A stretch of DNA of 64,000 nucleotides from Fibrobacter sp. (GTDB lineage: Bacteria; Fibrobacterota; Fibrobacteria; Fibrobacterales; Fibrobacteraceae), in the NCBI GenBank assembly GCA_024398965.1, contig JAKSIF010000004.1, positions 124,001 through 188,000 of the forward strand, read 5' to 3'. The notes below the pieces were generated by a model. It had not been told where the DNA came from. It ran no database searches and saw only the letters and a program-made list of their open reading frames with translations. Positions 1-64,000 of the stretch are shown piece after piece (positions within the stretch are counted from its first letter, which is position 1; each line of letters begins with the position of its first letter). The position numbers were made by a program, and so were the translations under genes.

Positions 1-86
1 GATTACAACACGATTTGCCATATATCCTTCGTTTTTTTTGTGATCCAGCAGACGAAACTCTCTTGAGCAGACTGCAGATCGATTGA
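1..86 (+). CDS. C-terminal end of an unidentified protein (partial)
   Basis: The frame starting at base 3 is open from the window edge to a TGA at 84-86 and ends with the residues DETLLSRLQID. The other two forward frames hit stops earlier. The next small gene starts with TTG at 83, so stop and start overlap as TTGA, the usual sign of translational coupling. Too little is present to name the protein. Confidence 0.4.
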   Translation, partial: LQHDLPYILRFFCDPADETLLSRLQID

Positions 87-298
87 TTGTTAAACAGGAA
101 ATAAGCTACCCAGGGTGTTTCCCTGAGCCCTTTTTCGCCCCTAAAATAGAAATAGCGAAGAAAGATGAATGGCAACCAGCACCAGAAAAACCGCAAAAAA
201 AGCGCATTCTTGCCATTCAAACATATTCATTCACCCCTAAAACGACAATGGAATTGGTCATGGAAGGATTGTCCATAAAAAAGGAAGTGCACAAGTGA
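83..298 (+). CDS. Small hypothetical protein, 71 aa
   Basis: This open frame starts with TTG, overlaps the stop of the partial upstream gene and ends with TGA at 296-298. It is basic, rich in Pro and Lys, has no signal peptide or membrane segment, and carries a short run KPQKKRILAIQTYSF in the middle. I do not recognise the family. The coupling to the upstream frame is the main argument that it is translated. A 52-bp AT-rich gap separates it from the next lipoprotein gene, which probably has its own promoter. Confidence 0.4.
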   Translation: MIVKQEISYPGCFPEPFFAPKIEIAKKDEWQPAPEKPQKKRILAIQTYSFTPKTTMELVMEGLSIKKEVHK

Positions 299-350
299 AA
301 AAAATAATGATACAATTGATTATATTTAGGTTGTATAAAATGGGATGATT

Positions 351-2462
351 ATGAACAAAAAAAAGACGCTCTTTACAACTGCCGCCGCGGGCCTTGCTAC
401 ATTGATCGCCTGCTCAGAACAGTCTAATACTGCCAACAATCAAGAAATTCTTGATGCGCTCAACAACAAACAAGCAATCACCTGTACTACAGCAAGCCTT
501 GAAGACGAAAGTGGCATCAGCATCATCTGCGGAGGCGACACCATAGGTGTCGTGCTTAACGGCAAGCCTGGTAAAGACGGAAAAGATGGCAGCTCTTGCG
601 TAATTCTACCCCTACCCGATCTTGATGCCCATAAGGTTGTGTGCGACGGAGACTCCGTCGGCGTTCTTTACAATGGCGAAAAGGGCGACCCCGGAGAGGA
701 CGGCGTAAGATGTTCTGCTAAGGCCGTTACCGACGAAGAATCCGGAAAGAGCGGTTTCTCTATTCAGTGCGACGACGAAGACCCCGTTCTCGTATGGAAC
801 GGAGCCGACGGCAAGGACGGCGTAAGATGTTCCGCTAAGGCCGTTACCGACGAAGAATCCGGAAAGAGCGGTTTCACTATTCAATGTGACGACGAAGACC
901 CCGTCCTCGTATGGAACGGAGCCGACGGCAAGGATGGTATTAACGGCGTTGATGGTAAGGACGGTCAAGACGGTGCACCCGGTAAAGACGGCGAGCCCGG
1001 AAAGGACGGCGTAAGATGTTCCGCTAAGGCCGTTACCGACGAAGAATCCGGAAAGAGCGGTTTCACTATTCAATGTGACGACGAAGACCCCGTCCTCGTA
1101 TGGAACGGAACCGATGGCAAAGACGGTCAAGATGGTGCACCCGGTAAAGATGGCGAGCCCGGCAAAGATGGTCTTAACGGCGTTGACGGTAAAGATGGCG
1201 AGCCCGGTAAGGACGGAACCGCCTGCTACGTAACCGAAAGCCAAGACATCGAAGGATTTGACGTATTTTGCGGCGATGAAAAAGTCGGCACGCTAATGAA
1301 CGGCGAAAAGGGCGATAAAGGCGATACTGGTGAACAAGGTCCCCAAGGTGAGCAAGGCGAACAGGGCATCCCTGGAACAGGCTGCACAGCAACACCCATC
1401 TCTGACGAAGAATCTGGCAAGACCGGCGTTCAGGTAACATGTGGCGATTCCGATCCCGTTATCGTGTGGAACGGCGAAAAAGGTGATAAGGGTGAAACTG
1501 GTGAACAGGGGCCCCAAGGTGAGCAAGGCGAACAAGGTCCCCAAGGTGAGCAGGGTCCCCAGGGAGAACCCGGCAAGGATGGGCAAGACTACACTCCCTC
1601 CAGTTCTTCCGTAGAATCCAGCGACAGTGAAGAGTCTTCCTCAAGCACTGCAGAACTTTCCGAAGAATGCAGAATCATGCGCTCCACCCAGGATGATTTC
1701 ATTCCTCTAGAAAATGTATTCGGCTGCCTTCTTCCCAATGAAAAAGTAGCCTTCGTAGTACGTCACGCCGAACGAGACCCCGCATCCGGCACAGAGGTCG
1801 ACGTCAACGAAAACGGTCGTGCACAAGCCCGCTATCTCGGTCAAAAGCTTGCACCCCTTGGACTAGAAAATTTCTTCTACATGAACACCAACGTGTACCG
1901 TACCAGAGGAACAAATCTCTTCGTGTCTCGTGGTAAGGGAGAAACCCATGTGGATTCATTAACTCTATACAATTCCTCAAGTAGCACATTCCACCTGCAG
2001 GTCGATAACATGGGAGGGAGCTGGTTTAAAAAACGCGACGAAAACTGCGCAGGAGCAACAAGTTGGGGTTCCTATACCATGGCCGCCTACTATCCCGAAA
2101 ATTGTCCTGAAAATTTCTACAATGCCGATGAGAAGGTTCAGGAATTCGTCAACACCTACTTTAGGTACGAAACTATGCACAAATATACGTTCGTAACCTC
2201 TCACGACCAGTTTATCGCGCCATTCCTGATAGTCGTAACCGATCGTAAAATTGACTTTAAGTTTCACTCCGGCAATGGCTGGAGAGCGGACCACAGAAGA
2301 CTTTGGCCCAACTACCTTACCGGCGCCGCTATCATCGTGAACGAAAACAACGAGGTAACTTACGTTCCTGTCAAGGGGCTCAAATCTGGCCGCTTGGGAG
2401 ATCACTGCGCTAACAACGTGCAAGAGCCAGAATATCCATGCTCCAGAGACTGGGGCGATTAA
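351..2462 (+). CDS. Collagen-like repeat lipoprotein with C-terminal histidine-phosphatase domain
   Basis: Residues 1-21 form a lipoprotein signal (lipobox LIAC), so the protein should be lipid-anchored and surface or periplasmic. Residues about 60-405 alternate collagen-like Gly-X-Y runs ([16 protein letters not shown]) with a Cys-containing module of about 39 residues ([21 protein letters not shown]), three copies of which are almost identical in DNA. A Ser/Glu-rich linker follows. From about residue 455 the sequence matches the histidine phosphatase superfamily: RHAER at 471-475 supplies the phospho-accepting His, and SHDQ around 617-620 supplies the second catalytic His. The start was taken at the second ATG (351) because it gives a compact signal peptide; ATG 345 adds only two residues. 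Collagen-like stalks normally display a domain away from the surface; displaying a phosphatase is unusual. A related single-domain phosphatase is at 45440-46195. The substrate is unknown. Confidence 0.8.
699..1121 (+). repeat. Three near-identical 117-bp coding repeats
   Basis: Copies begin at 699, 816 and 1005, each starting GACGGCGTAAGATGTT and encoding the same 39-residue module. The first two are directly adjacent; a 72-bp collagen-like stretch separates the second from the third. Copies differ at only a few bases, which implies recent duplication or gene conversion and the potential for copy-number change between strains. Confidence 0.9.
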
Positions 2463-2480
2463 AGATTGGCGTATCAACAA

Positions 2481-2508
2481 GGCCTCCCCATCGGGAGGTC
2501 TTTTTTTT
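2481..2508 (+). terminator. Intrinsic terminator after the collagen-like lipoprotein gene
   Basis: An 8-bp stem (GGCCTCCC with GGGAGGTC, one G-T pair) and a 4-nt loop are followed by eight T. It lies 18 bp after the stop and overlaps the end of the convergent gene. Confidence 0.85.
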
Positions 2509-5281
2509 ATTTCAATTTTTGAATCAAAGAATCCAGACGACGACTCACCTGCTGGGCACCCAGTTTGCTTAGATGGTCGTAATCCATAGCCAAGGAATCC
2601 GGATAATCGTGCCGACCCATCTTATTTTCATCCAACACATGGAAATGGGGATACTTACGGGTCAATGAATCCAGATAATCTAATGTCTCCTTGGCAAGGC
2701 TTCTCTTGATGCCGTGACGTCCATAATAACCTGTCTGGCTATACAAAGGCGACTGAGGAAATACCACAGCAATAATCTGAACACCCCTATTTTGGGTAGT
2801 GTCAATAAGGACCTCCAGGCTGTCAATAACCCTGTGGTAATTCAGGTCCTCCGCATTGTTCATGATAGAATCCCTTGTCACCATAGGAGATTCTCCCCAA
2901 GATCCCGGCTCTAGTTCAAACAGTCCCAAGGTATTCACATAGGACGTCGAATCCTCATAAGTGTACGGATGATTGTAATCAACCAGCTCGACAAATTCCT
3001 CTGGCAGGCCATCATGCCAATAATCATGATGGCGGTCGTAAATATACCCTGGAGCCTGCCCAAAGACATAGGTTTCCCTAACCAGCCTGGAATTTCTCAT
3101 CAAGTCTGGGGAAACTTCAACAACCAGATATTTCAATTTCTTTGCATGCGGGAAAATGTAGTTGTGCGCCAAGGACAACGAACCCCAAAGTTCTCCACCA
3201 ATATGACCAAAGTTAAAGGAACGAGCCTTCATGACTCGTGGGTCAAATCCACGTTCCATTCTGGAACTACCAACACCAATCAGTTCCACACTATCGACCA
3301 TGTCCCAGAACATTCTCATTTTTACGCCCATGGTCTTTTCGCCGATTTCATAGCTATCGTCAATGTAGACCCCAGCGCTGTCCAAGTCAAGCCCTTCCTT
3401 CTGCAGCGCATAACGTCCTTTTACCCAAAGACAGGGATGCCAAAGTTCTTCTCCTGAAACCAGCTCCACTATGCTGGAATCAGAAACATCGACTAACGCA
3501 ATATCACCATGATTGCCATTGACACCAACCAATGTCGCAACGACCAAGTTCTTCTGGTTAACCCATTCTGAATGATCAAAGGAGCGGCCCTTAGGAGACG
3601 GAATGGATCGAACCAGTTTGCCGTTGCTGTCTGCAACAAGAATTCTTTCGTGAGTCCTGTACTGTGTTCCCGAGAATTCCTGGCCAACCTTACCGCCAAA
3701 GTCAAGGAACAACGTATTCAAGGCTCCGTCCTTTGACAAGGAAACATTGCAAGCCTGTTCCTCGTCGTACCAGACTTGGTGCTTTTTCCCTTTATAGGCT
3801 CGAAGTAGCTTTGAACCAGAAACAGCAAACATACTGTTCAGATCAATCCCTCCATGGTACGCACCCTCCAGAAGCTTACGAGGTTTCCCAAACTTTCCAT
3901 TCATAAAGGATACAATCCATGTTGCCCTTGATGTAAAGTCGCCATCATTGCTGTTGTCGCTAGATTCATCTACATACACAATGGATGTATCCCCGTTGTC
4001 TTCCACAACCCATCGTGGGATAACCGCATTTTCCACATCGAGCATGACCAGCCCGCGACCGCCCTCATCCAAGTTTCTTACATAGACACGGGACTTTCCC
4101 TTGACTCCTTCCAGACCCGTACAGAATGCGACCTTGGACCCGTCGGGAGAAATATCCGGATGGAACGAAGAGATGGTGTCGGCTATCTCAACAAATTTCA
4201 GCGGGTTCTTGTCGTAATCAGCAAATTCCAGGTTTCCTGTAATGTCATTTCTAAACACGAGCTTCGCCCTATAAGTACCCGTCTTTTCCACAAGTGCAGA
4301 AAGGGGCGAACTGAAGGACGACGGCTCCGCCGTAGTACGGCCCTTATCGTCAAGCCACAGCGGTTTATCAATCGCCCCAAAAGCCAACCTGAATCCCAGA
4401 TACGCGGCAGACGTTGATGCAGATATCGGGTACACGTCACCGCGGCTGTACAACTGCATGCTTTCCGCAGTTTGAGCAAAATAACCGCCCTTGACAACCT
4501 TTTCCCCAAAGGAATTTCCTGACGGACTCCCTACATAGTTGACCACAGCGGAATCCACAAGACCGCCTAACCAGTCATTTGTCCATTCAAGGGCATTTCC
4601 AGAAAGGTCGCAAAAGCCAGTCTCATCTTGAGACGACGAACAAACCTTATGGAGTTGATTTTTTGATGTGGAAACATTCCAACTATCCTGGGGATTCCAT
4701 CCCAAGGAGGCGGCAAAAATCCATTCCGCTTCCGTAGGCAGGCGATACCCGTCAACATCAGCATTAAAGGTCAGTCCCTCGAGCCCGATACAATTATGAC
4801 CGGAGCTAAAGTTCCTTTCCAGGTAAGTATACACCGTATCGTATCCCTCCGCCTTGCTGCGGGCATTGGCATACAGAACGGCATCGTAGAATGTCACGTT
4901 CACCACGGGCACACTATCCGATTCACAAGCTGGATAGGAGGCCCACGGGTATTTTTTTAACAGGGCAGAAAATTCACCACAAGTGACTTCATGAACATCC
5001 AGGGAAAACCCGTAATCCAAGGTCACCTTCATCTCAGGCTTTTCGCTGACCTTCGCGCTTGCCTCGTTGGTACCGAGGGTAACTTCAAGCCCTCCGCGAG
5101 TAAACTGAATCATTCCCTGGTGAACAGAATCCAGCTTTACCAAGGATGTATCCTGCTCCCCCGCAGGATCTTCCGGGTTCGTATTTCCGGAGCCTCGGCT
5201 ACTGGAAGAATCATCGGAACATGCAACCAGCGCAATCATTCCTGCAAGAGCAAAAAAAGCATTTAAGAAAAAGTTTCTCAT
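2507..5281 (-). CDS. TIGR02171-type large lipoprotein (FGE-like, propeller and SGNH-like regions)
   Basis: 924 residues. A lipobox (LVAC, Cys21) and Ser-rich linker are followed by three parts. Residues about 75-300 resemble formylglycine-generating enzyme/sulfatase-modifying folds (GYRLPTEAEW, NALEWTNDW, VVKGGYF, LGFRLAF). Residues about 330-570 resemble a TolB/WD40-like propeller (HPDISPDGSKVAF). Residues about 650-924 resemble SGNH hydrolases (GVGSSRM near the start, DYDHLSKLGAQ near the end). Length, lipoprotein nature and order match the Fibrobacter succinogenes paralogous family TIGR02171, whose function is not known. It overlaps the upstream YjdF-like gene by 4 bp (ATGA), so the two are co-translated. 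Surface action on sulfated or acylated glycans is a guess from the folds only. Confidence 0.75.
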   Translation of the reverse strand: MRNFFLNAFFALAGMIALVACSDDSSSSRGSGNTNPEDPAGEQDTSLVKLDSVHQGMIQFTRGGLEVTLGTNEASAKVSEKPEMKVTLDYGFSLDVHEVTCGEFSALLKKYPWASYPACESDSVPVVNVTFYDAVLYANARSKAEGYDTVYTYLERNFSSGHNCIGLEGLTFNADVDGYRLPTEAEWIFAASLGWNPQDSWNVSTSKNQLHKVCSSSQDETGFCDLSGNALEWTNDWLGGLVDSAVVNYVGSPSGNSFGEKVVKGGYFAQTAESMQLYSRGDVYPISASTSAAYLGFRLAFGAIDKPLWLDDKGRTTAEPSSFSSPLSALVEKTGTYRAKLVFRNDITGNLEFADYDKNPLKFVEIADTISSFHPDISPDGSKVAFCTGLEGVKGKSRVYVRNLDEGGRGLVMLDVENAVIPRWVVEDNGDTSIVYVDESSDNSNDGDFTSRATWIVSFMNGKFGKPRKLLEGAYHGGIDLNSMFAVSGSKLLRAYKGKKHQVWYDEEQACNVSLSKDGALNTLFLDFGGKVGQEFSGTQYRTHERILVADSNGKLVRSIPSPKGRSFDHSEWVNQKNLVVATLVGVNGNHGDIALVDVSDSSIVELVSGEELWHPCLWVKGRYALQKEGLDLDSAGVYIDDSYEIGEKTMGVKMRMFWDMVDSVELIGVGSSRMERGFDPRVMKARSFNFGHIGGELWGSLSLAHNYIFPHAKKLKYLVVEVSPDLMRNSRLVRETYVFGQAPGYIYDRHHDYWHDGLPEEFVELVDYNHPYTYEDSTSYVNTLGLFELEPGSWGESPMVTRDSIMNNAEDLNYHRVIDSLEVLIDTTQNRGVQIIAVVFPQSPLYSQTGYYGRHGIKRSLAKETLDYLDSLTRKYPHFHVLDENKMGRHDYPDSLAMDYDHLSKLGAQQVSRRLDSLIQKLK

Positions 5282-5895
5282 TTCTCTTGCGCTTTGCCTA
5301 ACGCTCTTCTAATCCAGTAATTTGCCAGCACAGCAAGGGTCGCTCCCAGAAGACACATGAACATGTCTGACTGGGTATCCCAAATGTAACCTTGAGTGCC
5401 AAGGAACGCTTCCGTATCTGTCGGGTTACTCAAGGAAGCCAACCACTCAATAATCTCGTATACGGCAGAAATGGCCTCGGCAACACAGACCGAAATAAAG
5501 CCGCTCCAGCCTGCAGTCTTAAGAGGAGTAGTCCTACGTAGCAGATCCAGCATAATCAAGGCCGGGGTCACCCCCTGCATAAAGTGACCGATCTTATCGT
5601 AGTTGTTGCGAGTAAAACCAAACCAGTCTTCCATCCAAAAACCCAGCGGAACCTTGGCATAGGAATAATGTGCACCAACAACAAGAACAATGATGTGCAG
5701 TGTGAAAACCGCATACATAGCCGTAGAAAACTTGAATCTTCTGTACGTTCCAAGAAGAACCGCCAATCCGACCAATGCGGGAGCGGCTTCAAGAATCCAA
5801 GTCAAGTAAGTATCCTGGACACCCACCACAGACCAGACAATCACCGCAATTGATATCAGCAGTAAAACAAGATGGACTTTCGAGCAATTCTTCAC
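5278..5895 (-). CDS. YjdF/DUF2238-like integral membrane protein
   Basis: About 205 residues with six or so hydrophobic segments and the conserved polar stretch of the family (NNYDKIGHFMQG, EIIEW, DTQSDMFM). The family is multi-pass inner-membrane and of unknown function. The open frame extends to a GTG at 5904, but the Shine-Dalgarno sequence (TTGAGG) sits directly against that codon. The GTG at 5893-5895 is 8 nt from it and is the better start. The stop overlaps the start of the TIGR02171 lipoprotein, so they form a two-gene operon. Confidence 0.75.
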   Translation of the reverse strand: MKNCSKVHLVLLLISIAVIVWSVVGVQDTYLTWILEAAPALVGLAVLLGTYRRFKFSTAMYAVFTLHIIVLVVGAHYSYAKVPLGFWMEDWFGFTRNNYDKIGHFMQGVTPALIMLDLLRRTTPLKTAGWSGFISVCVAEAISAVYEIIEWLASLSNPTDTEAFLGTQGYIWDTQSDMFMCLLGATLAVLANYWIRRALGKAQEK

Positions 5896-5931
5896 AGACA
5901 ACACCTCAAGACAAACTTAGCTAAAGTCTTT

Positions 5932-5960
5932 AAAAAAACTCCCGACCTCATGCCGGGAGT
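5932..5960 (-). terminator. Intrinsic terminator downstream of moxR
   Basis: ACTCCCG and CGGGAGT arms, followed on the minus strand by seven T. It lies 25 bp after the stop of the MoxR gene. Confidence 0.85.
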
Positions 5961-5984
5961 TTAATGAATCTAAATGATTAACGA

Positions 5985-6968
5985 TTAGGGAACCTCAACG
6001 GAATCCAAAATCTTCTGGACCACGGTCTCAGCGGTGATTTCCTCTGCTTCAGCTTCGTAACTCAGGATAATGCGATGGCGCAGCACTTCCATAGCCACGG
6101 CCTTCACATCTTCCGGAGTAACGTAGGCGCGGCCCTGGATAAATGCGTGAGCCTTTGCAGCCTGGGCAAGACCGATGGAGGCACGGGGAGAAGCACCCAC
6201 TTCGATAAAGCCCACCAGGTCGGAACGTTTGATGCTACCCGGATCGCGGGTGGCAAGAACCAGGTTCACGATGTATTCGCGGACGCGTTCGTCCACGTAC
6301 ACCTGCTTTACAAGTTCACGAGCCTTCAGGATATCTTCCTTGGTAGCCACAGCATTGGGCTGACGAAGGCCTGCGCCGGCAACCGCATCCAGGATGCGCA
6401 TTTCGTCGGCCTTATTGGGGTAAGATACCTTCACCTTCAAAAGGAAACGGTCCACCTGTGCTTCGGGCAGCGGGTAGGTACCTTCCTGCTCGATGGGGTT
6501 CTGGGTAGCAAGCACCAGGAAGGGTTCATCCAGCTTAAAGGTTTCGTCACCGATAGTAATGTGGCGTTCCTGCATAGCTTCCAGCAAGGCGCTCTGAACC
6601 TTGGAAGGTGCGCGGTTGATTTCGTCGGCCAGCACCAGGTTGGTGAACAGCGGGCCCTTGCGGGTTTCAAACTTCGCCTCGCGGGCGTTATAGATGGTAG
6701 TACCCAGCAAGTCAGCCGGCAACAAGTCCGGCGTAAACTGGATACGCTTAAAATCCAGGGAAACAGCGTCAGCAAAAGCCTTCACCGCGGTAGTCTTTGC
6801 AAGACCCGGAAGGCCTTCCAGCAAAACGTGACCATCGGCTAGGATGCCGGTCAAGATGCTTTCCACCATGCCCTTCTGGCCAATGACGGTATCTTCCACT
6901 TCACGCAACAAATTCTGGCAGAAAGCGCTCTGCTGTCTAATCTTTTCCGAAAGTTCCTGAATATCCAT
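5985..6968 (-). CDS. MoxR-family AAA+ ATPase
   Basis: 327 residues, full length for the family. Walker A is GLPGLAKT (about residue 55), Walker B is LVLADEIN, followed by RAPSKVQSALLEAMQE and sensor-1 LATQNPIEQEGTYPLPEAQ. The C-terminal lid contains GASPRASIGL. MoxR ATPases act as chaperones for von Willebrand factor-type and BatD-like membrane partners in envelope stress or biogenesis. Here the only such partner is the BatD-like gene upstream; no DUF58 or VWA gene is adjacent. The cluster is therefore reduced compared with the usual moxR-DUF58-batA-batD order. Confidence 0.9.
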   Translation of the reverse strand: MDIQELSEKIRQQSAFCQNLLREVEDTVIGQKGMVESILTGILADGHVLLEGLPGLAKTTAVKAFADAVSLDFKRIQFTPDLLPADLLGTTIYNAREAKFETRKGPLFTNLVLADEINRAPSKVQSALLEAMQERHITIGDETFKLDEPFLVLATQNPIEQEGTYPLPEAQVDRFLLKVKVSYPNKADEMRILDAVAGAGLRQPNAVATKEDILKARELVKQVYVDERVREYIVNLVLATRDPGSIKRSDLVGFIEVGASPRASIGLAQAAKAHAFIQGRAYVTPEDVKAVAMEVLRHRIILSYEAEAEEITAETVVQKILDSVEVP

Positions 6969-7030
6969 TTGACAATACCTCTAAATTTTCTACCAACTGA
7001 ATTTAACAAATATTCAATAAAAAAACAAAT

Positions 7031-7138
7031 GAGCTGTGAGTGATGAGTAATTAGGTTTATAATCGCGACGTTATCGCCTTACCCTAGCTCATAGAGTCCA
7101 AAGGACTCGGGCTCACCACTGATCACTCATCGCTAATA
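7031..7138. repeat. Intergenic stretch with inverted repeats between moxR and the BatD-like gene
   Basis: The 154-bp gap holds a perfect hairpin (GAGTCC, TTT or AAA, GGACTC around 7096-7110) and an outer inverted pair (GTGAGTGATGAGT near 7037 against ATCACTCAT near 7121). No T-run follows either, so these are not convincing terminators. They look like a dispersed intergenic repeat. Confidence 0.35.
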
Positions 7139-8013
7139 TCCATCAGTTTCATGGCTGCCTTCCAGGTTTCCCTATTCTCAAAGCTGTCACGCTGACAGCC
7201 ACTGTAACGAGCATCGGCAAACGTCTCCAAAAGACCTTCCCAGCCTTCCAAGTCGCCCTGTTCCAGCAAGACCTTTAAATTGACCTTTTCCGCATCCAGA
7301 TGGAACCTCTCCGCAGCATATTCCCTACAGACATTCTCCAGATCCTGCAACCAGCATCTGCTATCTGCAGAATTCACCCGCTGCTTCAGAACCATCATTT
7401 TTTCACGGAGCCTGGCCGTTGCAGCATTCTTGGCAGCAACAACAGAACGTGCCTGGGCGCGGCGTTTCATACGCCAAAAGCCCGCTGAAATGACGCAAAG
7501 AGCCACAGCAATTCCTACAAAGGCAGGAACAATGCTAACAGGCTCATCTACACGGATAGCCACGCTTTCGCTACGCAGGTCTAACGACTTGCCCATGGGC
7601 GTGGGAATTTCAAAACGCATGGCAGGCACGTTAAGGTTGCCCGTATCCTGAGCTACAATCTTGTAGGTAAAGGTAATGGAGGCCATTTCCTTGCCATCCT
7701 TCACCATGCGGGCTGATTCCTGGGAAACACCCACCTGCTGCAACCCCTTGGCCGAGGCCGTACTGGTAGGCACCACCAGAAGGGCACTGCCGTTCACATT
7801 CCAGCTTACAGTAACGGGAAAGTCAAAGGTATCCCCGACAGAAGCTGCCAAAGGCAACAAGGCGCCGTCAACGTCCCTAAAGCCGGAGGTAATGGAAATA
7901 CCAAGCTGTTCCGGCGTGGGCATCGGCATTTCTTCTACAGAGTCCACAACAGCGACGCTACCCGAATCCAGTGCGCCCCCCTGCAAATTCATATCCAAAG
8001 AATCTTTTTCCAT
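7123..8013 (-). CDS. BatD-like membrane protein lacking a signal peptide
   Basis: About 296 residues: a beta-rich N-terminal part (to about 155), one transmembrane helix (about 160-178), a basic stop-transfer RMKRR, then a helical cytoplasmic tail with REYAAERF and a final WKAAMKLMD. This topology and the pairing with moxR fit BatD-type proteins. The ATG at 8013 is preferred over TTG at 8022. The frame is closed by a stop at 8047-8049, so no classical signal peptide can be encoded, although the charge pattern puts the N-terminal domain outside. A 5'-truncated gene, or a BatD variant inserted without a signal, are both possible. There is no clear Shine-Dalgarno sequence; TATATT lies just upstream of the start. 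Confidence 0.6.
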   Translation of the reverse strand: MEKDSLDMNLQGGALDSGSVAVVDSVEEMPMPTPEQLGISITSGFRDVDGALLPLAASVGDTFDFPVTVSWNVNGSALLVVPTSTASAKGLQQVGVSQESARMVKDGKEMASITFTYKIVAQDTGNLNVPAMRFEIPTPMGKSLDLRSESVAIRVDEPVSIVPAFVGIAVALCVISAGFWRMKRRAQARSVVAAKNAATARLREKMMVLKQRVNSADSRCWLQDLENVCREYAAERFHLDAEKVNLKVLLEQGDLEGWEGLLETFADARYSGCQRDSFENRETWKAAMKLMDISDE

Positions 8014-8027
8014 ACCGGGCAATATAC

Positions 8028-8056
8028 AAAAACTCCCTGACCTAAGTCAGGGAGTC
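8028..8056 (-). terminator. Intrinsic terminator of the GH8 gene
   Basis: Ten-base arms ACTCCCTGAC and GTCAGGGAGT with a 4-nt loop, followed by T5 on the minus strand. It sits between the GH8 stop and the start of the BatD-like gene. Confidence 0.85.
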
Positions 8057-8079
8057 TTTAAGTTCATGCCAATCCGGTA

Positions 8080-9504
8080 TTAGAACGGACGGACAAATGC
8101 ACCATTCAGCAAGCCGCTGTACAGGCCCAGCAGGATATCGCTGAAGTAGCTGCTACCGTTGTTACCCGGGGTAATAGCGTTAACAAGCGGAGTACACTTG
8201 TCAAGCCAAGCCTGGTTTGCACCAATACCTGTTGCGCACCATGCGGCAAGCCACTGTGTCGGAACAGAGGAATTCTTGGTGTAGTCCGGACCCACACTCA
8301 AATTCCAGGAGTACTGGGTTGCAAGTGCGAGAGAAGACGGATCACCAGCGGACTTTGCTACGATGAAGTCGTTAAGACCCTTCAGCACGGCAAGGGCGCG
8401 AGGTTCCTGGAACCAGTAGTAGTCCCATGCAATACGCCAAGGAATACGAACAGATTCCTTGTTGAAGGTATGATAGGTATAGCCGGCCTTTTCGTTACCA
8501 GCGGCACCGTTAGGCGGATTAACTGCAACACCAGCAGTATTACTCCAGTCGGGGAACACGCCAGTACCACCAGCCTGAACAGTGGCCATGTAGGCATACA
8601 TGTTATCAAGCACGCCAGCCCAGTTGTGAGTAGGGTCAACCTTGGCAAACAAACGCAAAGCAACCGGAGAGAAATAGCTCAGGTTGTAGGTAGGATCTGC
8701 GGTATGCCACATTTCGGTATCACCGGACATCAGGAGCAACTTGTTGGGTTCAACTTCCTTGTCCCAGATTGCGCTAGCGATAACCAAGGCATCAGCAAGA
8801 TAGGCATCCAGGCCAGTCTTGTAGTACTGCAAGATCAAGGAAGTTGCAATATCCAGGTCGGCGTCAGTTGCGCTGGAGTTGTCAATCTGGTTGTACATGA
8901 AGCTCATGGTAATCCAGGGAGTCAACTTCAGGCTGTTATAGTCTCTAAAGCCACGGCTGTAGTTCCACAGACGGACAAAGGCATCGTCATCACCGTTGAA
9001 GTAGGTAAGGAGCATACCGTAACCGATACCTTCGGACACGGTGCAACCACGATACTTCATGGGAGAAAGAGAAGATTCTTCGTTCTGGCACTGGAACTTG
9101 TAACCACCAGTATTCTGGTTAGACCAAATCACACGGCCGGCAGGCATGAAGTTCGCAAAAACGTAGCCAAATTCGCCAGCAAGGTTAGCGTAGTAGACGC
9201 TTTCGTCTTCGAGGGTTACAAAGTGATAGGGTTTCCATGCAGCATAGATGGCAGCCGGATATGTTGCGTTAGCAGTAGCAGCCAGGGGAGCATAGTTTAC
9301 AGACGGAGTAGTCGGAGTAGTTGCACCCGGAGTAACCGGAGTGGTTGCACCCGGATCTACTGGAGTATCAATAACGCCCGGGTTCGGATCGCCCGGAACA
9401 TCGGGAATAACCGGAGTAGAACCGGAAGAGGAATCATCACCGCAAGCGGCAAGGCCGAAGAGGGCGCTGACAACCATCGGTGCAAAGAGTTTCTTGAATT
9501 GCAT
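8080..9504 (-). CDS. GH8 family endoglucanase/xylanase lipoprotein
   Basis: 474 residues. The lipobox (LAAC, Cys21) is followed by a Ser and then Pro/Thr/Gly linker to about residue 75. The catalytic domain carries the GH8 landmarks: VSEGIGYGM with the presumed acid Glu158, and the family signature ATDADLDIA at about 212-220. GH8 enzymes invert beta-1,4 bonds in cellulose, xylan, chitosan or mixed glucan; the exact substrate cannot be read here. A short C-terminal tail ends in VRPF. The gene stands alone with its own terminator and a palindromic operator-like site about 80 bp upstream. Confidence 0.9.
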   Translation of the reverse strand: MQFKKLFAPMVVSALFGLAACGDDSSSGSTPVIPDVPGDPNPGVIDTPVDPGATTPVTPGATTPTTPSVNYAPLAATANATYPAAIYAAWKPYHFVTLEDESVYYANLAGEFGYVFANFMPAGRVIWSNQNTGGYKFQCQNEESSLSPMKYRGCTVSEGIGYGMLLTYFNGDDDAFVRLWNYSRGFRDYNSLKLTPWITMSFMYNQIDNSSATDADLDIATSLILQYYKTGLDAYLADALVIASAIWDKEVEPNKLLLMSGDTEMWHTADPTYNLSYFSPVALRLFAKVDPTHNWAGVLDNMYAYMATVQAGGTGVFPDWSNTAGVAVNPPNGAAGNEKAGYTYHTFNKESVRIPWRIAWDYYWFQEPRALAVLKGLNDFIVAKSAGDPSSLALATQYSWNLSVGPDYTKNSSVPTQWLAAWCATGIGANQAWLDKCTPLVNAITPGNNGSSYFSDILLGLYSGLLNGAFVRPF

Positions 9505-9581
9505 AATAGCCTCACGTAATATTCAGCGTAAATATATATACTAAAACCAAACTTGGAATTTTTGGAACATAAAAAAACGTT

Positions 9582-9600
9582 TTGATGTAATCTACATCAA
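9582..9600. promoter_or_regulatory. Palindromic operator-like site upstream of the GH8 gene
   Basis: TTGATGTAATCTACATCAA has perfect 8-base arms around a 3-base centre. It lies 78 bp upstream of the GH8 start and outside both flanking genes. Its edges resemble CRP/FNR-type half-sites, but the spacing does not match the FNR consensus. Confidence 0.5.
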
Positions 9601-9619
9601 TAGAGACAAATGCTCTAAA

Positions 9620-9650
9620 AAAGAAAGGGCCGTGGAAACCACGACCCTTT
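9620..9650 (-). terminator. Intrinsic terminator of the carbohydrate-binding-like gene
   Basis: GGGTCGTGG and CCACGGCCC arms with a TTT loop, followed by a T-rich tract on the minus strand. It lies 24 bp after the stop. Confidence 0.85.
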
Positions 9651-9673
9651 CATAAATCTTTAATTAAGTAAGA

Positions 9674-10573
9674 TTACTTAACCATGATCTGCTGAGAAGC
9701 ACCTTCAGCGCGAACCATGTAGACACCAGCCTGGAGCTTGGAGAGGTCCATGGTGGAAGCCTTAGCGGAGGCAACAACCTGGCCCTGGAGGTTCACGATT
9801 TCAGCCTTAACAGTCTTACCGAAGGAGAGGGTACGGCCGTTGAGCTGAGCCTTGAAGGAAGCCTGAGCAGAGGCAGCCTTGATGGAAGCGCCAGAGCACT
9901 TGCCATTTTCGCCGATCTGCATGATGTTGAACTGACCGGAAGTACCGGAAGCAGCCTGAATCTTGAACTTGATAGCAACGAGCTTAGCAGCGGCTTCAGC
10001 ACCGGTGATCTTGCCCTTACCCCAACCAGCCTGCTTGAACTGAGTCCAAGCGAAGTCCTTGGTGGAAGCAGAAGCAGCCTTCGGAGCGGAAACGAACGGA
10101 TTGTCGTAGCCGAGTTCGCCATCAACAGCGTCACCGAGACCCATTTCGATAGAAGCAGCAGCATCAACGGTATAGGTGATGCAGATGCCACCCCAAGCGG
10201 AAGCGTCAGCCGGAGCCGGGGTACCGCTTTCGTCTTCACCGGCAACGTTGAAGCCGATACCAACGAACGGGTTGTAATCGAGGGTGCCCTTGTCCAGAGC
10301 GAAGGAACCGCAAACACCGGCGCAGTGGTCGATGATCGGGTCAAGAGCGTCTGCAGAGTATTCGTTACCCGGTTCTACAGGCCAAGTGATCTTGGATGCG
10401 CCACCATCGGCGTCGTCAGCGTAGATGAACCAGTAACCAGCAGTTTCGGTACCAGCGTCGAGACCGGTGTCGATCTGGTAGATGCCATCAGCACCGTTCC
10501 AGGTTTCGAGACCGAAAGACATAGAGGCAGCTGCCAGGAGGGCGGCAGAAGCAGTAAGAATTTTCTTGTTCAT
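9674..10573 (-). CDS. Secreted carbohydrate-binding-like protein with C-terminal sorting tail
   Basis: 299 residues. Signal peptide 1-21 (ASMSFG). Residues about 22-215 form one jelly-roll-like domain (GYWFIYADDADGGASKI, WGGICITY, AWTQFKQAGWG) resembling CBM11/CBM30-type modules. A close relative occurs twice in the protein at 53166-54675. The last 65 residues (VNLQGQVVASAKAS, LSKLQAGVYMVRAEG) look like a type IX secretion sorting tail, also seen in the GH5 and CE4 proteins here. No catalytic domain is visible, so binding or scaffolding is the likely role. Confidence 0.7.
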   Translation of the reverse strand: MNKKILTASAALLAAASMSFGLETWNGADGIYQIDTGLDAGTETAGYWFIYADDADGGASKITWPVEPGNEYSADALDPIIDHCAGVCGSFALDKGTLDYNPFVGIGFNVAGEDESGTPAPADASAWGGICITYTVDAAASIEMGLGDAVDGELGYDNPFVSAPKAASASTKDFAWTQFKQAGWGKGKITGAEAAAKLVAIKFKIQAASGTSGQFNIMQIGENGKCSGASIKAASAQASFKAQLNGRTLSFGKTVKAEIVNLQGQVVASAKASTMDLSKLQAGVYMVRAEGASQQIMVK

Positions 10574-10990
10574 ATTCTCTCTCTTTGTTTATTGTGATTG
10601 CCCAATAAGGGCGGTTTGGGGTCTAATATATCTTTTTTTTTCAGACTTTGAACAAAAAATTTTCTTTTTTTTCATCAATGTGACGGCAACCGCATTTTTT
10701 CGCATAAAATTAGGGAAATAGAGCTTCTTCTAAATAAAAATTTACATGCAAAGCCCATTTTAGCCGTTTCTAGGCAATCCTCATCCTGTTAGCTTAGTCA
10801 CACAATCTCCTAACGCAACTTTTTTATTACTTAAGTACGTATATATATGGGCCAAATGAATTTAATTTTAGGACGCGAATTTGTATTCGGCTGTAACCAC
10901 CGAATGCAAGGTATTGACTATCAATACAGAGCAATTTTTGTTATCTTGAATAAAAAACCAAGGGATTAGGGTTTTTACAAGGGAATCATT
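10574..10990. other. Divergent 417-bp intergenic region before the GH5 gene
   Basis: AT-rich, with no open frame that looks coding. It contains poly-T tracts near the minus-strand gene and the two inverted repeats and -10-like hexamer described for the GH5 promoter. Nothing else recognisable. Confidence 0.6.
10885..10947 (+). promoter_or_regulatory. Candidate regulated promoter of the GH5 endoglucanase gene
   Basis: A first hairpin pairs ATTCGG (10885-10890) with CCGAAT (10900-10905). A second, perfect one is GTATTGACTATCAATAC at 10911-10927. A TATCTT hexamer (10942-10947) lies 44 bp before the ATG. The second palindrome covers the position where a -35 box would sit, which suits a repressor or activator site. 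Confidence 0.45.
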
Positions 10991-13174
10991 ATGAAAATGA
11001 AAAAATTACTCCCCTGCCTAATGGCACTCGCAGCCATTCCGGCATTCGCTGACGCCACGACCGCTGTCGCTAAGAAAGTCGGCCCTGTCAGCCACTACGG
11101 TACTCTCGGTTCTGCCAATGGCAAGGTCATTGGCACCAAGACCAACCAGCCCGCAATCCTCCGCGGTATGAGCTGGTTCTGGTCCGATGCAACGGGCCTG
11201 CCCTACTATTCCAAGACCGTTCTTGACTGGGCAACCGACAACCTCAAGATCGACGTCATTCGTTTCGCCATGGGTATCAACTACTATGGTACCGATACCA
11301 AGAACAAGCTCTCCGACGGTTACTCCTACATGAGCGCACCGGATAGCTACAAGGTTATCGTCGACAAGATGATCGAAGCCGCTATCGAAAATGACATCTA
11401 TATCATTCTCGACTGGCACAGCCATCAGGCCAACTCTGAAACTGCTGCAGCAAAGGCCTTCTTCTCTGAAATGGCTCAAAAGTACGGCAAGATTCCTAAC
11501 GTCATCTTCGAAATCTTTAACGAACCCACCGGCAGCTGGGGCGAAGTCGCCAACTACGCAAACCAGGTCATTCCCGGCATCCGCGCCGCTTCCGAAAACC
11601 TGATCATCGTGGGTAACCCCGGTTGGTCCTCCCAGCCTAACGCTGCAAGCGGCTTGACTCAAACCAACCTGGCCTACTCCCTGCACTTCTACGCCGCATC
11701 CCACCCGGTTAGCGGTTATGGTTCCAACGCCACCCAGGCAATGAACTCCGGCAAGGCCGTGTTCGCCACCGAATACGGTACCGTGAACTACGACGGTGCA
11801 GGTACTCCTAACGCATCTGCAACCCAGTCCTGGTTCGACTTCATGGACCAGAACATGATCAGTAGCTGTAACTGGAGCCTCCGCCAGGTGCAGACCACCG
11901 AAAATGGTAACGTCAAGAACGAAACCTCCGCATTCTTCGATGGCAGCACCGAACTTACTTCCAAGGCACTTCTCGATGCAGCAAAGACCAGTACTTCCGG
12001 TGCAATCGTCAAGCAGTATCTGGTTGGCAAGGGCCGTACCTGGGCAGACTCCCTGGTCAAGGGCAAGAACACTGGCGCATGCGCCTTCAAGTCCTTCTCT
12101 GCAGGCGAACTGGATGGCACCGTGGCAAGCAAGCTTGCCGGCGGATGTACCTACACCTCCAGCAACGAAAACGTTGTCAGCAACTCTGGTGAAATCAAGG
12201 GTGCAGGCTTTGCAATCATGACCGGCAACGACGGTTCTCAGTCCGTCATCACCATCAAGGGCATCCCTGCTCAGACCGTTCCTAACTTCCAGGACCTTAC
12301 CTGTAACTTCGGCGGCACCTGCAGCACCAACAGAACTCTGAGCTACTCCGGTGGTCCCAACAAGGAATGGATCGTTACTATCGATCCTACCACCCTCGAA
12401 GGATCCAAGTTCACCTTGACTTCTCTTGATCCTAGCATCGTTACCGTAAAGACTGCAACCTGCTCTAACACTTCCTGCTCCAACGCTCAGAAGGGCAAGC
12501 AGGTTCTGATGTACGAATTCAAGAGCTTCGGTTCCGCAAAGATTGTTGCTACCGCAGCAGCAACCCCCGGTTACAAGGCAGTTCAGGACACCATCACCGT
12601 GACCTACGAAAAGGGTTCCAACAAGATGACCAACAACTTCAAGAACACCACCCTCGCTCTCGGCGGTGTTGCAGAAAAGTTGGTTCCTGATACCACCATG
12701 TACCACACTCCGGTAACCTACACCTTTAACGGCGAACCCACCTCCAAGTACGTTACCAAGAACGGCAACGCTCTCCAGGCCGGCACCGAAAACGCTGTAG
12801 TCAAGATTACCGCAAACGCTCCTGAAACCGAAACCTACAAGGAATTCCACATGACCATTACCGTGGTCGTGGGCGACAGCACTCAGGCCGTGAACAAGAG
12901 CGAAGTTGAAGCAGCAAGCATCGTCAAGACTAACCCGAAGCTCCCGCTCAGCGCAATCGTAGCTGGCAATCAGCTTCATGTCAACAGCAACGAAGCTGGC
13001 GACATCAACGTTGAAGTCTTCTCCATCACTGGTCAGAGCATCATGAGCAAGACCTTGACCTCCAATGGTACTGCATCCATGTCTCTTGCAAGCATTCCTA
13101 ACGGCTCCTACCTGGTTGTCATCAGCCAGGGCGTCCGTCAGCTGAATGTCAAGTGGAACAAGATCTCTAAGTAA
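10991..13174 (+). CDS. GH5 endoglucanase, multidomain, secreted
   Basis: 727 residues. Signal peptide 1-21 (IPAFA). The GH5 domain spans about 30-330: RGMSWFW, DWHSH, acid/base Glu178 in EIFNEP and nucleophile Glu261 in FATEYG. These are the two retaining-mechanism glutamates of GH5 cellulases. Residues about 340-650 are beta-rich, possibly Ig-like or binding modules with paired cysteines. The final 75 residues (LHVNSNEAG, VEVFSITGQS, IPNGSYLVVIS) form a sorting-type tail like that of type IX secretion clients, so surface attachment or release is expected. The start ATG is preceded by AAGGGA at 7 nt. It is monocistronic, with terminator at 13199-13230. Confidence 0.92.
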   Translation: MKMKKLLPCLMALAAIPAFADATTAVAKKVGPVSHYGTLGSANGKVIGTKTNQPAILRGMSWFWSDATGLPYYSKTVLDWATDNLKIDVIRFAMGINYYGTDTKNKLSDGYSYMSAPDSYKVIVDKMIEAAIENDIYIILDWHSHQANSETAAAKAFFSEMAQKYGKIPNVIFEIFNEPTGSWGEVANYANQVIPGIRAASENLIIVGNPGWSSQPNAASGLTQTNLAYSLHFYAASHPVSGYGSNATQAMNSGKAVFATEYGTVNYDGAGTPNASATQSWFDFMDQNMISSCNWSLRQVQTTENGNVKNETSAFFDGSTELTSKALLDAAKTSTSGAIVKQYLVGKGRTWADSLVKGKNTGACAFKSFSAGELDGTVASKLAGGCTYTSSNENVVSNSGEIKGAGFAIMTGNDGSQSVITIKGIPAQTVPNFQDLTCNFGGTCSTNRTLSYSGGPNKEWIVTIDPTTLEGSKFTLTSLDPSIVTVKTATCSNTSCSNAQKGKQVLMYEFKSFGSAKIVATAAATPGYKAVQDTITVTYEKGSNKMTNNFKNTTLALGGVAEKLVPDTTMYHTPVTYTFNGEPTSKYVTKNGNALQAGTENAVVKITANAPETETYKEFHMTITVVVGDSTQAVNKSEVEAASIVKTNPKLPLSAIVAGNQLHVNSNEAGDINVEVFSITGQSIMSKTLTSNGTASMSLASIPNGSYLVVISQGVRQLNVKWNKISK

Positions 13175-13198
13175 GTCCTAGAGCATCAAAACATTTAA

Positions 13199-13230
13199 GA
13201 CCGCCTCCCCGTGGAGACGGTCTTTTTTTT
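13199..13230 (+). terminator. Intrinsic terminator of the GH5 gene
   Basis: GACCGCCTCC and GGAGACGGTC arms (one mismatch) with a CCGT loop, then T8. Confidence 0.88.
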
Positions 13231-13245
13231 GTTTCCGTAGGATAT

Positions 13246-13380
13246 CTAAAGCGATCCTTCATGAAGACTCTTGACTCCATCCAAACGCAGCAAGAACAAA
13301 GCCACCGTCTTGTAGGGAGCGTATTTGCCGACTTTTACAGCCACCTCGGTGCAGGACTCAATCGCAACCTTCGGCGAGCC
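13246..13380 (-). pseudogene. Possible gene relic (44 open codons) in a 316-bp gap
   Basis: Between two terminators (13231-13491) no intact gene is visible. On the minus strand one frame is open for 44 codons and contains the protein-like run TEVAVKVGKYAPYKTVA before a TAG at 13246-13248, but has no start. The plus-strand frames here run into the next terminator and are not credible. It may be the tail of a decayed small gene; the family is not recognised. Confidence 0.22.
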
Positions 13381-13491
13381 CGGAGTAGCCTACAGAGCGT
13401 CAGTCAGCCTGCAGAGATTCCAGCCAGGCATCCGAAGGCGACACAATGGAACAGCCCTGCGAAGGCAATTGGGAACGGAACGACAGCCTTC

Positions 13492-13530
13492 AAAAAAAGA
13501 AGGCCCGTGGTTCTACCACGGGTCTTCTTT
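13492..13530 (-). terminator. Intrinsic terminator ending the six-gene surface operon
   Basis: A 13-bp stem, essentially AAGACCCGTGG with CCACGGGCCTT plus flanking pairs, then T7 on the minus strand. It is the only terminator found for the genes from 23243 down to 13547. Confidence 0.88.
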
Positions 13531-13546
13531 TAAGCTTCAAGAATGA

Positions 13547-14602
13547 TTACTTCTTCTTGGGCTTATAGCTGATTTCCGGACGGAGTTCGAGACCGATGGT
13601 CACCAGGAGGCTGACGATCGGTTCGTGATGGTCCTGAGAAAGATCATAAACGGCAACACCGGCCATACCGTCGTTCTTGACCTGCTGGGCAACAGCCTTG
13701 ACAGAGGGAATACCCATGAAGACGATGGTTTCGGAAGAGCTCACAGCCACTTCGGACTGGGAGGCTTCATCGAAGGTAACCTTGTAATCCGGAGTGTCGA
13801 ACTTGCCCATCAGTTCGGCATAGGTCACGTAACCTTCGTTACCGCTACCCACACCCTGGTGAGAAGAACCGAGACCGCTTGCGCCGCTCCAGGTCTTGCC
13901 ATAGAGGAAGATGATAGGAACCAGCAAGTCAGTGTTAACGCCTGCGCCGGAAACCTTTTCCAAGGATTCCTTCACGTAGGAGGCACTCTGGTTGGGAACA
14001 ACTTCGGAACTTTCTTCAGTCATCTGGTCGGACATGAACACGTCCACGTAAGCGAGGCGGTTCAGAGCGTCGGCCTTATAGGCATCCATACCGGCAGAAG
14101 GATAAACCACTGCGGTAACAGTCTGGCCGGAAAGACCATCCACAAGGGCGTTCACCATCTTGGCGTAGTCTTCTGCGTCATCTGCAGTCAGGTTCTGCCA
14201 GTCCAGTTCCACACCGTCGCCGCCGTTATCAGAAAGCCAGCTGCTGATGTTGGAGACGAAGCTGGAAAGAGCGTCGTCGGAACCGGCGATAGCCTTGAGA
14301 GCACCTTCGGTTTCCATGCCACCAACGGAAACGATAAGCTTCACGTTGTTTTCCTTGGACATCTGAACCAAGGTCTTGAAGTTTTCTGCGTCGTTTTCAT
14401 CAGCAAAGGCGAGAGAGCCGTCTTCGCTGGGAGCCAAACCAACGTAATGAATGTCAGTCACGGTGTTATAGCGGATATCCTTCGGATAGAACTGGGAGTA
14501 CTGACTCCAGTAAGGATAGAAACCAACAACCTTGTCCGCAGCGGCGTTTGCCATTGCGAATGCTCCAAGAGCAAGAGTCAAAGCAATTGTTTTAATATTC
14601 AT
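13547..14602 (-). CDS. GH18 chitinase-like protein with missing catalytic Glu
   Basis: 351 residues with signal peptide 1-21. The fold markers of GH18 are present: VVGFYPYW at the N-terminus, LIVSVGG around residue 100, and the catalytic strand DGVELDWQ at 129-136. In active GH18 enzymes this strand is DGxDxDxE; here the acid Glu is Gln136 (codon CAG, read directly) and the middle Asp is Glu132. Without the acid/base the protein should not hydrolyse chitin and is more likely a lectin-like or scaffold subunit, as known for other inactive GH18 members. It is the last gene of the operon, 14 bp after the lipoprotein gene. Confidence 0.8.
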   Translation of the reverse strand: MNIKTIALTLALGAFAMANAAADKVVGFYPYWSQYSQFYPKDIRYNTVTDIHYVGLAPSEDGSLAFADENDAENFKTLVQMSKENNVKLIVSVGGMETEGALKAIAGSDDALSSFVSNISSWLSDNGGDGVELDWQNLTADDAEDYAKMVNALVDGLSGQTVTAVVYPSAGMDAYKADALNRLAYVDVFMSDQMTEESSEVVPNQSASYVKESLEKVSGAGVNTDLLVPIIFLYGKTWSGASGLGSSHQGVGSGNEGYVTYAELMGKFDTPDYKVTFDEASQSEVAVSSSETIVFMGIPSVKAVAQQVKNDGMAGVAVYDLSQDHHEPIVSLLVTIGLELRPEISYKPKKK

Positions 14603-14616
14603 GATTTTACCTCGCC

Positions 14617-15534
14617 CTACTTCTTAATTTCTCGAGCAGTGCCATTATCGTCGCAATACACCTTCTTAGTCGGGTATTCTTCGGTAATGATCGGATTTGC
14701 CTTTTCTGCTTCGGTGCAACGGCGGTAGCCCCAGCCATGGAGACGGCCGAACACAACGTACTGGTTGATGATAGCAGAAGTATCGATAGGCATCTTCTTA
14801 AGAGCACCGAGGTCATCGGTGGTTTCATAGAAGTTGAATGCGCGGAGCTGCTTCATCTTGTCGGCAGGAACACCGCCTTCCGTAGCAACCTTGATGGTGT
14901 CCATGGAAAGAGTGTCAAGACGGGTCTTAACATCCTTCTGGCTTACGGTCACGGTTTCACCGATAGTGAAGTCGGCAACTTCTTCAGCCTTGTTGAGGCC
15001 TACAACCTTAACAATAGCTCCAGCGGAATCCAAGGTCACTTCGCAAGTTTCGCAAGCCTTGACATACTTATGTTCCTTGGTATCCCAGGTACCGATGACC
15101 AGGATGCTCGGGGTTTCACCATCAACCACAGTCACATTAAGATAATGCTTCACGGTTTCAGGAACCAGGGAGTCACGGGTACCGGCAGAGTTGTCGGTTT
15201 CCCATTCGGTAGCATAGCCGAGAACGCCACCAACGAAGGGATCCTTGTAAAGGGCTTCGAGGGTAACTACGTCGGCATCGAATGCTGCAGAGTCGGCAGA
15301 CTTGAGTTCAGCAAATGCTTCGCCAGAGGCATCCTTGAAAGAGTCATTAACGTAGGTCACGTAATCCTTATACTGCAAGTAGAGCAGCTGCGGATGGATC
15401 TCCATGTATTCGGACTTGCTGAAGTCAGCCGGGAAGTTTTCGGACAGAGCCTCTTCTTCTTCCACATCCATGGAAGAGCAGCCGAACATGGCGGAGGCTA
15501 CTGCAACAGAGAGTAAGAATTTAAAGTTTTTCAT
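14617..15534 (-). CDS. Hypothetical lipoprotein of the surface operon
   Basis: 305 residues with lipobox (MFGC, Cys19) followed by an acidic stretch (MDVEEEEAL). The rest is mixed alpha/beta with one Cys pair (CETCEV) near the middle and a C-terminal Cys-containing basic end. I recognise no family. It lies 11 bp after a beta-barrel gene and 14 bp before the GH18-like gene, so it is a fixed part of the operon; an outer-membrane accessory lipoprotein for the barrels is the simplest inference. Confidence 0.75.
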   Translation of the reverse strand: MKNFKFLLSVAVASAMFGCSSMDVEEEEALSENFPADFSKSEYMEIHPQLLYLQYKDYVTYVNDSFKDASGEAFAELKSADSAAFDADVVTLEALYKDPFVGGVLGYATEWETDNSAGTRDSLVPETVKHYLNVTVVDGETPSILVIGTWDTKEHKYVKACETCEVTLDSAGAIVKVVGLNKAEEVADFTIGETVTVSQKDVKTRLDTLSMDTIKVATEGGVPADKMKQLRAFNFYETTDDLGALKKMPIDTSAIINQYVVFGRLHGWGYRRCTEAEKANPIITEEYPTKKVYCDDNGTAREIKK

Positions 15535-15545
15535 TGCACAACCTC

Positions 15546-17663
15546 TTAGAAGTTAACCGTAACGTCAGCAACGATTACGTTCTTGTCAATGGAAAGTTCA
15601 TCCGGGGCTCCGGTCATGAGGTTGGTGAAGGACACCTTGTCGCTCAACATACCGTACTGAACGGAGAGGTAGGAGTTGGAAGCAATCTTCACACGAGGAC
15701 CAGCCAGAATCAAGGATTCTTCAGCCTTGTTGACGGCAGCCATGCCAACCGGGAGACCGATACCGAACTCTCTGTTAGAAGACTGGTAACCAGCCAGGAG
15801 AGCCACAGGACCGTATACATCGATAGATGCACCAGCCATCAGGCGGTCGTTCTTACGCTGCAAGAAGGCATCTTCTTCGGTGTGGTCGAAGGAGCCCTGG
15901 ATCTTGATCTTGCGACCGAGAGCCGGGACAAAGCGACCCACATCAAGGGCGAGGCCCACTGCGTAACGGGTAAAGTTGTTTTCAACCAGGGCGCCAGTGG
16001 TAAAGTCCACAGCGGCACCTTCATTCATCATGGAGAACAAGGCGTTAACTTCAACAGCGTCGTTCCAGCTCAGGTTCAAGCTAGCCTGGATACCCTTGCG
16101 GTCCGGAGTAGCAACGCCGTACGGAAGTTCCATGCTGGTGGACGGATCCAAGCTGAACAGAGCCTGACCAATCTCAAGACGCTTCAGCACGTCGGCATTG
16201 TAACCGTTGCGGTAGAAGTGAGCGTTCTTGTAGTTGTTGTACAGACGAGCGTACATGTAACGACCATCTTCGTTCTGGCTAGACAAAGCGTTGTTGCTAG
16301 TCTCAGAAGTCATGAGGTTAGTTGCATTCAGCGGGTTGGAGTTGTAAACATGGAAGTAGATGTTTTCGAGACTTGCCATGCCGAAGCCGTTAACCAGGCC
16401 ATTGTAAGGTTCGTCGAACATTGCGTTAGCGTTCAACACAACCTTGCCGCCACGGTATGCCGGAGTGGAAGCCATTTCAGACCAGAAGTCTTCATCGTTC
16501 TGGAGGTACATGACCTTCAAGTCACCCTTGATGCCTGCGAGATCCAGGTTCACATAGGGTTCTACGTAGAAGGCGGTACCGTCGACATCTTCGATGGTTT
16601 CGTTTTCCAGGTGCTTGTCATCGACGTAAGCAATCTTGATGTAAGCGGTGGGTTCACCGTTCACCTTGATTTCGGTCAGGTTGTACTGGATCTTCTGTTC
16701 GTGAACGAAGTAGTCCATATCGTCATTCCAGTTGGACATGGCGAATTCACCATTAAGACCGAAGCCAAAGGCAGACTTGCCCAGAAGCTTTTCGGAGTCG
16801 AAGCCAAGTTCCACAGAGAGAATGGAGTTGTCTTCGTAAATCACGGTGTCGCGGTCCTGGATACGAGAGCGAGTGCTCCACTGACGGTCAAACACGTCGG
16901 TATAGTTCACACCGAGATGTGCGCCGAAGGCTTCAGCACCGAGACGCAGACCGTAGAAGTAGCGGTCGGCATAGTCGAAGTCGAAGAACACCTGGTCGTA
17001 CTTCTTGGCGGTGTTACGCATACGGGCGCCAGTGATCTGAGCGTTCACGTCGCTAACAACACCCAGGTTGCCACTATGGTATTCAGCGTTAACACCCTGC
17101 ATCAAGCGGTTGCTTGTAGTGTCGAGGTTGCGCTGTGCCATGGATTCTACACGAGCCTGAGCAAAGATCTCGGGTTCCTGCAGCATAATCTGCTGCGGGG
17201 TGTAGAGGGTATACGGAGTATAACCGACGCGCATGTAACCCAAGTTGAAGTCGACATGCTTGTTCAGGATAGTACCATCGTAGGAGAACCAGTGACCGAT
17301 AACCGGGTTGTTGTTCTCGTCGAAAGCACTCTGCCAATCCTTATGGAGACGCAATTCCAAGTGGATCTGAGTCTCGGAACTCGGGCGGGCAGTGAACACC
17401 AGGTTTGCATCAGAGTATGCCTGGTTTTCCTGAGTCGGAGAAAGTTCGCTGTACTGATCAGAACTGGACATGGAAGCAAGAGCACCAGCCTTGACGGTAC
17501 CGTTGATACGAAGTCCCAGAACTGCAGCGTTCAAGGAGTCAAGCTTCTGAAGCAGAGAAGACTGCTGGGAAGCAACGTCCTGTTCCTGAGCAAAAGCAGA
17601 TGCAGCGGAGAACAGAACTGCGGAAGCGAGACCGAAAGTAGAAAGATTCTTATTGTTCATCAT
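15546..17663 (-). CDS. Outer-membrane beta-barrel protein (705 aa), operon gene 4
   Basis: Signal peptide to about residue 25 (SAASAFA), then a short coiled region (SSLLQKLDSLNAAVLG) and about 650 residues of alternating polar/hydrophobic strands rich in Tyr, Asn and Gly. The last strand ends VIVADVTVNF; a terminal Phe is the classical outer-membrane barrel signature recognised by the Bam machinery. It resembles the other two barrels of the operon in layout. No named porin family is assigned. A long open frame on the opposite strand is a shadow caused by codon bias. Confidence 0.75.
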   Translation of the reverse strand: MMNNKNLSTFGLASAVLFSAASAFAQEQDVASQQSSLLQKLDSLNAAVLGLRINGTVKAGALASMSSSDQYSELSPTQENQAYSDANLVFTARPSSETQIHLELRLHKDWQSAFDENNNPVIGHWFSYDGTILNKHVDFNLGYMRVGYTPYTLYTPQQIMLQEPEIFAQARVESMAQRNLDTTSNRLMQGVNAEYHSGNLGVVSDVNAQITGARMRNTAKKYDQVFFDFDYADRYFYGLRLGAEAFGAHLGVNYTDVFDRQWSTRSRIQDRDTVIYEDNSILSVELGFDSEKLLGKSAFGFGLNGEFAMSNWNDDMDYFVHEQKIQYNLTEIKVNGEPTAYIKIAYVDDKHLENETIEDVDGTAFYVEPYVNLDLAGIKGDLKVMYLQNDEDFWSEMASTPAYRGGKVVLNANAMFDEPYNGLVNGFGMASLENIYFHVYNSNPLNATNLMTSETSNNALSSQNEDGRYMYARLYNNYKNAHFYRNGYNADVLKRLEIGQALFSLDPSTSMELPYGVATPDRKGIQASLNLSWNDAVEVNALFSMMNEGAAVDFTTGALVENNFTRYAVGLALDVGRFVPALGRKIKIQGSFDHTEEDAFLQRKNDRLMAGASIDVYGPVALLAGYQSSNREFGIGLPVGMAAVNKAEESLILAGPRVKIASNSYLSVQYGMLSDKVSFTNLMTGAPDELSIDKNVIVADVTVNF

Positions 17664-17678
17664 TTTCGCGCCCTCCCA

Positions 17679-19910
17679 TTAAAATTCCACGTTAAGGGAA
17701 GCTTCGAGGATCATGCGAGAGAACTCACTCTTGTAAGTACCGCTCTGATCCTTGGTAACATCGTAGTAGTTCGGCAGGTTGATAGCACCTTCAGCAGAAC
17801 CAGCTGCAACAAGTGCTCCTGTGTTGTATTCATTTTCAACAGTCATCATGCCGAAGTTAACTGCCAACCAAGCGGTCTTTGCAATGTTGTAGTCGAAACC
17901 GACCATCCACTGCATCTGAGTACCGGACATCAGCGGAGCGAGGACGCCTTCAAAGCCCAACTGCTTCTGCTGATCGTCATTGAATTCGGTAGAGATCATC
18001 TGGAAGCCAGCGTTGAAGCCTACACGAGGCAGGAACTGAACATAGAGGCCAGCATTGATGAAGTCGGAGGAAAGCTCGGACTTGAGGTCAAATGCGCCAG
18101 CGGCAGTCCAGTTGTCTGTTTCCAAGGTACGTTCGGAATGCTTATAAGAACCGGAGATTTCCAGCGGCTTGCTGAAACCGAGGAGCTTGAATACGTCAAC
18201 CTTGGCGCCACCACCGAATTCCATGAAGGTTGCAGCCTTGTAGCTGAAGCCCGGAGCGAATTCAACCGGAGAAACCTGCTGGAAGATGCTGAACAAGCCC
18301 TGGACTTCGGCAGCTTCGCCGATGTTTGCGATCAGGTTGGCACGACCACCGAGACGGTTGGAAGTGGCAAGACCGTTGGGCAGTGCAAGCTGCAGAGCCG
18401 GATCAGCCAGAGTCTGGAGGAGAGCCAGCTGATTGCGGGTGTAAACGTTAGCACCCCAGGAATTCTTGTTATAAGGAGCCCAAGTGTAGCTTTCGATCTG
18501 AGCATCGTTGAATGCGTCGTCGTTGGTACCGGTCGGCTTAGCGTTCAGGTACGGGGTCGGGGCAAACTTCGGTGCAAAGTTGTAGAGAGCGTCGAAGGAA
18601 GAGTAGAGTGCGGAGTTGACACCGTACTTAACAGTGCTACCGTCAAGGTCGGAGTTCTGGATGCGCTGGGCAAAGAACTTCGGAGACTGAGCCATGTTGT
18701 TGTACCAGTTGCTGTCGTTGTAGACACCGTCCAAGACCATCTTTACGCTGAATGCGTCAGTCTTGTAACCGGCGTTAGCATTGAGCAAGAGGCCCACACC
18801 ATCCAAGGTTTCCTTGTTGTAGAAGTCGATTTCAAAGCTGGATTCACCAGATTCTTCATCAACAACTTCCTTGTAACCGCCGACGGTGTAAACATCGTCG
18901 CTGGAGAGTGCGAATTCTGCGGTGGCATTCAAGATCAGGCTGTTGCTGCCAGCTATGCCGGCAATGTCAGCACCAACGCGACCACTCATGACCAAGGTCT
19001 TCTGGGGATTTTCGTCCAGAGGATTGATGGCCTGGAGTTCGTAGGGGTTGGCATACTTGCTGTACTTACGACGCCAAGTGTAGGAATAGGTGTCCTCGTT
19101 ATCGAAGATGTACATGGGAGTTGCACCGATGTAGATGTTCTGATTGAACGGGAACCATTCGAAGTTACCGGCAGCGAGCCACTTGTCCATGTTGGCAGCC
19201 TGGCTTGCACCGAAGATGGTGTCGTTAGGAATGATGTTACCTTCAGCACCGACGAAGTCCAGGACTACGTTGCGGTTGATACGGGCAAACATACCTTCGG
19301 CGCGGATTTCACCGAGAGCGCCGCCGAGGTTGTGGCGGAACTGGACGTTTGCACCCTGGAGGTTACGCTGGTTGCCTTCGAGCAGCTGCTGCTTTTCAGC
19401 CATGTGGCGCTTACGTTCGAAGATCTGGGCTTCGTACATGATTTCCACATCCGGGTTGAAAAGGGTCAGAGGAGAGTACTGCTGACGGAAGCTACCCAAA
19501 ACCCAGTAGAAGGAATTGCCGATGTTGCCTTCGACGTTGATCCAAGGAACGGAAACGGTCTTAGCGGCAGAGGCGAAGTATTCCTGCATACCGGCACCCA
19601 GGCGAAGCATTGCATTAGCGCGAACATTTTCGTAGGGGCGGAAGCCAAAGTTAAGATCGGCGTATACAAACTCGTCCTTTTCGACGGTCTGCATCTTGTT
19701 TACGCCAGTAGGGTCGTTATCAGTGTCAAAGCTGGAGGACTGGGCTACAGCACGAATGCTACCTGTAACTTCCAGGCCACGCTTTGCGTTGATGGAATCA
19801 ACCTTGCTTTCAATCAAATCCTGATTATCTGCAACGGAAGCGGCGGAGGCAGCTGCGGTTGCAACGAGGAGAGTGGCGAAAGTCTTTTTCATATTCATAG
19901 TCTTTTTCAT
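17679..19910 (-). CDS. Outer-membrane beta-barrel protein (about 743 aa), operon gene 3
   Basis: Several in-frame starts are possible. ATG 19908-19910 lies 7-8 nt after GGGGGTG and is preferred over GTG 19919. The signal peptide is followed by a short helix (DLIESKVDSINAKRG), as in the neighbouring 705-aa barrel, then repeated amphipathic strands (VYADLNFGFRPYENVRANA and similar). The C-terminus is RMILEASLNVEF, with the terminal Phe expected of outer-membrane barrels. It sits 15 bp before the next barrel gene. Substrate unknown; the operon context suggests glycan binding or uptake at the surface. Confidence 0.75.
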   Translation of the reverse strand: MKKTMNMKKTFATLLVATAAASAASVADNQDLIESKVDSINAKRGLEVTGSIRAVAQSSSFDTDNDPTGVNKMQTVEKDEFVYADLNFGFRPYENVRANAMLRLGAGMQEYFASAAKTVSVPWINVEGNIGNSFYWVLGSFRQQYSPLTLFNPDVEIMYEAQIFERKRHMAEKQQLLEGNQRNLQGANVQFRHNLGGALGEIRAEGMFARINRNVVLDFVGAEGNIIPNDTIFGASQAANMDKWLAAGNFEWFPFNQNIYIGATPMYIFDNEDTYSYTWRRKYSKYANPYELQAINPLDENPQKTLVMSGRVGADIAGIAGSNSLILNATAEFALSSDDVYTVGGYKEVVDEESGESSFEIDFYNKETLDGVGLLLNANAGYKTDAFSVKMVLDGVYNDSNWYNNMAQSPKFFAQRIQNSDLDGSTVKYGVNSALYSSFDALYNFAPKFAPTPYLNAKPTGTNDDAFNDAQIESYTWAPYNKNSWGANVYTRNQLALLQTLADPALQLALPNGLATSNRLGGRANLIANIGEAAEVQGLFSIFQQVSPVEFAPGFSYKAATFMEFGGGAKVDVFKLLGFSKPLEISGSYKHSERTLETDNWTAAGAFDLKSELSSDFINAGLYVQFLPRVGFNAGFQMISTEFNDDQQKQLGFEGVLAPLMSGTQMQWMVGFDYNIAKTAWLAVNFGMMTVENEYNTGALVAAGSAEGAINLPNYYDVTKDQSGTYKSEFSRMILEASLNVEF

Positions 19911-19925
19911 TTTCAGCACCCCCTA

Positions 19926-22484
19926 TTAGAACCAAGCCTTAACTTCGGCGGAAATGTAGTGAGAATGCCAATCATTCACAGAAACAAGTTCGTCGGAATG
20001 AGTCATGAACTTGTAGCGGGCATGCAGGCCTACGCGATCAGAGAAGTCCCAGTCGAAACCGACACCCAGTGCAGTTTCCATGTAGTTGATCGGAGCCTTC
20101 TTGTAGTAGTACTGACCGTACTGACCCACATAGGCGTACTGCTTCGGGTCCTTACCGATGTTCGGGGTAATGAGACCGGCGACGTAAGCCTTTTCAGAGC
20201 GGAAGGTTTCGAGACCCAGGATACCGACCATGTGGAAGGTGGGGGTCACAGCAACAGAGGGTTCGAACTGACCGAAGAAGCTCCACATGAGCATGTCGCT
20301 CTGAGATTCGCTGAAGGCGATCGGAGCGAAGGAAGTGGAGATGCCGGAAATAGAAGCGTAACCAGTCATCATGATAGTGCGGTCGGTATTGAACCAGCCA
20401 CCGATATCATAACCACCCATGAAGGAGAAGTAGGAAGACCACTTGGTGTGCTGGGGAACTTCTTCGTTGAGAATCTGTTCAGCGTTGTCGTAGGCAACGA
20501 AGGATTCCCACAGTTCCCAGGTACCACCGTAGAGACCACCCTGCTGGCGATACTGCTTGATGCCCTTTTCGGTACCGATGGTGGTACCTACACGGGCAAC
20601 GTAACCAGCGCCATCACCGTTACCGGAGTCAGCGATGAAGAGCGGCTTATGCTTGGTCCAGGAGTTGGAGCTTTCCCACATGTTACGGCCGTTCAAGCGG
20701 TAGTTGAACATGATCACGTCCTGACCATCTTCGATCTGACGGTGCTGACCGTACTGAACATCGAAGTAACCGCGGTTGAAGGTAGGTTCAACCTTCAGGT
20801 TGATACCAGCCATATTTGGGGTGTAACGCATGGAACCGCCGTTCAGGTAGGCTTCATCCTTACGCCAGCTGGTAAGACGAGAGGGGTTGCTCAAAGAATA
20901 GGGAGAGTAGAATTCCTTAGGCAGGAAGATTGCTTCGGCAGTGATGGGCCAGCCTTCGAGATGCTTGCTCTGAGCCTTCACATAGACACCGACCTGCGGG
21001 GTATTCATTGCAGTTTCGTAGGCGTCAGCCAGGTAACCGGTAGAAGGATTCAGTTCGTTGTAGTCTGCAGCGTCTGCAGTCTGATAGAACTTGACGGAGT
21101 CAGTCATGCTGACAGCCACATCAGCCATCAAGTAGAGCTTCGGGGTAATGTTGCCCTTGATGTCGATAGAGGCCACATGAGTGTTGAGGATGGTCGGACC
21201 CACGTCGGAGTACTTGATCCACTGGTTACGGAATTCGTCTTCGTAAACAATGCCTTCGTCGAACATGACACCGATGTAGTTGACACCGAGAGTCAGGTTG
21301 TCGGCGATCTTTTCCTTGGCGATACGGCCGTGGTAGATGGAACCACGCATATCGTAGCCACCGGACATTTCAAGTTCACCAGGCTGGCCACCGAACATGC
21401 GGAGACCGTCACGGGTACCGACGTCAGCATCCATAGGCTGGGAGACGAGGAACTGAGCCTTCAAGTTGAAGGGCAGCTGGTAGGCATTGGCAAAGACGCC
21501 ACCGAAGGAGCGGTTGGTCCAGAATGCACGGCCACCTTCCTTAACGGGCTTAAAGACCTTTTCCTTATAGTAGGTACTTACAGTCTTTTCGTCTTCGAAG
21601 AGTTCGTACTGCCAAGCGAAACGAGGATTGGTTTCACGTTCCCACATGGTAAGGGGAGAGGAGTTTGCCCAAATCACGCCGCCTGCGGTAACGTAGGCAC
21701 CGAACACACCGGCACGGATATCCACACCGAAGTTCATTTCTTCGTTAACGGTGGTGGAGTAGAAGTCGGTGGAGTGGTCGAACAGGACTCGCTCGTCGTG
21801 AGTGGGAACGTCCGTCGGCTTATGGCCCAGGTAGTTGCTGTACAAACCGGTCAGATCGAACGGCATGGACAGGTTGGTCCACAAGGTCATGTAGGAGTTG
21901 GGCATAGCCACGATGTTCATGTTAAGAACTGCATCCACCGGAGTACGGGCGATGTCGTTGCGGACCCACGGGCTACGTTCGGAGTAGTGGAAGTTCTTAA
22001 GACGGAAGGCCATGTAACCGGAAACTGCCAGGGGAAGGTCGTCCTTACCCATGAGAGTAGATTCCATGTTTTCGGTGAGACCGTCGATGTTTTCTTCCAC
22101 AGCGGCAATCTGAGCATCCGGAGCCATGGTAGCGGGAGCGGCAACCACAGGTGCAGGTCCTGCCACGGGAGCGGTGCTGGTCATGTCCTTCTTGGGTGCT
22201 TCAGCTACCGGTGCCGGTTCGGCAGCGGGTTCTTCGGCGGCAGCTTCCTGTACAGGTTCTTCGGAGGAAGATTCATAGCTGCTGGAGTAATCGCTGGCGT
22301 CAGAATAGGAGGACTCCTCGGCTGCAGGTTCGGCTGCAGATTCTTCTGCGGGGGAATCGTAGCTTTCAGAGGCGCTGGTTTCTTCTACAGCGGATTCTTC
22401 GGAAGAATCACTGTAATAATCGTCCTGAGCGAACAGGAGCGAAGAGCAAAGCAGTGTCGTTGCTAGTGTAGTTAATTTACGCAT
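19926..22484 (-). CDS. Outer-membrane beta-barrel protein with acidic Ser/Ala/Glu-rich N-terminus (852 aa)
   Basis: Signal peptide 1-19 (LLFAQ), then about 100 residues dominated by Ser, Glu, Ala and Pro (repeats of EESAAEPAAEE type), then a barrel-like domain rich in aromatic residues. It ends SHYISAEVKAWF with terminal Phe. The low-complexity part is likely a flexible extension in the periplasm or outside the cell. It is the second gene of the operon, 15 bp after the carbohydrate-binding-like gene. The family is not recognised beyond a Fibrobacter-type large outer-membrane protein. Confidence 0.75.
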   Translation of the reverse strand: MRKLTTLATTLLCSSLLFAQDDYYSDSSEESAVEETSASESYDSPAEESAAEPAAEESSYSDASDYSSSYESSSEEPVQEAAAEEPAAEPAPVAEAPKKDMTSTAPVAGPAPVVAAPATMAPDAQIAAVEENIDGLTENMESTLMGKDDLPLAVSGYMAFRLKNFHYSERSPWVRNDIARTPVDAVLNMNIVAMPNSYMTLWTNLSMPFDLTGLYSNYLGHKPTDVPTHDERVLFDHSTDFYSTTVNEEMNFGVDIRAGVFGAYVTAGGVIWANSSPLTMWERETNPRFAWQYELFEDEKTVSTYYKEKVFKPVKEGGRAFWTNRSFGGVFANAYQLPFNLKAQFLVSQPMDADVGTRDGLRMFGGQPGELEMSGGYDMRGSIYHGRIAKEKIADNLTLGVNYIGVMFDEGIVYEDEFRNQWIKYSDVGPTILNTHVASIDIKGNITPKLYLMADVAVSMTDSVKFYQTADAADYNELNPSTGYLADAYETAMNTPQVGVYVKAQSKHLEGWPITAEAIFLPKEFYSPYSLSNPSRLTSWRKDEAYLNGGSMRYTPNMAGINLKVEPTFNRGYFDVQYGQHRQIEDGQDVIMFNYRLNGRNMWESSNSWTKHKPLFIADSGNGDGAGYVARVGTTIGTEKGIKQYRQQGGLYGGTWELWESFVAYDNAEQILNEEVPQHTKWSSYFSFMGGYDIGGWFNTDRTIMMTGYASISGISTSFAPIAFSESQSDMLMWSFFGQFEPSVAVTPTFHMVGILGLETFRSEKAYVAGLITPNIGKDPKQYAYVGQYGQYYYKKAPINYMETALGVGFDWDFSDRVGLHARYKFMTHSDELVSVNDWHSHYISAEVKAWF

Positions 22485-22499
22485 AAAATCCTATTCCTC

Positions 22500-23243
22500 T
22501 TAAATCTCGTTGCGGAACGGGTAGTTGGCCGGACCTTCGTAAGCCTTGCCATGTTTCTTAATGACAATATCGTCAATCCAAACCTTGAAGGATTCGTTTT
22601 CATCCTTACGGACTTCAAGACGGAAACCCTTGAAGTTGGACCAGCTGAAGGGCAGCATCACTTCGCGGGTGTTCTTGGCATCCCAGTACACACCGGTACG
22701 GCCGAAGAGCTTCAGAGGAATGCTGAAGTGAGTCCATTCGGAAGTAATTTCGCCAAGGCTCTTGGAGCGGAGCTTAACCTGCATGGATTCACCACCGGTC
22801 TTCACACCGTCATCCACCAGCACGAACAGGGCGTTTTCACCACCCTGGGCACCCTTGATCCAGAATTCCAGGACGCCTTCTTCATAGTAGGGTTCCAGGT
22901 CGACGGAACCGGCAATACAAATAGCCACACCGGAGTAGTCGCTGGCAATAAGTTCGATTTCCATGGAAAGAGCGCCTTCCATAGCGAACTTATCGGTGAG
23001 GAACGGTTCCGGGTTTTCACGAGGATACTGGTAGGTATAGCCACCGCCACGTGGAATAGCTTCACGCATAACCACGGACACGACGTCCTTATCCGGGCGG
23101 AAGGGCTTAGCCTGCTTAGTAACAAAACGGGACTGGTCACGGTCGCGATAATCGCTAAACCCATAGCCAGCAAAGGAGAAAGATGCCATTAGGAGTACGC
23201 CAAGGGCGCACAACCAGCTTGCTTTATGCGGATTTGCTTTCAT
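22500..23243 (-). CDS. Secreted carbohydrate-binding-like protein, first gene of the surface operon
   Basis: 247 residues. The start ATG 23241-23243 gives a normal signal peptide (LLMASFSFAG); an upstream in-frame extension to 23378 has no such signal and is discounted. The mature part has the galactose-binding/CBM11-like pattern: GALSMEIELIASDYSG, a central YYEEGVLEFWIKG strand, and a C-terminal FKGFRLEVRKDEN plus VWIDDIVI. This resembles CBM11 or CIA30-type jelly rolls that bind glucans. TATATT at 23277-23282 is a possible -10. Being first in the operon with three barrels suggests a glycan-recognition function for the complex. Confidence 0.7.
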   Translation of the reverse strand: MKANPHKASWLCALGVLLMASFSFAGYGFSDYRDRDQSRFVTKQAKPFRPDKDVVSVVMREAIPRGGGYTYQYPRENPEPFLTDKFAMEGALSMEIELIASDYSGVAICIAGSVDLEPYYEEGVLEFWIKGAQGGENALFVLVDDGVKTGGESMQVKLRSKSLGEITSEWTHFSIPLKLFGRTGVYWDAKNTREVMLPFSWSNFKGFRLEVRKDENESFKVWIDDIVIKKHGKAYEGPANYPFRNEI

Positions 23244-23482
23244 AATATTAAAAAGTCTCCAAATTCGGACCAGCATAATATAACTTGTTTTTTTGGGGGT
23301 CGGAAAATGCGTCATACAAAAAACAGCTTCAAAAAACCACATAGACAACCTGAATCCTAAAAAAACTGCGGTTTCCACGCGGTTTCTGCCGTAAACACAT
23401 TATTTTTTAAAATTTGATTTCAAAATCGGATAAAAAGACTAATTTATCCCGTGTAACTACAACTTTACCTTTGAGGCACGAT

Positions 23483-24637
23483 ATGAAGAAAATTGCCCCT
23501 CTAGCGATGGCATTTGGCATGGCAGCCCTTTGTTTTACGGCTTGCTCCAGTGACGGCGGCGGACATGCAGCAGCTCCTAACTCCAGCGCCTCCGCTGAAG
23601 GAACACAGGTTGTTCCTGTCGACTATTCCAAGGGCCGCGCAATGAATGCTCGTTTGGGCAGGGGCATTAACCTGGGCAACTCCTGGGACTCCCAAGGCAG
23701 CAACCTTGACTGCAGCTGGAGAAACTGCATCGAGGATACCGATTTCGCAAAGATAAAGGCTACCGGCTTCAACTCCGTCCGACTTCCTGTCCGTTGGCAG
23801 TTTGATTCCGACTACGGCACCCATACCGTCAACCAGGAACGTCTCGCAGGCGTCAAGGAAGACATCCAGCTGGCTCTGGACCAGGGCCTAGCCGTTATCG
23901 TTAACTTCCACCACTACAAGGAACTGAACGATCTCTGCAGCGACTGGGCAGCCAATCCTGCCGCCTTTGAAGAGGAAAAGCAGCACTTCCTGGCCCTCTG
24001 GGACCAGGTTTCCAAGGAAATGAACGTGTTCCCCGACGACATGGTGGTTTTGGAAATCATCAACGAACCAGGCTGTAAGTTCCCCGAAGTCATTGACGCC
24101 CTGGAAATGGACGCCTACAAGATTATTCGAGCAAACGCTCCGGGCAAGACCATTATGTTCGAAGCCGACCAGGCTGCAAAATTTGCCCAGCTTCCCATGC
24201 TCCACCTGCCCCCCGACGGCAACATCATCTATTCCGGCCACTACTACGAACCTTACCAGTACAGCCACCAGGGTCACAGCTATGCATGCAAGGGCGACGA
24301 TGCCTACGCAATGACCGCAATGGCCGACCTGAGAAGCTACGTGTCCCTGGCCCAGAAGCTCTATCCCGACATTAACGGCGGCCACGTTCCTATGAACATG
24401 GGCGAATTCGGCATCTCCGGCGGTGGCGATTTCGCCAACACCAGTTCCTGCGGAGCCGACGGCAAGCTCCCCTCCGCCAAGATGAAGGCTCAGTGGGCCA
24501 AGAAAGCTGCTGAAGCTGCGGAAGCCTTCGACATCTCCTGGCACTACTGGGGATTCACGAACGTGGGTGGTTTCGAAGCCTACGACCGCCAGAATGACAC
24601 CTGGTACGAAGGCTTCCCGGCCGCATTCGGATTCTAG
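23483..24637 (+). CDS. GH5 cellulase lipoprotein
   Basis: About 384 residues from ATG 23483, preceded by TTGAGG; upstream in-frame codons lack a signal. Lipobox FTAC, then a short Gly/Ser linker. The GH5 domain starts RGINLGNSWDS, with HH in VNFHHY, acid/base Glu195 in EIINEP, and nucleophile Glu308 in MGEFG. These fit the GH5 endoglucanase group whose N-terminus reads RGINLGN. The gene is single, transcribed divergently from the surface operon, and ends at a strong terminator. A lipid-anchored cellulase suits cell-bound cellulose degradation. Confidence 0.92.
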   Translation: MKKIAPLAMAFGMAALCFTACSSDGGGHAAAPNSSASAEGTQVVPVDYSKGRAMNARLGRGINLGNSWDSQGSNLDCSWRNCIEDTDFAKIKATGFNSVRLPVRWQFDSDYGTHTVNQERLAGVKEDIQLALDQGLAVIVNFHHYKELNDLCSDWAANPAAFEEEKQHFLALWDQVSKEMNVFPDDMVVLEIINEPGCKFPEVIDALEMDAYKIIRANAPGKTIMFEADQAAKFAQLPMLHLPPDGNIIYSGHYYEPYQYSHQGHSYACKGDDAYAMTAMADLRSYVSLAQKLYPDINGGHVPMNMGEFGISGGGDFANTSSCGADGKLPSAKMKAQWAKKAAEAAEAFDISWHYWGFTNVGGFEAYDRQNDTWYEGFPAAFGF

Positions 24638-24661
24638 GAACCGGCAAACAGATTCAAGAAA

Positions 24662-24685
24662 GGCAGGTCTAAGACCTGCCTTTTT
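24662..24685 (+). terminator. Intrinsic terminator of the GH5 lipoprotein gene
   Basis: GGCAGGTC and GACCTGCC perfect arms with a 3-nt loop, then T5. Confidence 0.88.
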
Positions 24686-24740
24686 CTATGGGCTAGCGAA
24701 AGCGCCAGCCCTTTACGGACGGCCTTGTAAAACGGGCCTG

Positions 24741-25508
24741 CTACGGGCGGACGATGGTGCCGCCCCAGTGTTCGTCGAAGAAGGTTTGGAACAAAGGCTC
24801 CGGCCCGTTTTTCAAATCCTCAATAACCTCTGCCATGGGGCGGCCACTACGGTAAAGCATACGGTAGGCACGTTCCAGATTGGCGACGCGTTCGGCCGGG
24901 AAGTCTTCGGGATGGAGGCGGAGGGCGTGGAGATTAAGGGCGCCGAAGCGGATGGGATTGCCGGAGGCCTTGGCACAGGGTGGTACGTCTCGGTCCACCT
25001 TGTGCGTCCCGCCCACAAACGCGTAGGCGCCCACCTGGTTTCGCTGCTGGATGGCAGTGACGCCACCGATGGTGGCGTACTCCCCGATACGCACATGACC
25101 GCCCAGCTGGCAGCCGTTGGCAATAACCACCCCGCGGGAAATTTGACAGTCGTGCCCCACATGGCTGTAAGCCATGATCAAAACGTTATCGGATACACGG
25201 GTGCAGCCACCGCCCTGGACTGTTCCGCGGTTTAGCGTACAGTACTCGCGGATGGTACAGTTCTCGCCTATTTCGAGGCGGGTTGGTTCCCCGTCATATT
25301 TCAGATCCTGGGGAGGAGCCCCAAGGACAGCCCCGTCATACACATGGGTGTTTTTCCCGATGGATACACCCCCGTACACATGGACCCTGGATTCCAGAAC
25401 CACATTTTCGCCAATTTCCGCACCCTGATCCACCAGGCACCAGGGCCCGATTACAGCGGATTCGGGAACACTTACTGACGAATGGACAAATGCGGAAGGA
25501 TGGACCAT
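24741..25508 (-). CDS. lpxA: UDP-N-acetylglucosamine O-acyltransferase LpxA
   Basis: 255 residues, normal length. Left-handed parallel beta-helix hexapeptide repeats fill residues 1-185 (GENVVLESRVHVYGG, GENCTIREYCTLNRGT). The catalytic His is His119 in HVGHDC, matching the AHDC His of E. coli LpxA. The C-terminal helical part (ALNLHALRLHPEDFP) is typical. It catalyses the first step of lipid A synthesis in the cytoplasm. It stands apart from any lpxD/fabZ genes in this window. Confidence 0.93.
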   Translation of the reverse strand: MVHPSAFVHSSVSVPESAVIGPWCLVDQGAEIGENVVLESRVHVYGGVSIGKNTHVYDGAVLGAPPQDLKYDGEPTRLEIGENCTIREYCTLNRGTVQGGGCTRVSDNVLIMAYSHVGHDCQISRGVVIANGCQLGGHVRIGEYATIGGVTAIQQRNQVGAYAFVGGTHKVDRDVPPCAKASGNPIRFGALNLHALRLHPEDFPAERVANLERAYRMLYRSGRPMAEVIEDLKNGPEPLFQTFFDEHWGGTIVRP

Positions 25509-25634
25509 AGTAATTACAGGTTATGAATTATAAATTGCGGGGGATTCTACTATTGGGTAAAATTACAAATTCCTCGGGGGATTCGCCAGGACTTTCAGGA
25601 CAGAGCCTTTAGGTTTTTCTAGCTTTTGCCTACT

Positions 25635-26738
25635 ATGGGTGGAATTCTCATTGCATGCCTGACGGCGGTTTACGCGTTTTTGTTCCTATTCTTCATTATA
25701 GGAATTGCTCGCACGCACCGCTATAGAGGCGTAAAAGCCACCCCCACCGTTTCCGTGGTAGTTCCCATGCGAAACGAAGAGGAATTTGCCCTGCGTACAT
25801 TGGAGGCCCTGGCTGTACAGGATTACGTAGGAGAATGGGAAGTCATCTGCGTAGACGACCGCTCCACCGACTCCACCAAGGAAATCCTGGAGAAGTTCGC
25901 CGCAAGCCACCCCCGCTTTAGGGTTCTTTCGCTGGACCCAAATCTTCCGCAGATTGCAAGCCCCAAGAAGCGCGCCCTGGAAAGCGCCTTCAAGATTGCC
26001 AAGTACGATGTCCTTTTGACCATGGACGCCGACTGCATTCCCCGCAAGAGCTGGATTACCGCCATGGCAGGCCGCTTTGTAGACGGAATCTGCATTGTGC
26101 AAGGACCCAAGCAGAATAACGGCACACGTACCATGCCCCACCTTTTCCAAAAGCTGGAAACCCTGGGCTACACCGCCATGGAAGCCGCAGGCTTCAGCTG
26201 GGGCCACCCCATTGTGGCAAGTGCCGCATGTCTCGCCTACAAGAAGGAGCTGTTCTTCAAGGTCGGCGGTTTTGGAGACCTCATCAACCTGAGCAGCGGC
26301 GACGACGATATGCTGATCCACAAGATGATGAAGATCCCGGGAACAAAGGTCTGCTACAACCTGGACAAGGACGCAGTCATCGAGACGGAACCGGTACATA
26401 CCTGGAAGCAGCTCTTTAACCAACGCGCCCGCTGGAGCAGCAACGGCACCAGCTATGAAAGCAAAGCCTACATATTGCTTTTGACCATGATCTACACCTA
26501 CTACATCTGGATGTTCATCAGCCCCTGGTGCGTACTCCTGATGGATTGCCCCTGGCAGTGGTGCGTATTCAGCATTTTACCCAAGGTACTGGTGGACTTT
26601 GTATTCCTGAGCATCGCCAGCTGGAAACTCCACAGCAAGAAGAAAATGCTGGCATTCATCCCCACGGAACTGATTCAAATCCCCATGATCGTTTTCTGCG
26701 TGCCTGCAGGAATCACGGGACTGTTCCGCTGGAAGTAA
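25635..26738 (+). CDS. Family 2 glycosyltransferase, membrane-bound
   Basis: About 367 residues. One N-terminal membrane helix precedes a GT-A domain: VSVVVPMRNEE, the CVDDRSTDST strand, DXD as MDADC, and the Q-x-x-RW-type acceptor motif QRARWSS. Two or three C-terminal hydrophobic segments follow. This layout matches processive or polyisoprenyl-type GT2 enzymes that make surface glycans at the inner membrane. The open frame begins at TTG 25626, but ATG 25635 begins the hydrophobic segment directly and is preferred. Divergent from lpxA, so an envelope-polysaccharide role is plausible. Confidence 0.85.
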   Translation: MGGILIACLTAVYAFLFLFFIIGIARTHRYRGVKATPTVSVVVPMRNEEEFALRTLEALAVQDYVGEWEVICVDDRSTDSTKEILEKFAASHPRFRVLSLDPNLPQIASPKKRALESAFKIAKYDVLLTMDADCIPRKSWITAMAGRFVDGICIVQGPKQNNGTRTMPHLFQKLETLGYTAMEAAGFSWGHPIVASAACLAYKKELFFKVGGFGDLINLSSGDDDMLIHKMMKIPGTKVCYNLDKDAVIETEPVHTWKQLFNQRARWSSNGTSYESKAYILLLTMIYTYYIWMFISPWCVLLMDCPWQWCVFSILPKVLVDFVFLSIASWKLHSKKKMLAFIPTELIQIPMIVFCVPAGITGLFRWK

Positions 26739-26775
26739 TTCTTGACAGCAAAAGCCCGATAGCAATATTGAAAAG

Positions 26776-26812
26776 GCGCGGAGGATGCCGCGTGAAAACC
26801 GCGCTTTTTTTC
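26776..26812 (+). terminator. Intrinsic terminator of the glycosyltransferase gene
   Basis: GCGCGG and CCGCGC arms around a 17-nt region, then T7. Confidence 0.7.
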
Positions 26813-28135
26813 TTAGATGTTCTCTTTGGCCCAGGCCTGAGCGGCGGCCTCGTCGGCGATTTCGCCATCCAACTGCAGCTCGAAACTTTTCTTGATGAGT
26901 TCGCCCATCTGCTTGCCCGGCTTTACCCCAAGCTCCATAAGAATCTTGCCCGTAAGGTAGGGCTGCGGGGCAGATTCGTATACATCCAGAGCCATGGCCC
27001 GAGCCTTGAAGGACTGGACGTAAGAGGTGCGGATGCCGGCGGCAAACCTAGGGTCACTTTCCAGAAGGGACATGTAGAGCCTGAGGCCGCCCAAGGTAAC
27101 CGACAGGCGGCGGATATCAGCGTCTGACGGAATAGAGGCGACAGAGCCATCGGCAGCCTGCGGAACAAACGCGAAGGCATGCTTTAGAAGCAGCGGCACA
27201 CCGCGGACAAGCTTGATCTCGTTTGTAATGCGAGAGATGAACTTGAGGATGGTCTTCTCGTCGCCAGCGGATCCGGCCAGAAGGCCTGCGAACATCAGGA
27301 CCATACGTTCATCGTCGTTCAGACCCTTTACCTGGCTCAAGTTGTCCAGCAGTTCACCAAGACGATTTTCGCAAGCGCAACCTTCTGCAGCAAAAGCTTC
27401 GAAGGGACGGACTTCCGGGAAGTATTCGTCCAGCTTGATGTCGTAGAAAGCCTGCAGTCCAAGAGATGGCTTGCCCGGCTTGAGAAGCCACTTCTTGAAT
27501 TCCTCGAAAAGTCGTTCGATGCTAAGATCGTCCAGAGACAGAGTACGGCAAAGTTCCACAGTCTCGGGCGCAAGCGTGAGGCCAAAGCGACTGGCAAACT
27601 GGACACCTCGAAGTATGCGTAGGGAGTCTTCCGCGAAGGCGGGACCTACGTGACGGAGACGACGGGCCTTGAGGTCCTCGATGCCGCCATAGGCATCACA
27701 CAACGTAAGGTCAGGCAGCTCCATGCCCATGGCGTTGATGGTAAAATCTCGACGAAGGGCAGCCTCCTTGAAGGTCAGCTTGGCATCGGTCTTTACAACA
27801 AAACCCTTGTGGCCGTAGCCCACCTTGCTTTCTGTCCTGGGGAAGGAGAAGTCGAGGGACTCCCCCTTCATGGAAAGATGGATGACGCCGAAGGCCTTGC
27901 CTACCAGGTTCACCTTGCCGTACTTAGACAGGATAGGAACAAGCTGGTCCTGTTCCAGATCGTAGACCTCGATATCGTAGTCCCTGCAGTTCTTGCCCAA
28001 GAGGGCGTCGCGAACCCAGCCACCCACCAGATAGGCGCGACCACCGGCGCTGCGGATGTCCTCGGCAATGGTAAGCAGACGTTTAGGAAGTTCGGGCTCG
28101 AAAGCGTTCCCTGCAAGCGTAGTGACAACGGCCAT
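26813..28135 (-). CDS. cca: CCA tRNA nucleotidyltransferase (poly(A) polymerase family)
   Basis: 440 residues, class II nucleotidyltransferase. VGGWVRDALLG at about 36-46, metal ligands in DYDIEVY, RRDFTINAM about residue 130, and the tRNA-binding LRILRGVQFASRFG are all present. The C-terminus has TGKILMELGVKPG as in E. coli CCA enzymes. It repairs or adds the CCA end of tRNAs. The HD phosphohydrolase residues of the E. coli enzyme are not evident (LAGSAGDEKT). Poly(A) polymerase activity cannot be excluded from sequence alone. Confidence 0.85.
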   Translation of the reverse strand: MAVVTTLAGNAFEPELPKRLLTIAEDIRSAGGRAYLVGGWVRDALLGKNCRDYDIEVYDLEQDQLVPILSKYGKVNLVGKAFGVIHLSMKGESLDFSFPRTESKVGYGHKGFVVKTDAKLTFKEAALRRDFTINAMGMELPDLTLCDAYGGIEDLKARRLRHVGPAFAEDSLRILRGVQFASRFGLTLAPETVELCRTLSLDDLSIERLFEEFKKWLLKPGKPSLGLQAFYDIKLDEYFPEVRPFEAFAAEGCACENRLGELLDNLSQVKGLNDDERMVLMFAGLLAGSAGDEKTILKFISRITNEIKLVRGVPLLLKHAFAFVPQAADGSVASIPSDADIRRLSVTLGGLRLYMSLLESDPRFAAGIRTSYVQSFKARAMALDVYESAPQPYLTGKILMELGVKPGKQMGELIKKSFELQLDGEIADEAAAQAWAKENI

Positions 28136-28142
28136 CTAGAAC

Positions 28143-28559
28143 CTACTGGAATTCGGAAACATTGCTGGCGGAACTGTCGACTGCGGCAGGAGCGTCAGTG
28201 TTGTAACGGTCATAGATGCTCTGGGTCTGCTGACTGGAAGAATCCTGCAAGGCCTTGGAAACAGAAATCTCGGGAGCAGTGCTTGCCGTGGAATCGCCAC
28301 CTGCGGCAGTGGAATCGGAGGCGGCGAAACGATCGTAAATGCTCTGACGGTATGCCGCATCGGCACCGCGCTTCTGGGCCTCATCTTCACGGCAAACGCG
28401 AAGTTCCTCTTCGATATAGGCGCGCTGGTCCGGAGAATAGGTCTGGGTGTTCAGACGATATTCAATCTCCTCGCAAACAAGGCCCTGACGCTCACCGGCG
28501 CAGGCCGCAAGCAGCAAGCCCGCCATCAAGAAAAACAAAAACAGACAAGTATTCTTCAT
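28143..28559 (-). CDS. Small hypothetical lipoprotein
   Basis: 138 residues with lipobox LAAC (Cys20). The mature part is helical and charged, with two copies of a QSIYDR(F/Y) motif separated by a Ser/Thr/Ala linker. The C-terminus is Ser-rich. No family recognised. It lies between the propeller-protein gene (19 bp upstream) and cca (7 bp downstream), all in one direction, so it is probably part of the ECF sigma-PorZ-like operon. Confidence 0.7.
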   Translation of the reverse strand: MKNTCLFLFFLMAGLLLAACAGERQGLVCEEIEYRLNTQTYSPDQRAYIEEELRVCREDEAQKRGADAAYRQSIYDRFAASDSTAAGGDSTASTAPEISVSKALQDSSSQQTQSIYDRYNTDAPAAVDSSASNVSEFQ

Positions 28560-28578
28560 AGTAAAAACCTACAGATCC

Positions 28579-30789
28579 CTAATGGATGATAATGAACTTA
28601 CCCTTCTTCTTCTTTGAGCCCGCGTTGATAACGTAGTAGTAGACTCCCGGAGCCACAAGCTTTCCGTTCTTCTGGGTTCCATCCCATTCAATGCGGCCCC
28701 CAAGAACATCCTCGCCACTGAAGGAGCGCATCAAGGCTCCACCGCGGTTATAGATACTGACCATGGCATCCTCGGTAAAGTTTTCAATAATCAGGAAACG
28801 GTGCTCCTTGGGTCTAAAGGGAATCGGGTATGCACGGACGTCGGCCTTGGCGGAATCAGTCATGTTAAAACCGGTATAGCGCAGGTCCTTGCGACGATAC
28901 TGCGTCACACCGTGTTCGTGAGCAAACCAGGCAATACCCAACGTAGGATCAATGGCGATGTCAGATACGTTATCACTCATGAGGCCACCCCGGGCATCAA
29001 AATGCATGGCGGTCAAGGTATCTGCACTCTTGCCCTTTCGGGTCAAGCGGAAGGCGCCCTGATTGGCAGTACCTACCCAGAGATTCCCGTGAACGTCAAT
29101 GTCCATGGAGGTGTATTCCGCACCACGCAAGCCCCTTGTGGACTTGGGCGCAACAAGGGTATCGTTCTCCTCATCGTAGTAAGCGATCATGGACATGGAC
29201 TGAAGCCACAAGCGATTATCAATGGTATCGTACACCATGTCGATGGGAGACGGAGAAATTCCGCGATAGGTCTTCACCTTCGCCTTGCCCAGTTCTCCAC
29301 CATTGGACTTGGGCGAAGGAAGGGTGATTACATCCAGGTCACCTTCATCTGCAAGACTTGTGCCCTTGCGGGTGCCAACATAGACAATCCAGGAACCATC
29401 CTCGGCAAGCCTTGCCTGGATAGGACCGCCAATGGATGCAGAACCAATCTGCTTGGCGCAGGAGACGTCTCCATTCTTTGAGAAATAAACCAGGCTATAG
29501 CCGTCGTTGTTGCCTGTCGCGGTCAAAAAGCCGGAATTATCAGGAGCCGGAGTGGAAGCTACGGCAATGGAATAGGGAGGCGTTTCGAGGAAATTGTCAA
29601 AGCAGTATCCGTCTACAGGATAGTAGGAATGTTCCCAACGTTCACCCCACTGAGAATAGATGAAATATCCAAGGCCCCAAAGGTGCATGAACACGTAACC
29701 ATCCGGCAAGACAGAGACCACCTTCATTCTGGAGGAATAGGCAGACATGAAACTGCCAACACCGTCGTTTGGATACTTGGGCTCTGCCCAGATCTTACTA
29801 TCGGTATAGCTGAACCCGCCATCGACGGAAAGGGCCATTACACCACCCATGGGCATGGTCTTGAGTTCGTAAGGTTCTCCCAGCTTGAATACATCGTTCT
29901 TGGAAAGATCCTTGAAGGAACCGGTTATCTTGCTATCATAGTAATAGATTTCCCTGGGACCCACAAGAAGGTAACCATCCTGCGTAGGAATGTACCACTT
30001 GATGCGGCTGACATTTTCTGTGTAGGAGCTATCCCAGGTTGAATCCTTTTCCACAATCTTCTTATGGCGAACCTTAACCTCGTAGAGGAAATCTTCTGTC
30101 AAGGTGTCGTCTTCCACCACCACGTGCATGGAATCCACTACATCAAGGCCATCAACCGTACGCCAGTCGGAAACCTCAATCCAGGATTCAGGATCGCTGA
30201 GGCGGACATCCGTAGCCACATTCTTCCAGTCCATGTAGCGAACATAGCTGGCGTCACCAATGCGGATATACAAGGAGTCTCCGCGAATTGTCATCTGGGT
30301 GATGGTATTCACCGTTAGGGAATGGGAACCAATGCGATCGACAGTCAACAAGGACGAGGAGGTAAACAAGTCGAAGAATGCAAGACGACTCTCAAAACCG
30401 ATTACCAGAACACCTTCCGCATTGCGAACCATGCCGGGAATCACACGGGCATTGTTCTTGACATAGGAACGGTTCAAGACAGACCATCTCTTGCCATCGT
30501 CATTCATCTGCGCAACAACACCGAACTCGGACACGGCGAAAATGCCCAGAGGGGACTTGACCACCGCGCGATAGTCAGATGTTTCAAGACCATTTTCGGA
30601 ATGGAAAACGTAGTCTCCGTCAATAGTGCGATAACGAATGCCGCCACTTGTGGCAAGCAAGGCACCACCCCAATGGGGAATGGCGTCGTGCACCGGGAAG
30701 GGGCTGGAATAGACGAGCCACTCTTCGAGGCCAGCGAATGCCGTGGCCACGTTCAACAACAAGATAAATACCAGGGAGTAAATCTTCAC
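28579..30789 (-). CDS. PorZ-like beta-propeller protein with FlgD-like C-terminal domain
   Basis: 736 residues. Signal peptide 1-19, then EEWLVYSSPFP, the opening typical of PorZ and two-component-propeller proteins. Repeated blades follow (GGIRYRTIDGDYVF, VDGGFSYTDSK, GNLWVGTANQGAFRL). The last 85 residues (YPIPFRPKEHRF, GGRIEWDGTQKNG, PGVYYYVIN) form the FlgD-type Ig/sorting domain of type IX secretion clients. PorZ belongs to the attachment complex of type IX secretion, which Fibrobacter is thought to have; assignment here is by layout only. The start is GTG at 30789, abutting its own AAGGAG; an ATT two codons later would have better spacing. Co-transcribed with the ECF sigma gene 18 bp upstream. 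Confidence 0.6.
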   Translation of the reverse strand: MKIYSLVFILLLNVATAFAGLEEWLVYSSPFPVHDAIPHWGGALLATSGGIRYRTIDGDYVFHSENGLETSDYRAVVKSPLGIFAVSEFGVVAQMNDDGKRWSVLNRSYVKNNARVIPGMVRNAEGVLVIGFESRLAFFDLFTSSSLLTVDRIGSHSLTVNTITQMTIRGDSLYIRIGDASYVRYMDWKNVATDVRLSDPESWIEVSDWRTVDGLDVVDSMHVVVEDDTLTEDFLYEVKVRHKKIVEKDSTWDSSYTENVSRIKWYIPTQDGYLLVGPREIYYYDSKITGSFKDLSKNDVFKLGEPYELKTMPMGGVMALSVDGGFSYTDSKIWAEPKYPNDGVGSFMSAYSSRMKVVSVLPDGYVFMHLWGLGYFIYSQWGERWEHSYYPVDGYCFDNFLETPPYSIAVASTPAPDNSGFLTATGNNDGYSLVYFSKNGDVSCAKQIGSASIGGPIQARLAEDGSWIVYVGTRKGTSLADEGDLDVITLPSPKSNGGELGKAKVKTYRGISPSPIDMVYDTIDNRLWLQSMSMIAYYDEENDTLVAPKSTRGLRGAEYTSMDIDVHGNLWVGTANQGAFRLTRKGKSADTLTAMHFDARGGLMSDNVSDIAIDPTLGIAWFAHEHGVTQYRRKDLRYTGFNMTDSAKADVRAYPIPFRPKEHRFLIIENFTEDAMVSIYNRGGALMRSFSGEDVLGGRIEWDGTQKNGKLVAPGVYYYVINAGSKKKKGKFIIIH

Positions 30790-30807
30790 TCCTTAAAGTT
30801 ACGAAAT

Positions 30808-31437
30808 TTAACTGGCGCATGTCAGCAGATCTTCCAAAATAAACGGCGGCGCGTCCATCTTTTTGAGAAGTTCCTCTCGATCCTGCTTCTTTTTCTGCAT
30901 TTTTTCCATGGCCGATTTTCGCTTTTGAGATAAGAGGCTCTTGGATTTACCGGAAACCCGGCACATATCCTTCACGGAAAAGCCATCGATATGGGTCAGA
31001 TTCACGACAGTCCTTTCAAACGGATCCAGTTCCGACATCAGGTATTCAAGTTCATGACGGACCCGGCCCTGAGCATATTCATCGTGATAGAATATTGCGG
31101 CGCTATTGGGAAAAACGTCGTACTCCTCCTCGGTGTCGGACAGGTGCGACATAGGAAGCAAACGGTCGCCATGCTTGCGGAAATGATCGTAATGAACATG
31201 ACGGACCACCGTCGCAAACCAGGGATACAGAGACCTTGTGCAATCTAGATTTGGAACGTATTGGCAGAACTTTAGCGCCACATCTTGAAAAAGATCGTCC
31301 GCAGACTCTAAATTCCTACTGCACCTAGAGCAAAGTTTGTAGATTTGTGGGGCGTTTTCCTTCCAGATGGATTCCACCTCGTTGCAAGACGCCGAAGATG
31401 AATTTTGGGTTTCTGTTAAAATTCTCTGTTTAGCCAT
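30808..31437 (-). CDS. ECF-family RNA polymerase sigma factor
   Basis: 209 residues. Sigma-2 region: DLFQDVALKFCQ and LYPWFATVVRHVHYDHFRK. Sigma-4 region: ELDPFERTVVNLTHIDGFSVKDMCRVSGKSKSLL (helix-turn-helix). No anti-sigma gene is adjacent; instead the PorZ-like propeller gene follows at 18 bp. Two Cys near the N-terminus (LCSRCSR) could be redox or metal responsive, but this is only a suggestion. Divergent from dsbD with 49 bp between starts. Confidence 0.87.
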   Translation of the reverse strand: MAKQRILTETQNSSSASCNEVESIWKENAPQIYKLCSRCSRNLESADDLFQDVALKFCQYVPNLDCTRSLYPWFATVVRHVHYDHFRKHGDRLLPMSHLSDTEEEYDVFPNSAAIFYHDEYAQGRVRHELEYLMSELDPFERTVVNLTHIDGFSVKDMCRVSGKSKSLLSQKRKSAMEKMQKKKQDREELLKKMDAPPFILEDLLTCAS

Positions 31438-31486
31438 TTATAAACTCAAGAATTTTGACAGCGTTCTTTCAGTTGAGTGCAAATTT

Positions 31487-33499
31487 ATGAAATTAAAGTG
31501 CGAAAAACGAATAACGAAAAATTTTGTATCAAGTTGTTTGCAAAATGCGTTTTCGCTATTGTGTCTGGTGCTTCTGCCTCTGACATCTCACGCCCAGGAA
31601 TTCAACATGAACTCCATGCCTCCTCCGGAAATGAGCATGTCTTACTCCGCGGGGGCCCTGAAGGCCGGCGCAAAGCTGACCGTAAACATCGTTGTGCCCG
31701 ACAACTGGCACGTGAATGCAAACATTGCTGCAGACGAATTTCTAAAGCCCTCCTCCATTGACGTAAGCGCAAAGGGAATCCACTTCGGTGCACCGGTTTG
31801 GCCCGAGGCCATCAAGGAATACAGCGAGGCGCTGGACATGGAGAACCTTGTGTTCCGCGGCAGCTTCGACGTAATCCTACCCGTGGACAGCGTGGACAGC
31901 GAATACGATAGTTTGTCTACAATCGCCACATTCCACTACCAGGCATGCGACAACTCCATCTGCCTGGCGCCGGCCGAAAAAAGTATCGACCTGAAGGGAA
32001 CGAACCTTAGCACTGCAAAAAAAAACGATGGTGAAAAGTTCGACCTGATCTTTGAAGACGAAAAGAAGGATGACGCCGAGGAAGTTGCAGGAAAGAACGT
32101 TGCTACCGAGGAAGTTGCAGGAAAGAACGTTGCCGGGAACAAAGACGCAGGCAAGCCCGAAGGCAGCGCCGACGTGGGCGAGGGCAGCACCGACTTGGGC
32201 GAGAATAGCACCGACTTGGGCAAGGGCAGCGCCGACGCGGGCGAGAATAGCGCCGGGACCTTGATTCTTTTACTTTCTGCGCTGCTTGGCGGTTTAATCC
32301 TGAACCTGATGCCCTGCGTTCTGCCTGTTCTTTCGCTGAAGTTGTTCAGTCTGATTAAACAGGCAGGCGAAAGCCGAGGACGCTTGCTGGTACTCGGCTT
32401 TAGCACCGCCGCCGGCATTCTTGCAAGTTTCTGGATCCTGGCCGCGGTCATTACCATAATCAAGATCGGCGGCGGTAACGCAGGCTGGGGAATGCAGTTC
32501 CAGAGCGCAGGCTTCATCGCCTTCATGGTCGTGATTCTTTCCGCATTCGCCATGAGCTTCTTCGGCGTATTCGAAGTATGGCTTCCCTGGGGTGCCACCA
32601 CCAAGATGGACGAAGCCGGACGTAAGTCTGGTATCGCCGGCGCCTTCTTTACAGGCGCCCTGCTGGTTCTTTTAAGCACGCCCTGCTCCGCACCCTTCCT
32701 GGGAACCGCCATGGGTTTCGCCTTTACCGCCAGCGCCCCGGTACTGTTCCTGTTCTTTACCGCTGCAGCCATCGGGCTCGCCGCACCCTACCTTCTGGTA
32801 AGCGCCTTCCCCGCCGTTCTCAAGGTATTCCCTAAGCCCGGCCCCTGGATGGTAAAGCTGCAGAAGGTCATGGGCGTTCTACTGATGGCTACCGTCTGCT
32901 GGCTCCTCTGGATTGTAAACGAACAAGCCGGCGGAACCGGCGTGGGGCTCTTCGCAGTTGTTGCAGTCCTGGCCATTGCCGCAAGCTTCGCCCTAGGAAA
33001 GATCGCTCCGCCGGGCAGCGCCTTCGTGCGTGAAGTCAGCACCTTTGTTGTCGCTGTCATCGTCATTGCCGCAGTCTGGTTCGCTGTTCTTGCCCCGCGC
33101 TATGAAGCCGTGGTGCAAGCCCGCTTTGACGCCCGTATTTCGGAACAGAAGACTGAAGACGGCTGGTACCGCTACAGCCCCGCCTTGATTGAAGAGCTGG
33201 CAGCCGCCGGCCGCACCGTGTTCATCGATGTTACCGCCGACTGGTGCATCACCTGCAAGGCAAACGAAGCAGCCGTCATCGGGCGTGAAGATTTCGCCCG
33301 GGCCATGGACAGCCTGAACGTGGTCCGCGTCAAGGCGGACTGGACCCGCGAAACTCCCGAGGTGAACGCACTGTTACGCAGCCTCGGGAAGTCAGGCGTT
33401 CCCGCCTACGCAATTTATCCGGCAGGTGACGCAAGCAAGCAGATCGTACTGCCGGAAATCTTGACCACTGGCGGCATCGTGGAGAAGATAACACAGTAG
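31487..33499 (+). CDS. dsbD: Thiol:disulfide interchange protein DsbD
   Basis: About 670 residues from ATG 31487 (an upstream in-frame extension lacks a signal). The periplasmic domain carries a Cys pair in QACDNSICLAP. After a repetitive acidic linker come eight hydrophobic segments with LMPCVLPVLSLK and STPCSAPFLG, the two membrane Cys of DsbD. The C-terminal thioredoxin domain has DWCITCK. The protein passes electrons from cytoplasmic thioredoxin to the periplasm. The linker (about residues 195-255) is made of short repeats (EVAGKNVA, GSTDLGENSTDLGKGS) and is unlike other DsbD proteins. Confidence 0.9.
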   Translation: MKLKCEKRITKNFVSSCLQNAFSLLCLVLLPLTSHAQEFNMNSMPPPEMSMSYSAGALKAGAKLTVNIVVPDNWHVNANIAADEFLKPSSIDVSAKGIHFGAPVWPEAIKEYSEALDMENLVFRGSFDVILPVDSVDSEYDSLSTIATFHYQACDNSICLAPAEKSIDLKGTNLSTAKKNDGEKFDLIFEDEKKDDAEEVAGKNVATEEVAGKNVAGNKDAGKPEGSADVGEGSTDLGENSTDLGKGSADAGENSAGTLILLLSALLGGLILNLMPCVLPVLSLKLFSLIKQAGESRGRLLVLGFSTAAGILASFWILAAVITIIKIGGGNAGWGMQFQSAGFIAFMVVILSAFAMSFFGVFEVWLPWGATTKMDEAGRKSGIAGAFFTGALLVLLSTPCSAPFLGTAMGFAFTASAPVLFLFFTAAAIGLAAPYLLVSAFPAVLKVFPKPGPWMVKLQKVMGVLLMATVCWLLWIVNEQAGGTGVGLFAVVAVLAIAASFALGKIAPPGSAFVREVSTFVVAVIVIAAVWFAVLAPRYEAVVQARFDARISEQKTEDGWYRYSPALIEELAAAGRTVFIDVTADWCITCKANEAAVIGREDFARAMDSLNVVRVKADWTRETPEVNALLRSLGKSGVPAYAIYPAGDASKQIVLPEILTTGGIVEKITQ

Positions 33500-33548
33500 A
33501 AACAGCGTCCTGTATTTAGCAGAAACAGCGTCCCGTATTCCCGTATTT

Positions 33549-33591
33549 AGGACTAAAAGTTGGCATCTCCGCTTTTAGTCCTATTTTTTTT
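33549..33591 (+). terminator. Intrinsic terminator of dsbD
   Basis: AGGACTAAAA and TTTTAGTCCT perfect arms around a 14-nt loop, then a T-rich run (T8). The stem bases are also part of a local repeat family. Confidence 0.8.
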
Positions 33592-33818
33592 GGACATTTT
33601 CTATTCTTTTCATGCCCACTTAAGGTGCTTGTAGGACTAATTCTGCGTGGTCCCCATTTTAGTCCTAGGATTCCTGAGATTTAGGCTGTAAAACGATGGA
33701 ATCATTGAAAAAAAATAGGACTAATCTCGCGACAGTCCTATTTTAGTCTTAAACTTTTCGCTGAAAGTACGTTTTTCCTAGGACTAAAAACAGAACTTCA
33801 ACGATCTAGTACTAAAAG
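33549..33818. repeat. Cluster of AGGACTAA inverted repeats in a 398-bp gap
   Basis: Forward AGGACTAA occurs at 33549, 33633, 33717 and 33780, and the reverse form TTAGTCC or a variant at 33574, 33658, 33736 and 33743. Successive forward copies are 84, 84 and 63 bp apart. They form several potential hairpins. No open frame accounts for the region. Confidence 0.75.
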
Positions 33819-33820
33819 CT

Positions 33821-33892
33821 CACCCGACGAGCAAAACTCAACCAACGAGCAAAACGTACCCATCGAGCAAAAGTTACCCGACGGAGACAAGC
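33821..33892. repeat. Four tandem 18-bp repeats
   Basis: Units start at 33821, 33839, 33857 and 33875, with consensus YACCCGACGAGCAAAACK. The last unit is degenerate and abuts the stop of the following minus-strand glycosyltransferase gene. Eighteen bases is six codons, but the only open frame has no start. Confidence 0.85.
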
Positions 33893-33897
33893 GTCTA

Positions 33898-35127
33898 TTA
33901 GCGCTTGCCTTCCTTCTTGTAACGTTCAATGCATTCCTGGTAGAATTCGTAGGTCTGCTGGGCAATTGCCTTCCAGCTGAATACGTCGATTGCGCGCTGG
34001 CGGCTCACTTCGCCCATCTTCTTTGCCATTTCGGGGTTAGCCAGAATGGTGTTCAGTTTGTTTGCGAAATCGGTCTGGAATGCCTTGGGGTCGGCAGGTT
34101 CGAAGTTGGTCTCGGAAACTGCCTTCAGGGGAACCAGGAAGCCGGTTTCGCCATCCACGATGATTTCGGGAATGCCGCCCACGGCGCTTCCCACCACAGG
34201 AGTACCGCAGCTCATGGCTTCAAGGTTGATGATGCCGAAAGGTTCGTAGAGAGACGGAGTTGCAAACACGGTAGCGTGGCTGTAAAGCACGCGGAGTTCC
34301 TCATGCGGAACCGGTTCCTGAATCCAGATAACGCCATCACGAGTCTTCTGGACTTCTTCAATAAGGGCCTTGCATTCGTCGGCAAGTTCCTGAGTGTCGG
34401 GAGCACCGGCGCAGAGAACCACCTGTGCGTTCTTGTCGATCTGGGGAATTGCCTGGATCAGCTGGCTGATGCCCTTCTGGCGGGTAATACGGCCAACGAA
34501 CAGCACAAAAGGCTTGTTGGGATCAACGCCCCACTTTTCCAGAATGCCTGCGCTGAAGGTGGGCTTGTAGAAGTCCGGATCGATACCGTTGTAAATCACC
34601 TTCACGCGGTCTTCGGGAACGCCATAAAGCTTCATCACGTCGCGCTTCATGCCCTGGCTCACTGCGATGACGCCGTCGGCAGCTTCGTAGGCGGTACGTT
34701 CAATCCAGCAGCTCATGGCGTAGCCGCCGTCACCCAACTGTTCAGCCTTCCACGGACGGTGGGGTTCCAAAGAGTGAGTGGTAAGAATCAGCGGGCACTG
34801 CAACAGGCGGGAAGCGAGAACGCCGCCAAAGTGGCTGTACCAGGTATGGCAATGGATAACGTCGATGTCATCCATGGTGGCGGCCCACTGCAGGTTAATA
34901 TCCAGGGGCTTGAAAATCTTCTGGAAGCGGTCATCCTTAGGGTTCAGGCCCAGCTTGCGGCTGAAACCAACAGCACGGATATTGTCGGCATCGTCATTCT
35001 GAGAACCAAAGCAACGGGCTTCCACATGGCAAAGCTTTGCCAGTTCCTGGGTCAGGAACTTAACGTGGATACCGGCACCACCGTAGATTTCCGGCGGAAA
35101 TTCATTAGTAAGGATAGCAGCGTTCAT
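33898..35127 (-). CDS. GT4 glycogen synthase-like glycosyltransferase (GlgA, Corynebacterium-type)
   Basis: 409 residues from ATG 35125-35127 with GGAG at 7 nt; the longer TTG-started frame has no support. The N-terminus TNEFPPEIYGGAG binds the nucleotide sugar; HCHTWYSHFGG, VIYNGID and LFVGRITRQKG are family motifs, and the EX7E motif is in PSLYEPFGIINLE. Length and motifs match the TIGR02149 group, which makes glycogen or maltose-1-phosphate from ADP-glucose. Fibrobacter stores glycogen, so the role is plausible. No signal peptide. Gene upstream on the same strand is terminated separately. Confidence 0.85.
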   Translation of the reverse strand: MNAAILTNEFPPEIYGGAGIHVKFLTQELAKLCHVEARCFGSQNDDADNIRAVGFSRKLGLNPKDDRFQKIFKPLDINLQWAATMDDIDVIHCHTWYSHFGGVLASRLLQCPLILTTHSLEPHRPWKAEQLGDGGYAMSCWIERTAYEAADGVIAVSQGMKRDVMKLYGVPEDRVKVIYNGIDPDFYKPTFSAGILEKWGVDPNKPFVLFVGRITRQKGISQLIQAIPQIDKNAQVVLCAGAPDTQELADECKALIEEVQKTRDGVIWIQEPVPHEELRVLYSHATVFATPSLYEPFGIINLEAMSCGTPVVGSAVGGIPEIIVDGETGFLVPLKAVSETNFEPADPKAFQTDFANKLNTILANPEMAKKMGEVSRQRAIDVFSWKAIAQQTYEFYQECIERYKKEGKR

Positions 35128-35178
35128 AGTAGTCTCCAGAGGCGGTAATAAGCCCGCCTTACGTTCCAAATATATAAC

Positions 35179-35210
35179 AAAAAAGACTCCCCGGCGTAAA
35201 CCGGGGAATC
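35179..35210 (-). terminator. Intrinsic terminator of the alpha/beta-hydrolase lipoprotein gene
   Basis: GACTCCCCGG and CCGGGGAATC arms, then T6 on the minus strand, 37 bp after the stop. Confidence 0.87.
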
Positions 35211-35246
35211 CAAGGAGTGTGTTATGTCAAAGAACGTTTTAGTAGA

Positions 35247-36548
35247 CTAGAAGTTGATGCACTGGCCCTTCCAGTTACCACTTTCACCAACGATGGGGCC
35301 GTTGATGTAGGCGCCACTAGTGCCCACGAAGTCCTTCTTACGGAAATCTTCGCCACCCAGGTGCCAACGCATCCAGGCAACGGTGGCAGCCATGCCGCCC
35401 CAAGGACCGGAACCGTGGCCCCAGCCGCATTCGCCATTCTGGCATTCATTACCCTTGCCGCCAGTCATCTTGAGCAGGCAGGCGGGAACCATGCCAGCCT
35501 TAACACTGTAGTAGTCGCCTTCGGCATTGGGGCGTTCCATGCCGCCTTCGCCGTAAACAATGGCAATAGTCTTAGACTTGCTGACCTTGGCTGCGGTAGC
35601 GTGGTCAAATGCACCACTGTTGTTCAAAACTGCGGTAATCACACGGTCATCGCCGAGGAGCATCTTTTCGGACTGGAGACCACCCATGGAATGGCCGGAT
35701 GCGCCAACCTTGGTCATATCCAGCTTCTGGTACAGCGGATCGCCCGGAGTGTTGTTCTTCTTTTCGAGCCAGTCGAGAGCGGGTTTGCCGCGGCCAGTGC
35801 CATCGGGAGATTCGCTGGTTGCAATCACCACGAAACCATGGGAAGCAAGGCGCTTGATAAGGCCTTCGTAAGCGGTAGGTTCGGTGCCGCCACCGGGGCC
35901 CCACAGCACAACACCGTGCTTCTGGGTTTCAGAAAGGCGCTTGGGATAAGCAAGAACTGCCCCACCGTTATCACCGGTCTTGGTGAAATATTCCACTTCC
36001 ATGTAGTTCTTGTTTTCGTCGGTATCGTTAGCAAGGAAAATGCCCTTGGGAGCCTGCTGGACCGGTTCTTCCACAGAAGAGGAGGATTCAGGTTCGGGAG
36101 CCTTTTCGCTGGAGCTAGAAACTTCGGGCACTACGCTGGAGCTGGAAGCCGGAGCTTCGACATCAGCAGAGGATTCGGGACCAACAGCAGGATTTTCTGT
36201 AGGCAAGCTAGGATCGACAACTTCGCCAGGAACGCTAGGATCGGAACCACCCGGAACAACAGATTCTTCACCGCCGGAAACGTTGGGGCCCACGGTCTCG
36301 CCTTCACCAGGCTGAACAACAGGCTGACCTTCAGACGGACCATCTGCCGGAAGCTGCGCTTCGGGATCGGCGGGCTGGATCACTTCGCCAGTAATAGGGT
36401 CGATAATCGGTTCGCTAGGCTGTTCTACACCCGGGATACCGTTATCGCCAATAGCATTGCTGACAGAGTTGGCAGCGTCATCGCCGCAGTTCATAAAGGC
36501 AAGAGCACTTGCTGCTACGATTGCCATCTTGATAAATCTAGACTTCAT
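35247..36548 (-). CDS. Alpha/beta-hydrolase (dienelactone/PETase-like esterase) lipoprotein
   Basis: 433 residues. Signal with lipobox (AFMNC, Cys21), followed by about 145 residues of Pro/Gly/Glu/Ser linker, some serine runs. The catalytic domain starts near residue 170. HGVVLWGPGGG is the oxyanion region and GHSMGG holds the nucleophile Ser. The base His is probably in GECGWGHGSG. The type is like acyl- or acetylxylan esterases and cutinase-like hydrolases. Long flexible linkers after a lipid anchor fit surface display. Substrate unproven. Confidence 0.8.
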   Translation of the reverse strand: MKSRFIKMAIVAASALAFMNCGDDAANSVSNAIGDNGIPGVEQPSEPIIDPITGEVIQPADPEAQLPADGPSEGQPVVQPGEGETVGPNVSGGEESVVPGGSDPSVPGEVVDPSLPTENPAVGPESSADVEAPASSSSVVPEVSSSSEKAPEPESSSSVEEPVQQAPKGIFLANDTDENKNYMEVEYFTKTGDNGGAVLAYPKRLSETQKHGVVLWGPGGGTEPTAYEGLIKRLASHGFVVIATSESPDGTGRGKPALDWLEKKNNTPGDPLYQKLDMTKVGASGHSMGGLQSEKMLLGDDRVITAVLNNSGAFDHATAAKVSKSKTIAIVYGEGGMERPNAEGDYYSVKAGMVPACLLKMTGGKGNECQNGECGWGHGSGPWGGMAATVAWMRWHLGGEDFRKKDFVGTSGAYINGPIVGESGNWKGQCINF

Positions 36549-36672
36549 TTGTCTTCTCCTTTATTTCCCGTTCACCGTTCTATAAACTACCCTTTGGCGT
36601 GTAAAAAAATCACGTTCCCAAAACAGTTTCCGTGGACAAAATATCCAAAGATGACGAAATCAAACAGAAAAC

Positions 36673-36700
36673 AAAAAACACCCCGTTTTCACGAGGTGCT
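36673..36700 (-). terminator. Intrinsic terminator of argA-folE
   Basis: CACCTCG and CGGGGTG arms (one G-T pair), then T6 on the minus strand, 66 bp after the folE stop. Confidence 0.7.
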
Positions 36701-36765
36701 GTTTGGCCTAAAAATTTTTAAACGGCTTAATGTTTCTTCGTCTACGAAAAACTCGTCGATAAAAC

Positions 36766-37335
36766 TTAGCGAAGACGGTCGTTGATACTTGCCAGGAATT
36801 CGGCGCGAGTCTTTTCGTCGGTCTTGAAGCAGCCCAGCAGCTGGGTCGTGACCATGGTTGCCCCCGGCTTCTTGATGCCGCGCATGGTCATGCACATGTG
36901 GCTTGCTTCCAGCAGCACTGCAACGCCCTTGGGCTTCAGTTCCTTCTGGATCAGTTCCGCAATCTGACGGGTCATGCGTTCCTGGATTTGCGGGAAGCGG
37001 GCATAGAATTCCACCACGCGGGGAATCTTGGAAAGGCCCACCACGCAGTCACCGGGAATGTAGGCCACGTGGGCCTTGCCGGTGAACGGCAGAAAATGAT
37101 GTTCGCACATGCTGGCAAAAGGAATGTTGGGCACAACGATCATCTCGTCGTACTTCTCGTGGAAACGGGTCTTGAGAATGTCCTCGGCCTTCTGTTCGCC
37201 AGAAAGGCTGCTCATGACCTCAGCATACATCTTGGCAACACGCTTGGGAGTTTCCAGCAAACCTTCGCGGTTCACATCCTCGCCCATTCCTTCAAGAATC
37301 ATCTTGAAGCCATCTTCCATCATCTTTAAATTCAT
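36766..37335 (-). CDS. folE: GTP cyclohydrolase I FolE
   Basis: 189 residues, full length. Zinc ligands are in [10 protein letters not shown] and in the SHMCMTMRG Cys. Substrate-binding residues lie in [27 protein letters not shown]. It converts GTP to dihydroneopterin triphosphate, first step of tetrahydrofolate synthesis. It begins 2 bp after argA ends, with its ribosome site (GGAG) inside the argA end, so the two are co-translated. Confidence 0.95.
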
Positions 37336-37337
37336 AT

Positions 37338-38690
37338 CTATTTCTCCAGCGGAAGCATCAAGATACGGGACTTTCTGCTGTAGTTGTAATGTTCACGCTT
37401 GGTCTTGGGCAACTGCTCGATGGTGCCGTCCACAAAGCCGAAGTGGTAGAACCAGTCCAGCGCCTGGGTGGTCAACAGGAACAGCTTCTTGTAGCCCTTC
37501 ATGCGGCCCACCTCGATCAAGTGGCGGACGATGGCGTCGCCGATGCCGGACTTGCGGTAGTTGGCGCCCACAGCGATACCTGCAATTTCTGCCATGCCGT
37601 CCTCGAATTCGTGAAGGGCGCCGCAGCCGTGAATGCTGTTATCGATGTTGTACACCACGTAGTCCTTGAGCTTTTCGGAAATGCTTTCCTGGGTTCGCGG
37701 CACAAGGAAGCCCTGGTCGATGTAGTCCTGCATGATGCGCAGGATATCGGGAATGTCTTCCATGTTGGCGGGCCTGATACTGGAGTACTGGTTGGCGTAC
37801 ACCATGGTACCGTCACCGCGGGCGGAGAACACTTCCTGAAGCAAGCTGCCCTGGAATTCACCGCTAAGCAAGTGCACACGGTTGGCGCCGGCCTTGCAGG
37901 CGTGAATGGCGTTCATCAGGTAGTCCATCTGGGCAAAGTTCAACGTATCGGAATTCAGTTCCAGAAGTTCCTGGGCCTGGTCCACATCCATAGCAGAAAT
38001 CAGGCCGTTGTCGGTAGGCTCCAGATACTTGGTGTTCTTGCCAGTTACCAGGCCTTCCAGCTTGATACCGTCCTGGTTACCGATGAAGAACAGCTTGCCC
38101 ACCTTCATGTACTTGCAAAGTTCAGTGGCCAGTTCCGTGGAGCTGATGTTGTAGGCGTGACCGATCTTGTTCCAGCCGATAGGCGGAATGATAGGCACGA
38201 AATTCTCGTCCAGCAGCTGTTCCAGGATATCCTTCTGGACACGTTCGATGCGGCCGGTGCGCATATAGTCCACACCGTTTACCACACCCATGCTGCGGGC
38301 CAAAATCCAGTTGCCCTGAATACCACGGAGTCCGCTAGCGGTCAGGTGGCTCATGATGTGCTGGGCAGCGCCAAGAGATGCCTGTTCCACATGGGGCAGG
38401 GCCTCTTCGCAAGTAAGACGTACGCCGTTATGGAACTTGGATTCCAGACCCCAAGCCTTCAGCTGGGCATCGATGGAATTGCGGGTGCCGGGCACGATAA
38501 TGATCTTAATCCCGGACTTGTGCAAAAGCCCGATATCTCGCATGAGCACAGGAAACAGCGGATGGCTCATGAGGTCATCTTCGATCTTCAAGACAAACAG
38601 CTGACCCTTGAAGCGTTCCATATAGCCGAACACTTCGCGAATGAAACCTGCTACTTCAAAATGCTGGGATGTAAAATCATTTGGGTTCAT
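37338..38690 (-). CDS. argA: N-acetylglutamate synthase ArgA
   Basis: 450 residues: an amino-acid-kinase-like N-terminal domain (about 1-300; [33 protein letters not shown]) and a C-terminal GNAT domain (about 305-450; [20 protein letters not shown] holds the acetyl-CoA loop). This is the classical ArgA layout that starts arginine synthesis. It is coupled to folE, a pairing with no obvious metabolic logic. Confidence 0.9.
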
Positions 38691-38761
38691 GTGGGGAAAG
38701 ATAGGAAAATTTTTTATGGTGCCTACGCGGAGGTAGCTCTCGCAGCGCGGAATGACCTAAC

Positions 38762-38791
38762 AAAAGAACGCACCCCAAAAGGAGTGCGTTC
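38762..38791 (-). terminator. Intrinsic terminator of the FKBP gene
   Basis: AACGCACTCC and GGGGTGCGTT arms around TTTT, then TCTTTTG on the minus strand. It lies about 30 bp after the stop. Confidence 0.82.
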
Positions 38792-38819
38792 AAATCTCGT
38801 TTTCAAGCGAATTAATTCA

Positions 38820-39764
38820 CTACTTCTTGCCGGCGGGCTTTTCAGCAGGCTTCTGGGCATCGGCCTTGGGGGCTTCTGCCGGCTTGGCTTCGGCGGCGGG
38901 CGCAGCAGGCTGTGCGGCGGGCTGTTCTGCAGCCGGGGCAGTACCGTCAGCGGCTTCGGGCGGAACTTCGGCAAAGACCTTCAGCAGTTCCACTTCGAAC
39001 ACCAGCATGGAGTTTGCAGGAATCAGCGGCGGCACGCCTTCTTCGCCATAGGCGAGAGCGCTGGGGATCCAGGCCTTGACCTTGTCGCCTTCCTTGAGGA
39101 CCATGAGCAGGTCCTGCCAGCCTTCGATCACGGCGCTTACCGGGAATTCCAGCGGTTCACCGCGCTTGACGCTGTTGTCGAATTCGGTACCGTCCAGCAG
39201 GGAACCAACGTAGTGGACCTGCACCTTGTCGGATGCCTTGGGAGTGATGCCTTCGCCCTGCTTGATGTACTGGTACTGAACACCCTTCGGGGTTGCCTTG
39301 ACAGTAGAGTCGGCGGCGTTCTTTTCGAGGAAAGCCTTCTGGTCGTCAAGTGCCTTCTGAGAAGCGGCCTTTTCATCGGCTTCCTTCTTCTGCTGCATCT
39401 GGAGGAGCAGATCCTGGAGAGCAGCCTCGGCAGTGGAATCATCCATAAGGACTGCGCGGCTTGTATCCACCTGGTCCTTGATGGCGTCCATGAGCACTAC
39501 CATGTTCAGGGGAACGCTGATGTTGGCGATAGCCTTACCCAGGTCCATACCGAGAGCATAGCTGTAACGGTTGGCGGGGTCGTTCAAGTCTGCCTTCTGG
39601 GTTACGGGGGCTGCAGCCGGAGTTTCAGCGACGGCAGGAGCAGCGGCCTCTGTAGCAGCGGGAGCCGGAGCAGCACTGGGTTCTACAGCGGGCTTCTGGG
39701 AGCCACCACAGGCTACCAGAGCGCCACAAAGAGCAAAAAAGGCGGAACAACGAGTGATATTCAT
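38820..39764 (-). CDS. FKBP-type peptidyl-prolyl isomerase lipoprotein
   Basis: About 314 residues from ATG 39762-39764, chosen because GAGG is 6-7 nt upstream. Lipobox LVAC; Ala/Pro linker; FkpA-like helical dimerisation region (about 65-145); FKBP domain (about 150-255) with VQVHYVGSLLDGTEFDNS, VIEGWQDLLMVLKEGDK and YGEEGVPPLIPANSMLVFEVEL. The tail is rich in Ala, Pro and Lys. It acts as a periplasmic or surface folding helper, which suits a cell exporting many enzymes. Confidence 0.9.
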   Translation of the reverse strand: MNITRCSAFFALCGALVACGGSQKPAVEPSAAPAPAATEAAAPAVAETPAAAPVTQKADLNDPANRYSYALGMDLGKAIANISVPLNMVVLMDAIKDQVDTSRAVLMDDSTAEAALQDLLLQMQQKKEADEKAASQKALDDQKAFLEKNAADSTVKATPKGVQYQYIKQGEGITPKASDKVQVHYVGSLLDGTEFDNSVKRGEPLEFPVSAVIEGWQDLLMVLKEGDKVKAWIPSALAYGEEGVPPLIPANSMLVFEVELLKVFAEVPPEAADGTAPAAEQPAAQPAAPAAEAKPAEAPKADAQKPAEKPAGKK

Positions 39765-40014
39765 GTATTTCCTCATAGAAAACTTGTGATTTCTAACACC
39801 CTAAAAGTACAAATTTCAAAATGGAGAACACGCCGTGAACACTTTCAACATTCCGTTTTTGCGCAAAAAACGGCAATTCCCCATTCACCGCGCAAGTATT
39901 CCGCCTTTCTGATCTTCCAAAAACGGCGTTTTTAAGCAAATTTCGCCATTTTTCCCGTTATCGTGACCTACACCACAAAAAAAATCGTTTTGTAAACCGA
40001 ACTAAACAATGCCC
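39765..40014. other. Divergent intergenic region between the FKBP gene and a small ORF
   Basis: AT-rich, no coding frame. It contains three related ACGGC-type segments (near 39849, 39870 and 39922). Beyond the promoter listed next, nothing specific is seen. Confidence 0.5.
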
Positions 40015-40042
40015 TTTGAAAATGTTACAAAAATACTATCTT
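40015..40042 (+). promoter_or_regulatory. Candidate promoter of the 73-aa protein gene
   Basis: TTTGAA (40015-40020) and TATCTT (40037-40042) with a 16-bp spacer, 39 bp before the ATG. The same TATCTT hexamer precedes folD and the GH5 gene. Confidence 0.45.
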
Positions 40043-40080
40043 TGCGCGCAAGAAAGAGAAAAGGTTGAGGTTAACTCATT

Positions 40081-40302
40081 ATGAACGAACACTTTAGAAA
40101 CATTATCGCTTCTGCGAATGCTAACAAGGAACAGTTCGACGGTTCCCTGGAAGTAATCAAGGATTCCCTTCATGCTTCTATCGCAAGCGCCGCTCCCGAA
40201 GCAGCAAAGGCTCCCGCAACCACCGGTTGGCTCAAGGGCAGCCTCTCCTACCCCTGGGTTCTGGTTTGCTCCGTCGTCCCGGCTCTGAAGGACATTTTCT
40301 AG
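40081..40302 (+). CDS. Small hypothetical protein, 73 aa
   Basis: ATG preceded by GAGG at 9 nt, its own promoter-like box and its own terminator, so it is very likely expressed. The N-terminal half is helical and charged (NANKEQFDGSLEVIKDSLHASI). The C-terminal third is hydrophobic (SYPWVLVCSVVPALKDIF) and could touch the membrane. No family recognised. Codon use is like that of highly expressed neighbours. Confidence 0.7.
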   Translation: MNEHFRNIIASANANKEQFDGSLEVIKDSLHASIASAAPEAAKAPATTGWLKGSLSYPWVLVCSVVPALKDIF

Positions 40303-40363
40303 AATCGGTCGGAAAGCCGGATTAGGCCCCCAATAAAAACGTTTGGTTTTACATATAGTGAAT

Positions 40364-40394
40364 AAGCCTCGAGGAATTACCCCGGGGCTTTTTA
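40364..40394 (+). terminator. Intrinsic terminator of the 73-aa protein gene
   Basis: AAGCCTCG and CGGGGCTT arms, then T5. Confidence 0.8.
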
Positions 40395-40466
40395 AATTCC
40401 TGAAAAAACGGCAAAAAAAACTCTTTTGTTATTTAAAAGCCAGCGACCATGCAGATAACTTTGTTG

Positions 40467-40495
40467 TTTACGCGGCTCTCGGCTTTTACTATCTT
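40467..40495 (+). promoter_or_regulatory. Candidate folD promoter
   Basis: TATCTT at 40490-40495 with a weak TTTACG 17 bp upstream, 33 bp before the ATG. Confidence 0.4.
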
Positions 40496-40527
40496 GTGGG
40501 TCATAGAAATTAAACCTGGAGACAAAT

Positions 40528-41370
40528 ATGGCAGCTCTCGTTTTGGATGGCAAGGCTCTTGCCAAGACTACCGAAGAAGAACTCAGCGCACGCGTGGCTA
40601 AGCTTAAGGAAAAGACCGGCAAGACCCCGATTCTTGCTACCATCCTCGTTGGCGACGATCCCGCTTCCGCAACCTACGTGAAGATGAAGGGCAACGCCTG
40701 CGCTCGCGTGGGCATGGAAAGCATCAAGGTGATCATGCCCCAGGATACCACCACCGAACAGCTGCTCTCCAAGATCCAGGAACTGAACAACAATCCGGAC
40801 GTTCACGGCATTCTCCTGCAGCACCCGGTTCCGCGCCAGATCGACGAACGCGCCGCTTTCGAAGCTATCGACGCACGCAAGGACGTTGACGGCGTGACCT
40901 GCCTGGGCTTTGGCCGTATGTCCATGGGCGAAAAGGCCTATGGCTGCGCTACCCCCCAGGGCATCATGCGTCTCTTGAAGGCTTACAATATCGAACTCTC
41001 CGGCAAGCACGCTGTGGTTGTTGGCCGTAGCGCAATCCTCGGCAAGCCCATGGCCATGATGCTGTTGAACGCCAACTGCACCGTTACCATTTGCCACTCC
41101 AAGACCCCTAACGTTCCGGAACTGGTGAAGCAGGCCGACATCGTGGTTGGCGCCGTAGGCAAGCCGGAATTCATCAAGAAGGAATGGATCAAGCAGGGCG
41201 CAGTTGTGGTTGACGCCGGTTACCATCCGGGTGGCGTTGGCGACTGCGAAAAGGGCATGGAAGAAGTTTCCAGCGCATACACCCCAGTTCCGGGCGGCGT
41301 TGGCCCCATGACCATCAACACCCTCATCTACCAGAGTGTTGAATCCGGCGAGAAGTACATTCTCGGCTAA
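40528..41370 (+). CDS. folD: Methylenetetrahydrofolate dehydrogenase/cyclohydrolase FolD
   Basis: 280 residues. Substrate site [14 protein letters not shown] (catalytic Lys), QHPVPRQID, and the NADP-binding [17 protein letters not shown], with [11 protein letters not shown] near the C-terminus. It interconverts one-carbon folates. GGAG lies 7 nt upstream. Single gene with promoter and terminator. Confidence 0.95.
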
Positions 41371-41398
41371 TCCGAATGTAGGCGCCGAAGGCGCAAAC

Positions 41399-41446
41399 AA
41401 AGGCGATGGAATTTGGAGTCAGACCTCCTTTCCACCGCCTTTTTTA
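41399..41446 (+). terminator. Intrinsic terminator of folD
   Basis: AAAGGCGATGGA and TCCACCGCCTTT arms (one mismatch) with an inner GGAG/CTCC stem, then T-run. Confidence 0.8.
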
Positions 41447-41459
41447 TATCGTGTTCAAT

Positions 41460-41966
41460 CTAGAACGGGAACATTAAACCAAAGCCAAGGGGAAACACAA
41501 GGGCTTCATTATCCAGATAGGCATTGTCTGTATCCAGATTGGTGTAGTAACCGCCCTGACCAGCAAAGAAATGGAAGCCAATCTCAGCATAGGCGCCAAA
41601 GTGCTTAAAGAACATCTGCTGAAAGCCAGCACCAAACATCAGCCGCCAAAAGTTGGAGTGATCTTCATAATGTCTGTGATGTTCATTCCATGTGGAATTC
41701 AAGTCATGTACCCACTGGGAGGAATGATACAAGTACGGCCCATTCAAGCCCATAGGATGCCAGGAAACATTGACTCCAAGAAAAAGAAAATCATCATCAA
41801 TACCATTAAAGCTTGCACCTACGGCAAACTTGTCGTTCAGGAAAGTCTGCTCCACATTTACCATTCCACGACTGGACAAGCTTGTACCTACTGAAACTGA
41901 TGTTGTAGCAAAGCAAGCCACAACAAAGCAAAGGGCAAACAAAATGGCAACAGCAAATTGCCTCAT
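41460..41966 (-). CDS. Small outer-membrane beta-barrel-like protein
   Basis: 168 residues from ATG 41964-41966, preceded by GGAGG. Signal peptide 1-20 (ACFAT). The mature part is strand-rich and aromatic, and ends GFGLMFPF with a terminal Phe, as in small outer-membrane barrels. It carries a His-rich loop (NEHHRHYEDH) that could bind metal. No family recognised. Confidence 0.65.
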   Translation of the reverse strand: MRQFAVAILFALCFVVACFATTSVSVGTSLSSRGMVNVEQTFLNDKFAVGASFNGIDDDFLFLGVNVSWHPMGLNGPYLYHSSQWVHDLNSTWNEHHRHYEDHSNFWRLMFGAGFQQMFFKHFGAYAEIGFHFFAGQGGYYTNLDTDNAYLDNEALVFPLGFGLMFPF

Positions 41967-42030
41967 ATCTAACCTCCAAAAATGTTCATTGCATCTAACG
42001 AAAATATACAAAAACAACGTAAAAAAGCCC

Positions 42031-42065
42031 ATAAAAATGCCCCCAGGCAGCGTCTGCTAGGGGGC
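42031..42065 (-). terminator. Likely terminator of the CE4 gene
   Basis: GCCCCC and GGGGGC outer arms with an inner GGCAG/CTGCT stem, then ATTTTTAT on the minus strand. Confidence 0.6.
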
Positions 42066-42132
42066 GGTACAAGGTAGTATGAGAGATGAATATTTTTAAA
42101 AATTCTGCGGCAAGAGCTGCGGGGCCGGCAAG

Positions 42133-43947
42133 TTACTTGCGGACGCGAACAGTCTGCATGGCCTTGCCTGCCTGGCCGTAGCGCATGATGTACATGCCTG
42201 CGGAGAGACCCGCCTGAGCGCGGTTCCAGACTTCGCGGGTAGCGCCGGCTGCCACATTGACGGATTTTACCAGCTGGCCGTTCATGTCGAACACCTGACA
42301 CTTGACCATGCCGGAAGCAACCTCAAGACGGATCGGCTTGATGGCGGTACCATCGTCGCCACCGGGAACGTTGCCGGGCTCCTGACCTTGATTTTCGCCG
42401 GGAGTTACAACCGGATTGGCGGTGCCATCACCCGTAAGCTTGATCCAGTCTACGTTCAGGTTGTCGTTGTTGATTGTCAGACGGAGAGTCTGCTTGCCCG
42501 CGGCAAGCTGAATCTCGTCGCCCTCGGATTCGGAATAGGTATCCCAATCCCCCAAATTCTTGACGGTCACATCTGTACTGCTGGAGCCAACAGCAACAGT
42601 GACAGTGCCTGCGGATGCGTTACCGGTGGCGCCGTTCACAGCGACCTTGTACTTGCCGGCAGACTTCACATCCAGAGTGTATTCGAAGTAGTCGCCTGCG
42701 GTAGTGTAACCAACGGCATAGCCGGAAGCACCCTTCACAATGCCTGCGTTATCGCTGCGGTAATCCGGAGCTTCGTTCTCGGGATTGGAATGGCTGAATG
42801 CGTTCACGTCGTAGTTTTCGGCTTCAACGGTACCGGGAACTGCGATTGCGCCCTTGAAGGGCTTTGCCTCGGCAGCGGAGCTGCTGGAAGCGGGAGTTTC
42901 ACTAGAGGAGCTACCGGGAGTGACAGCAGCGCCGTCGGAAGACAGCACGATGTCGCCACCGTTGGGCACGGCGTCAAAGTAGATGTAGCCATCGCTGATG
43001 GAAGCGTCGATAGCCTTGCTGCCCTGCATGGCAGAAACCTTGGTCCAGTTGTTGGAATTCTTGACGCGGATAGAAAGAGGATAATCGTACTTGGAAACGT
43101 TGTCTGCAATATTGTGAGTCAGCTTGAAGGCCATGGTGCCTGCGGCAGCGGAAGAAACGGCCTCGATCTTGGAAGCGTTACGTTCCTTGATGTACATGAC
43201 GGTGCTACGCATGGTCGTGACCCAGATCTTGGAATCGTTCTGCTTAGCCCACTGGAGAGCGCCTTCAATGGCGCTGATATCGGTAGGAGAATAAGTAGCG
43301 TTTCCGTTGTTCTTGCCGGAGAAACCATGAGTCAGGAATGCCACCCAGCCACCCTGCTGAATAGCCTTCTGCATCTGACCGGTAAAGTCGTTAGTGCTCT
43401 TGATGGAACCTTCGGAACCCGTCATGATGGCAGAAACCTTGGTCCAATCGTTAGGACCATTCTTGCCCATGATATCGGAGCCACCCTGCCAGGAACCGTT
43501 ACAAATACGACCGGCAATGTAGTTCTGATTCACTGCAGACTGGCTAGGAACATTACAGTTGGGGTAGGCCACAACAAGGCAGCCGTAGTCCTGGGTAATC
43601 TTGCTCTGGATAGCCTGCTTGGAAGAGGCTTCTTCACCCTGCATATTCTGCCCGTGGGTGTTACTGTGGCTTGCGATTTCGTGACCGTTCTTGGCCATGT
43701 TCTGGAAACCGCTCCAGTTAGGATTCCAGTTCACCACCACGTTGAAGGTGGCCTTGTAACCATACTTGTCGAACAGGGGGCCCGCATCGCTCACATGGCT
43801 GGGAGCACCATCATCAAAAGTGAAATTTGCCGCAGCTGTGCGGAAACCGGCCCAAGTGGCGATTTCCTGTGCCTGGGCAACGGTAAAGGCGCAAGAGGCG
43901 GCCACAGCGGCCAGGGCAACCTTACCAGTAAAATTGTACTTCTTCAT
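42133..43947 (-). CDS. CE4 polysaccharide deacetylase with CBM6-like domain and sorting tail
   Basis: 604 residues from ATG 43945-43947 (AGGAAG at 5 nt); the upstream GTG is not needed. Signal peptide 1-25. CE4 domain: FTFDDG with Asp45/46, metal His94 and His98 in HSNTH, and FLTHGF. A beta domain and Ser linker follow. The CBM6-like domain is about 365-500 (GTVEAENYD, GDYFEYTLDV, LRLTINNDNLNVDWIKL). The tail (CQVFDMNGQLVKS, LSAGMYIMRYG) is sorting-type. The likely role is acetylxylan or chitin deacetylation at the cell surface. Confidence 0.88.
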   Translation of the reverse strand: MKKYNFTGKVALAAVAASCAFTVAQAQEIATWAGFRTAAANFTFDDGAPSHVSDAGPLFDKYGYKATFNVVVNWNPNWSGFQNMAKNGHEIASHSNTHGQNMQGEEASSKQAIQSKITQDYGCLVVAYPNCNVPSQSAVNQNYIAGRICNGSWQGGSDIMGKNGPNDWTKVSAIMTGSEGSIKSTNDFTGQMQKAIQQGGWVAFLTHGFSGKNNGNATYSPTDISAIEGALQWAKQNDSKIWVTTMRSTVMYIKERNASKIEAVSSAAAGTMAFKLTHNIADNVSKYDYPLSIRVKNSNNWTKVSAMQGSKAIDASISDGYIYFDAVPNGGDIVLSSDGAAVTPGSSSSETPASSSSAAEAKPFKGAIAVPGTVEAENYDVNAFSHSNPENEAPDYRSDNAGIVKGASGYAVGYTTAGDYFEYTLDVKSAGKYKVAVNGATGNASAGTVTVAVGSSSTDVTVKNLGDWDTYSESEGDEIQLAAGKQTLRLTINNDNLNVDWIKLTGDGTANPVVTPGENQGQEPGNVPGGDDGTAIKPIRLEVASGMVKCQVFDMNGQLVKSVNVAAGATREVWNRAQAGLSAGMYIMRYGQAGKAMQTVRVRK

Positions 43948-44080
43948 AAACACTTCCTTATCCCTAGAAAATCCCTAGTAACCTATAATATATGTAAGGT
44001 ACTCCAAAATGGAATAAGGCTAAGAAAGCTTCCGTTGTAGCCCATTACAACAAAGGCTTACTAAAAGTTACAACCAGAAA

Positions 44081-45091
44081 TCACAGCGCAGCCAGGAAAT
44101 CTTTGGCGTCCTGGCAACAGACCAGGGAGGGCCCCAGCAAATTCTGGAGGCGCATCAAGTCCGGATGGTCGGAAGGTTCAAAAACCACCACCTTTTTGAA
44201 ACGTTCACGATGGCGGAGCAGGAATTCCAGGTTGTTTATGTCGGATTTCGGGAATCCATAGCCAACGAAATAGATTTCTTCGGCATTTTTCAGGTAATAA
44301 TCGGCCTTGCTCCAGAGTAGATTGAACAAACTTCCCCTGAGGAAGCTCTCTTTTGCATGGGCCATGGGAATGTAGATAGGGGTATCTTCGCAATAAATGG
44401 GGAAACTGCGATCACAGGGTTCCACCTGGCATACGTTACGGAGGTCCAAGGTGTCGGAAACGCCCTTGAGAGGGAACCAGTTCAAGGATCCATGAAGCTT
44501 TATGAGGTCGATGGTGCGGTCACCACGGGAACGGACTGCGGAACGGTCCGCCGGATCGATGCGGACGCCATAATCCACCACCGCCCGGGATGAAAGTTCC
44601 GGATCGGCGGCAATGGCGTTCTCGATAATGGTATCGTAATTGAAGCTGAGGAGCAGCGTGTCCCGGACGCCATCAGAGGGGCTGTTGACGCAACCAGCCA
44701 GGAACTTGTTCAGAACCGCCGCCGCGTCGGAGTCCAAAGCGGATCCACCCGCCTGCTCATTGTTGCGGATGGTGCTGGCGATAAAACGGAGCATCTCGAA
44801 ACGGAGGGAGGAATGGTAAAGGCGTTCCCGTTCTCCCGGGAAAATCTGGGCAGACAGAATGGAGGTTGCCAAGGTCTCGATGTTCAGGTATTCCCGCTGA
44901 CCGTTGCAGATATCCAGAAAGTTCCTGCAGTAGTCCCTGAAATGAGGGAACTCGTCGGGAATGCCAAAGGGGATCAGCTCATTCAGGTCCCGAAGAGTAG
45001 GCATGGCGGGGCAAAAGGATTTGCTGAAGCCAGACCCTAGAACAAAGATGCGGCGATATACGCCAGGCGCTTTCTGAAAAAAATCACTCAT
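44081..45091 (-). CDS. SIR2-like domain protein
   Basis: 336 residues. The nucleotide-binding loop is VLGSGFSKS (about 18-26), followed by FNYDTIIE (about 150) and KLHGSLNW (about 198), the pattern of SIR2_2-type proteins. Late in the protein IYFVGYGFPKSD also fits. Such proteins are NAD-binding, and many act in anti-phage defence by NAD depletion, but others are housekeeping. No partner gene (TIR, Argonaute, HerA) is adjacent. A 348-bp AT-rich stretch with repeated TGTCAC motifs lies upstream. Confidence 0.75.
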   Translation of the reverse strand: MSDFFQKAPGVYRRIFVLGSGFSKSFCPAMPTLRDLNELIPFGIPDEFPHFRDYCRNFLDICNGQREYLNIETLATSILSAQIFPGERERLYHSSLRFEMLRFIASTIRNNEQAGGSALDSDAAAVLNKFLAGCVNSPSDGVRDTLLLSFNYDTIIENAIAADPELSSRAVVDYGVRIDPADRSAVRSRGDRTIDLIKLHGSLNWFPLKGVSDTLDLRNVCQVEPCDRSFPIYCEDTPIYIPMAHAKESFLRGSLFNLLWSKADYYLKNAEEIYFVGYGFPKSDINNLEFLLRHRERFKKVVVFEPSDHPDLMRLQNLLGPSLVCCQDAKDFLAAL

Positions 45092-45439
45092 ACCATGAAT
45101 GTACGATATTTTTGCCGGAAACGAGCAGGAAGATTCAATCAGAAAATCAACTTTTTAGAGAAAATTGTCACTAATTTCACAAAAATTTTGATTTAGTAGC
45201 ATAAAATTTAATTTGTATGTACTCAATTTTTGCAAATTGACGTTTTTTATTAAACTTCTTCAAAAAAATTTGTCACCAAGCAGACCATTTTGCATTTTCA
45301 GTGGCAACAATTTTCGTTTTAAACGAACTTTTTGTTTAATTTATATGTAAAAATTGTCACTAAAAAGATGTTCTGTTTTCTTTGGTGACATAAAATTTGA
45401 AAAAAGGCCGATATGTAGACGGATTTCGAGGCAATCTCG
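45092..45439. repeat. AT-rich intergenic region with repeated TGTCAC motifs
   Basis: No coding frame. AATTGTCACTAA occurs at 45164-45175 and 45351-45362, a variant TTTGTCACCAA near 45269, and the reverse form TTGGTGACA near 45383. This could be the promoter/operator region of the SIR2 gene. Confidence 0.6.
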
Positions 45440-46195
45440 CTAGAAATAGAGGTTGCCGTCGGCAAGGGCCGTGATGGGGACGAGGCGCTTGCATACGGCG
45501 GAAGCCGCGATTTTGGTGGTATCGTCCGGAGTGGAGGGGCCCAACACAAAGGCCACGCCCGACAGGAAGTTCATCCACTGCTGCGGCGTGAACTTGAATC
45601 CACAGAAATGCTTTAGACACGGAACTATCCAGGCGTCATGACTGCAGAAAATGCCATAACGGGGCGGTTTCGGGAGGTTGAATTCTGCGTAGGAGGCAGG
45701 GTCATCCATCTTCTGAAGCATCATGCGGAACATCTCCTCGGCGCGGCCCGACAATGGATAGAATGCCGGATGCTCGCCTGCGGAAATCCACTGGCAGATA
45801 TTCGGATAGAAGTTCTCGTTGAGTGTCTTGAGGTATTCATCGTAATTTTGCACAAAGTAATCGCCCAGGCAATCCAGGATTTTTACCTCCGGCGCTGCGG
45901 GGGCGCCGGCGGACTCACGGCCCTGGCCGATCCGCTGGGCCGTTTCTACACAACGGCCCACAGGGCTACTGAAGTACACCGCGTCGTGATACACAGAGCC
46001 CGCCACACCAGGACCTATGGCAACACCCAGGTCGTAGCCCTGTTGGCGCCCCCGGTCCGTAAGGCCAACGTGGGCCCCGCTGTCTGTATCCGCGGGCGTT
46101 ATATGGCGGCGTTCGCCATGACGCAATAGCAGGATAACTCTTTCGTCGGGCTCAAGACTCCCGAAAAACTCAGACGCAGCAACATACTTGTTCAT
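45440..46195 (-). CDS. Histidine phosphatase superfamily protein
   Basis: 251 residues, no signal peptide. RHGER at about 26-30 is the phospho-His motif; LTDRGRQQG follows, SSPVGRCVETA supplies the phosphate-pocket Arg, and CSHDAW at about 190 the second His. Shape and spacing resemble the C-terminal domain of the collagen-like lipoprotein at 351-2462, suggesting a cytoplasmic paralogue. Substrate unknown. Confidence 0.8.
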   Translation of the reverse strand: MNKYVAASEFFGSLEPDERVILLLRHGERRHITPADTDSGAHVGLTDRGRQQGYDLGVAIGPGVAGSVYHDAVYFSSPVGRCVETAQRIGQGRESAGAPAAPEVKILDCLGDYFVQNYDEYLKTLNENFYPNICQWISAGEHPAFYPLSGRAEEMFRMMLQKMDDPASYAEFNLPKPPRYGIFCSHDAWIVPCLKHFCGFKFTPQQWMNFLSGVAFVLGPSTPDDTTKIAASAVCKRLVPITALADGNLYF

Positions 46196-46206
46196 GTCCG
46201 AAAGAA

Positions 46207-46232
46207 TAAAAAATCCCGGACTCGGTCCGGGA
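46207..46232 (-). terminator. Intrinsic terminator of the PAP2 gene
   Basis: TCCCGGAC and GTCCGGGA perfect arms with a 3-nt loop, then T6 on the minus strand. Confidence 0.88.
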
Positions 46233-46264
46233 ACGTTCCATTACATCTCACAGCTCAACGCCGG

Positions 46265-46837
46265 CTAGAACACCAGCATGGGCAGCAGGTCAGCAAGCAC
46301 CGGCGACAGGAAATGCCATATGGTGTGGGTAATGCCGAAGCAGACAATGCCAAGCAGGAATCCGCCGATAATATCGGTAAGCCAGTGCACTCCAAAGTAC
46401 ACGCGCAACAGCCCCCAGCTCATGGGGAACAAAAGCATGACCCAGCCATAGTAGGGCATTGCAGCAGTCATGGTCATGGCCACCGCAAAGTTGTTCATAG
46501 TGTGGCCACTGGGGAAACTGAATTCGTCCATGGGCGGCACATCAGGCTTGATGGAGTCAATCACCACGAAGGGACGGGGGCGCTTTACCGAAAGCTTGAT
46601 AAGCTCATAAAGGCCCAGGGTAATTCCAGTTACAATGGCAGCTTCCATCACCACCGGGATAAAGGCTCGCCAACCGATATGAATGAAAAGTACAATGGCA
46701 AAGATAATCCAAACGTAACCATCTCCCAGGCGCACATAGGAGCGCAGGAACTTCTTGGTCTTTTCGGAAAAGTGCCTATTCTTCCAATACCAATAGAGGG
46801 AGACACTTTCGTCAAATCTTTGGATTCTCTTAAACAT
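46265..46837 (-). CDS. PAP2-family membrane phosphatase
   Basis: 190 residues with five or six membrane helices. The three PAP2 motifs are KLSVKRPRP, FPSGH and the LRVYFGVHWLTD segment. The family removes phosphate from phosphatidate or undecaprenyl pyrophosphate at the outer face of the inner membrane. The substrate cannot be told from sequence. Confidence 0.88.
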   Translation of the reverse strand: MFKRIQRFDESVSLYWYWKNRHFSEKTKKFLRSYVRLGDGYVWIIFAIVLFIHIGWRAFIPVVMEAAIVTGITLGLYELIKLSVKRPRPFVVIDSIKPDVPPMDEFSFPSGHTMNNFAVAMTMTAAMPYYGWVMLLFPMSWGLLRVYFGVHWLTDIIGGFLLGIVCFGITHTIWHFLSPVLADLLPMLVF

Positions 46838-46996
46838 TGGGCCAAATTTACAAAATTTTGAGGAGGCTTTTTCCTAATTTTACGATAATATCGTCGAAGC
46901 AGGACCTGCCCAACACGAGTACTTTAGGTTTAGCCGAAGCCAACCGCCTTGCCCACTTCCTACTTCCAAGAGATTTTCATAATTATAGAGGTAAAA

Positions 46997-48175
46997 ATGC
47001 GTGTACTCGTTTTAAACTGCGGCAGCTCTTCTGTGAAGTTTGCCGTCATCGATACAAAGACCAAGGAATCCATTGCCAGCGGCCTCGTGGAAAACATCGG
47101 CGTTAACGGCCACACCAAGGCCAAGGGCCCTGAAGGCAAGATCGACTTCAACTTCGACTGCCCCACCCACGCCGAAGCTGTGGACCAGGTAAAGAAGTTC
47201 CTGGACGAACAGAAGCTCACCGACACCATCGAAGCCATCGGCCATCGCGTGGTGCACGGCGGTAAGTACATCAAGAGCGAAAAGGTGACCCAGGATGTGA
47301 TCGACTACATCCGTAGCATCGTCCTGTTCGCCCCGCTCCACGAACCTGCACACGCCACCGGTATGGAATGCGCCATGAAGTTCTTCCCGAGCCTCAAGGA
47401 CAAGCAGGTTGCCGTATTCGACACCGCCTTCCACCAGACCATGCCCCGTAAGGCATTCCTCTATGGCATCCCCTACAAGTTCTACGAATCCGACGCCATC
47501 CGCCGTTACGGTTTCCACGGCACCAGCCACCGCTTCGTCACAGCCGAAGCAGCCGCCATCCTCGGCAAGAAGCCGGAAGACTGCTGCCTCATTACCGCAC
47601 ACCTCGGTAACGGTTCCAGCTGCTCCGCCATTCTCAACGGCAAGTGCGCCGACACCACCATGGGCTTCACCCCGCTGGACGGCCTCATCATGGGCACCCG
47701 CTCCGGCTCCATCGACCCGGCAATTCTCTTCTACATCAGCAAGAAGTACGGCTACGACATCGACCGTCTCGACAAGATGGTGAACAAGGAATCCGGCCTT
47801 CTGGGTCTTTCCGGCTTAAGCAATGACATGCGTACCCTGACCCAGGCTGCAAGCGAAGGCCACGTCGGCGCACAGATTGCTCTTGAAACCTTCTGCTACA
47901 AGCTGGCCCGCGAAATCGGCGGCATCGCCATGGCACTGCCCCGCATCGACGCCCTGGTCTTTACCGGCGGCATCGGCGAAAACAGCATGCTGGTCCGCAA
48001 GACCGTGATGGAAAACCTGGCACTTCTCGGCTACCAGATCGACGAAGATCGCAACAACAAGAGCGGCAAGGAATCCGGCCACATCATCTCTAAGGACGGC
48101 ACTCCCGCTGCAATGGTCGTTGCAACCAACGAAGAACTGCTTATCGCCCTCGATACCGAAGAACTGGTAAAATAG
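46997..48175 (+). CDS. ackA: Acetate kinase AckA
   Basis: 392 residues from ATG 46997 with AGAGG 6 nt upstream; a longer frame from 46949 is not supported. Motifs VLNCGSSSVKF, YGFHGTSHRFV, HLGNGSS, FTPLDGLIMGTRSGSIDP and FTGGIGENS are all present. It makes ATP and acetate from acetyl phosphate, fitting a fermenter that excretes acetate and succinate. No pta gene is adjacent. Confidence 0.96.
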   Translation: MRVLVLNCGSSSVKFAVIDTKTKESIASGLVENIGVNGHTKAKGPEGKIDFNFDCPTHAEAVDQVKKFLDEQKLTDTIEAIGHRVVHGGKYIKSEKVTQDVIDYIRSIVLFAPLHEPAHATGMECAMKFFPSLKDKQVAVFDTAFHQTMPRKAFLYGIPYKFYESDAIRRYGFHGTSHRFVTAEAAAILGKKPEDCCLITAHLGNGSSCSAILNGKCADTTMGFTPLDGLIMGTRSGSIDPAILFYISKKYGYDIDRLDKMVNKESGLLGLSGLSNDMRTLTQAASEGHVGAQIALETFCYKLAREIGGIAMALPRIDALVFTGGIGENSMLVRKTVMENLALLGYQIDEDRNNKSGKESGHIISKDGTPAAMVVATNEELLIALDTEELVK

Positions 48176-48200
48176 GTTAAAGGATTCTAGCTCGCTGGCC

Positions 48201-48293
48201 GGTAAAACGTTTTACCATTAGTTAACGATTTCGTTAACCAATGATTGCGTTTTTGGCGTTTTCTCAAAGGTATTAGTTAACGTTTTCGTTAAC
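48201..48293. repeat. Three perfect or near-perfect palindromes downstream of ackA
   Basis: GGTAAAACGTTTTACC (48201-48216), GTTAACGATTTCGTTAAC (48221-48238) and GTTAACGTTTTCGTTAAC (48276-48293). The last two share the arms GTTAACG/CGTTAAC. They lie between convergent genes, so they are not obvious promoters. Confidence 0.8.
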
Positions 48294-48324
48294 AAGCGAT
48301 TGAGACTAAATAACAGATGGATCT

Positions 48325-48358
48325 AAAAAAAGAGGCTCCCCCGCGGGAGTCTCTTTTT
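48325..48358. terminator. Bidirectional intrinsic terminator
   Basis: AGAGGCTCCC and GGGAGTCTCT arms flanked by A-run and T-run on either side, between ackA and the convergent surface-protein gene. Confidence 0.88.
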
Positions 48359-48394
48359 AGTTGTTGATCCGGAGCATTCCGGTTCAACTTTCAA

Positions 48395-51106
48395 TTACTT
48401 GATGGTGAAGGTCTGGTTGTTCACACGGAGAACCTTGCGGCCCTGGAAGCTGTCTGCAGCGGCGCGGACTTCGTCGGCGCTTACCGGCAGGCGGCGCTTC
48501 CACATAACGCGGCCCTGAACATCCATCATTACTGCTGCACCGCGGTTAGCCATAATGGCCTGCTGCCAGCCCATCTTGGGAGATGCGACAACCGGGCGGA
48601 TTGCGTTGGTGGTATCTCTCGGATCGTCACCCACAATCAGGATCAGCTTTGCAGTTGCATAGGTGGTAGCGTCGGTGCCCTTCACGCTGAAGGCCATGAT
48701 GTAGTTTTCCAGCAAGATGGCGTCGGCCTTCGGGACGATGCTAATCATGTTGTCCTTGACGGTCCATTCAAGAGCTTCGTCGGCATTCTTGGTAGCAGAC
48801 ACTTCGAAGGTCAAGGTGTCGCCATCCGGATCCATGATTACGTCGTACAGGTCTACATCCAGACTCCAGTCTTCAGTACCCACATAGATGGTATCGTTAA
48901 GAGCAACGGGCTTGTCGTTGGTGCAAGCAATCACAGCCGGGATTTCAAGATCGGTAGATGCGCCCTGAGTATCGGTTGCGGTAACAATAACCTTAGCTTC
49001 ACCGCAAGCGTTACGTACGGACTTCACAAGGATTGCGCCAGAGGACATGGAGGGAGCCAGCAGGCTGTCGTCGCTGCGGACAGTAATCTTGAGGTCGGCT
49101 GCCTTGTCGGAATCGTCGACGAACCAGCTAAGGACATCCAGCTTGGCGAACTTCTTGATGGTGGTAAAGTCTTCGGTGAGGGCAGAGAGGCTGTTACCAA
49201 GGGTGTCGAGGATTTCAGCCACAATCTCGGGAGCGTGGTTCTTGTAAAGAACAGTCAGGATGACTTCGACAGTGTCGGAAGCATCGCCCACAGCGTTGGC
49301 GTTGTAGTAGGTGAAGGAATCTTCGCCTTCGTAGCCAGCTTCGGATTCATAGGTAAAGGAGCCATCCACCTTGAATTCAAGGGTACCGTGCTTAACGTCG
49401 TCTACGACGGCAGCACCCAGAACGGACGCGCCATCGGGATTGTAGTCGTTAGCAAGAACGCCCTTCTTGGCATCGATAACATTGAGAGAATCCTGGATAA
49501 CCTTGTAGGCATCGGCAACGGCAACCGGATTGTCCTTGACCGGAACAACATTCAGGAAGACACTGACGCTTACAGTATCTTTACCTTCGGCTGCATAGAG
49601 GATCACTTCGGCAAGGCCGGAGGCATCGGCAACCGGAGCCACCTGGATTACATAGCTGCTAGCGAGCTTGACATAGTCCAGAGTAACAACCTTGTCGCCC
49701 TTGAGCTTTGCGCCTATGGTCAGGTTGGCTTCGCCGTCGGGGTCGCTAAACACAACACCTGCGGTAGGAATCTTGATAGCAATTTCTTCGAAGTCTTCAA
49801 GGAGCGGGATGGTATCACCGATAGCAGCAGCTTCGCCGCCAACCGTGATAGCAGGATCAACGACTTCAACCACAGCCGGGTCGTCGACGTTGTTCACCTT
49901 GATGGTAACGGTAGCCGGAGCACTTTCCTTGGTACCGCCAACTTCAACAACAGTATAGGTGAAGGAATCTTCGCCGTAGAAGTCCTTTTCGGGAGTGTAG
50001 GTAAAGGTACCCAGGTCGGTATCGAATGCAAGTACGCCGTGTTCCACATCGCCAACAGTGCCAATCACAAACTCGTCGCCGTCGGCATCGTAGTCGTTGG
50101 CCAGCACGCTATTCTTTACAGCAACCTTGAGAGCAACCTCTTCGTCGGTCTCGTAGGAATCGTTAACGGCAACCGGAGCATTTTCGCGGTCGATAGCGTC
50201 AACAGTCAGAGTATAGGAGGCGGTCTTCTTGGTGGGGTCGGTTGCGGTAATGCTTACGACTGCACCGTTCTTGGGGTTGGGGGTTGTCACCAGCTTGATG
50301 ACACTGTTCTGATTGAAAACGGTATCGGTACCGGCAAGAGCCACAGCCTTGACGCCGTCGTTCACGATCTTCACGGTAATCTTCAGATCGTCGCCATCCT
50401 CGTCGGTGAACATCTTGCTCATGTCCAGCTTGAGGGTATCGCCTTCGTTAAGGGTTTCAGAGCCTTCGCCGGAGGTATAGGGAGCGACCAGTTCCGGAGC
50501 GTGGGTCACGCATTCGTCGGCCAGAATGAAGCTTGCAATCTGAACTTCGTTGGTGCCAGCATCCACAGTGGCGTGGGTGTTCTTGAAGCCAATCTGAACG
50601 CCGGTCTGCTTGGTAGCATTCCATGCCACGGTAGTGGTGGACTTCCAGCCCTGAGTCAGTTCAGAGAAGGCGATGAAGGTCTTGCGGAATCCGGTTGCAG
50701 CCGGGATTTCCATGCCATAGTAGTTGTCGTCGGTAATGGTAGACTGCTTGAAGTCTACGCGGAAAGGCATTTCGGCCTTGTAGGTCATGCAAACGCCCTT
50801 ATAGGCAGACAGGCTGATGGGAGTATCCTTACAGGAGGAATAGTCCGCATTGCAGGTCTGTTCCCAGCCAATGCCATAGCCGGCGCCATTGCTAGTCTTG
50901 CCAGCCTTGGCAGTAAAGTCGATAACGACAGCGCCGTTCACATTGGTAGTATCGATGGCGGCACCAGTACCGTACTTGAAGGTAAAGGAGTAGGCAGGAG
51001 CCTTGTCAACCTTTACGCCGTCTTCGTTGGTCCACACCACGGCAGTGGCTGCGGATGCATAACTGGCAAGTAAACCGAATGCCAGGGTAGCAAATTTCTT
51101 AATCAT
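48395..51106 (-). CDS. Large secreted Ig/cadherin-like repeat protein
   Basis: 903 residues. Signal peptide 1-19. Residues about 20-205 form a carbohydrate-binding-like domain (GVCMTYKAEMPFRVDF, TQGWKSTT) of the type found in the 299-aa protein. Residues about 210-830 hold Ig/cadherin-like repeats with acidic DxDGD loops (DEDGDDL, NDYDADGDEF, DPDGDTLTF) and VLANDYD motifs as in VCBS/tandem-95 adhesins; Ca binding is likely. The final 70 residues (MMDVQGRVMWKRR) resemble a sorting tail. Probably a surface adhesin. Single gene. Confidence 0.75.
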   Translation of the reverse strand: MIKKFATLAFGLLASYASAATAVVWTNEDGVKVDKAPAYSFTFKYGTGAAIDTTNVNGAVVIDFTAKAGKTSNGAGYGIGWEQTCNADYSSCKDTPISLSAYKGVCMTYKAEMPFRVDFKQSTITDDNYYGMEIPAATGFRKTFIAFSELTQGWKSTTTVAWNATKQTGVQIGFKNTHATVDAGTNEVQIASFILADECVTHAPELVAPYTSGEGSETLNEGDTLKLDMSKMFTDEDGDDLKITVKIVNDGVKAVALAGTDTVFNQNSVIKLVTTPNPKNGAVVSITATDPTKKTASYTLTVDAIDRENAPVAVNDSYETDEEVALKVAVKNSVLANDYDADGDEFVIGTVGDVEHGVLAFDTDLGTFTYTPEKDFYGEDSFTYTVVEVGGTKESAPATVTIKVNNVDDPAVVEVVDPAITVGGEAAAIGDTIPLLEDFEEIAIKIPTAGVVFSDPDGEANLTIGAKLKGDKVVTLDYVKLASSYVIQVAPVADASGLAEVILYAAEGKDTVSVSVFLNVVPVKDNPVAVADAYKVIQDSLNVIDAKKGVLANDYNPDGASVLGAAVVDDVKHGTLEFKVDGSFTYESEAGYEGEDSFTYYNANAVGDASDTVEVILTVLYKNHAPEIVAEILDTLGNSLSALTEDFTTIKKFAKLDVLSWFVDDSDKAADLKITVRSDDSLLAPSMSSGAILVKSVRNACGEAKVIVTATDTQGASTDLEIPAVIACTNDKPVALNDTIYVGTEDWSLDVDLYDVIMDPDGDTLTFEVSATKNADEALEWTVKDNMISIVPKADAILLENYIMAFSVKGTDATTYATAKLILIVGDDPRDTTNAIRPVVASPKMGWQQAIMANRGAAVMMDVQGRVMWKRRLPVSADEVRAAADSFQGRKVLRVNNQTFTIK

Positions 51107-51195
51107 ATAGGCCTCTCTTTCCTAATCCCAGGATTATATAAGATAATTATAATAAAAGCCTTATATAAAAAGCAAGGGGGGCTCAAGACCTCCCT

Positions 51196-51246
51196 CTCAA
51201 AGATGGGGCAAAATAGCCCCTATTTTCGCCCCTTTTTTGAGAGGGG
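51196..51246 (-). terminator. Intrinsic terminator of uup
   Basis: CCCTCTCAAA and TTTGAGAGGG arms with an inner GGGGC-type hairpin. It lies just after the stop. Confidence 0.6.
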
Positions 51247-51252
51247 CGGAAA

Positions 51253-53133
51253 TTATCCCAAGGAATCCAGCTCCTCGTAGCGTTCGTACGCCTTTTCGAG
51301 GGCCGCCTCGCGGTCCGAGATCTCCTTCTGGAGCTCTACAATACGGGCGGCGTTCGTAAATACCTCCGGCTTGGAGAGCTCCGTCTGACGTTCAGCGATC
51401 TCGGATTCAAGCTGTTCGATCTTTTCGGGGAGGGCGGCGTATTCGCGCTCCTCGTTATAGCTGCGCTTCTTTTTCTTGACAGGAGCGGCGCCCGGGGCGG
51501 AATCCGAGTTCGCAGCGGAAGAGACGCTACCCGCGGAACGGGCCTGGGAAGCGGCAGCCTTTTCGGCGGCAAGCCTGGCGGCGTTAGCGGCTTCCTTGTC
51601 TCGCATCTTCTTGTTGGCCTCATAGTCACTGTAACCGCCCACGGCCTCGAAGATGTTACCATCCTCCTCGATGGCTAAAATGCCTGTGGCCACAGAGTCA
51701 AGGAAGGCGCGGTCGTGACTTACGGTAAGAACGGTACCCTTGTACTCCGCCAAAAGTTCCGCCAACAAATCCAAGGTTTCCATATCCAGATCGTTGGTCG
51801 GTTCGTCAAGAACCAAGACGTTACTGGGATGGCTGAAGAGGCATGCCAAAAGCAGGCGGTTTCGTTCACCGCCCGACAAGGCGCTGATCGGCCCGCGCGC
51901 CCTATCCGCAGAAAAAAGGAAATCTTGCAGATAACTTAACACATGGCGCTTGACGCCGTTCAAGGTAATATAAGCCTGGCCGTCGCCGATGTTTTCGATA
52001 AGGCTCTTGTCTTCGCGCAGGCGGGTACGCATCTGGTCGAAGTAGGCAATCTCCAGGTTGGAACCCAGGCGAACCTCGCCAGCCTCGGGCTTGAGCTCCC
52101 CAAGGATCAGCTTAAGCAAGGTTGTCTTGCCGGAACCGTTGGGGCCCACAATGCCAATGCGGTCACCGCGGCTCACCTCGGTAGAAAAATCATTGATCAG
52201 CGGGGCGCCATCGTAACTGTAGGTAACGCCGGTAAGGCGGGCCACCATGCGGCCGGAACGTTCCGCCTCCGTAATCTGCATGTTCACATTGCCGGTACGC
52301 ACGCGACGTTCCGCACGTTCCTGGCGCATCTTGATAAGAGCGCGGACGCGGCCCTCGTTACGGGTACGTCGGGCCTGTATGCCCTTGCGGATCCACACTT
52401 CCTCTTCGGCGAGGCGCTTGTCGAAGAGGGCGTTGGCCTTTTCTTCTTCGGCCAGGGCCTGGTCGCGGAACTGCACGAACTTGTCGTAAGGAAAATCCCA
52501 ACTGCGAACACGGCCGCGGTCCAGTTCAAAAATACGGTTGGCCACGCGACGCACAAAGGCGCGGTCATGGCTCACGAACATCACTGCACAATTCAGGCGG
52601 GTAACGATACCCTCCAGCCACTGGATAGCGGGAATGTCGAGATGGTTGGTAGGTTCGTCCAGCAAAAGCAGGTCCGGGTCCTCGGCCACGGCGCGGGCAA
52701 AAAGCACGCGGCGCTTCTGGCCACCGCTCAAGCTATCGTAGGGCGCGTCCGCATCAATCCCCGTCTTGCCAAGGATCGCCTCGGCAGCGGAATCATGATG
52801 GCCATCTTCGCCGGAGCCGTCTACAGCGCCAGTCCATCCGGCAGAACTTCCGGCGGCAACCTTCCCCATCACGATATCGCGGACCGTACCGTCGATATGG
52901 GCGGGAATCTCCTGGATCATGCGGCTCACGCGAAGGCCTGTCCGCTTGACCACATCGCCGGAATTGTACTCCATCTCGCCTGTCAGAACCTTGAGAAGCG
53001 TCGACTTTCCCTCGCCATTGCGGCCCACCAGGCAAATGCGGTCACCGGCCTCGATGTCAAAGGAAACGTTGTCCAACAGCGGGGCAGACCCGCCAAGACG
53101 CAAAAGAATGTTCTGTGCAGATAAAATTGGCAT
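51253..53133 (-). CDS. uup: ABC-F ATPase Uup
   Basis: 626 residues with two ABC domains: Walker A GRNGEGKST and GPNGSGKTT, signatures LSGGQKRR and LSGGERNR, Walker B LLLLDEPTNHLD and VLVLDEPTNDLD. An inter-domain linker rich in Arg/Glu follows the first. A Ser/Ala-rich spacer and C-terminal coiled coil (about 555-626) match Uup rather than EttA. Such proteins act on stalled ribosomes or branched DNA intermediates. No membrane domain. Confidence 0.9.
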   Translation of the reverse strand: MPILSAQNILLRLGGSAPLLDNVSFDIEAGDRICLVGRNGEGKSTLLKVLTGEMEYNSGDVVKRTGLRVSRMIQEIPAHIDGTVRDIVMGKVAAGSSAGWTGAVDGSGEDGHHDSAAEAILGKTGIDADAPYDSLSGGQKRRVLFARAVAEDPDLLLLDEPTNHLDIPAIQWLEGIVTRLNCAVMFVSHDRAFVRRVANRIFELDRGRVRSWDFPYDKFVQFRDQALAEEEKANALFDKRLAEEEVWIRKGIQARRTRNEGRVRALIKMRQERAERRVRTGNVNMQITEAERSGRMVARLTGVTYSYDGAPLINDFSTEVSRGDRIGIVGPNGSGKTTLLKLILGELKPEAGEVRLGSNLEIAYFDQMRTRLREDKSLIENIGDGQAYITLNGVKRHVLSYLQDFLFSADRARGPISALSGGERNRLLLACLFSHPSNVLVLDEPTNDLDMETLDLLAELLAEYKGTVLTVSHDRAFLDSVATGILAIEEDGNIFEAVGGYSDYEANKKMRDKEAANAARLAAEKAAASQARSAGSVSSAANSDSAPGAAPVKKKKRSYNEEREYAALPEKIEQLESEIAERQTELSKPEVFTNAARIVELQKEISDREAALEKAYERYEELDSLG

Positions 53134-53165
53134 GAAACAAATTTAAAAAATCAAAACGCCCTAGC

Positions 53166-54675
53166 CTATTTAAAGCTGCCTATGTACATAACATTGAAAT
53201 CGCCCGACGAGCCACTAGAAGACTGAATCTTGAATCGAACCGTCGCAAGCTGAGCCGCAACCTCGGGACCAGTCATTCTACCGCGGCCCCCATCCGGCCT
53301 GCTTAAACTTATCCCATTCAAAGCACCTTACGGCAACATCATTTGAACCTACTTTAGACAAGGTGACAAATGGAATATCATAGCCCAGCGTTTTTTCAAC
53401 CTCATCTGTCGGCACTATTTCCAAAAAGGCAACAGCAGTAGACTTGTACGCAATACATAAACCTCCCCACAGAGATGCATCAGCAGCCTCAACGCGATTA
53501 TCATAATCAACGCCGGCAACATTGAATGCCACACCGACCATTGGATTGTAGTCCAAGAAACCTTTGTCCAGCACGAAAGTACCGCAAATTCCCCCGCAAT
53601 AATCAATAACCGGATCAAAGGCTTCGTCAGAATATTCATTGCCACGTTCAACAGGCCATACAATCTTGGACGCGCCACCATCAACAGCATCGTCATAAAC
53701 ATACCAGTATCCCGATGTTTCTGTACCGCAATCGAGGTCCGTATCAATCTGGTATACGGCATCAGAACCAAGCCAGCTGAGGTAACTTCCGCCAGTTAGT
53801 TTTCCGATGAAAGATTGATCGATCACCATCGAGGAACTAGAACTTTCCAAACTGGGGGAACCGCCGGAAATGATTTCATCCGGATTTACACCGATGGACC
53901 TTACGACAAAGTTTCCGCGAACTCCATCCATGCCCTGGATCTTGAACTTGACCTTGACAAGCACAGCGGCGGCATCCTTGCCCGACATACGGACCTTGCT
54001 CCAACCATACTGGCGGAACTTATCCCATGTAAAGCAGGCGGTTTCGCCCTTTGAAATAGGAAGAACCACATTGGGCAAGTCATAATCCACCCACTTGTCT
54101 CCACTAGCACCCAGGCCAAGTTCCATTGTCAGATTTACATCGGACTGGTAATCAATGCAAAGGCCCTTCCAGGCAACGACATCCATCGGCACGTCGCCGG
54201 ATTCGGAAGCACCTGCCACAGCGACTTCAGCACCAACATAGGCTTCATAGCTTGCCTTACCACGTACCAAAGAAAAGTTCAGGCAAAAACCATCGCAAGC
54301 CTCCACCACCTTGTTGATAAAGCCAATGCTCTCGGGCACAGGCCACTGGAGAACAGAGGCGCCACCGTCTACGGCATCTGTATAGTAGCTCCAGATGTCT
54401 GCATCCGAATAGCTAAAACCCGGCTGACGCGCGAACTTGTAGCCCCCATTGGCACACCAAATGGAATTAGGCAGGCATTCTACCGACGACTTTGCAGAAG
54501 ACGAGCTGGAGACAGAACCACTGGGAGATGAACCGTTGACCGAACCATCATCGGCCACCTCGGTACAGCGGGGATTGCCCGCATCGCAACCCTGCATAGA
54601 TTCTAAGGTATCGGAACAGCCCGAAAAATAGAACAGAGACGCAGCAACGCCAAGCAGAGACAAATATCGCATCAT
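53166..54675 (-). pseudogene. Two-domain carbohydrate-binding-like lipoprotein, frameshifted near its end
   Basis: Lipobox FSGC and a Ser linker precede two domains homologous to the 299-aa protein at 9674 (GASVLQWPVPESIGF and GASKIVWPVERGNEY). In the annotated frame it stops at 53278 after FKQAGWGPR. The next frame continues GRMTGPEVAAQL, VRFKIQSSSG, GDFNVMYIGSFK to a TAG at 53166-53168, matching the homologue. The two frames join if one G is removed from the five-G run (53287-53291 on the plus strand as C5). Phase variation, decay and sequencing error are all possible. Two start codons (ATGATG) are possible. Confidence 0.85.
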
Positions 54676-54720
54676 GCTAGGTAAAGTAACTTATTTTTAT
54701 CAAAAAGCAAACGCACGGAC

Positions 54721-54750
54721 AAAAAAGATCCGCCGTGGTCCGCTCTTATC
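54721..54750 (-). repeat. Element copy A, 5'-truncated
   Basis: On the minus strand it reads TAAGAGCGGACCACGG, then a T6 tract, like the 3' half of the full copies. The TAA is the stop codon of the RhuM gene, so the gene joins the element at its loop position. Confidence 0.7.
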
Positions 54751-55765
54751 GCCGCCCTTTATTCGTTTTCTTCACAAGTTTGTCAAAGTCAGATTCAATC
54801 TTTTGCGTCTTGTTGAAAACGTCATACTCAGCGAAGGCCTTGCGTTCCGCCTGCTCGTGAGAAATTTTTCCTTTGCCATCAAGAACCTGGTACTTACGGA
54901 ACTCCAGGAACTCATTTACAGCACCGGCAAACTGTTGCATAGTAAACGGGATTTCTCTTTCAATCAAGTCTTCTACATAATCAAAAAAGCCGCTCACAAG
55001 ACGCTCCAGCCTTCTGATCTCCTTTTCGGTCAGATAGTTCTTGGCTATAGCGACATCGCTTTTCAGCACGCGACCATCAGGTGAGTTTTTCCATGTCAAA
55101 AGCCCCATGTGTTCCTTGGATGCATCGGCGTTAGCAGCGACAATTTCTGCAGCGGTCTGCCCAGTAATCGCAAAGTGGAACTTGTTCTGGACGGTCGCAT
55201 AGAATTCCTTGGTGATTTCGGAATCCTTATTGTAGTCAAAACTGCATTCAGCAAAAATATCAGTAATCTGCTGCCAAATCCTACGTTCGCTTGCACGGAT
55301 CGAACGTACTCGTTCCAGCAATTCACGGAAATAGTCTGCACCAAAGGCGTTTTCACCCTGCTTCAGGCGTTCATCGTCCAACACAAAGCCCTTGCGGATA
55401 TATTCCTTGAGAATGCCAGTCGCCCAAATGCGGAACTGCGTTGCGCGAGCAGAACTGATGCGATAACCTACAGAAATAATGGCATCGAGATTGTAATATT
55501 CAACATTTCGTTTAACACTTCGAGAACCTTCTTCTTGAACTATTTCCAAAATGGAAACAGTTGCGCATTCCTGAAGTTCACCTTCGTCAAAGATGTTTTT
55601 CAAATGCTTTGAAATTGCCGGGACATTAACATTGAACAGTTCCCCCATGGCCTTTTGCGTAAGCCAAATGGTTTCATCCTTCACCAAGGCACTCACCTTG
55701 ACATCTTCGTCGGGAGTGCTGTACATAAGGAACTGCAACTGTTTTTGAATACTATTGGCCATCAT
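54746..55765 (-). CDS. RhuM-family protein
   Basis: 339 residues. N-terminal half: VSALVKDETIWLTQKAMGELF, VPAISKHLKNIF (winged-helix-like), and the RhuM core NVEYYNLDAIISVGYRISSARATQFRIWAT. The C-terminal half is helical (ASERRIWQQITDIFAEC, KNFH-type) and ends KTNKGRR. RhuM proteins are found on accessory islands; function is unclear. The start is one of two adjacent ATGs after AGGAG. A strong promoter lies upstream. The stop lies in repeat copy A. Confidence 0.85.
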   Translation of the reverse strand: MMANSIQKQLQFLMYSTPDEDVKVSALVKDETIWLTQKAMGELFNVNVPAISKHLKNIFDEGELQECATVSILEIVQEEGSRSVKRNVEYYNLDAIISVGYRISSARATQFRIWATGILKEYIRKGFVLDDERLKQGENAFGADYFRELLERVRSIRASERRIWQQITDIFAECSFDYNKDSEITKEFYATVQNKFHFAITGQTAAEIVAANADASKEHMGLLTWKNSPDGRVLKSDVAIAKNYLTEKEIRRLERLVSGFFDYVEDLIEREIPFTMQQFAGAVNEFLEFRKYQVLDGKGKISHEQAERKAFAEYDVFNKTQKIESDFDKLVKKTNKGRR

Positions 55766-55812
55766 TTCTCCTTTCCGTAGACAAGCGTATAACTACGGAT
55801 GTTTACTGCACA

Positions 55813-55841
55813 AATATACACTAGATAAAGAAATTTGTCAA
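55813..55841 (-). promoter_or_regulatory. Strong promoter of the RhuM gene
   Basis: TTGACA (55836-55841) and TATATT (55813-55818) with a 17-bp spacer. In the leader, CCGTAG and CTACGG (55775-55798) can pair just before the AGGAG. Confidence 0.75.
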
Positions 55842-56169
55842 TAACCACTCAAATAAAAAAGACTCATAACATCTTCGCTTCCCCTATGTCGGGAGGACCT
55901 CGTTATGGATCTATTGAACTATTTACGCAGAGAATACATTTATTGACAAAGGTTTTGTCAAGCGTTCTTTCTTTTGGACTACATTTTGCAAACAACTGTT
56001 GACAAAAACTCTCGACAGTGTTGAGAGAAAAAAGCGCCGTGGTCCGCTCTTATTGATTGTCCTTCAAAATGTCAGAATACGGCATGAATGCCGTTAAGCG
56101 AGCCAAGGAAGCGAAGTGGTGTAAGTAAAGAGAAAATGGTAAATTCAGTGGTGAGAGTTCTTCATAACG
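55842..56169. repeat. Intergenic region with element copy B and a 53-bp direct repeat
   Basis: 55982-56034 is identical to 57021-57073 (53 bp). It includes a terminator hairpin of minus-strand sense (CTCTCAAC/GTCGAGAG, 56009-56027). Next, 56028-56054 is a 5'-truncated element (AATAAGAGCGGACCACGG). A 20-codon frame at 56069-56128 on the plus strand (starts MSEYGMNAVKRAKEAK) looks like a leftover, not a gene. Confidence 0.75.
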
Positions 56170-56772
56170 CTATATAAATAGCGGAGACCACATTGGAATC
56201 GTCTTTAAGGCAACATCATTTCCAATGCGTTTTCTTTTTTGCGATATTTCACGTTTTAGTCTTTGAAAACCGCACTTTTCATAAAACTGATCCACACCAA
56301 GGTTCGTTTCAACATCTGCATCAACAGTTAAGATGCTACATGCAGCAATTTCACTACATCGACATGCAAGCATTCTAGCAAAAAAAATCATATTCTTTCC
56401 AACATTCCTATATCGTTGCGCATACAACTGGTCAACTGCTAATTGAGTCACCTTTATCGCAGGGATATTATCCATTGGCTTAATCTCAATGCCAAGGGAT
56501 TTCTTGTCTTTAGAGGACACAAGCGCGGAAGAAGTAGCAAGCGACATATAAGCCACAATATCACCATTTAATCGATTTACGGCTATATAAGTCGTCGATA
56601 AATGTTTTTCTTGAAACGCCCCCGCAGAATCAGTCAAAAAATTTGAATACTGCTGGTATTTACAACAGAAACTTGCAGGGTTTTCCCCAGAGTATTTTTT
56701 TAGCAAAAAATGTTGCGCGAAAGATTCCGCATTCAATTCAATTTTTACAGTTTCATCGCCTTCTGTAAACAT
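56170..56772 (-). CDS. GNAT-family acetyltransferase, probable toxin
   Basis: 200 residues, GNAT fold: AYMSLATSSALV (strand 3), KVTQLAVDQLYAQRYRNVG (strand 4 and acetyl-CoA loop, with Asn where Gly is usual), and VDQFYEKCGF near the end. The start ATG 56770-56772 overlaps the upstream small gene by 28 bp. Size and coupling match GNAT toxins of TacT/AtaT type that acetylate aminoacyl-tRNA. The cassette is flanked by perfect 53-bp repeats. Confidence 0.75.
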   Translation of the reverse strand: MFTEGDETVKIELNAESFAQHFLLKKYSGENPASFCCKYQQYSNFLTDSAGAFQEKHLSTTYIAVNRLNGDIVAYMSLATSSALVSSKDKKSLGIEIKPMDNIPAIKVTQLAVDQLYAQRYRNVGKNMIFFARMLACRCSEIAACSILTVDADVETNLGVDQFYEKCGFQRLKREISQKRKRIGNDVALKTIPMWSPLFI

Positions 56773-56903
56773 TGCATGCCCTCTTCCATCCGCTTTTTGA
56801 CGGCTGCAGAAGGCACCTTGTTAATCACCTTCCACACATGTTCAAAATCTTCAGCGGTGATAACGGTAGCTTGAGACAAGGGTCTAATAGACTTTGTAGC
56901 CAT
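56745..56903 (-). CDS. Probable antitoxin of the GNAT module, 52 aa
   Basis: ATG 56901-56903 with GAAAGGAG upstream; an in-frame extension to 56972 is not needed. The 52 residues (LSQATVITAEDFEHVWKVIN, VKKRMEEGMQCLQKAM) are mostly helical and charged. This is not the DUF1778 ribbon-helix-helix type usually paired with GNAT toxins. Overlap with the GNAT gene supports co-translation. A hairpin-like GGAAC/GTTCC site lies in the promoter region. Confidence 0.6.
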   Translation of the reverse strand: MATKSIRPLSQATVITAEDFEHVWKVINKVPSAAVKKRMEEGMQCLQKAMKL

Positions 56904-56946
56904 GGTTACTCCTTTCGCAGATGTGTTTGGTTGATTTACAAAATGG

Positions 56947-56960
56947 GGAACACCCGTTCC
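56947..56960. promoter_or_regulatory. Palindrome in the antitoxin promoter region
   Basis: GGAACACCCGTTCC has 5-base arms, 44 bp upstream of the antitoxin start. Possible autoregulation site. Confidence 0.35.
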
Positions 56961-57020
56961 TCTCTTGCACAAGATAGATTATCAAACCTCCATTTGCAAG
57001 AGTCTCCCTCCGCCAACAAT

Positions 57021-57073
57021 CATTTTGCAAACAACTGTTGACAAAAACTCTCGACAGTGTTGAGAGAAAAAAG
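57021..57073 (-). repeat. Second copy of the 53-bp direct repeat
   Basis: Identical to 55982-56034. It contains the hairpin CTCTCAAC/GTCGAGAG (57048-57066), which on the minus strand is followed by T5, a plausible intrinsic terminator downstream of element copy C. Confidence 0.85.
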
Positions 57074-57118
57074 ACCCACCGTGGTCCGCTCTTATCGCTA
57101 AGATCGCGTGGTGGGTAC
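57067..57118 (-). ncRNA. Structured element, copy C
   Basis: On the minus strand: outer stem ACCCACC/GGTGGGT, CGC/GCG, stem TCTTA/TAAGA closed by a GCGA (GNRA) loop, then T6. Just upstream, in the same direction, is a frame ending AAVDYAKKTGKI and TGA (57134-57136), the relic of a lost gene. No -35 is seen close by, so this copy may be processed from a longer transcript. Confidence 0.55.
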
Positions 57119-57259
57119 GATTGCCGGGAAGTTTCAGATTTTCCCTGTTTTCTTGGCGTAGTCTACTGCGGCGGAGTTGCACAGACTTTGTATTATAGTA
57201 TGTAAAATTTCCTTAAGCACCTTGCCAGTTTTTTTAATTTGTACCTACATTACTGCCCG

Positions 57260-57298
57260 ACGCACTTCTCTTTTTTAAGGAGAAGTGCGTTTTGTTTT
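57260..57298 (+). terminator. Terminator-like hairpin in the leader of the AlbA_2 gene
   Basis: ACGCACTTCTC and GAGAAGTGCGT perfect 11-bp arms with a 9-nt loop, then TTTTGTTTT. It lies 55 bp before the start codon with no gene upstream on the same strand, so it could attenuate this gene. Confidence 0.65.
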
Positions 57299-57352
57299 AT
57301 ATGGGTTTCCATACTGCAAAGCGCCTCTAATTCGTATAAAGATGGAGGACCT

Positions 57353-58771
57353 ATGCTCACCAAAGAATCTCTTGAGAAACTCATTTCACAAGACGAAAAC
57401 AAAAACTTGGAACTGAAGAAGTCTACCGGCGAATTGAAAGAGGGCATGCGTTCGGCATGTGCGTTCTTGAATTCAGAGGGGGGCATGCTTATTTTTGGTA
57501 TTACCCCGAGTTTGAATGTTGTAGGGCAATTGGTAAGCGAATCGACACGCCGCGACATTGCTCAGGCATTAACTGGAATCGAGCCTGCAATAAACCCAGT
57601 CATTGATTATATCGACATCCCCGATAAACCTGGATTTCAAGCCATTGCCATAACCTTACCCCCTTGGATCTATGGATCCAAGCCCTATACATTTCAAGGT
57701 AAACCATATTATAGAATTGAAAGTGTAACCAAGGCAATGCCTCGTCATTTGTTTGATGATCGAATAATGCAGAACCGCCCGCGAAAATACGCTTGGGAAT
57801 TACAGCCTGCAGAGAACATCAGTATCGAAGACCTCGACGAAAACCGCATCCGCGGATCAGTGCGCGTAGGCGTTGAGGGCGGTCGCATTTCCGAAATGTC
57901 ACTACACGCATCCATCCCCGAAATTCTTGAGAAATGGGAACTGTTGGAACACGGCGTAGTGAACAACGCCGCAGCAGTCCTTTTCGCCACCAAAAGAACC
58001 GGCGATTTCGTATTGAGAATGGCTCGTTTCCGTGGAACGGATAAACTCCATTTCGTCGACAACCAACGAATTCACGGGAATTTCTACGAACTGATGGACG
58101 CAGGCATGGCGTTCTTCTTTAAGCATCTTTCCCTTAGCGGCGAAATTACAGGGTGGTTCCGCGAAGAGCACTTAGACATTCCTGTAGCTGCCCTGCGCGA
58201 AGCTTTAATCAACGCCATTTGCCATCGCGATTACGAAATGTTCCAATGCTCTATCGGCATTGCCATTTACGACGACCGCATCGAAATCGAAAGCCCAGGC
58301 CTTTTACCCCATCCGTTAACACCCGACACCATAAAACAGCCTCACAGATCATATCCTAGAAACAAGACAATGGCCTCTGTACTATACAGCACCATGATCC
58401 TCGAAAGTTGGGGTTCCGGAATCAAGCGCATTATGGACGCCTGCAAGGCCGACGGCGCCGAAGAGCCCACCTGGCACGAAGAAACAGGCTTTGTGGTGGT
58501 CACCTTCCCCTTCAACAAATTGAACGGCATGAAAGTGAAAAAAGCGGATGACCCTCAAAATGTCACCCATAATGAACCTCAAAAAGAACCCCAAAATGAG
58601 CCTCAAAATCGTCACAATCGTATTGCATCAATAATTGCAGAAAAACAAACCATATCTATTAACGAAATTGCACGATTGTTAGAGGTAAGCCGGCCAACAA
58701 TAAAGAGAGACCTCAAAATCCTCGGTTACAAATGGAAAGGCCCCTCTAAAACAGGTCACTGGGAAAGATAA
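57353..58771 (+). CDS. AlbA_2 (Schlafen-like) protein with ATPase-like and HTH domains
   Basis: 472 residues from ATG 57353 (GGAGG at 6 nt). AlbA_2 domain at the N-terminus: NLELKKSTGELKEGMRSACAFLNSEGGMLIFG. Then the HATPase_c_4 region: VAALREALINAICHRDYEM, GIAIYDDRIEIESPG, ESWGSGIKRIMDACK. A Gln/Pro/Glu linker (NEPQKEPQNEPQN) connects to a C-terminal winged helix (SINEIARLLEVSRPTIKRDL). Such proteins are common transcription regulators of accessory regions. The only plus-strand gene among the cassettes from 54.7 to 60.6 kb. Confidence 0.82.
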   Translation: MLTKESLEKLISQDENKNLELKKSTGELKEGMRSACAFLNSEGGMLIFGITPSLNVVGQLVSESTRRDIAQALTGIEPAINPVIDYIDIPDKPGFQAIAITLPPWIYGSKPYTFQGKPYYRIESVTKAMPRHLFDDRIMQNRPRKYAWELQPAENISIEDLDENRIRGSVRVGVEGGRISEMSLHASIPEILEKWELLEHGVVNNAAAVLFATKRTGDFVLRMARFRGTDKLHFVDNQRIHGNFYELMDAGMAFFFKHLSLSGEITGWFREEHLDIPVAALREALINAICHRDYEMFQCSIGIAIYDDRIEIESPGLLPHPLTPDTIKQPHRSYPRNKTMASVLYSTMILESWGSGIKRIMDACKADGAEEPTWHEETGFVVVTFPFNKLNGMKVKKADDPQNVTHNEPQKEPQNEPQNRHNRIASIIAEKQTISINEIARLLEVSRPTIKRDLKILGYKWKGPSKTGHWER

Positions 58772-58791
58772 ACTCTCACCACTGGAGAGAG

Positions 58792-58847
58792 AAAAAAAGA
58801 CCCACCGTGGTCCGCTCTTATCGCTAAGATCGCGTGGTGGGTACTAT
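58792..58847 (-). ncRNA. Candidate small RNA, copy D
   Basis: About 56 nt from the predicted start at 58847 to the T-run. Outer stem ACCCACC/GGTGGGT, CGC/GCG, TCTTA/TAAGA with a GCGA loop, T7. A promoter with TTGACA and TACATT lies directly upstream. A second hairpin (CTCTC/GAGAG, 58773-58791) follows. Confidence 0.7.
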
Positions 58848-58854
58848 CGTTGTT

Positions 58855-58883
58855 AATGTACGTTTATAGAAGTTATTTGTCAA
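58855..58883 (-). promoter_or_regulatory. Promoter of small RNA copy D
   Basis: TTGACA (58878-58883), 17-bp spacer, TACATT (58855-58860). It begins 5 bp after the stop of the 163-aa gene and has no ORF to serve downstream, only the element. Confidence 0.75.
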
Positions 58884-58887
58884 GGCG

Positions 58888-59379
58888 TTATTTGCACGGC
58901 AATATCTGCAAGGGATTGCACATGGTTTTTACGGGGCGGAGCCTTTCTTCAATGCCGCATCCTGCAAGCTTTTCAGCAAGAGCACTCGCATTGCAAATTT
59001 GCAACTTCCCAACAATGTTGCCAACAATAACGCCTTCCCCATCTGTATAGCCAGCAAAAGTTTTGCAATTGATCAAATGCGGATGCACCGGATATACGAA
59101 TCCATTTCTTGTATGGTAGAAATAGAATATCATTTTAGAACAGCCGCGACGCAAAAACTCCACATAACCTGGTTTCAAATAACCGACCATGGTTAATTGC
59201 TGCGCAGAATAATCCGCCCTAACTTCAGCAACCTGCAACAAACTAGGAATTATAGCGTCATAGCTATAGTCCGGAGACTTCTGAATTTCAGCCACACAAA
59301 GTTCTAATTCAGCCTTACGATTTTTTCTTTGATGATGGTGCCGGGAATAAAAATGCGTTAAACACATTTTGAATTCCAT
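58888..59379 (-). CDS. Hypothetical protein, 163 aa
   Basis: No signal peptide; basic N-terminus (SRHHHQRKNRKAELEL). The middle has an FYFYHTRNGFVYPVHPHLINC run and the end is CNPLQILPCK; five Cys and a His-rich start could suggest metal binding. The alternative start is Met5. The family is not recognised. It is followed by a promoter-driven element copy. Confidence 0.5.
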   Translation of the reverse strand: MEFKMCLTHFYSRHHHQRKNRKAELELCVAEIQKSPDYSYDAIIPSLLQVAEVRADYSAQQLTMVGYLKPGYVEFLRRGCSKMIFYFYHTRNGFVYPVHPHLINCKTFAGYTDGEGVIVGNIVGKLQICNASALAEKLAGCGIEERLRPVKTMCNPLQILPCK

Positions 59380-59417
59380 TCTTTAGATTTCGGCGTCTTT
59401 GGCATATCAGTTCTATT

Positions 59418-60555
59418 TTAGGATCTTTGCGATTTTTCAAAGATTTCTTTTTGCATTTCTATTTCGCGGGCAAGGACCTCTTTAGACGGCATGTAGGTCA
59501 AGTACTTGGCGGCATACATTCTTTTATTCGTCGCCAATGTGGAGAATTTCGCCACATCCCCGTTCGTTTCGGAACAAAGAATAACGCCAATGGTAGGGTT
59601 GTCACCTTCGGAACGCTTGTGGGTGTCATAAAGTTTCAAGTACATATCCATCTGCCCAACATCTTCGTAACAAATCTTGCGGGTCTTGAGATCTACAAGC
59701 ACAAAGCATTTGAGCATGTAGTTATAAAACACCAGATCTATATAATAGTCGTCTTCTTCTGTATGAATATGCTGCTGGCGACTTACCAGCGCGTAGCCCT
59801 TGCCCATTTCCATGAGGAATTTTTGCAGATGGTTCAAGATGGCATTCTCAAGTGTTGTCTCTGTAAATGCAGCATCTTGATTCAAACCAAGAAATTCCAC
59901 GATCATGGGATTTTTAATGAACTGAGATTTTTCTTTTTGGTAATCCGCTGTAAGGGATTTCATTTCCCTAACCACAACGGCTTTTTTGTTCTTAGGAGTC
60001 TGCACCAAACGATAATAATACTGCGAGGCGATATTTCGTTTCAAAGTGCGGTAATCCCACTGCTCTGAGGCTGCTTCCTGCATATACCAGTGACGAGCCT
60101 TTTCGTCGGCGACACGCATTAAGTTTTCATAATGCATCCACGATAATTGAGGGAGTATAGCACTTCCCCTCGTCGTTCAATTTAGCAACCATTGGTTGCT
60201 GAATTTGGTCCACCACTTCCACAAATTTGTTCGGCAGAATCTGAAGGACTTGCAAATTCGGAAACATCAGGTAAAATTTTCTGAAATTGCGAATAACGGT
60301 TTCCGAATACCCCTTCCCGAATTTTTCGGTCAGCGACTCCGACGCCAACTGAATCACATGCTTGCCGTAACCCGCGCGGGCCTTTCCCTGCTGCTCCTGC
60401 TCCACAATGCGCCAGCCGATAAGCCAGTTGCACGCCACCTGCATAAGGTTCGCCGCACGGAAACTCATGTCGCGAGCGGTGGAAACGATGGTTCCTAAAT
60501 CATTGACGAACAACTTGTCGTCAGACTTTTTCAAAGCCGAGTTCTCTCTGGGCAT
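59418..60555 (-). pseudogene. DUF1016/YhcG-type nuclease, split by a frameshift (copy 1)
   Basis: The N-terminal part (stop at 60127) has the DUF1016 N-domain (SFRAANLMQVACNWLIGWRIVEQEQQGKARAGYG). The C-terminal part has the PDDEXK nuclease (EDDYYIDLVFYNYMLKCFVLVDLKT: D-x18-D-x-K). The family reads through as PQLSWMHYENLMRV; here that runs in the next frame, restored by removing one G from GGGG (60166-60169). YhcG-like proteins are accessory nucleases of defence or conflict regions. The start ATG 60553-60555 follows AAGGAG. Confidence 0.85.
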
Positions 60556-60571
60556 AGTATCTCCTTTGGAT

Positions 60572-60600
60572 AAAAAAAAACACCTGTTTTTCACAGATGT
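60572..60600 (-). terminator. Terminator-like hairpin in the DUF1016 copy 1 leader
   Basis: ACATCTGT and ACAGGTGT arms (one mismatch), then T9 on the minus strand, 17 bp before the start codon. It follows a plausible promoter, so it may attenuate the gene. Confidence 0.65.
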
Positions 60601-60630
60601 CATAGAGATACTTTTCGTACGTCAGGCAGA

Positions 60631-60658
60631 ATGTTAGCTATTTATAAAACGCTGGCAA
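60631..60658 (-). promoter_or_regulatory. Candidate promoter of DUF1016 copy 1
   Basis: TTGCCA (60653-60658), 16-bp spacer, TAACAT (60631-60636). Confidence 0.45.
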
Positions 60659-60720
60659 GGGTCATTTTGTAATTTATACGTAAAATATCAAGACCCGCCG
60701 CAATCATCAATGCCCACCCC

Positions 60721-60749
60721 TTGCACAGGTGAAAAGTTTTGTGTATCTT
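60721..60749 (+). promoter_or_regulatory. Promoter of the second antitoxin-like gene
   Basis: TTGCAC (60721-60726), 17-bp spacer, TATCTT (60744-60749), 13 bp before the ATG. Confidence 0.6.
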
Positions 60750-60762
60750 TTATGGCGTAATT

Positions 60763-60942
60763 ATGGCAACCTCTAGCATTACGCACAATTTCGTGTTTGA
60801 CGCCGAAAGCACTCAGCGGTTCGCTGACCAGCTCGAAGCCGCCGAACGCGACGCCCAGAAACCCATTCCCCAAATCGCAAGATTTGTGACGGACCCCAAG
60901 GAAATCCTTGCTTTTATGTCAAAGCAAGGAAATAATGGGTAG
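60763..60942 (+). CDS. Antitoxin-like protein, 59 aa
   Basis: MATSSITHNFVFDAEST, a helical middle, and FVTDPKEILAFM at the end. Proteins with this MATSSI start and a TDPxEI tail are found upstream of GNAT toxins in gut bacteria. It overlaps the next GNAT start by 8 bp, and that start follows AAGGA. It is unrelated by eye to the 52-aa protein at 56745. Confidence 0.65.
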   Translation: MATSSITHNFVFDAESTQRFADQLEAAERDAQKPIPQIARFVTDPKEILAFMSKQGNNG

Positions 60943-61154
60943 TAATAGATGTAGAGCGTTTTCTGCTCAATAATTCCATTTCTTTTTCACGAAAGAAACA
61001 GTCTGTGAGCTATTGCGTTTATGATGGCGACAAACATCTTGTCGGCTATTTCGCTCTTGCCGTAAAATGTCCGGCGGATATTTTGAGTTTGTCCCATTTG
61101 AAGAAACTGCCCTGCATAAAAATACATGCCAAAAATCCACTCCCGGAGAAATGA
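60935..61154 (+). pseudogene. Truncated and frameshifted GNAT toxin remnant
   Basis: ATG 60935 has AAGGA at 4 nt. Dropping one G of the GGG at 60937-60939 gives MVVIDVERFLLNNSISFSRK, followed by YDGDKHLVGYFALAVK, a GNAT core. The frame ends at TGA 61152-61154 after about 72 residues instead of about 170. The rest is replaced by an HTH frame. Confidence 0.7.
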
Positions 61155-61342
61155 TTGTTGCAGCAAGAGGCCTATGCAATTGGACGCAAGCCCAACTTGC
61201 CGAAAAACTGAATGTCGCCGTGCAAAACGTTTCCGAAATGGAACGCGGAAAACGTCCGGTATCCAAGAAAATGGCCGTAAAATTGGGAGAAATATTCGGA
61301 TGCGCCCCTAGCACATTCTTCGCCTTCCCAGAGAATCTGTAA
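61067..61342 (+). CDS. XRE-family helix-turn-helix protein
   Basis: 91 residues. The HTH is NWTQAQLAEKLNVAVQNVSEMERGKRP, preceded by PGEM, common in HigA-like antitoxins. The first 28 residues overlap the GNAT remnant in another frame and are doubtful; ATG 61151 overlaps the GNAT stop (ATGA) but would drop PGE. It probably arose by joining a toxin remnant to an HTH gene. Confidence 0.55.
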   Translation: MSGGYFEFVPFEETALHKNTCQKSTPGEMIVAARGLCNWTQAQLAEKLNVAVQNVSEMERGKRPVSKKMAVKLGEIFGCAPSTFFAFPENL

Positions 61343-61349
61343 TTCGTTC

Positions 61350-61403
61350 AAAAAAAATCACCACCGTGGTCCGCTCTTATTGCTAAGATCGCGTGGTGGG
61401 TAC
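61350..61403 (-). ncRNA. Structured element, copy E
   Basis: As in the other copies, with a GCAA loop (GNRA retained) on the TCTTA/TAAGA stem, then T8. It lies just after DUF1016 copy 2 in the same direction and shares CCCGGCAATCGTACCC with copy C upstream. No separate promoter seen. Confidence 0.55.
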
Positions 61404-61443
61404 GATTGCCGGGAATCTACTCTCCATCAAAAAAACTAAGGTC

Positions 61444-62422
61444 TTAATGCGTTAAATGTTTAACTTCTTTGAAAGACTTGATTTCGTCAGCCAGAACTTT
61501 CTGCAGTTCTTCCTTGGGCAACAGTAATTGATAATCAGCAACTCCAATAGGCTTGCCAACACCATCAAGCGAAAGTTCAACTTCAACATTATCTTTTGTT
61601 GCACAAAGAATAATACCGACCGAACGATTTTCACCTTCCCCGCGCTCCAGGCGGTCAAGCAACGAAAGATAATAGTTCATCTTACCTACATATTCCGGCT
61701 TAAATTCACCCACTTTCAAATCAATTGCCACCAAACATTTCAGTTGCCTATGGAAGAAAAGCATATCTACCCCGCTTGCTTTCCCGTTGAATTCCAGCTC
61801 ATGCTGATTTCCAATAAAGGCAAAGCCCTTTCCAAGTTCCAAAAGGAACTGTCTAACCTTTTCAACAAGTTTTCGTTCCAGTTCCAACTCCATTACCGGC
61901 TCTGTAATTCCAAGGAAACCCAAGTTATAAGTGCTGCGAAATGCTTCGTTCGCAAATTCCGCCTGACCTTCGGGCAACGTGTCCTTGAAGTTGTTTTGAG
62001 GGCGGTTAAGAGCAGCATGTTCATACATTTGCATTTTCACGGCGTTTATCAGCAAATCACGCGTCCATCCCTTGGCAACGCACTCATTTGCATAGAAAAG
62101 GATTTGTTTGTCGTCAAAATTTTGGCTTAAAAGATAAAGATTTTGCCCCCATGTCAAAAGTGCTACGCTCCGTAGCACTTTTTCATCGGAGTTGCAATAT
62201 CGTACATAATACTTTTTCATGTTCCGACAAACAACAGAATTTCCATGCTTACTATCGAGTTTGCGTTCATGCAACATTTTCCCGATTTCCCAATAAGCGG
62301 CGTTTTTCGCCAATATTTAGTTGACGAGCAACGTTTACACGAGCCCGTTTAATTACTGCAACAGCCTGTTGCAGAATTTCACCATATTCAGATTCTACCT
62401 GCAAAACAATCTTTTTTGTCAT
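61444..62422 (-). pseudogene. DUF1016/YhcG-type nuclease, frameshifted near its start (copy 2)
   Basis: ATG 62420-62422 follows GGAG. The first 36 residues (YGEILQQAVAVIKRARVNVARQLN) are DUF1016-type. The continuing part is in the next frame: NAAYWEIGKMLHERKLDSKHG, then the nuclease SGVDMLFFHRQLKCLVAIDLKVG. The frames join if one A is removed from the A5 run (T5 at 62303-62307). About 325 residues if repaired. Promoter not identified. Confidence 0.85.
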
Positions 62423-62766
62423 AATATTCTCCGTACGTTTAAACCACCATTTTCCCCTCGCCGGGAAAATGGTCGATAGCATTCTTTTTGATTATAAAGA
62501 TGTTCCAGTAACATTGTTGGCGAGGGTCTTCCTCGGCGTTACCTGGCGCAATTTCGCCTTGCGGCAATCTCACGCGCTCGAGCAGGTCGTGTTCCTGCCA
62601 GCTATCCAACAACATCAACCAGATGGTTAATGAACCTTGCCGCGAATGCACGTACGGACTTTTGCAAGTCTATGTCGACTGTCGCAAGGAGTGATGAATT
62701 ATGGGATAAATATAATTAAAGATTTTGACAGTAAAGTGTCAAAAAAACTCTCGACAGTGTTGAGAG
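62423..62766. other. Region without a confident gene upstream of DUF1016 copy 2
   Basis: A 70-codon minus-strand frame (62439-62651; RLPQGEIAPGNAEEDPRQ) looks protein-like, but has no ribosome site and no known family. A perfect hairpin CCATTTTCCC/GGGAAAATGG lies at 62447-62472. It may be the remains of a gene. A hairpin CTCTCAAC/GTCGAGAG (62748-62766) is the terminator that accompanies element copy F. Confidence 0.5.
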
Positions 62767-62821
62767 AAAAAGACCCATCGTGGTCCGCTCTTGTCGCCAA
62801 GATCGCGTGGTGGGTACTATT
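62767..62821 (-). ncRNA. Candidate small RNA, copy F
   Basis: About 55 nt. The inner stem is TCTTG/CAAGA, a compensated A-U to G-C change from the other copies, with loop GCGA. The outer stem has one A-C mismatch. It ends in T5 and is preceded by a promoter with TTGACA and TATCTA. No ORF lies downstream in that direction within 340 bp. Confidence 0.72.
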
Positions 62822-62828
62822 GTACACA

Positions 62829-62857
62829 TAGATACATTCTTATTTTCAAAATGTCAA
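62829..62857 (-). promoter_or_regulatory. Promoter of small RNA copy F
   Basis: TTGACA (62852-62857), 17-bp spacer, TATCTA (62829-62834), with the expected start about 7 nt downstream at 62821. Confidence 0.75.
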
Positions 62858-62999
62858 GTCTATCGCAAACAGCTCCGCCTTAGTACTTTTTTCTTTGTGA
62901 ACTTTGTATATTCTTTATCGAATTTGTTATATCACAGCACATAACAGAACCTTGTGCCAATTTTTTATATGGACTTTAATATGAGATTCGACACAAGAA

Positions 63000-63647
63000 A
63001 TGAACTATGGTTATATTCGCGTAAGCACAGACAAGCAGACTGTTGAAAACCAGCGCTTTGAAATAACTCGTTTTGCTTTACAGCAACATCTTGAAATCAA
63101 TGGATGGATTGAAGAAACCATCAGCGGAACAAAAAATTTCAGTAATAGACAGCTCGGGAGGCTTCTGAATAAAATTCAGAAAGGTGACCTCATCATTTGC
63201 GCAGAACTTTCTCGACTAGGACGCAGTCTTTTCATGATCATGGAAATTCTTAATATTTGCATGAACAAGGAATGTCGCGTTTGGACTATAAAAGACAATT
63301 ACCGTTTAGGTGACGACATTCAAAGTAAAGTTCTCGCATTCGCCTTCGGCCTCTCTGCTGAAATTGAGAGAAACCTAATCAGCCAAAGAACTAAGGAAGC
63401 CCTCGCACGAAAAAAAAGTGAAGGAATTATTTTAGGACGAAAACTGGGCTCAAAATCAGCGCCCAATCAAAAATGCGAAAGGAATCGTGAAAAAATCAAA
63501 TTTGCACTATTAAACGGAACAAGCAAAAGCGAAATAGCAAACAATCTACACATCGCTCGCGGAACACTTTATCGATGGTTAAACGAAACTAACCTTTTTC
63601 AGCAAAATGCTCAATCAAATTCGCTAATTCAGCAATATCATCCTTAG
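63000..63647 (+). CDS. Serine recombinase (resolvase/invertase family)
   Basis: 215 residues. YIRVSTDKQ holds the nucleophile Ser; ELSRLGRS and the arm region LAFAFGLSAEIERNLISQRTKEALARKKSEG follow. The C-terminal HTH is SKSEIANNLHIARGTLYRWL. The size is that of small invertases and resolvases, not large serine integrases. Ribosome site weak. Its end overlaps the convergent restriction gene by 59 bp. It could move or invert the accessory cassettes, but no crossover site was found. Confidence 0.88.
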   Translation: MNYGYIRVSTDKQTVENQRFEITRFALQQHLEINGWIEETISGTKNFSNRQLGRLLNKIQKGDLIICAELSRLGRSLFMIMEILNICMNKECRVWTIKDNYRLGDDIQSKVLAFAFGLSAEIERNLISQRTKEALARKKSEGIILGRKLGSKSAPNQKCERNREKIKFALLNGTSKSEIANNLHIARGTLYRWLNETNLFQQNAQSNSLIQQYHP

Positions 63648-64000
63648 ACGACGTAGGGTGACGATACATAATGGATCGGACATCTAAAAGAATTCCGTAT
63701 ATCTTTTCGTATGCACTTCCATTATGCACCCAATCCCCTGTGGAAGACCCGAAACAAAGTGTTTTGTAGGCACCACTCTTTTCTTCATTAAACCACTTAC
63801 GAGATTCAGCATTGTACGGAATAATGAACGCATTGTAAATGTTCTTTCCTGCAGCCTTTTTTTGCGTTTCAACATATTCTGCATACGCAAGCTGTTTTAA
63901 TATAGAACCTGAACCAGGCAAATGGAAATTACTTCTTGTGACCCCATACTTATAATACTTTGAATCTAGAATAAAGACTTTATCACCATAAATCATTATG
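63589..64000 (-). CDS. LlaJI-like restriction endonuclease, C-terminal part (partial)
   Basis: About 137 residues; the gene runs off the window edge. GDKVFILDSKYYKYG holds the D-x-K of a PD-(D/E)xK nuclease; FHLPGSGSILKQLAYAEYV is typical of LlaJI-type enzymes. The ATG at 63994-63996 is probably internal. The partner methylase, if present, lies outside the window. Confidence 0.7.
   Translation of the reverse strand, partial: IMIYGDKVFILDSKYYKYGVTRSNFHLPGSGSILKQLAYAEYVETQKKAAGKNIYNAFIIPYNAESRKWFNEEKSGAYKTLCFGSSTGDWVHNGSAYEKIYGILLDVRSIMYRHPTSSKDDIAELANLIEHFAEKG

Follow-up and report, generated by a model that had tools for sequence, protein, structure and literature searches.

The window, by which we mean the whole 64,000-nucleotide stretch of DNA analysed, belongs to a Fibrobacter genome of 3.59 Mb and carries on its minus strand, from 23243 down to 13547, six co-directional open reading frames. 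The first (22500..23243, with its ATG at 23243) encodes a secreted CBM30 protein of 247 aa and is followed by the genes for three large barrels, here termed A (19926..22484; 852 aa), B (17679..19910; 743 aa) and C (15546..17663; 705 aa), a lipoprotein of 305 aa (14617..15534) recognised by its lipobox (...MFGC) and a GH18 pseudo-enzyme of 351 aa (13547..14602). When ATG starts are used the intergenic gaps measure 15, 15, 15, 11 and 14 bp, with a Shine-Dalgarno-like sequence in each. An earlier note on this DNA had described a six-gene operon with gaps of 6–15 bp; all six genes and their close spacing were recovered, while the 6 bp value arises from a longer GTG start of gene 3 (barrel B) and the ATG starts narrow the range to 11–15 bp. 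The single terminator that it had also proposed was located at 13504..13522 on the minus strand, directly 3' of the GH18 stop, as a GC-rich hairpin, CCCGTGGTAGAACCACGGG, followed by a T-rich tail, CCTTCTTTTT, and no terminator was found in the five intergenic gaps.

The operon is placed between cellulase genes, as had been noted; both are GH5 genes on the plus strand. The convergent neighbour (10991..13174; Cellulase 3e-50) ends in a type IX-like C-terminal tail that scores just under the cut-off (Por_Secre_tail, 2e-5) and the divergent neighbour lies at 23483..24637 (Cellulase 9e-32). An antisense open reading frame of 2310 aa (15534-22466, plus strand) runs opposite all three barrel genes; its open length in relatives varies from 278 to 2329 aa and it was rejected as a codon-bias artefact.

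Pfam matches within the operon were confined to the first and the last gene, both of which had been proposed to encode glycan-recognition folds and do. The CBM30 protein matched its family at 4e-17 (63 bits against a curated cut-off of 27), with 1wmx and 2c24 as the nearest solved chains, and the GH18 protein matched PF00704 at 3e-28 across the whole TIM-barrel domain. In the GH18 protein the DxxDxDxE motif reads DGVELDWQ, with Gln in place of the catalytic Glu, which agrees with the inactivity that had been suggested for it. This Glu is gone in all Fibrobacterales copies, mostly replaced by Gln and otherwise by Ile, Val or a broken motif, so that an active chitinase was rejected on the genus-wide absence of the catalytic residue, yet it is intact in class-level relatives (genus g5) whose GH18 genes adjoin the same barrels. 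The loss is therefore old and the protein has been kept, and retention of a Glu-less GH18 protein appears consistent with a binding role. Both the CBM30 and the GH18 proteins possess signal peptides, and no type IX tail was recognised in either by Pfam search. The lipoprotein had no significant Pfam or NCBIfam match and evolves fast; a lipobox-like open reading frame is found between barrel C and GH18 across Fibrobacterales even where the sequence is no longer recognisable.

The three barrels

Barrels A, B and C had no significant match in Pfam or NCBIfam, which places them in no described porin family by sequence. B and C are paralogues, with 24% identity over their whole length (BLASTP, E 4e-27), a kinship by which C was assigned together with its position in the tree. 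A is related to B and C at the profile level (hhalign probability 96.9%, E 1.8e-10, 615 columns), and the three constitute one family for which there is no Pfam model. All three end in Phe, as had been observed beforehand (A, ...KAWF; B, ...NVEF; C, ...TVNF).

AlphaFold models were obtained for A and B with 31 and 40 homologues as input, respectively. The A model is a beta-barrel (pLDDT 70) preceded by an acidic, disordered N-terminal segment of 121 residues and then a short helix, while the B model (pLDDT 81, pTM 0.83) contains 22 strands by our own count and also has a short helix before the barrel. The PDB fold matches of both models were outer-membrane barrels with Z scores of 11–15, a level that reflects fold class and shape only and not transport; they included ushers, TonB receptors, the SusC-type barrel of BT1762-1763, OprD, LamB, the chitoporin ChiP and AlgE, and the B model in particular matched OprD, LamB, ChiP, AlgE and usher pores. 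The plug domain PF07715 was absent from A, B and C at E<=1, and no plug was seen in the A or B models. Structure prediction and fold search thus support the outer-membrane assignment given in the earlier note, and A, B and C are predicted to be plug-less, porin-like beta-barrels with a C-terminal Phe. In classic porins the pore is constricted by loop 3. A conserved SPLT segment of B falls between predicted strands 5 and 6 and, judging from the model, may occupy the place of this loop.

Conservation and gene neighbourhoods

Barrel A was found in 145 of 167 Fibrobacterota genomes, covering 31 of 40 genera, and A and B adjoin in constant order throughout the phylum. Of 78 Fibrobacterales loci, each fetched independently and together spanning Fibrobacter of the rumen and the horse through to Candidatus Fibrimonas of the termite gut, 68 kept the order CBM30-A-B-C-(lipoprotein)-GH18, the remaining 10 being short or contig-truncated; this recurrence is far beyond chance and bears out the gene-set conservation on which the earlier interpretation depended. 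One genome bin (G002) held the six-gene operon twice, on separate contigs, which could reflect duplication or a mixed bin. Outside the genus, the presence or absence of CBM30 and barrel B coincided in all 23 genomes compared (15 with both, 8 with neither), and the g3 genomes that lacked CBM30 and B also lacked GH9.

Phylogenetic trees, of which that for A was a quick tree, split the barrel family into two lineages. In lineage I, A and B are followed by a homologue of the CBM30-CBM30-CBM11 protein of the window's genome (38–46% identity, full length in most), a protein named Cel51A here because its size and domain order are those reported in PMC6851124. Lineage II has the order CBM30-A-B-C and is found in Fibrobacterales, a sister family and genus g5. 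Fibrobacter possesses lineage II in its six-gene operon and has the Cel51A-type gene on another contig. In the lineage II loci of g5 (L041, 2578-16102; L042) the A-B-C genes are followed by GH20 and a catalytically intact GH18, and these loci are probably a chitin-utilisation version of the system.

Genes for ABC importers were present in the surrounding stretch of about 20 kb in 22 of 26 lineage I loci (those longer than 12 kb) and in none of 12 control stretches taken from those clades, a small set devoid of importer binding proteins and permeases (Fisher p = 7e-7, a value that overstates independence since the loci share ancestry). The importers belonged to two unrelated types, an Opp-type in several families and a CUT1/Mal-type in g5. 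The closest PDB chains to the importer binding proteins were Thermotoga maritima 2o7i/3i5o (E 4e-67) and, for others, 7c63 (E 1e-101) and CbpB 7x0i (E 2e-87), which are known as binders of cellobiose/cellopentaose, beta-glycosides and cellodextrins. GH1 and GH9 genes flank many of these A-B and importer loci. In Fibrobacter itself importer genes do not adjoin the barrels, and the window's genome carries, on another contig, an Opp-type binding protein of 57% identity whose gene lies some 4 kb away from one for GH9. As importers are not beside its barrels, and as the Fibrobacter-type lineage is accompanied in g5 by chitin enzymes, the substrate in Fibrobacter is proposed by homology.

Among several hundred genomes from other phyla, four contained distant relatives of B, and in three of these A and B are adjacent and in the same order. 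Their neighbours encode CBM11-type or similar glycan-binding-domain proteins together with GH9, GH2 or GH44/39-like proteins, and one genome has an ABC importer sugar-binding protein nearby. At one such locus (L188, 6688-19026) the genes after A and B encode a lipoprotein that binds glycans, the sugar-binding protein of an ABC importer, a BNR/sortilin-like protein (possibly GH74) and GH2, an assortment resembling a hemicellulose utilisation locus.

From gene order and published annotation, the F. succinogenes S85 orthologue of the six-gene operon is apparently Fisuc_1525-1530, in which Fisuc_1525 is a CBM30 protein (FSU_2007), Fisuc_1530 is a GH18 protein (FSU_2012) and the GH5 gene Fisuc_1523 and the GH9 gene Fisuc_1531 lie around them (PMC3079729). 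PMC3079729 and PMC6851124, citing Mitsumori 1996, list FSU_2012 as the cellulose-binding protein CBP1, which proteomics has detected in the outer membrane and the medium (PMC3079729, PMC4668043). The S85 CBM30 orthologue was likewise recovered from the cell envelope and the extracellular medium (PMC4619616, PMC4668043), and from the envelope on every substrate tested (PMC4619616). The CBP1 transcript is high and stable, with Cel51A equally constitutive (PMC6204037), and on cellulose CBP1 falls slightly below its level on glucose (-1.30; PMC6851124); this near-constant expression and the drop on cellulose argue against tight cellulose induction of the operon. Our literature search did not find Fisuc_1526-1529 by name, nor any paper that treats Fisuc_1525-1530 as an operon or system. 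A 2019 proteomics study called the mechanism of cellodextrin transport unknown and proposed a TonB route for which a receptor was not found (PMC6851124). TonB-dependent receptors are very few in the cellulose-degrading genome of the window, with only two plug domains (G000:C1:232859 and G000:C6:69866), both on other contigs.

Candidate function of the operon

The interpretation we lean towards is that the operon encodes an outer-membrane complex for glycan capture and uptake, analogous to SusCD and independent of a TonB plug, in which transport is the deduced part. The CBM30 protein, the pseudo-GH18 CBP1 and the lipoprotein would hold cellulose or beta-glucan chains at or near the cell surface, where neighbouring cellulases (GH5, GH9, Cel51A) would release oligosaccharides; the plug-less barrels A, B and C would be the channels that admit these to the periplasm, from which ABC importers would take them up. 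The gene set, its synteny, the predicted fold class of the barrels, the loss of the GH18 catalytic residue and, in relatives, the link to Cel51A and ABC importer genes are established by the present analysis; we infer a single complex of six proteins, conduction of cellodextrins, surface exposure of the binders and a division of labour among the barrels. Across the phylum, neighbouring genes for ABC cellodextrin-type importers, GH1, GH9 and Cel51A, and likewise the chitin-type GH20/GH18 loci, suggest that capture is coupled to oligosaccharide uptake, and adhesion would then probably make up a part of the function at most.

The earlier note had pictured a surface complex that binds polysaccharide, and the listing of the S85 GH18 orthologue CBP1 as cellulose-binding (PMC3079729, PMC6851124) upholds that part, whereas adhesion alone is probably too narrow a description given the importer and hydrolase neighbourhoods. 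The main alternative, an adhesion platform in which the barrels serve only as outer-membrane anchors that display CBM30 and CBP1 (Cel51A in relatives) with no sugar transport, would account for the recovery of cellulose-binding CBP1 from the outer membrane and medium of S85 (PMC3079729, PMC4668043), for the near universal occurrence of CBM30 beside the barrels and for constitutive expression, which suits an adhesin (PMC6204037). We nevertheless consider it unlikely, if worth serious attention. Three large, pore-like barrels without plugs would be an expensive means of anchoring, fibro-slime proteins are the best known of the other S85 adhesins, and an adhesin with no further role would not be expected to have become linked, repeatedly and independently, to oligosaccharide ABC importers and GH1. 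Uptake is favoured over anchoring because two unrelated importer families are linked to the same barrels.

Alternatively, one or more barrels may secrete or mount the CBM30 protein, the lipoprotein, GH18 or Cel51A in the manner of an usher or a two-partner system. The FimD and PapC usher pores are among the best fold matches (Z 13–15), a fold of 22 to 24 strands also suits ushers, the partner genes always adjoin the barrels, and partner proteins without a type IX tail still reach the medium (PMC4668043). General porins are level with FimD in these scores, however, no usher or POTRA domain was matched in the barrels and the operon has no chaperone gene, so that the likeness to chaperone-ushers may be one of barrel shape only; an export pore would moreover leave the linkage to import genes unaccounted for, and we judge it improbable. 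Still more remote, at a few chances in a hundred at most in our estimation, is a role as the outer-membrane module of a machine for gliding or motor-driven adhesion such as Glt of Myxococcus. The parts list of Glt (GltA, GltB, GltH and the lipoprotein-like GltK) is similar to the three barrels and lipoprotein here, and one Fibrobacteres genome contains relatives of the Agl/Glt core (PMC3169522). At 209–275 aa, however, the outer-membrane proteins of Glt are much smaller, and in that study they were confined to Myxococcales and Bdellovibrionales (PMC3169522), while the neighbours here are sugar-uptake and hydrolase genes and not motor genes; barrel size, the published distribution and the gene neighbourhood led us to set a Glt-like platform aside.

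The proposed capture-and-uptake complex can be compared with known uptake systems. With the SusCD systems and polysaccharide utilisation loci of Bacteroidota it shares an operon of outer-membrane barrels and surface glycan binders beside glycoside hydrolases, here CBM30 and GH18 within the operon and GH5 on both sides; in some relatives the CBM30 partners give weak matches to SGBP_B, a family of surface glycan-binding proteins, and the fold search also returned the SusC barrel of BT1762-1763. It differs from SusCD in having neither plug nor SusD nor detectable sequence kinship, in its two or three homologous barrels per operon, in the use of CBM30/CBM11 proteins or a pseudo-GH18 as binder and in the ABC importers linked to it in relatives. 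SusD/RagB (PF07980) was absent from the window's genome and detected in a Bacteroides control. With neither plug nor SusD, a TonB receptor was rejected, and so was a SusCD system, which the earlier note had also dismissed. With LamB-MalEFGK and ChiP it shares a plug-less pore linked genetically to an oligosaccharide ABC importer and an intracellular glycosidase, and both LamB and ChiP are fold matches of B, but those glycoporins have 16–18 strands against 22 here, and the present system has an obligate A-B pair, dedicated CBM proteins and no sequence similarity that we could find to them. In other Fibrobacterota a homologue of Cel51A (Fisuc_3111 of S85, CBM30-CBM30-CBM11-GH51), the classic cellulose-binding glucanase of Fibrobacter, comes third in the A-B operon; instead of it the Fibrobacter operon has a stand-alone CBM30 protein. 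By the tests run the operon is not a member of SusCD, and it would work like SusCD or a glycoporin-ABC pathway. No described porin family claims the barrels. There is a real chance that the system represents a class of its own. More fully, and more tentatively than the uptake role itself, A-B(-C) with CBM30/CBM11 proteins might constitute a separate class of outer-membrane polysaccharide-uptake system, whose plug-less barrels are homologous and come in pairs and whose origin lies outside SusCD and the known porins. Such a class would serve for cellulose, and probably also for chitin and further glycans, in Fibrobacterota and a few phyla besides.

Fibrobacter is a leading rumen cellulose degrader that has neither a cellulosome nor SusCD. 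Our analysis names specific, conserved and uncharacterised genes as candidates for the passage of cellulose products across its outer membrane and ties two well-known cellulose-binding proteins, CBP1 and Cel51A, to one barrel family. If true, this interpretation would add a family of outer-membrane glycan channels for which there is as yet no Pfam model.
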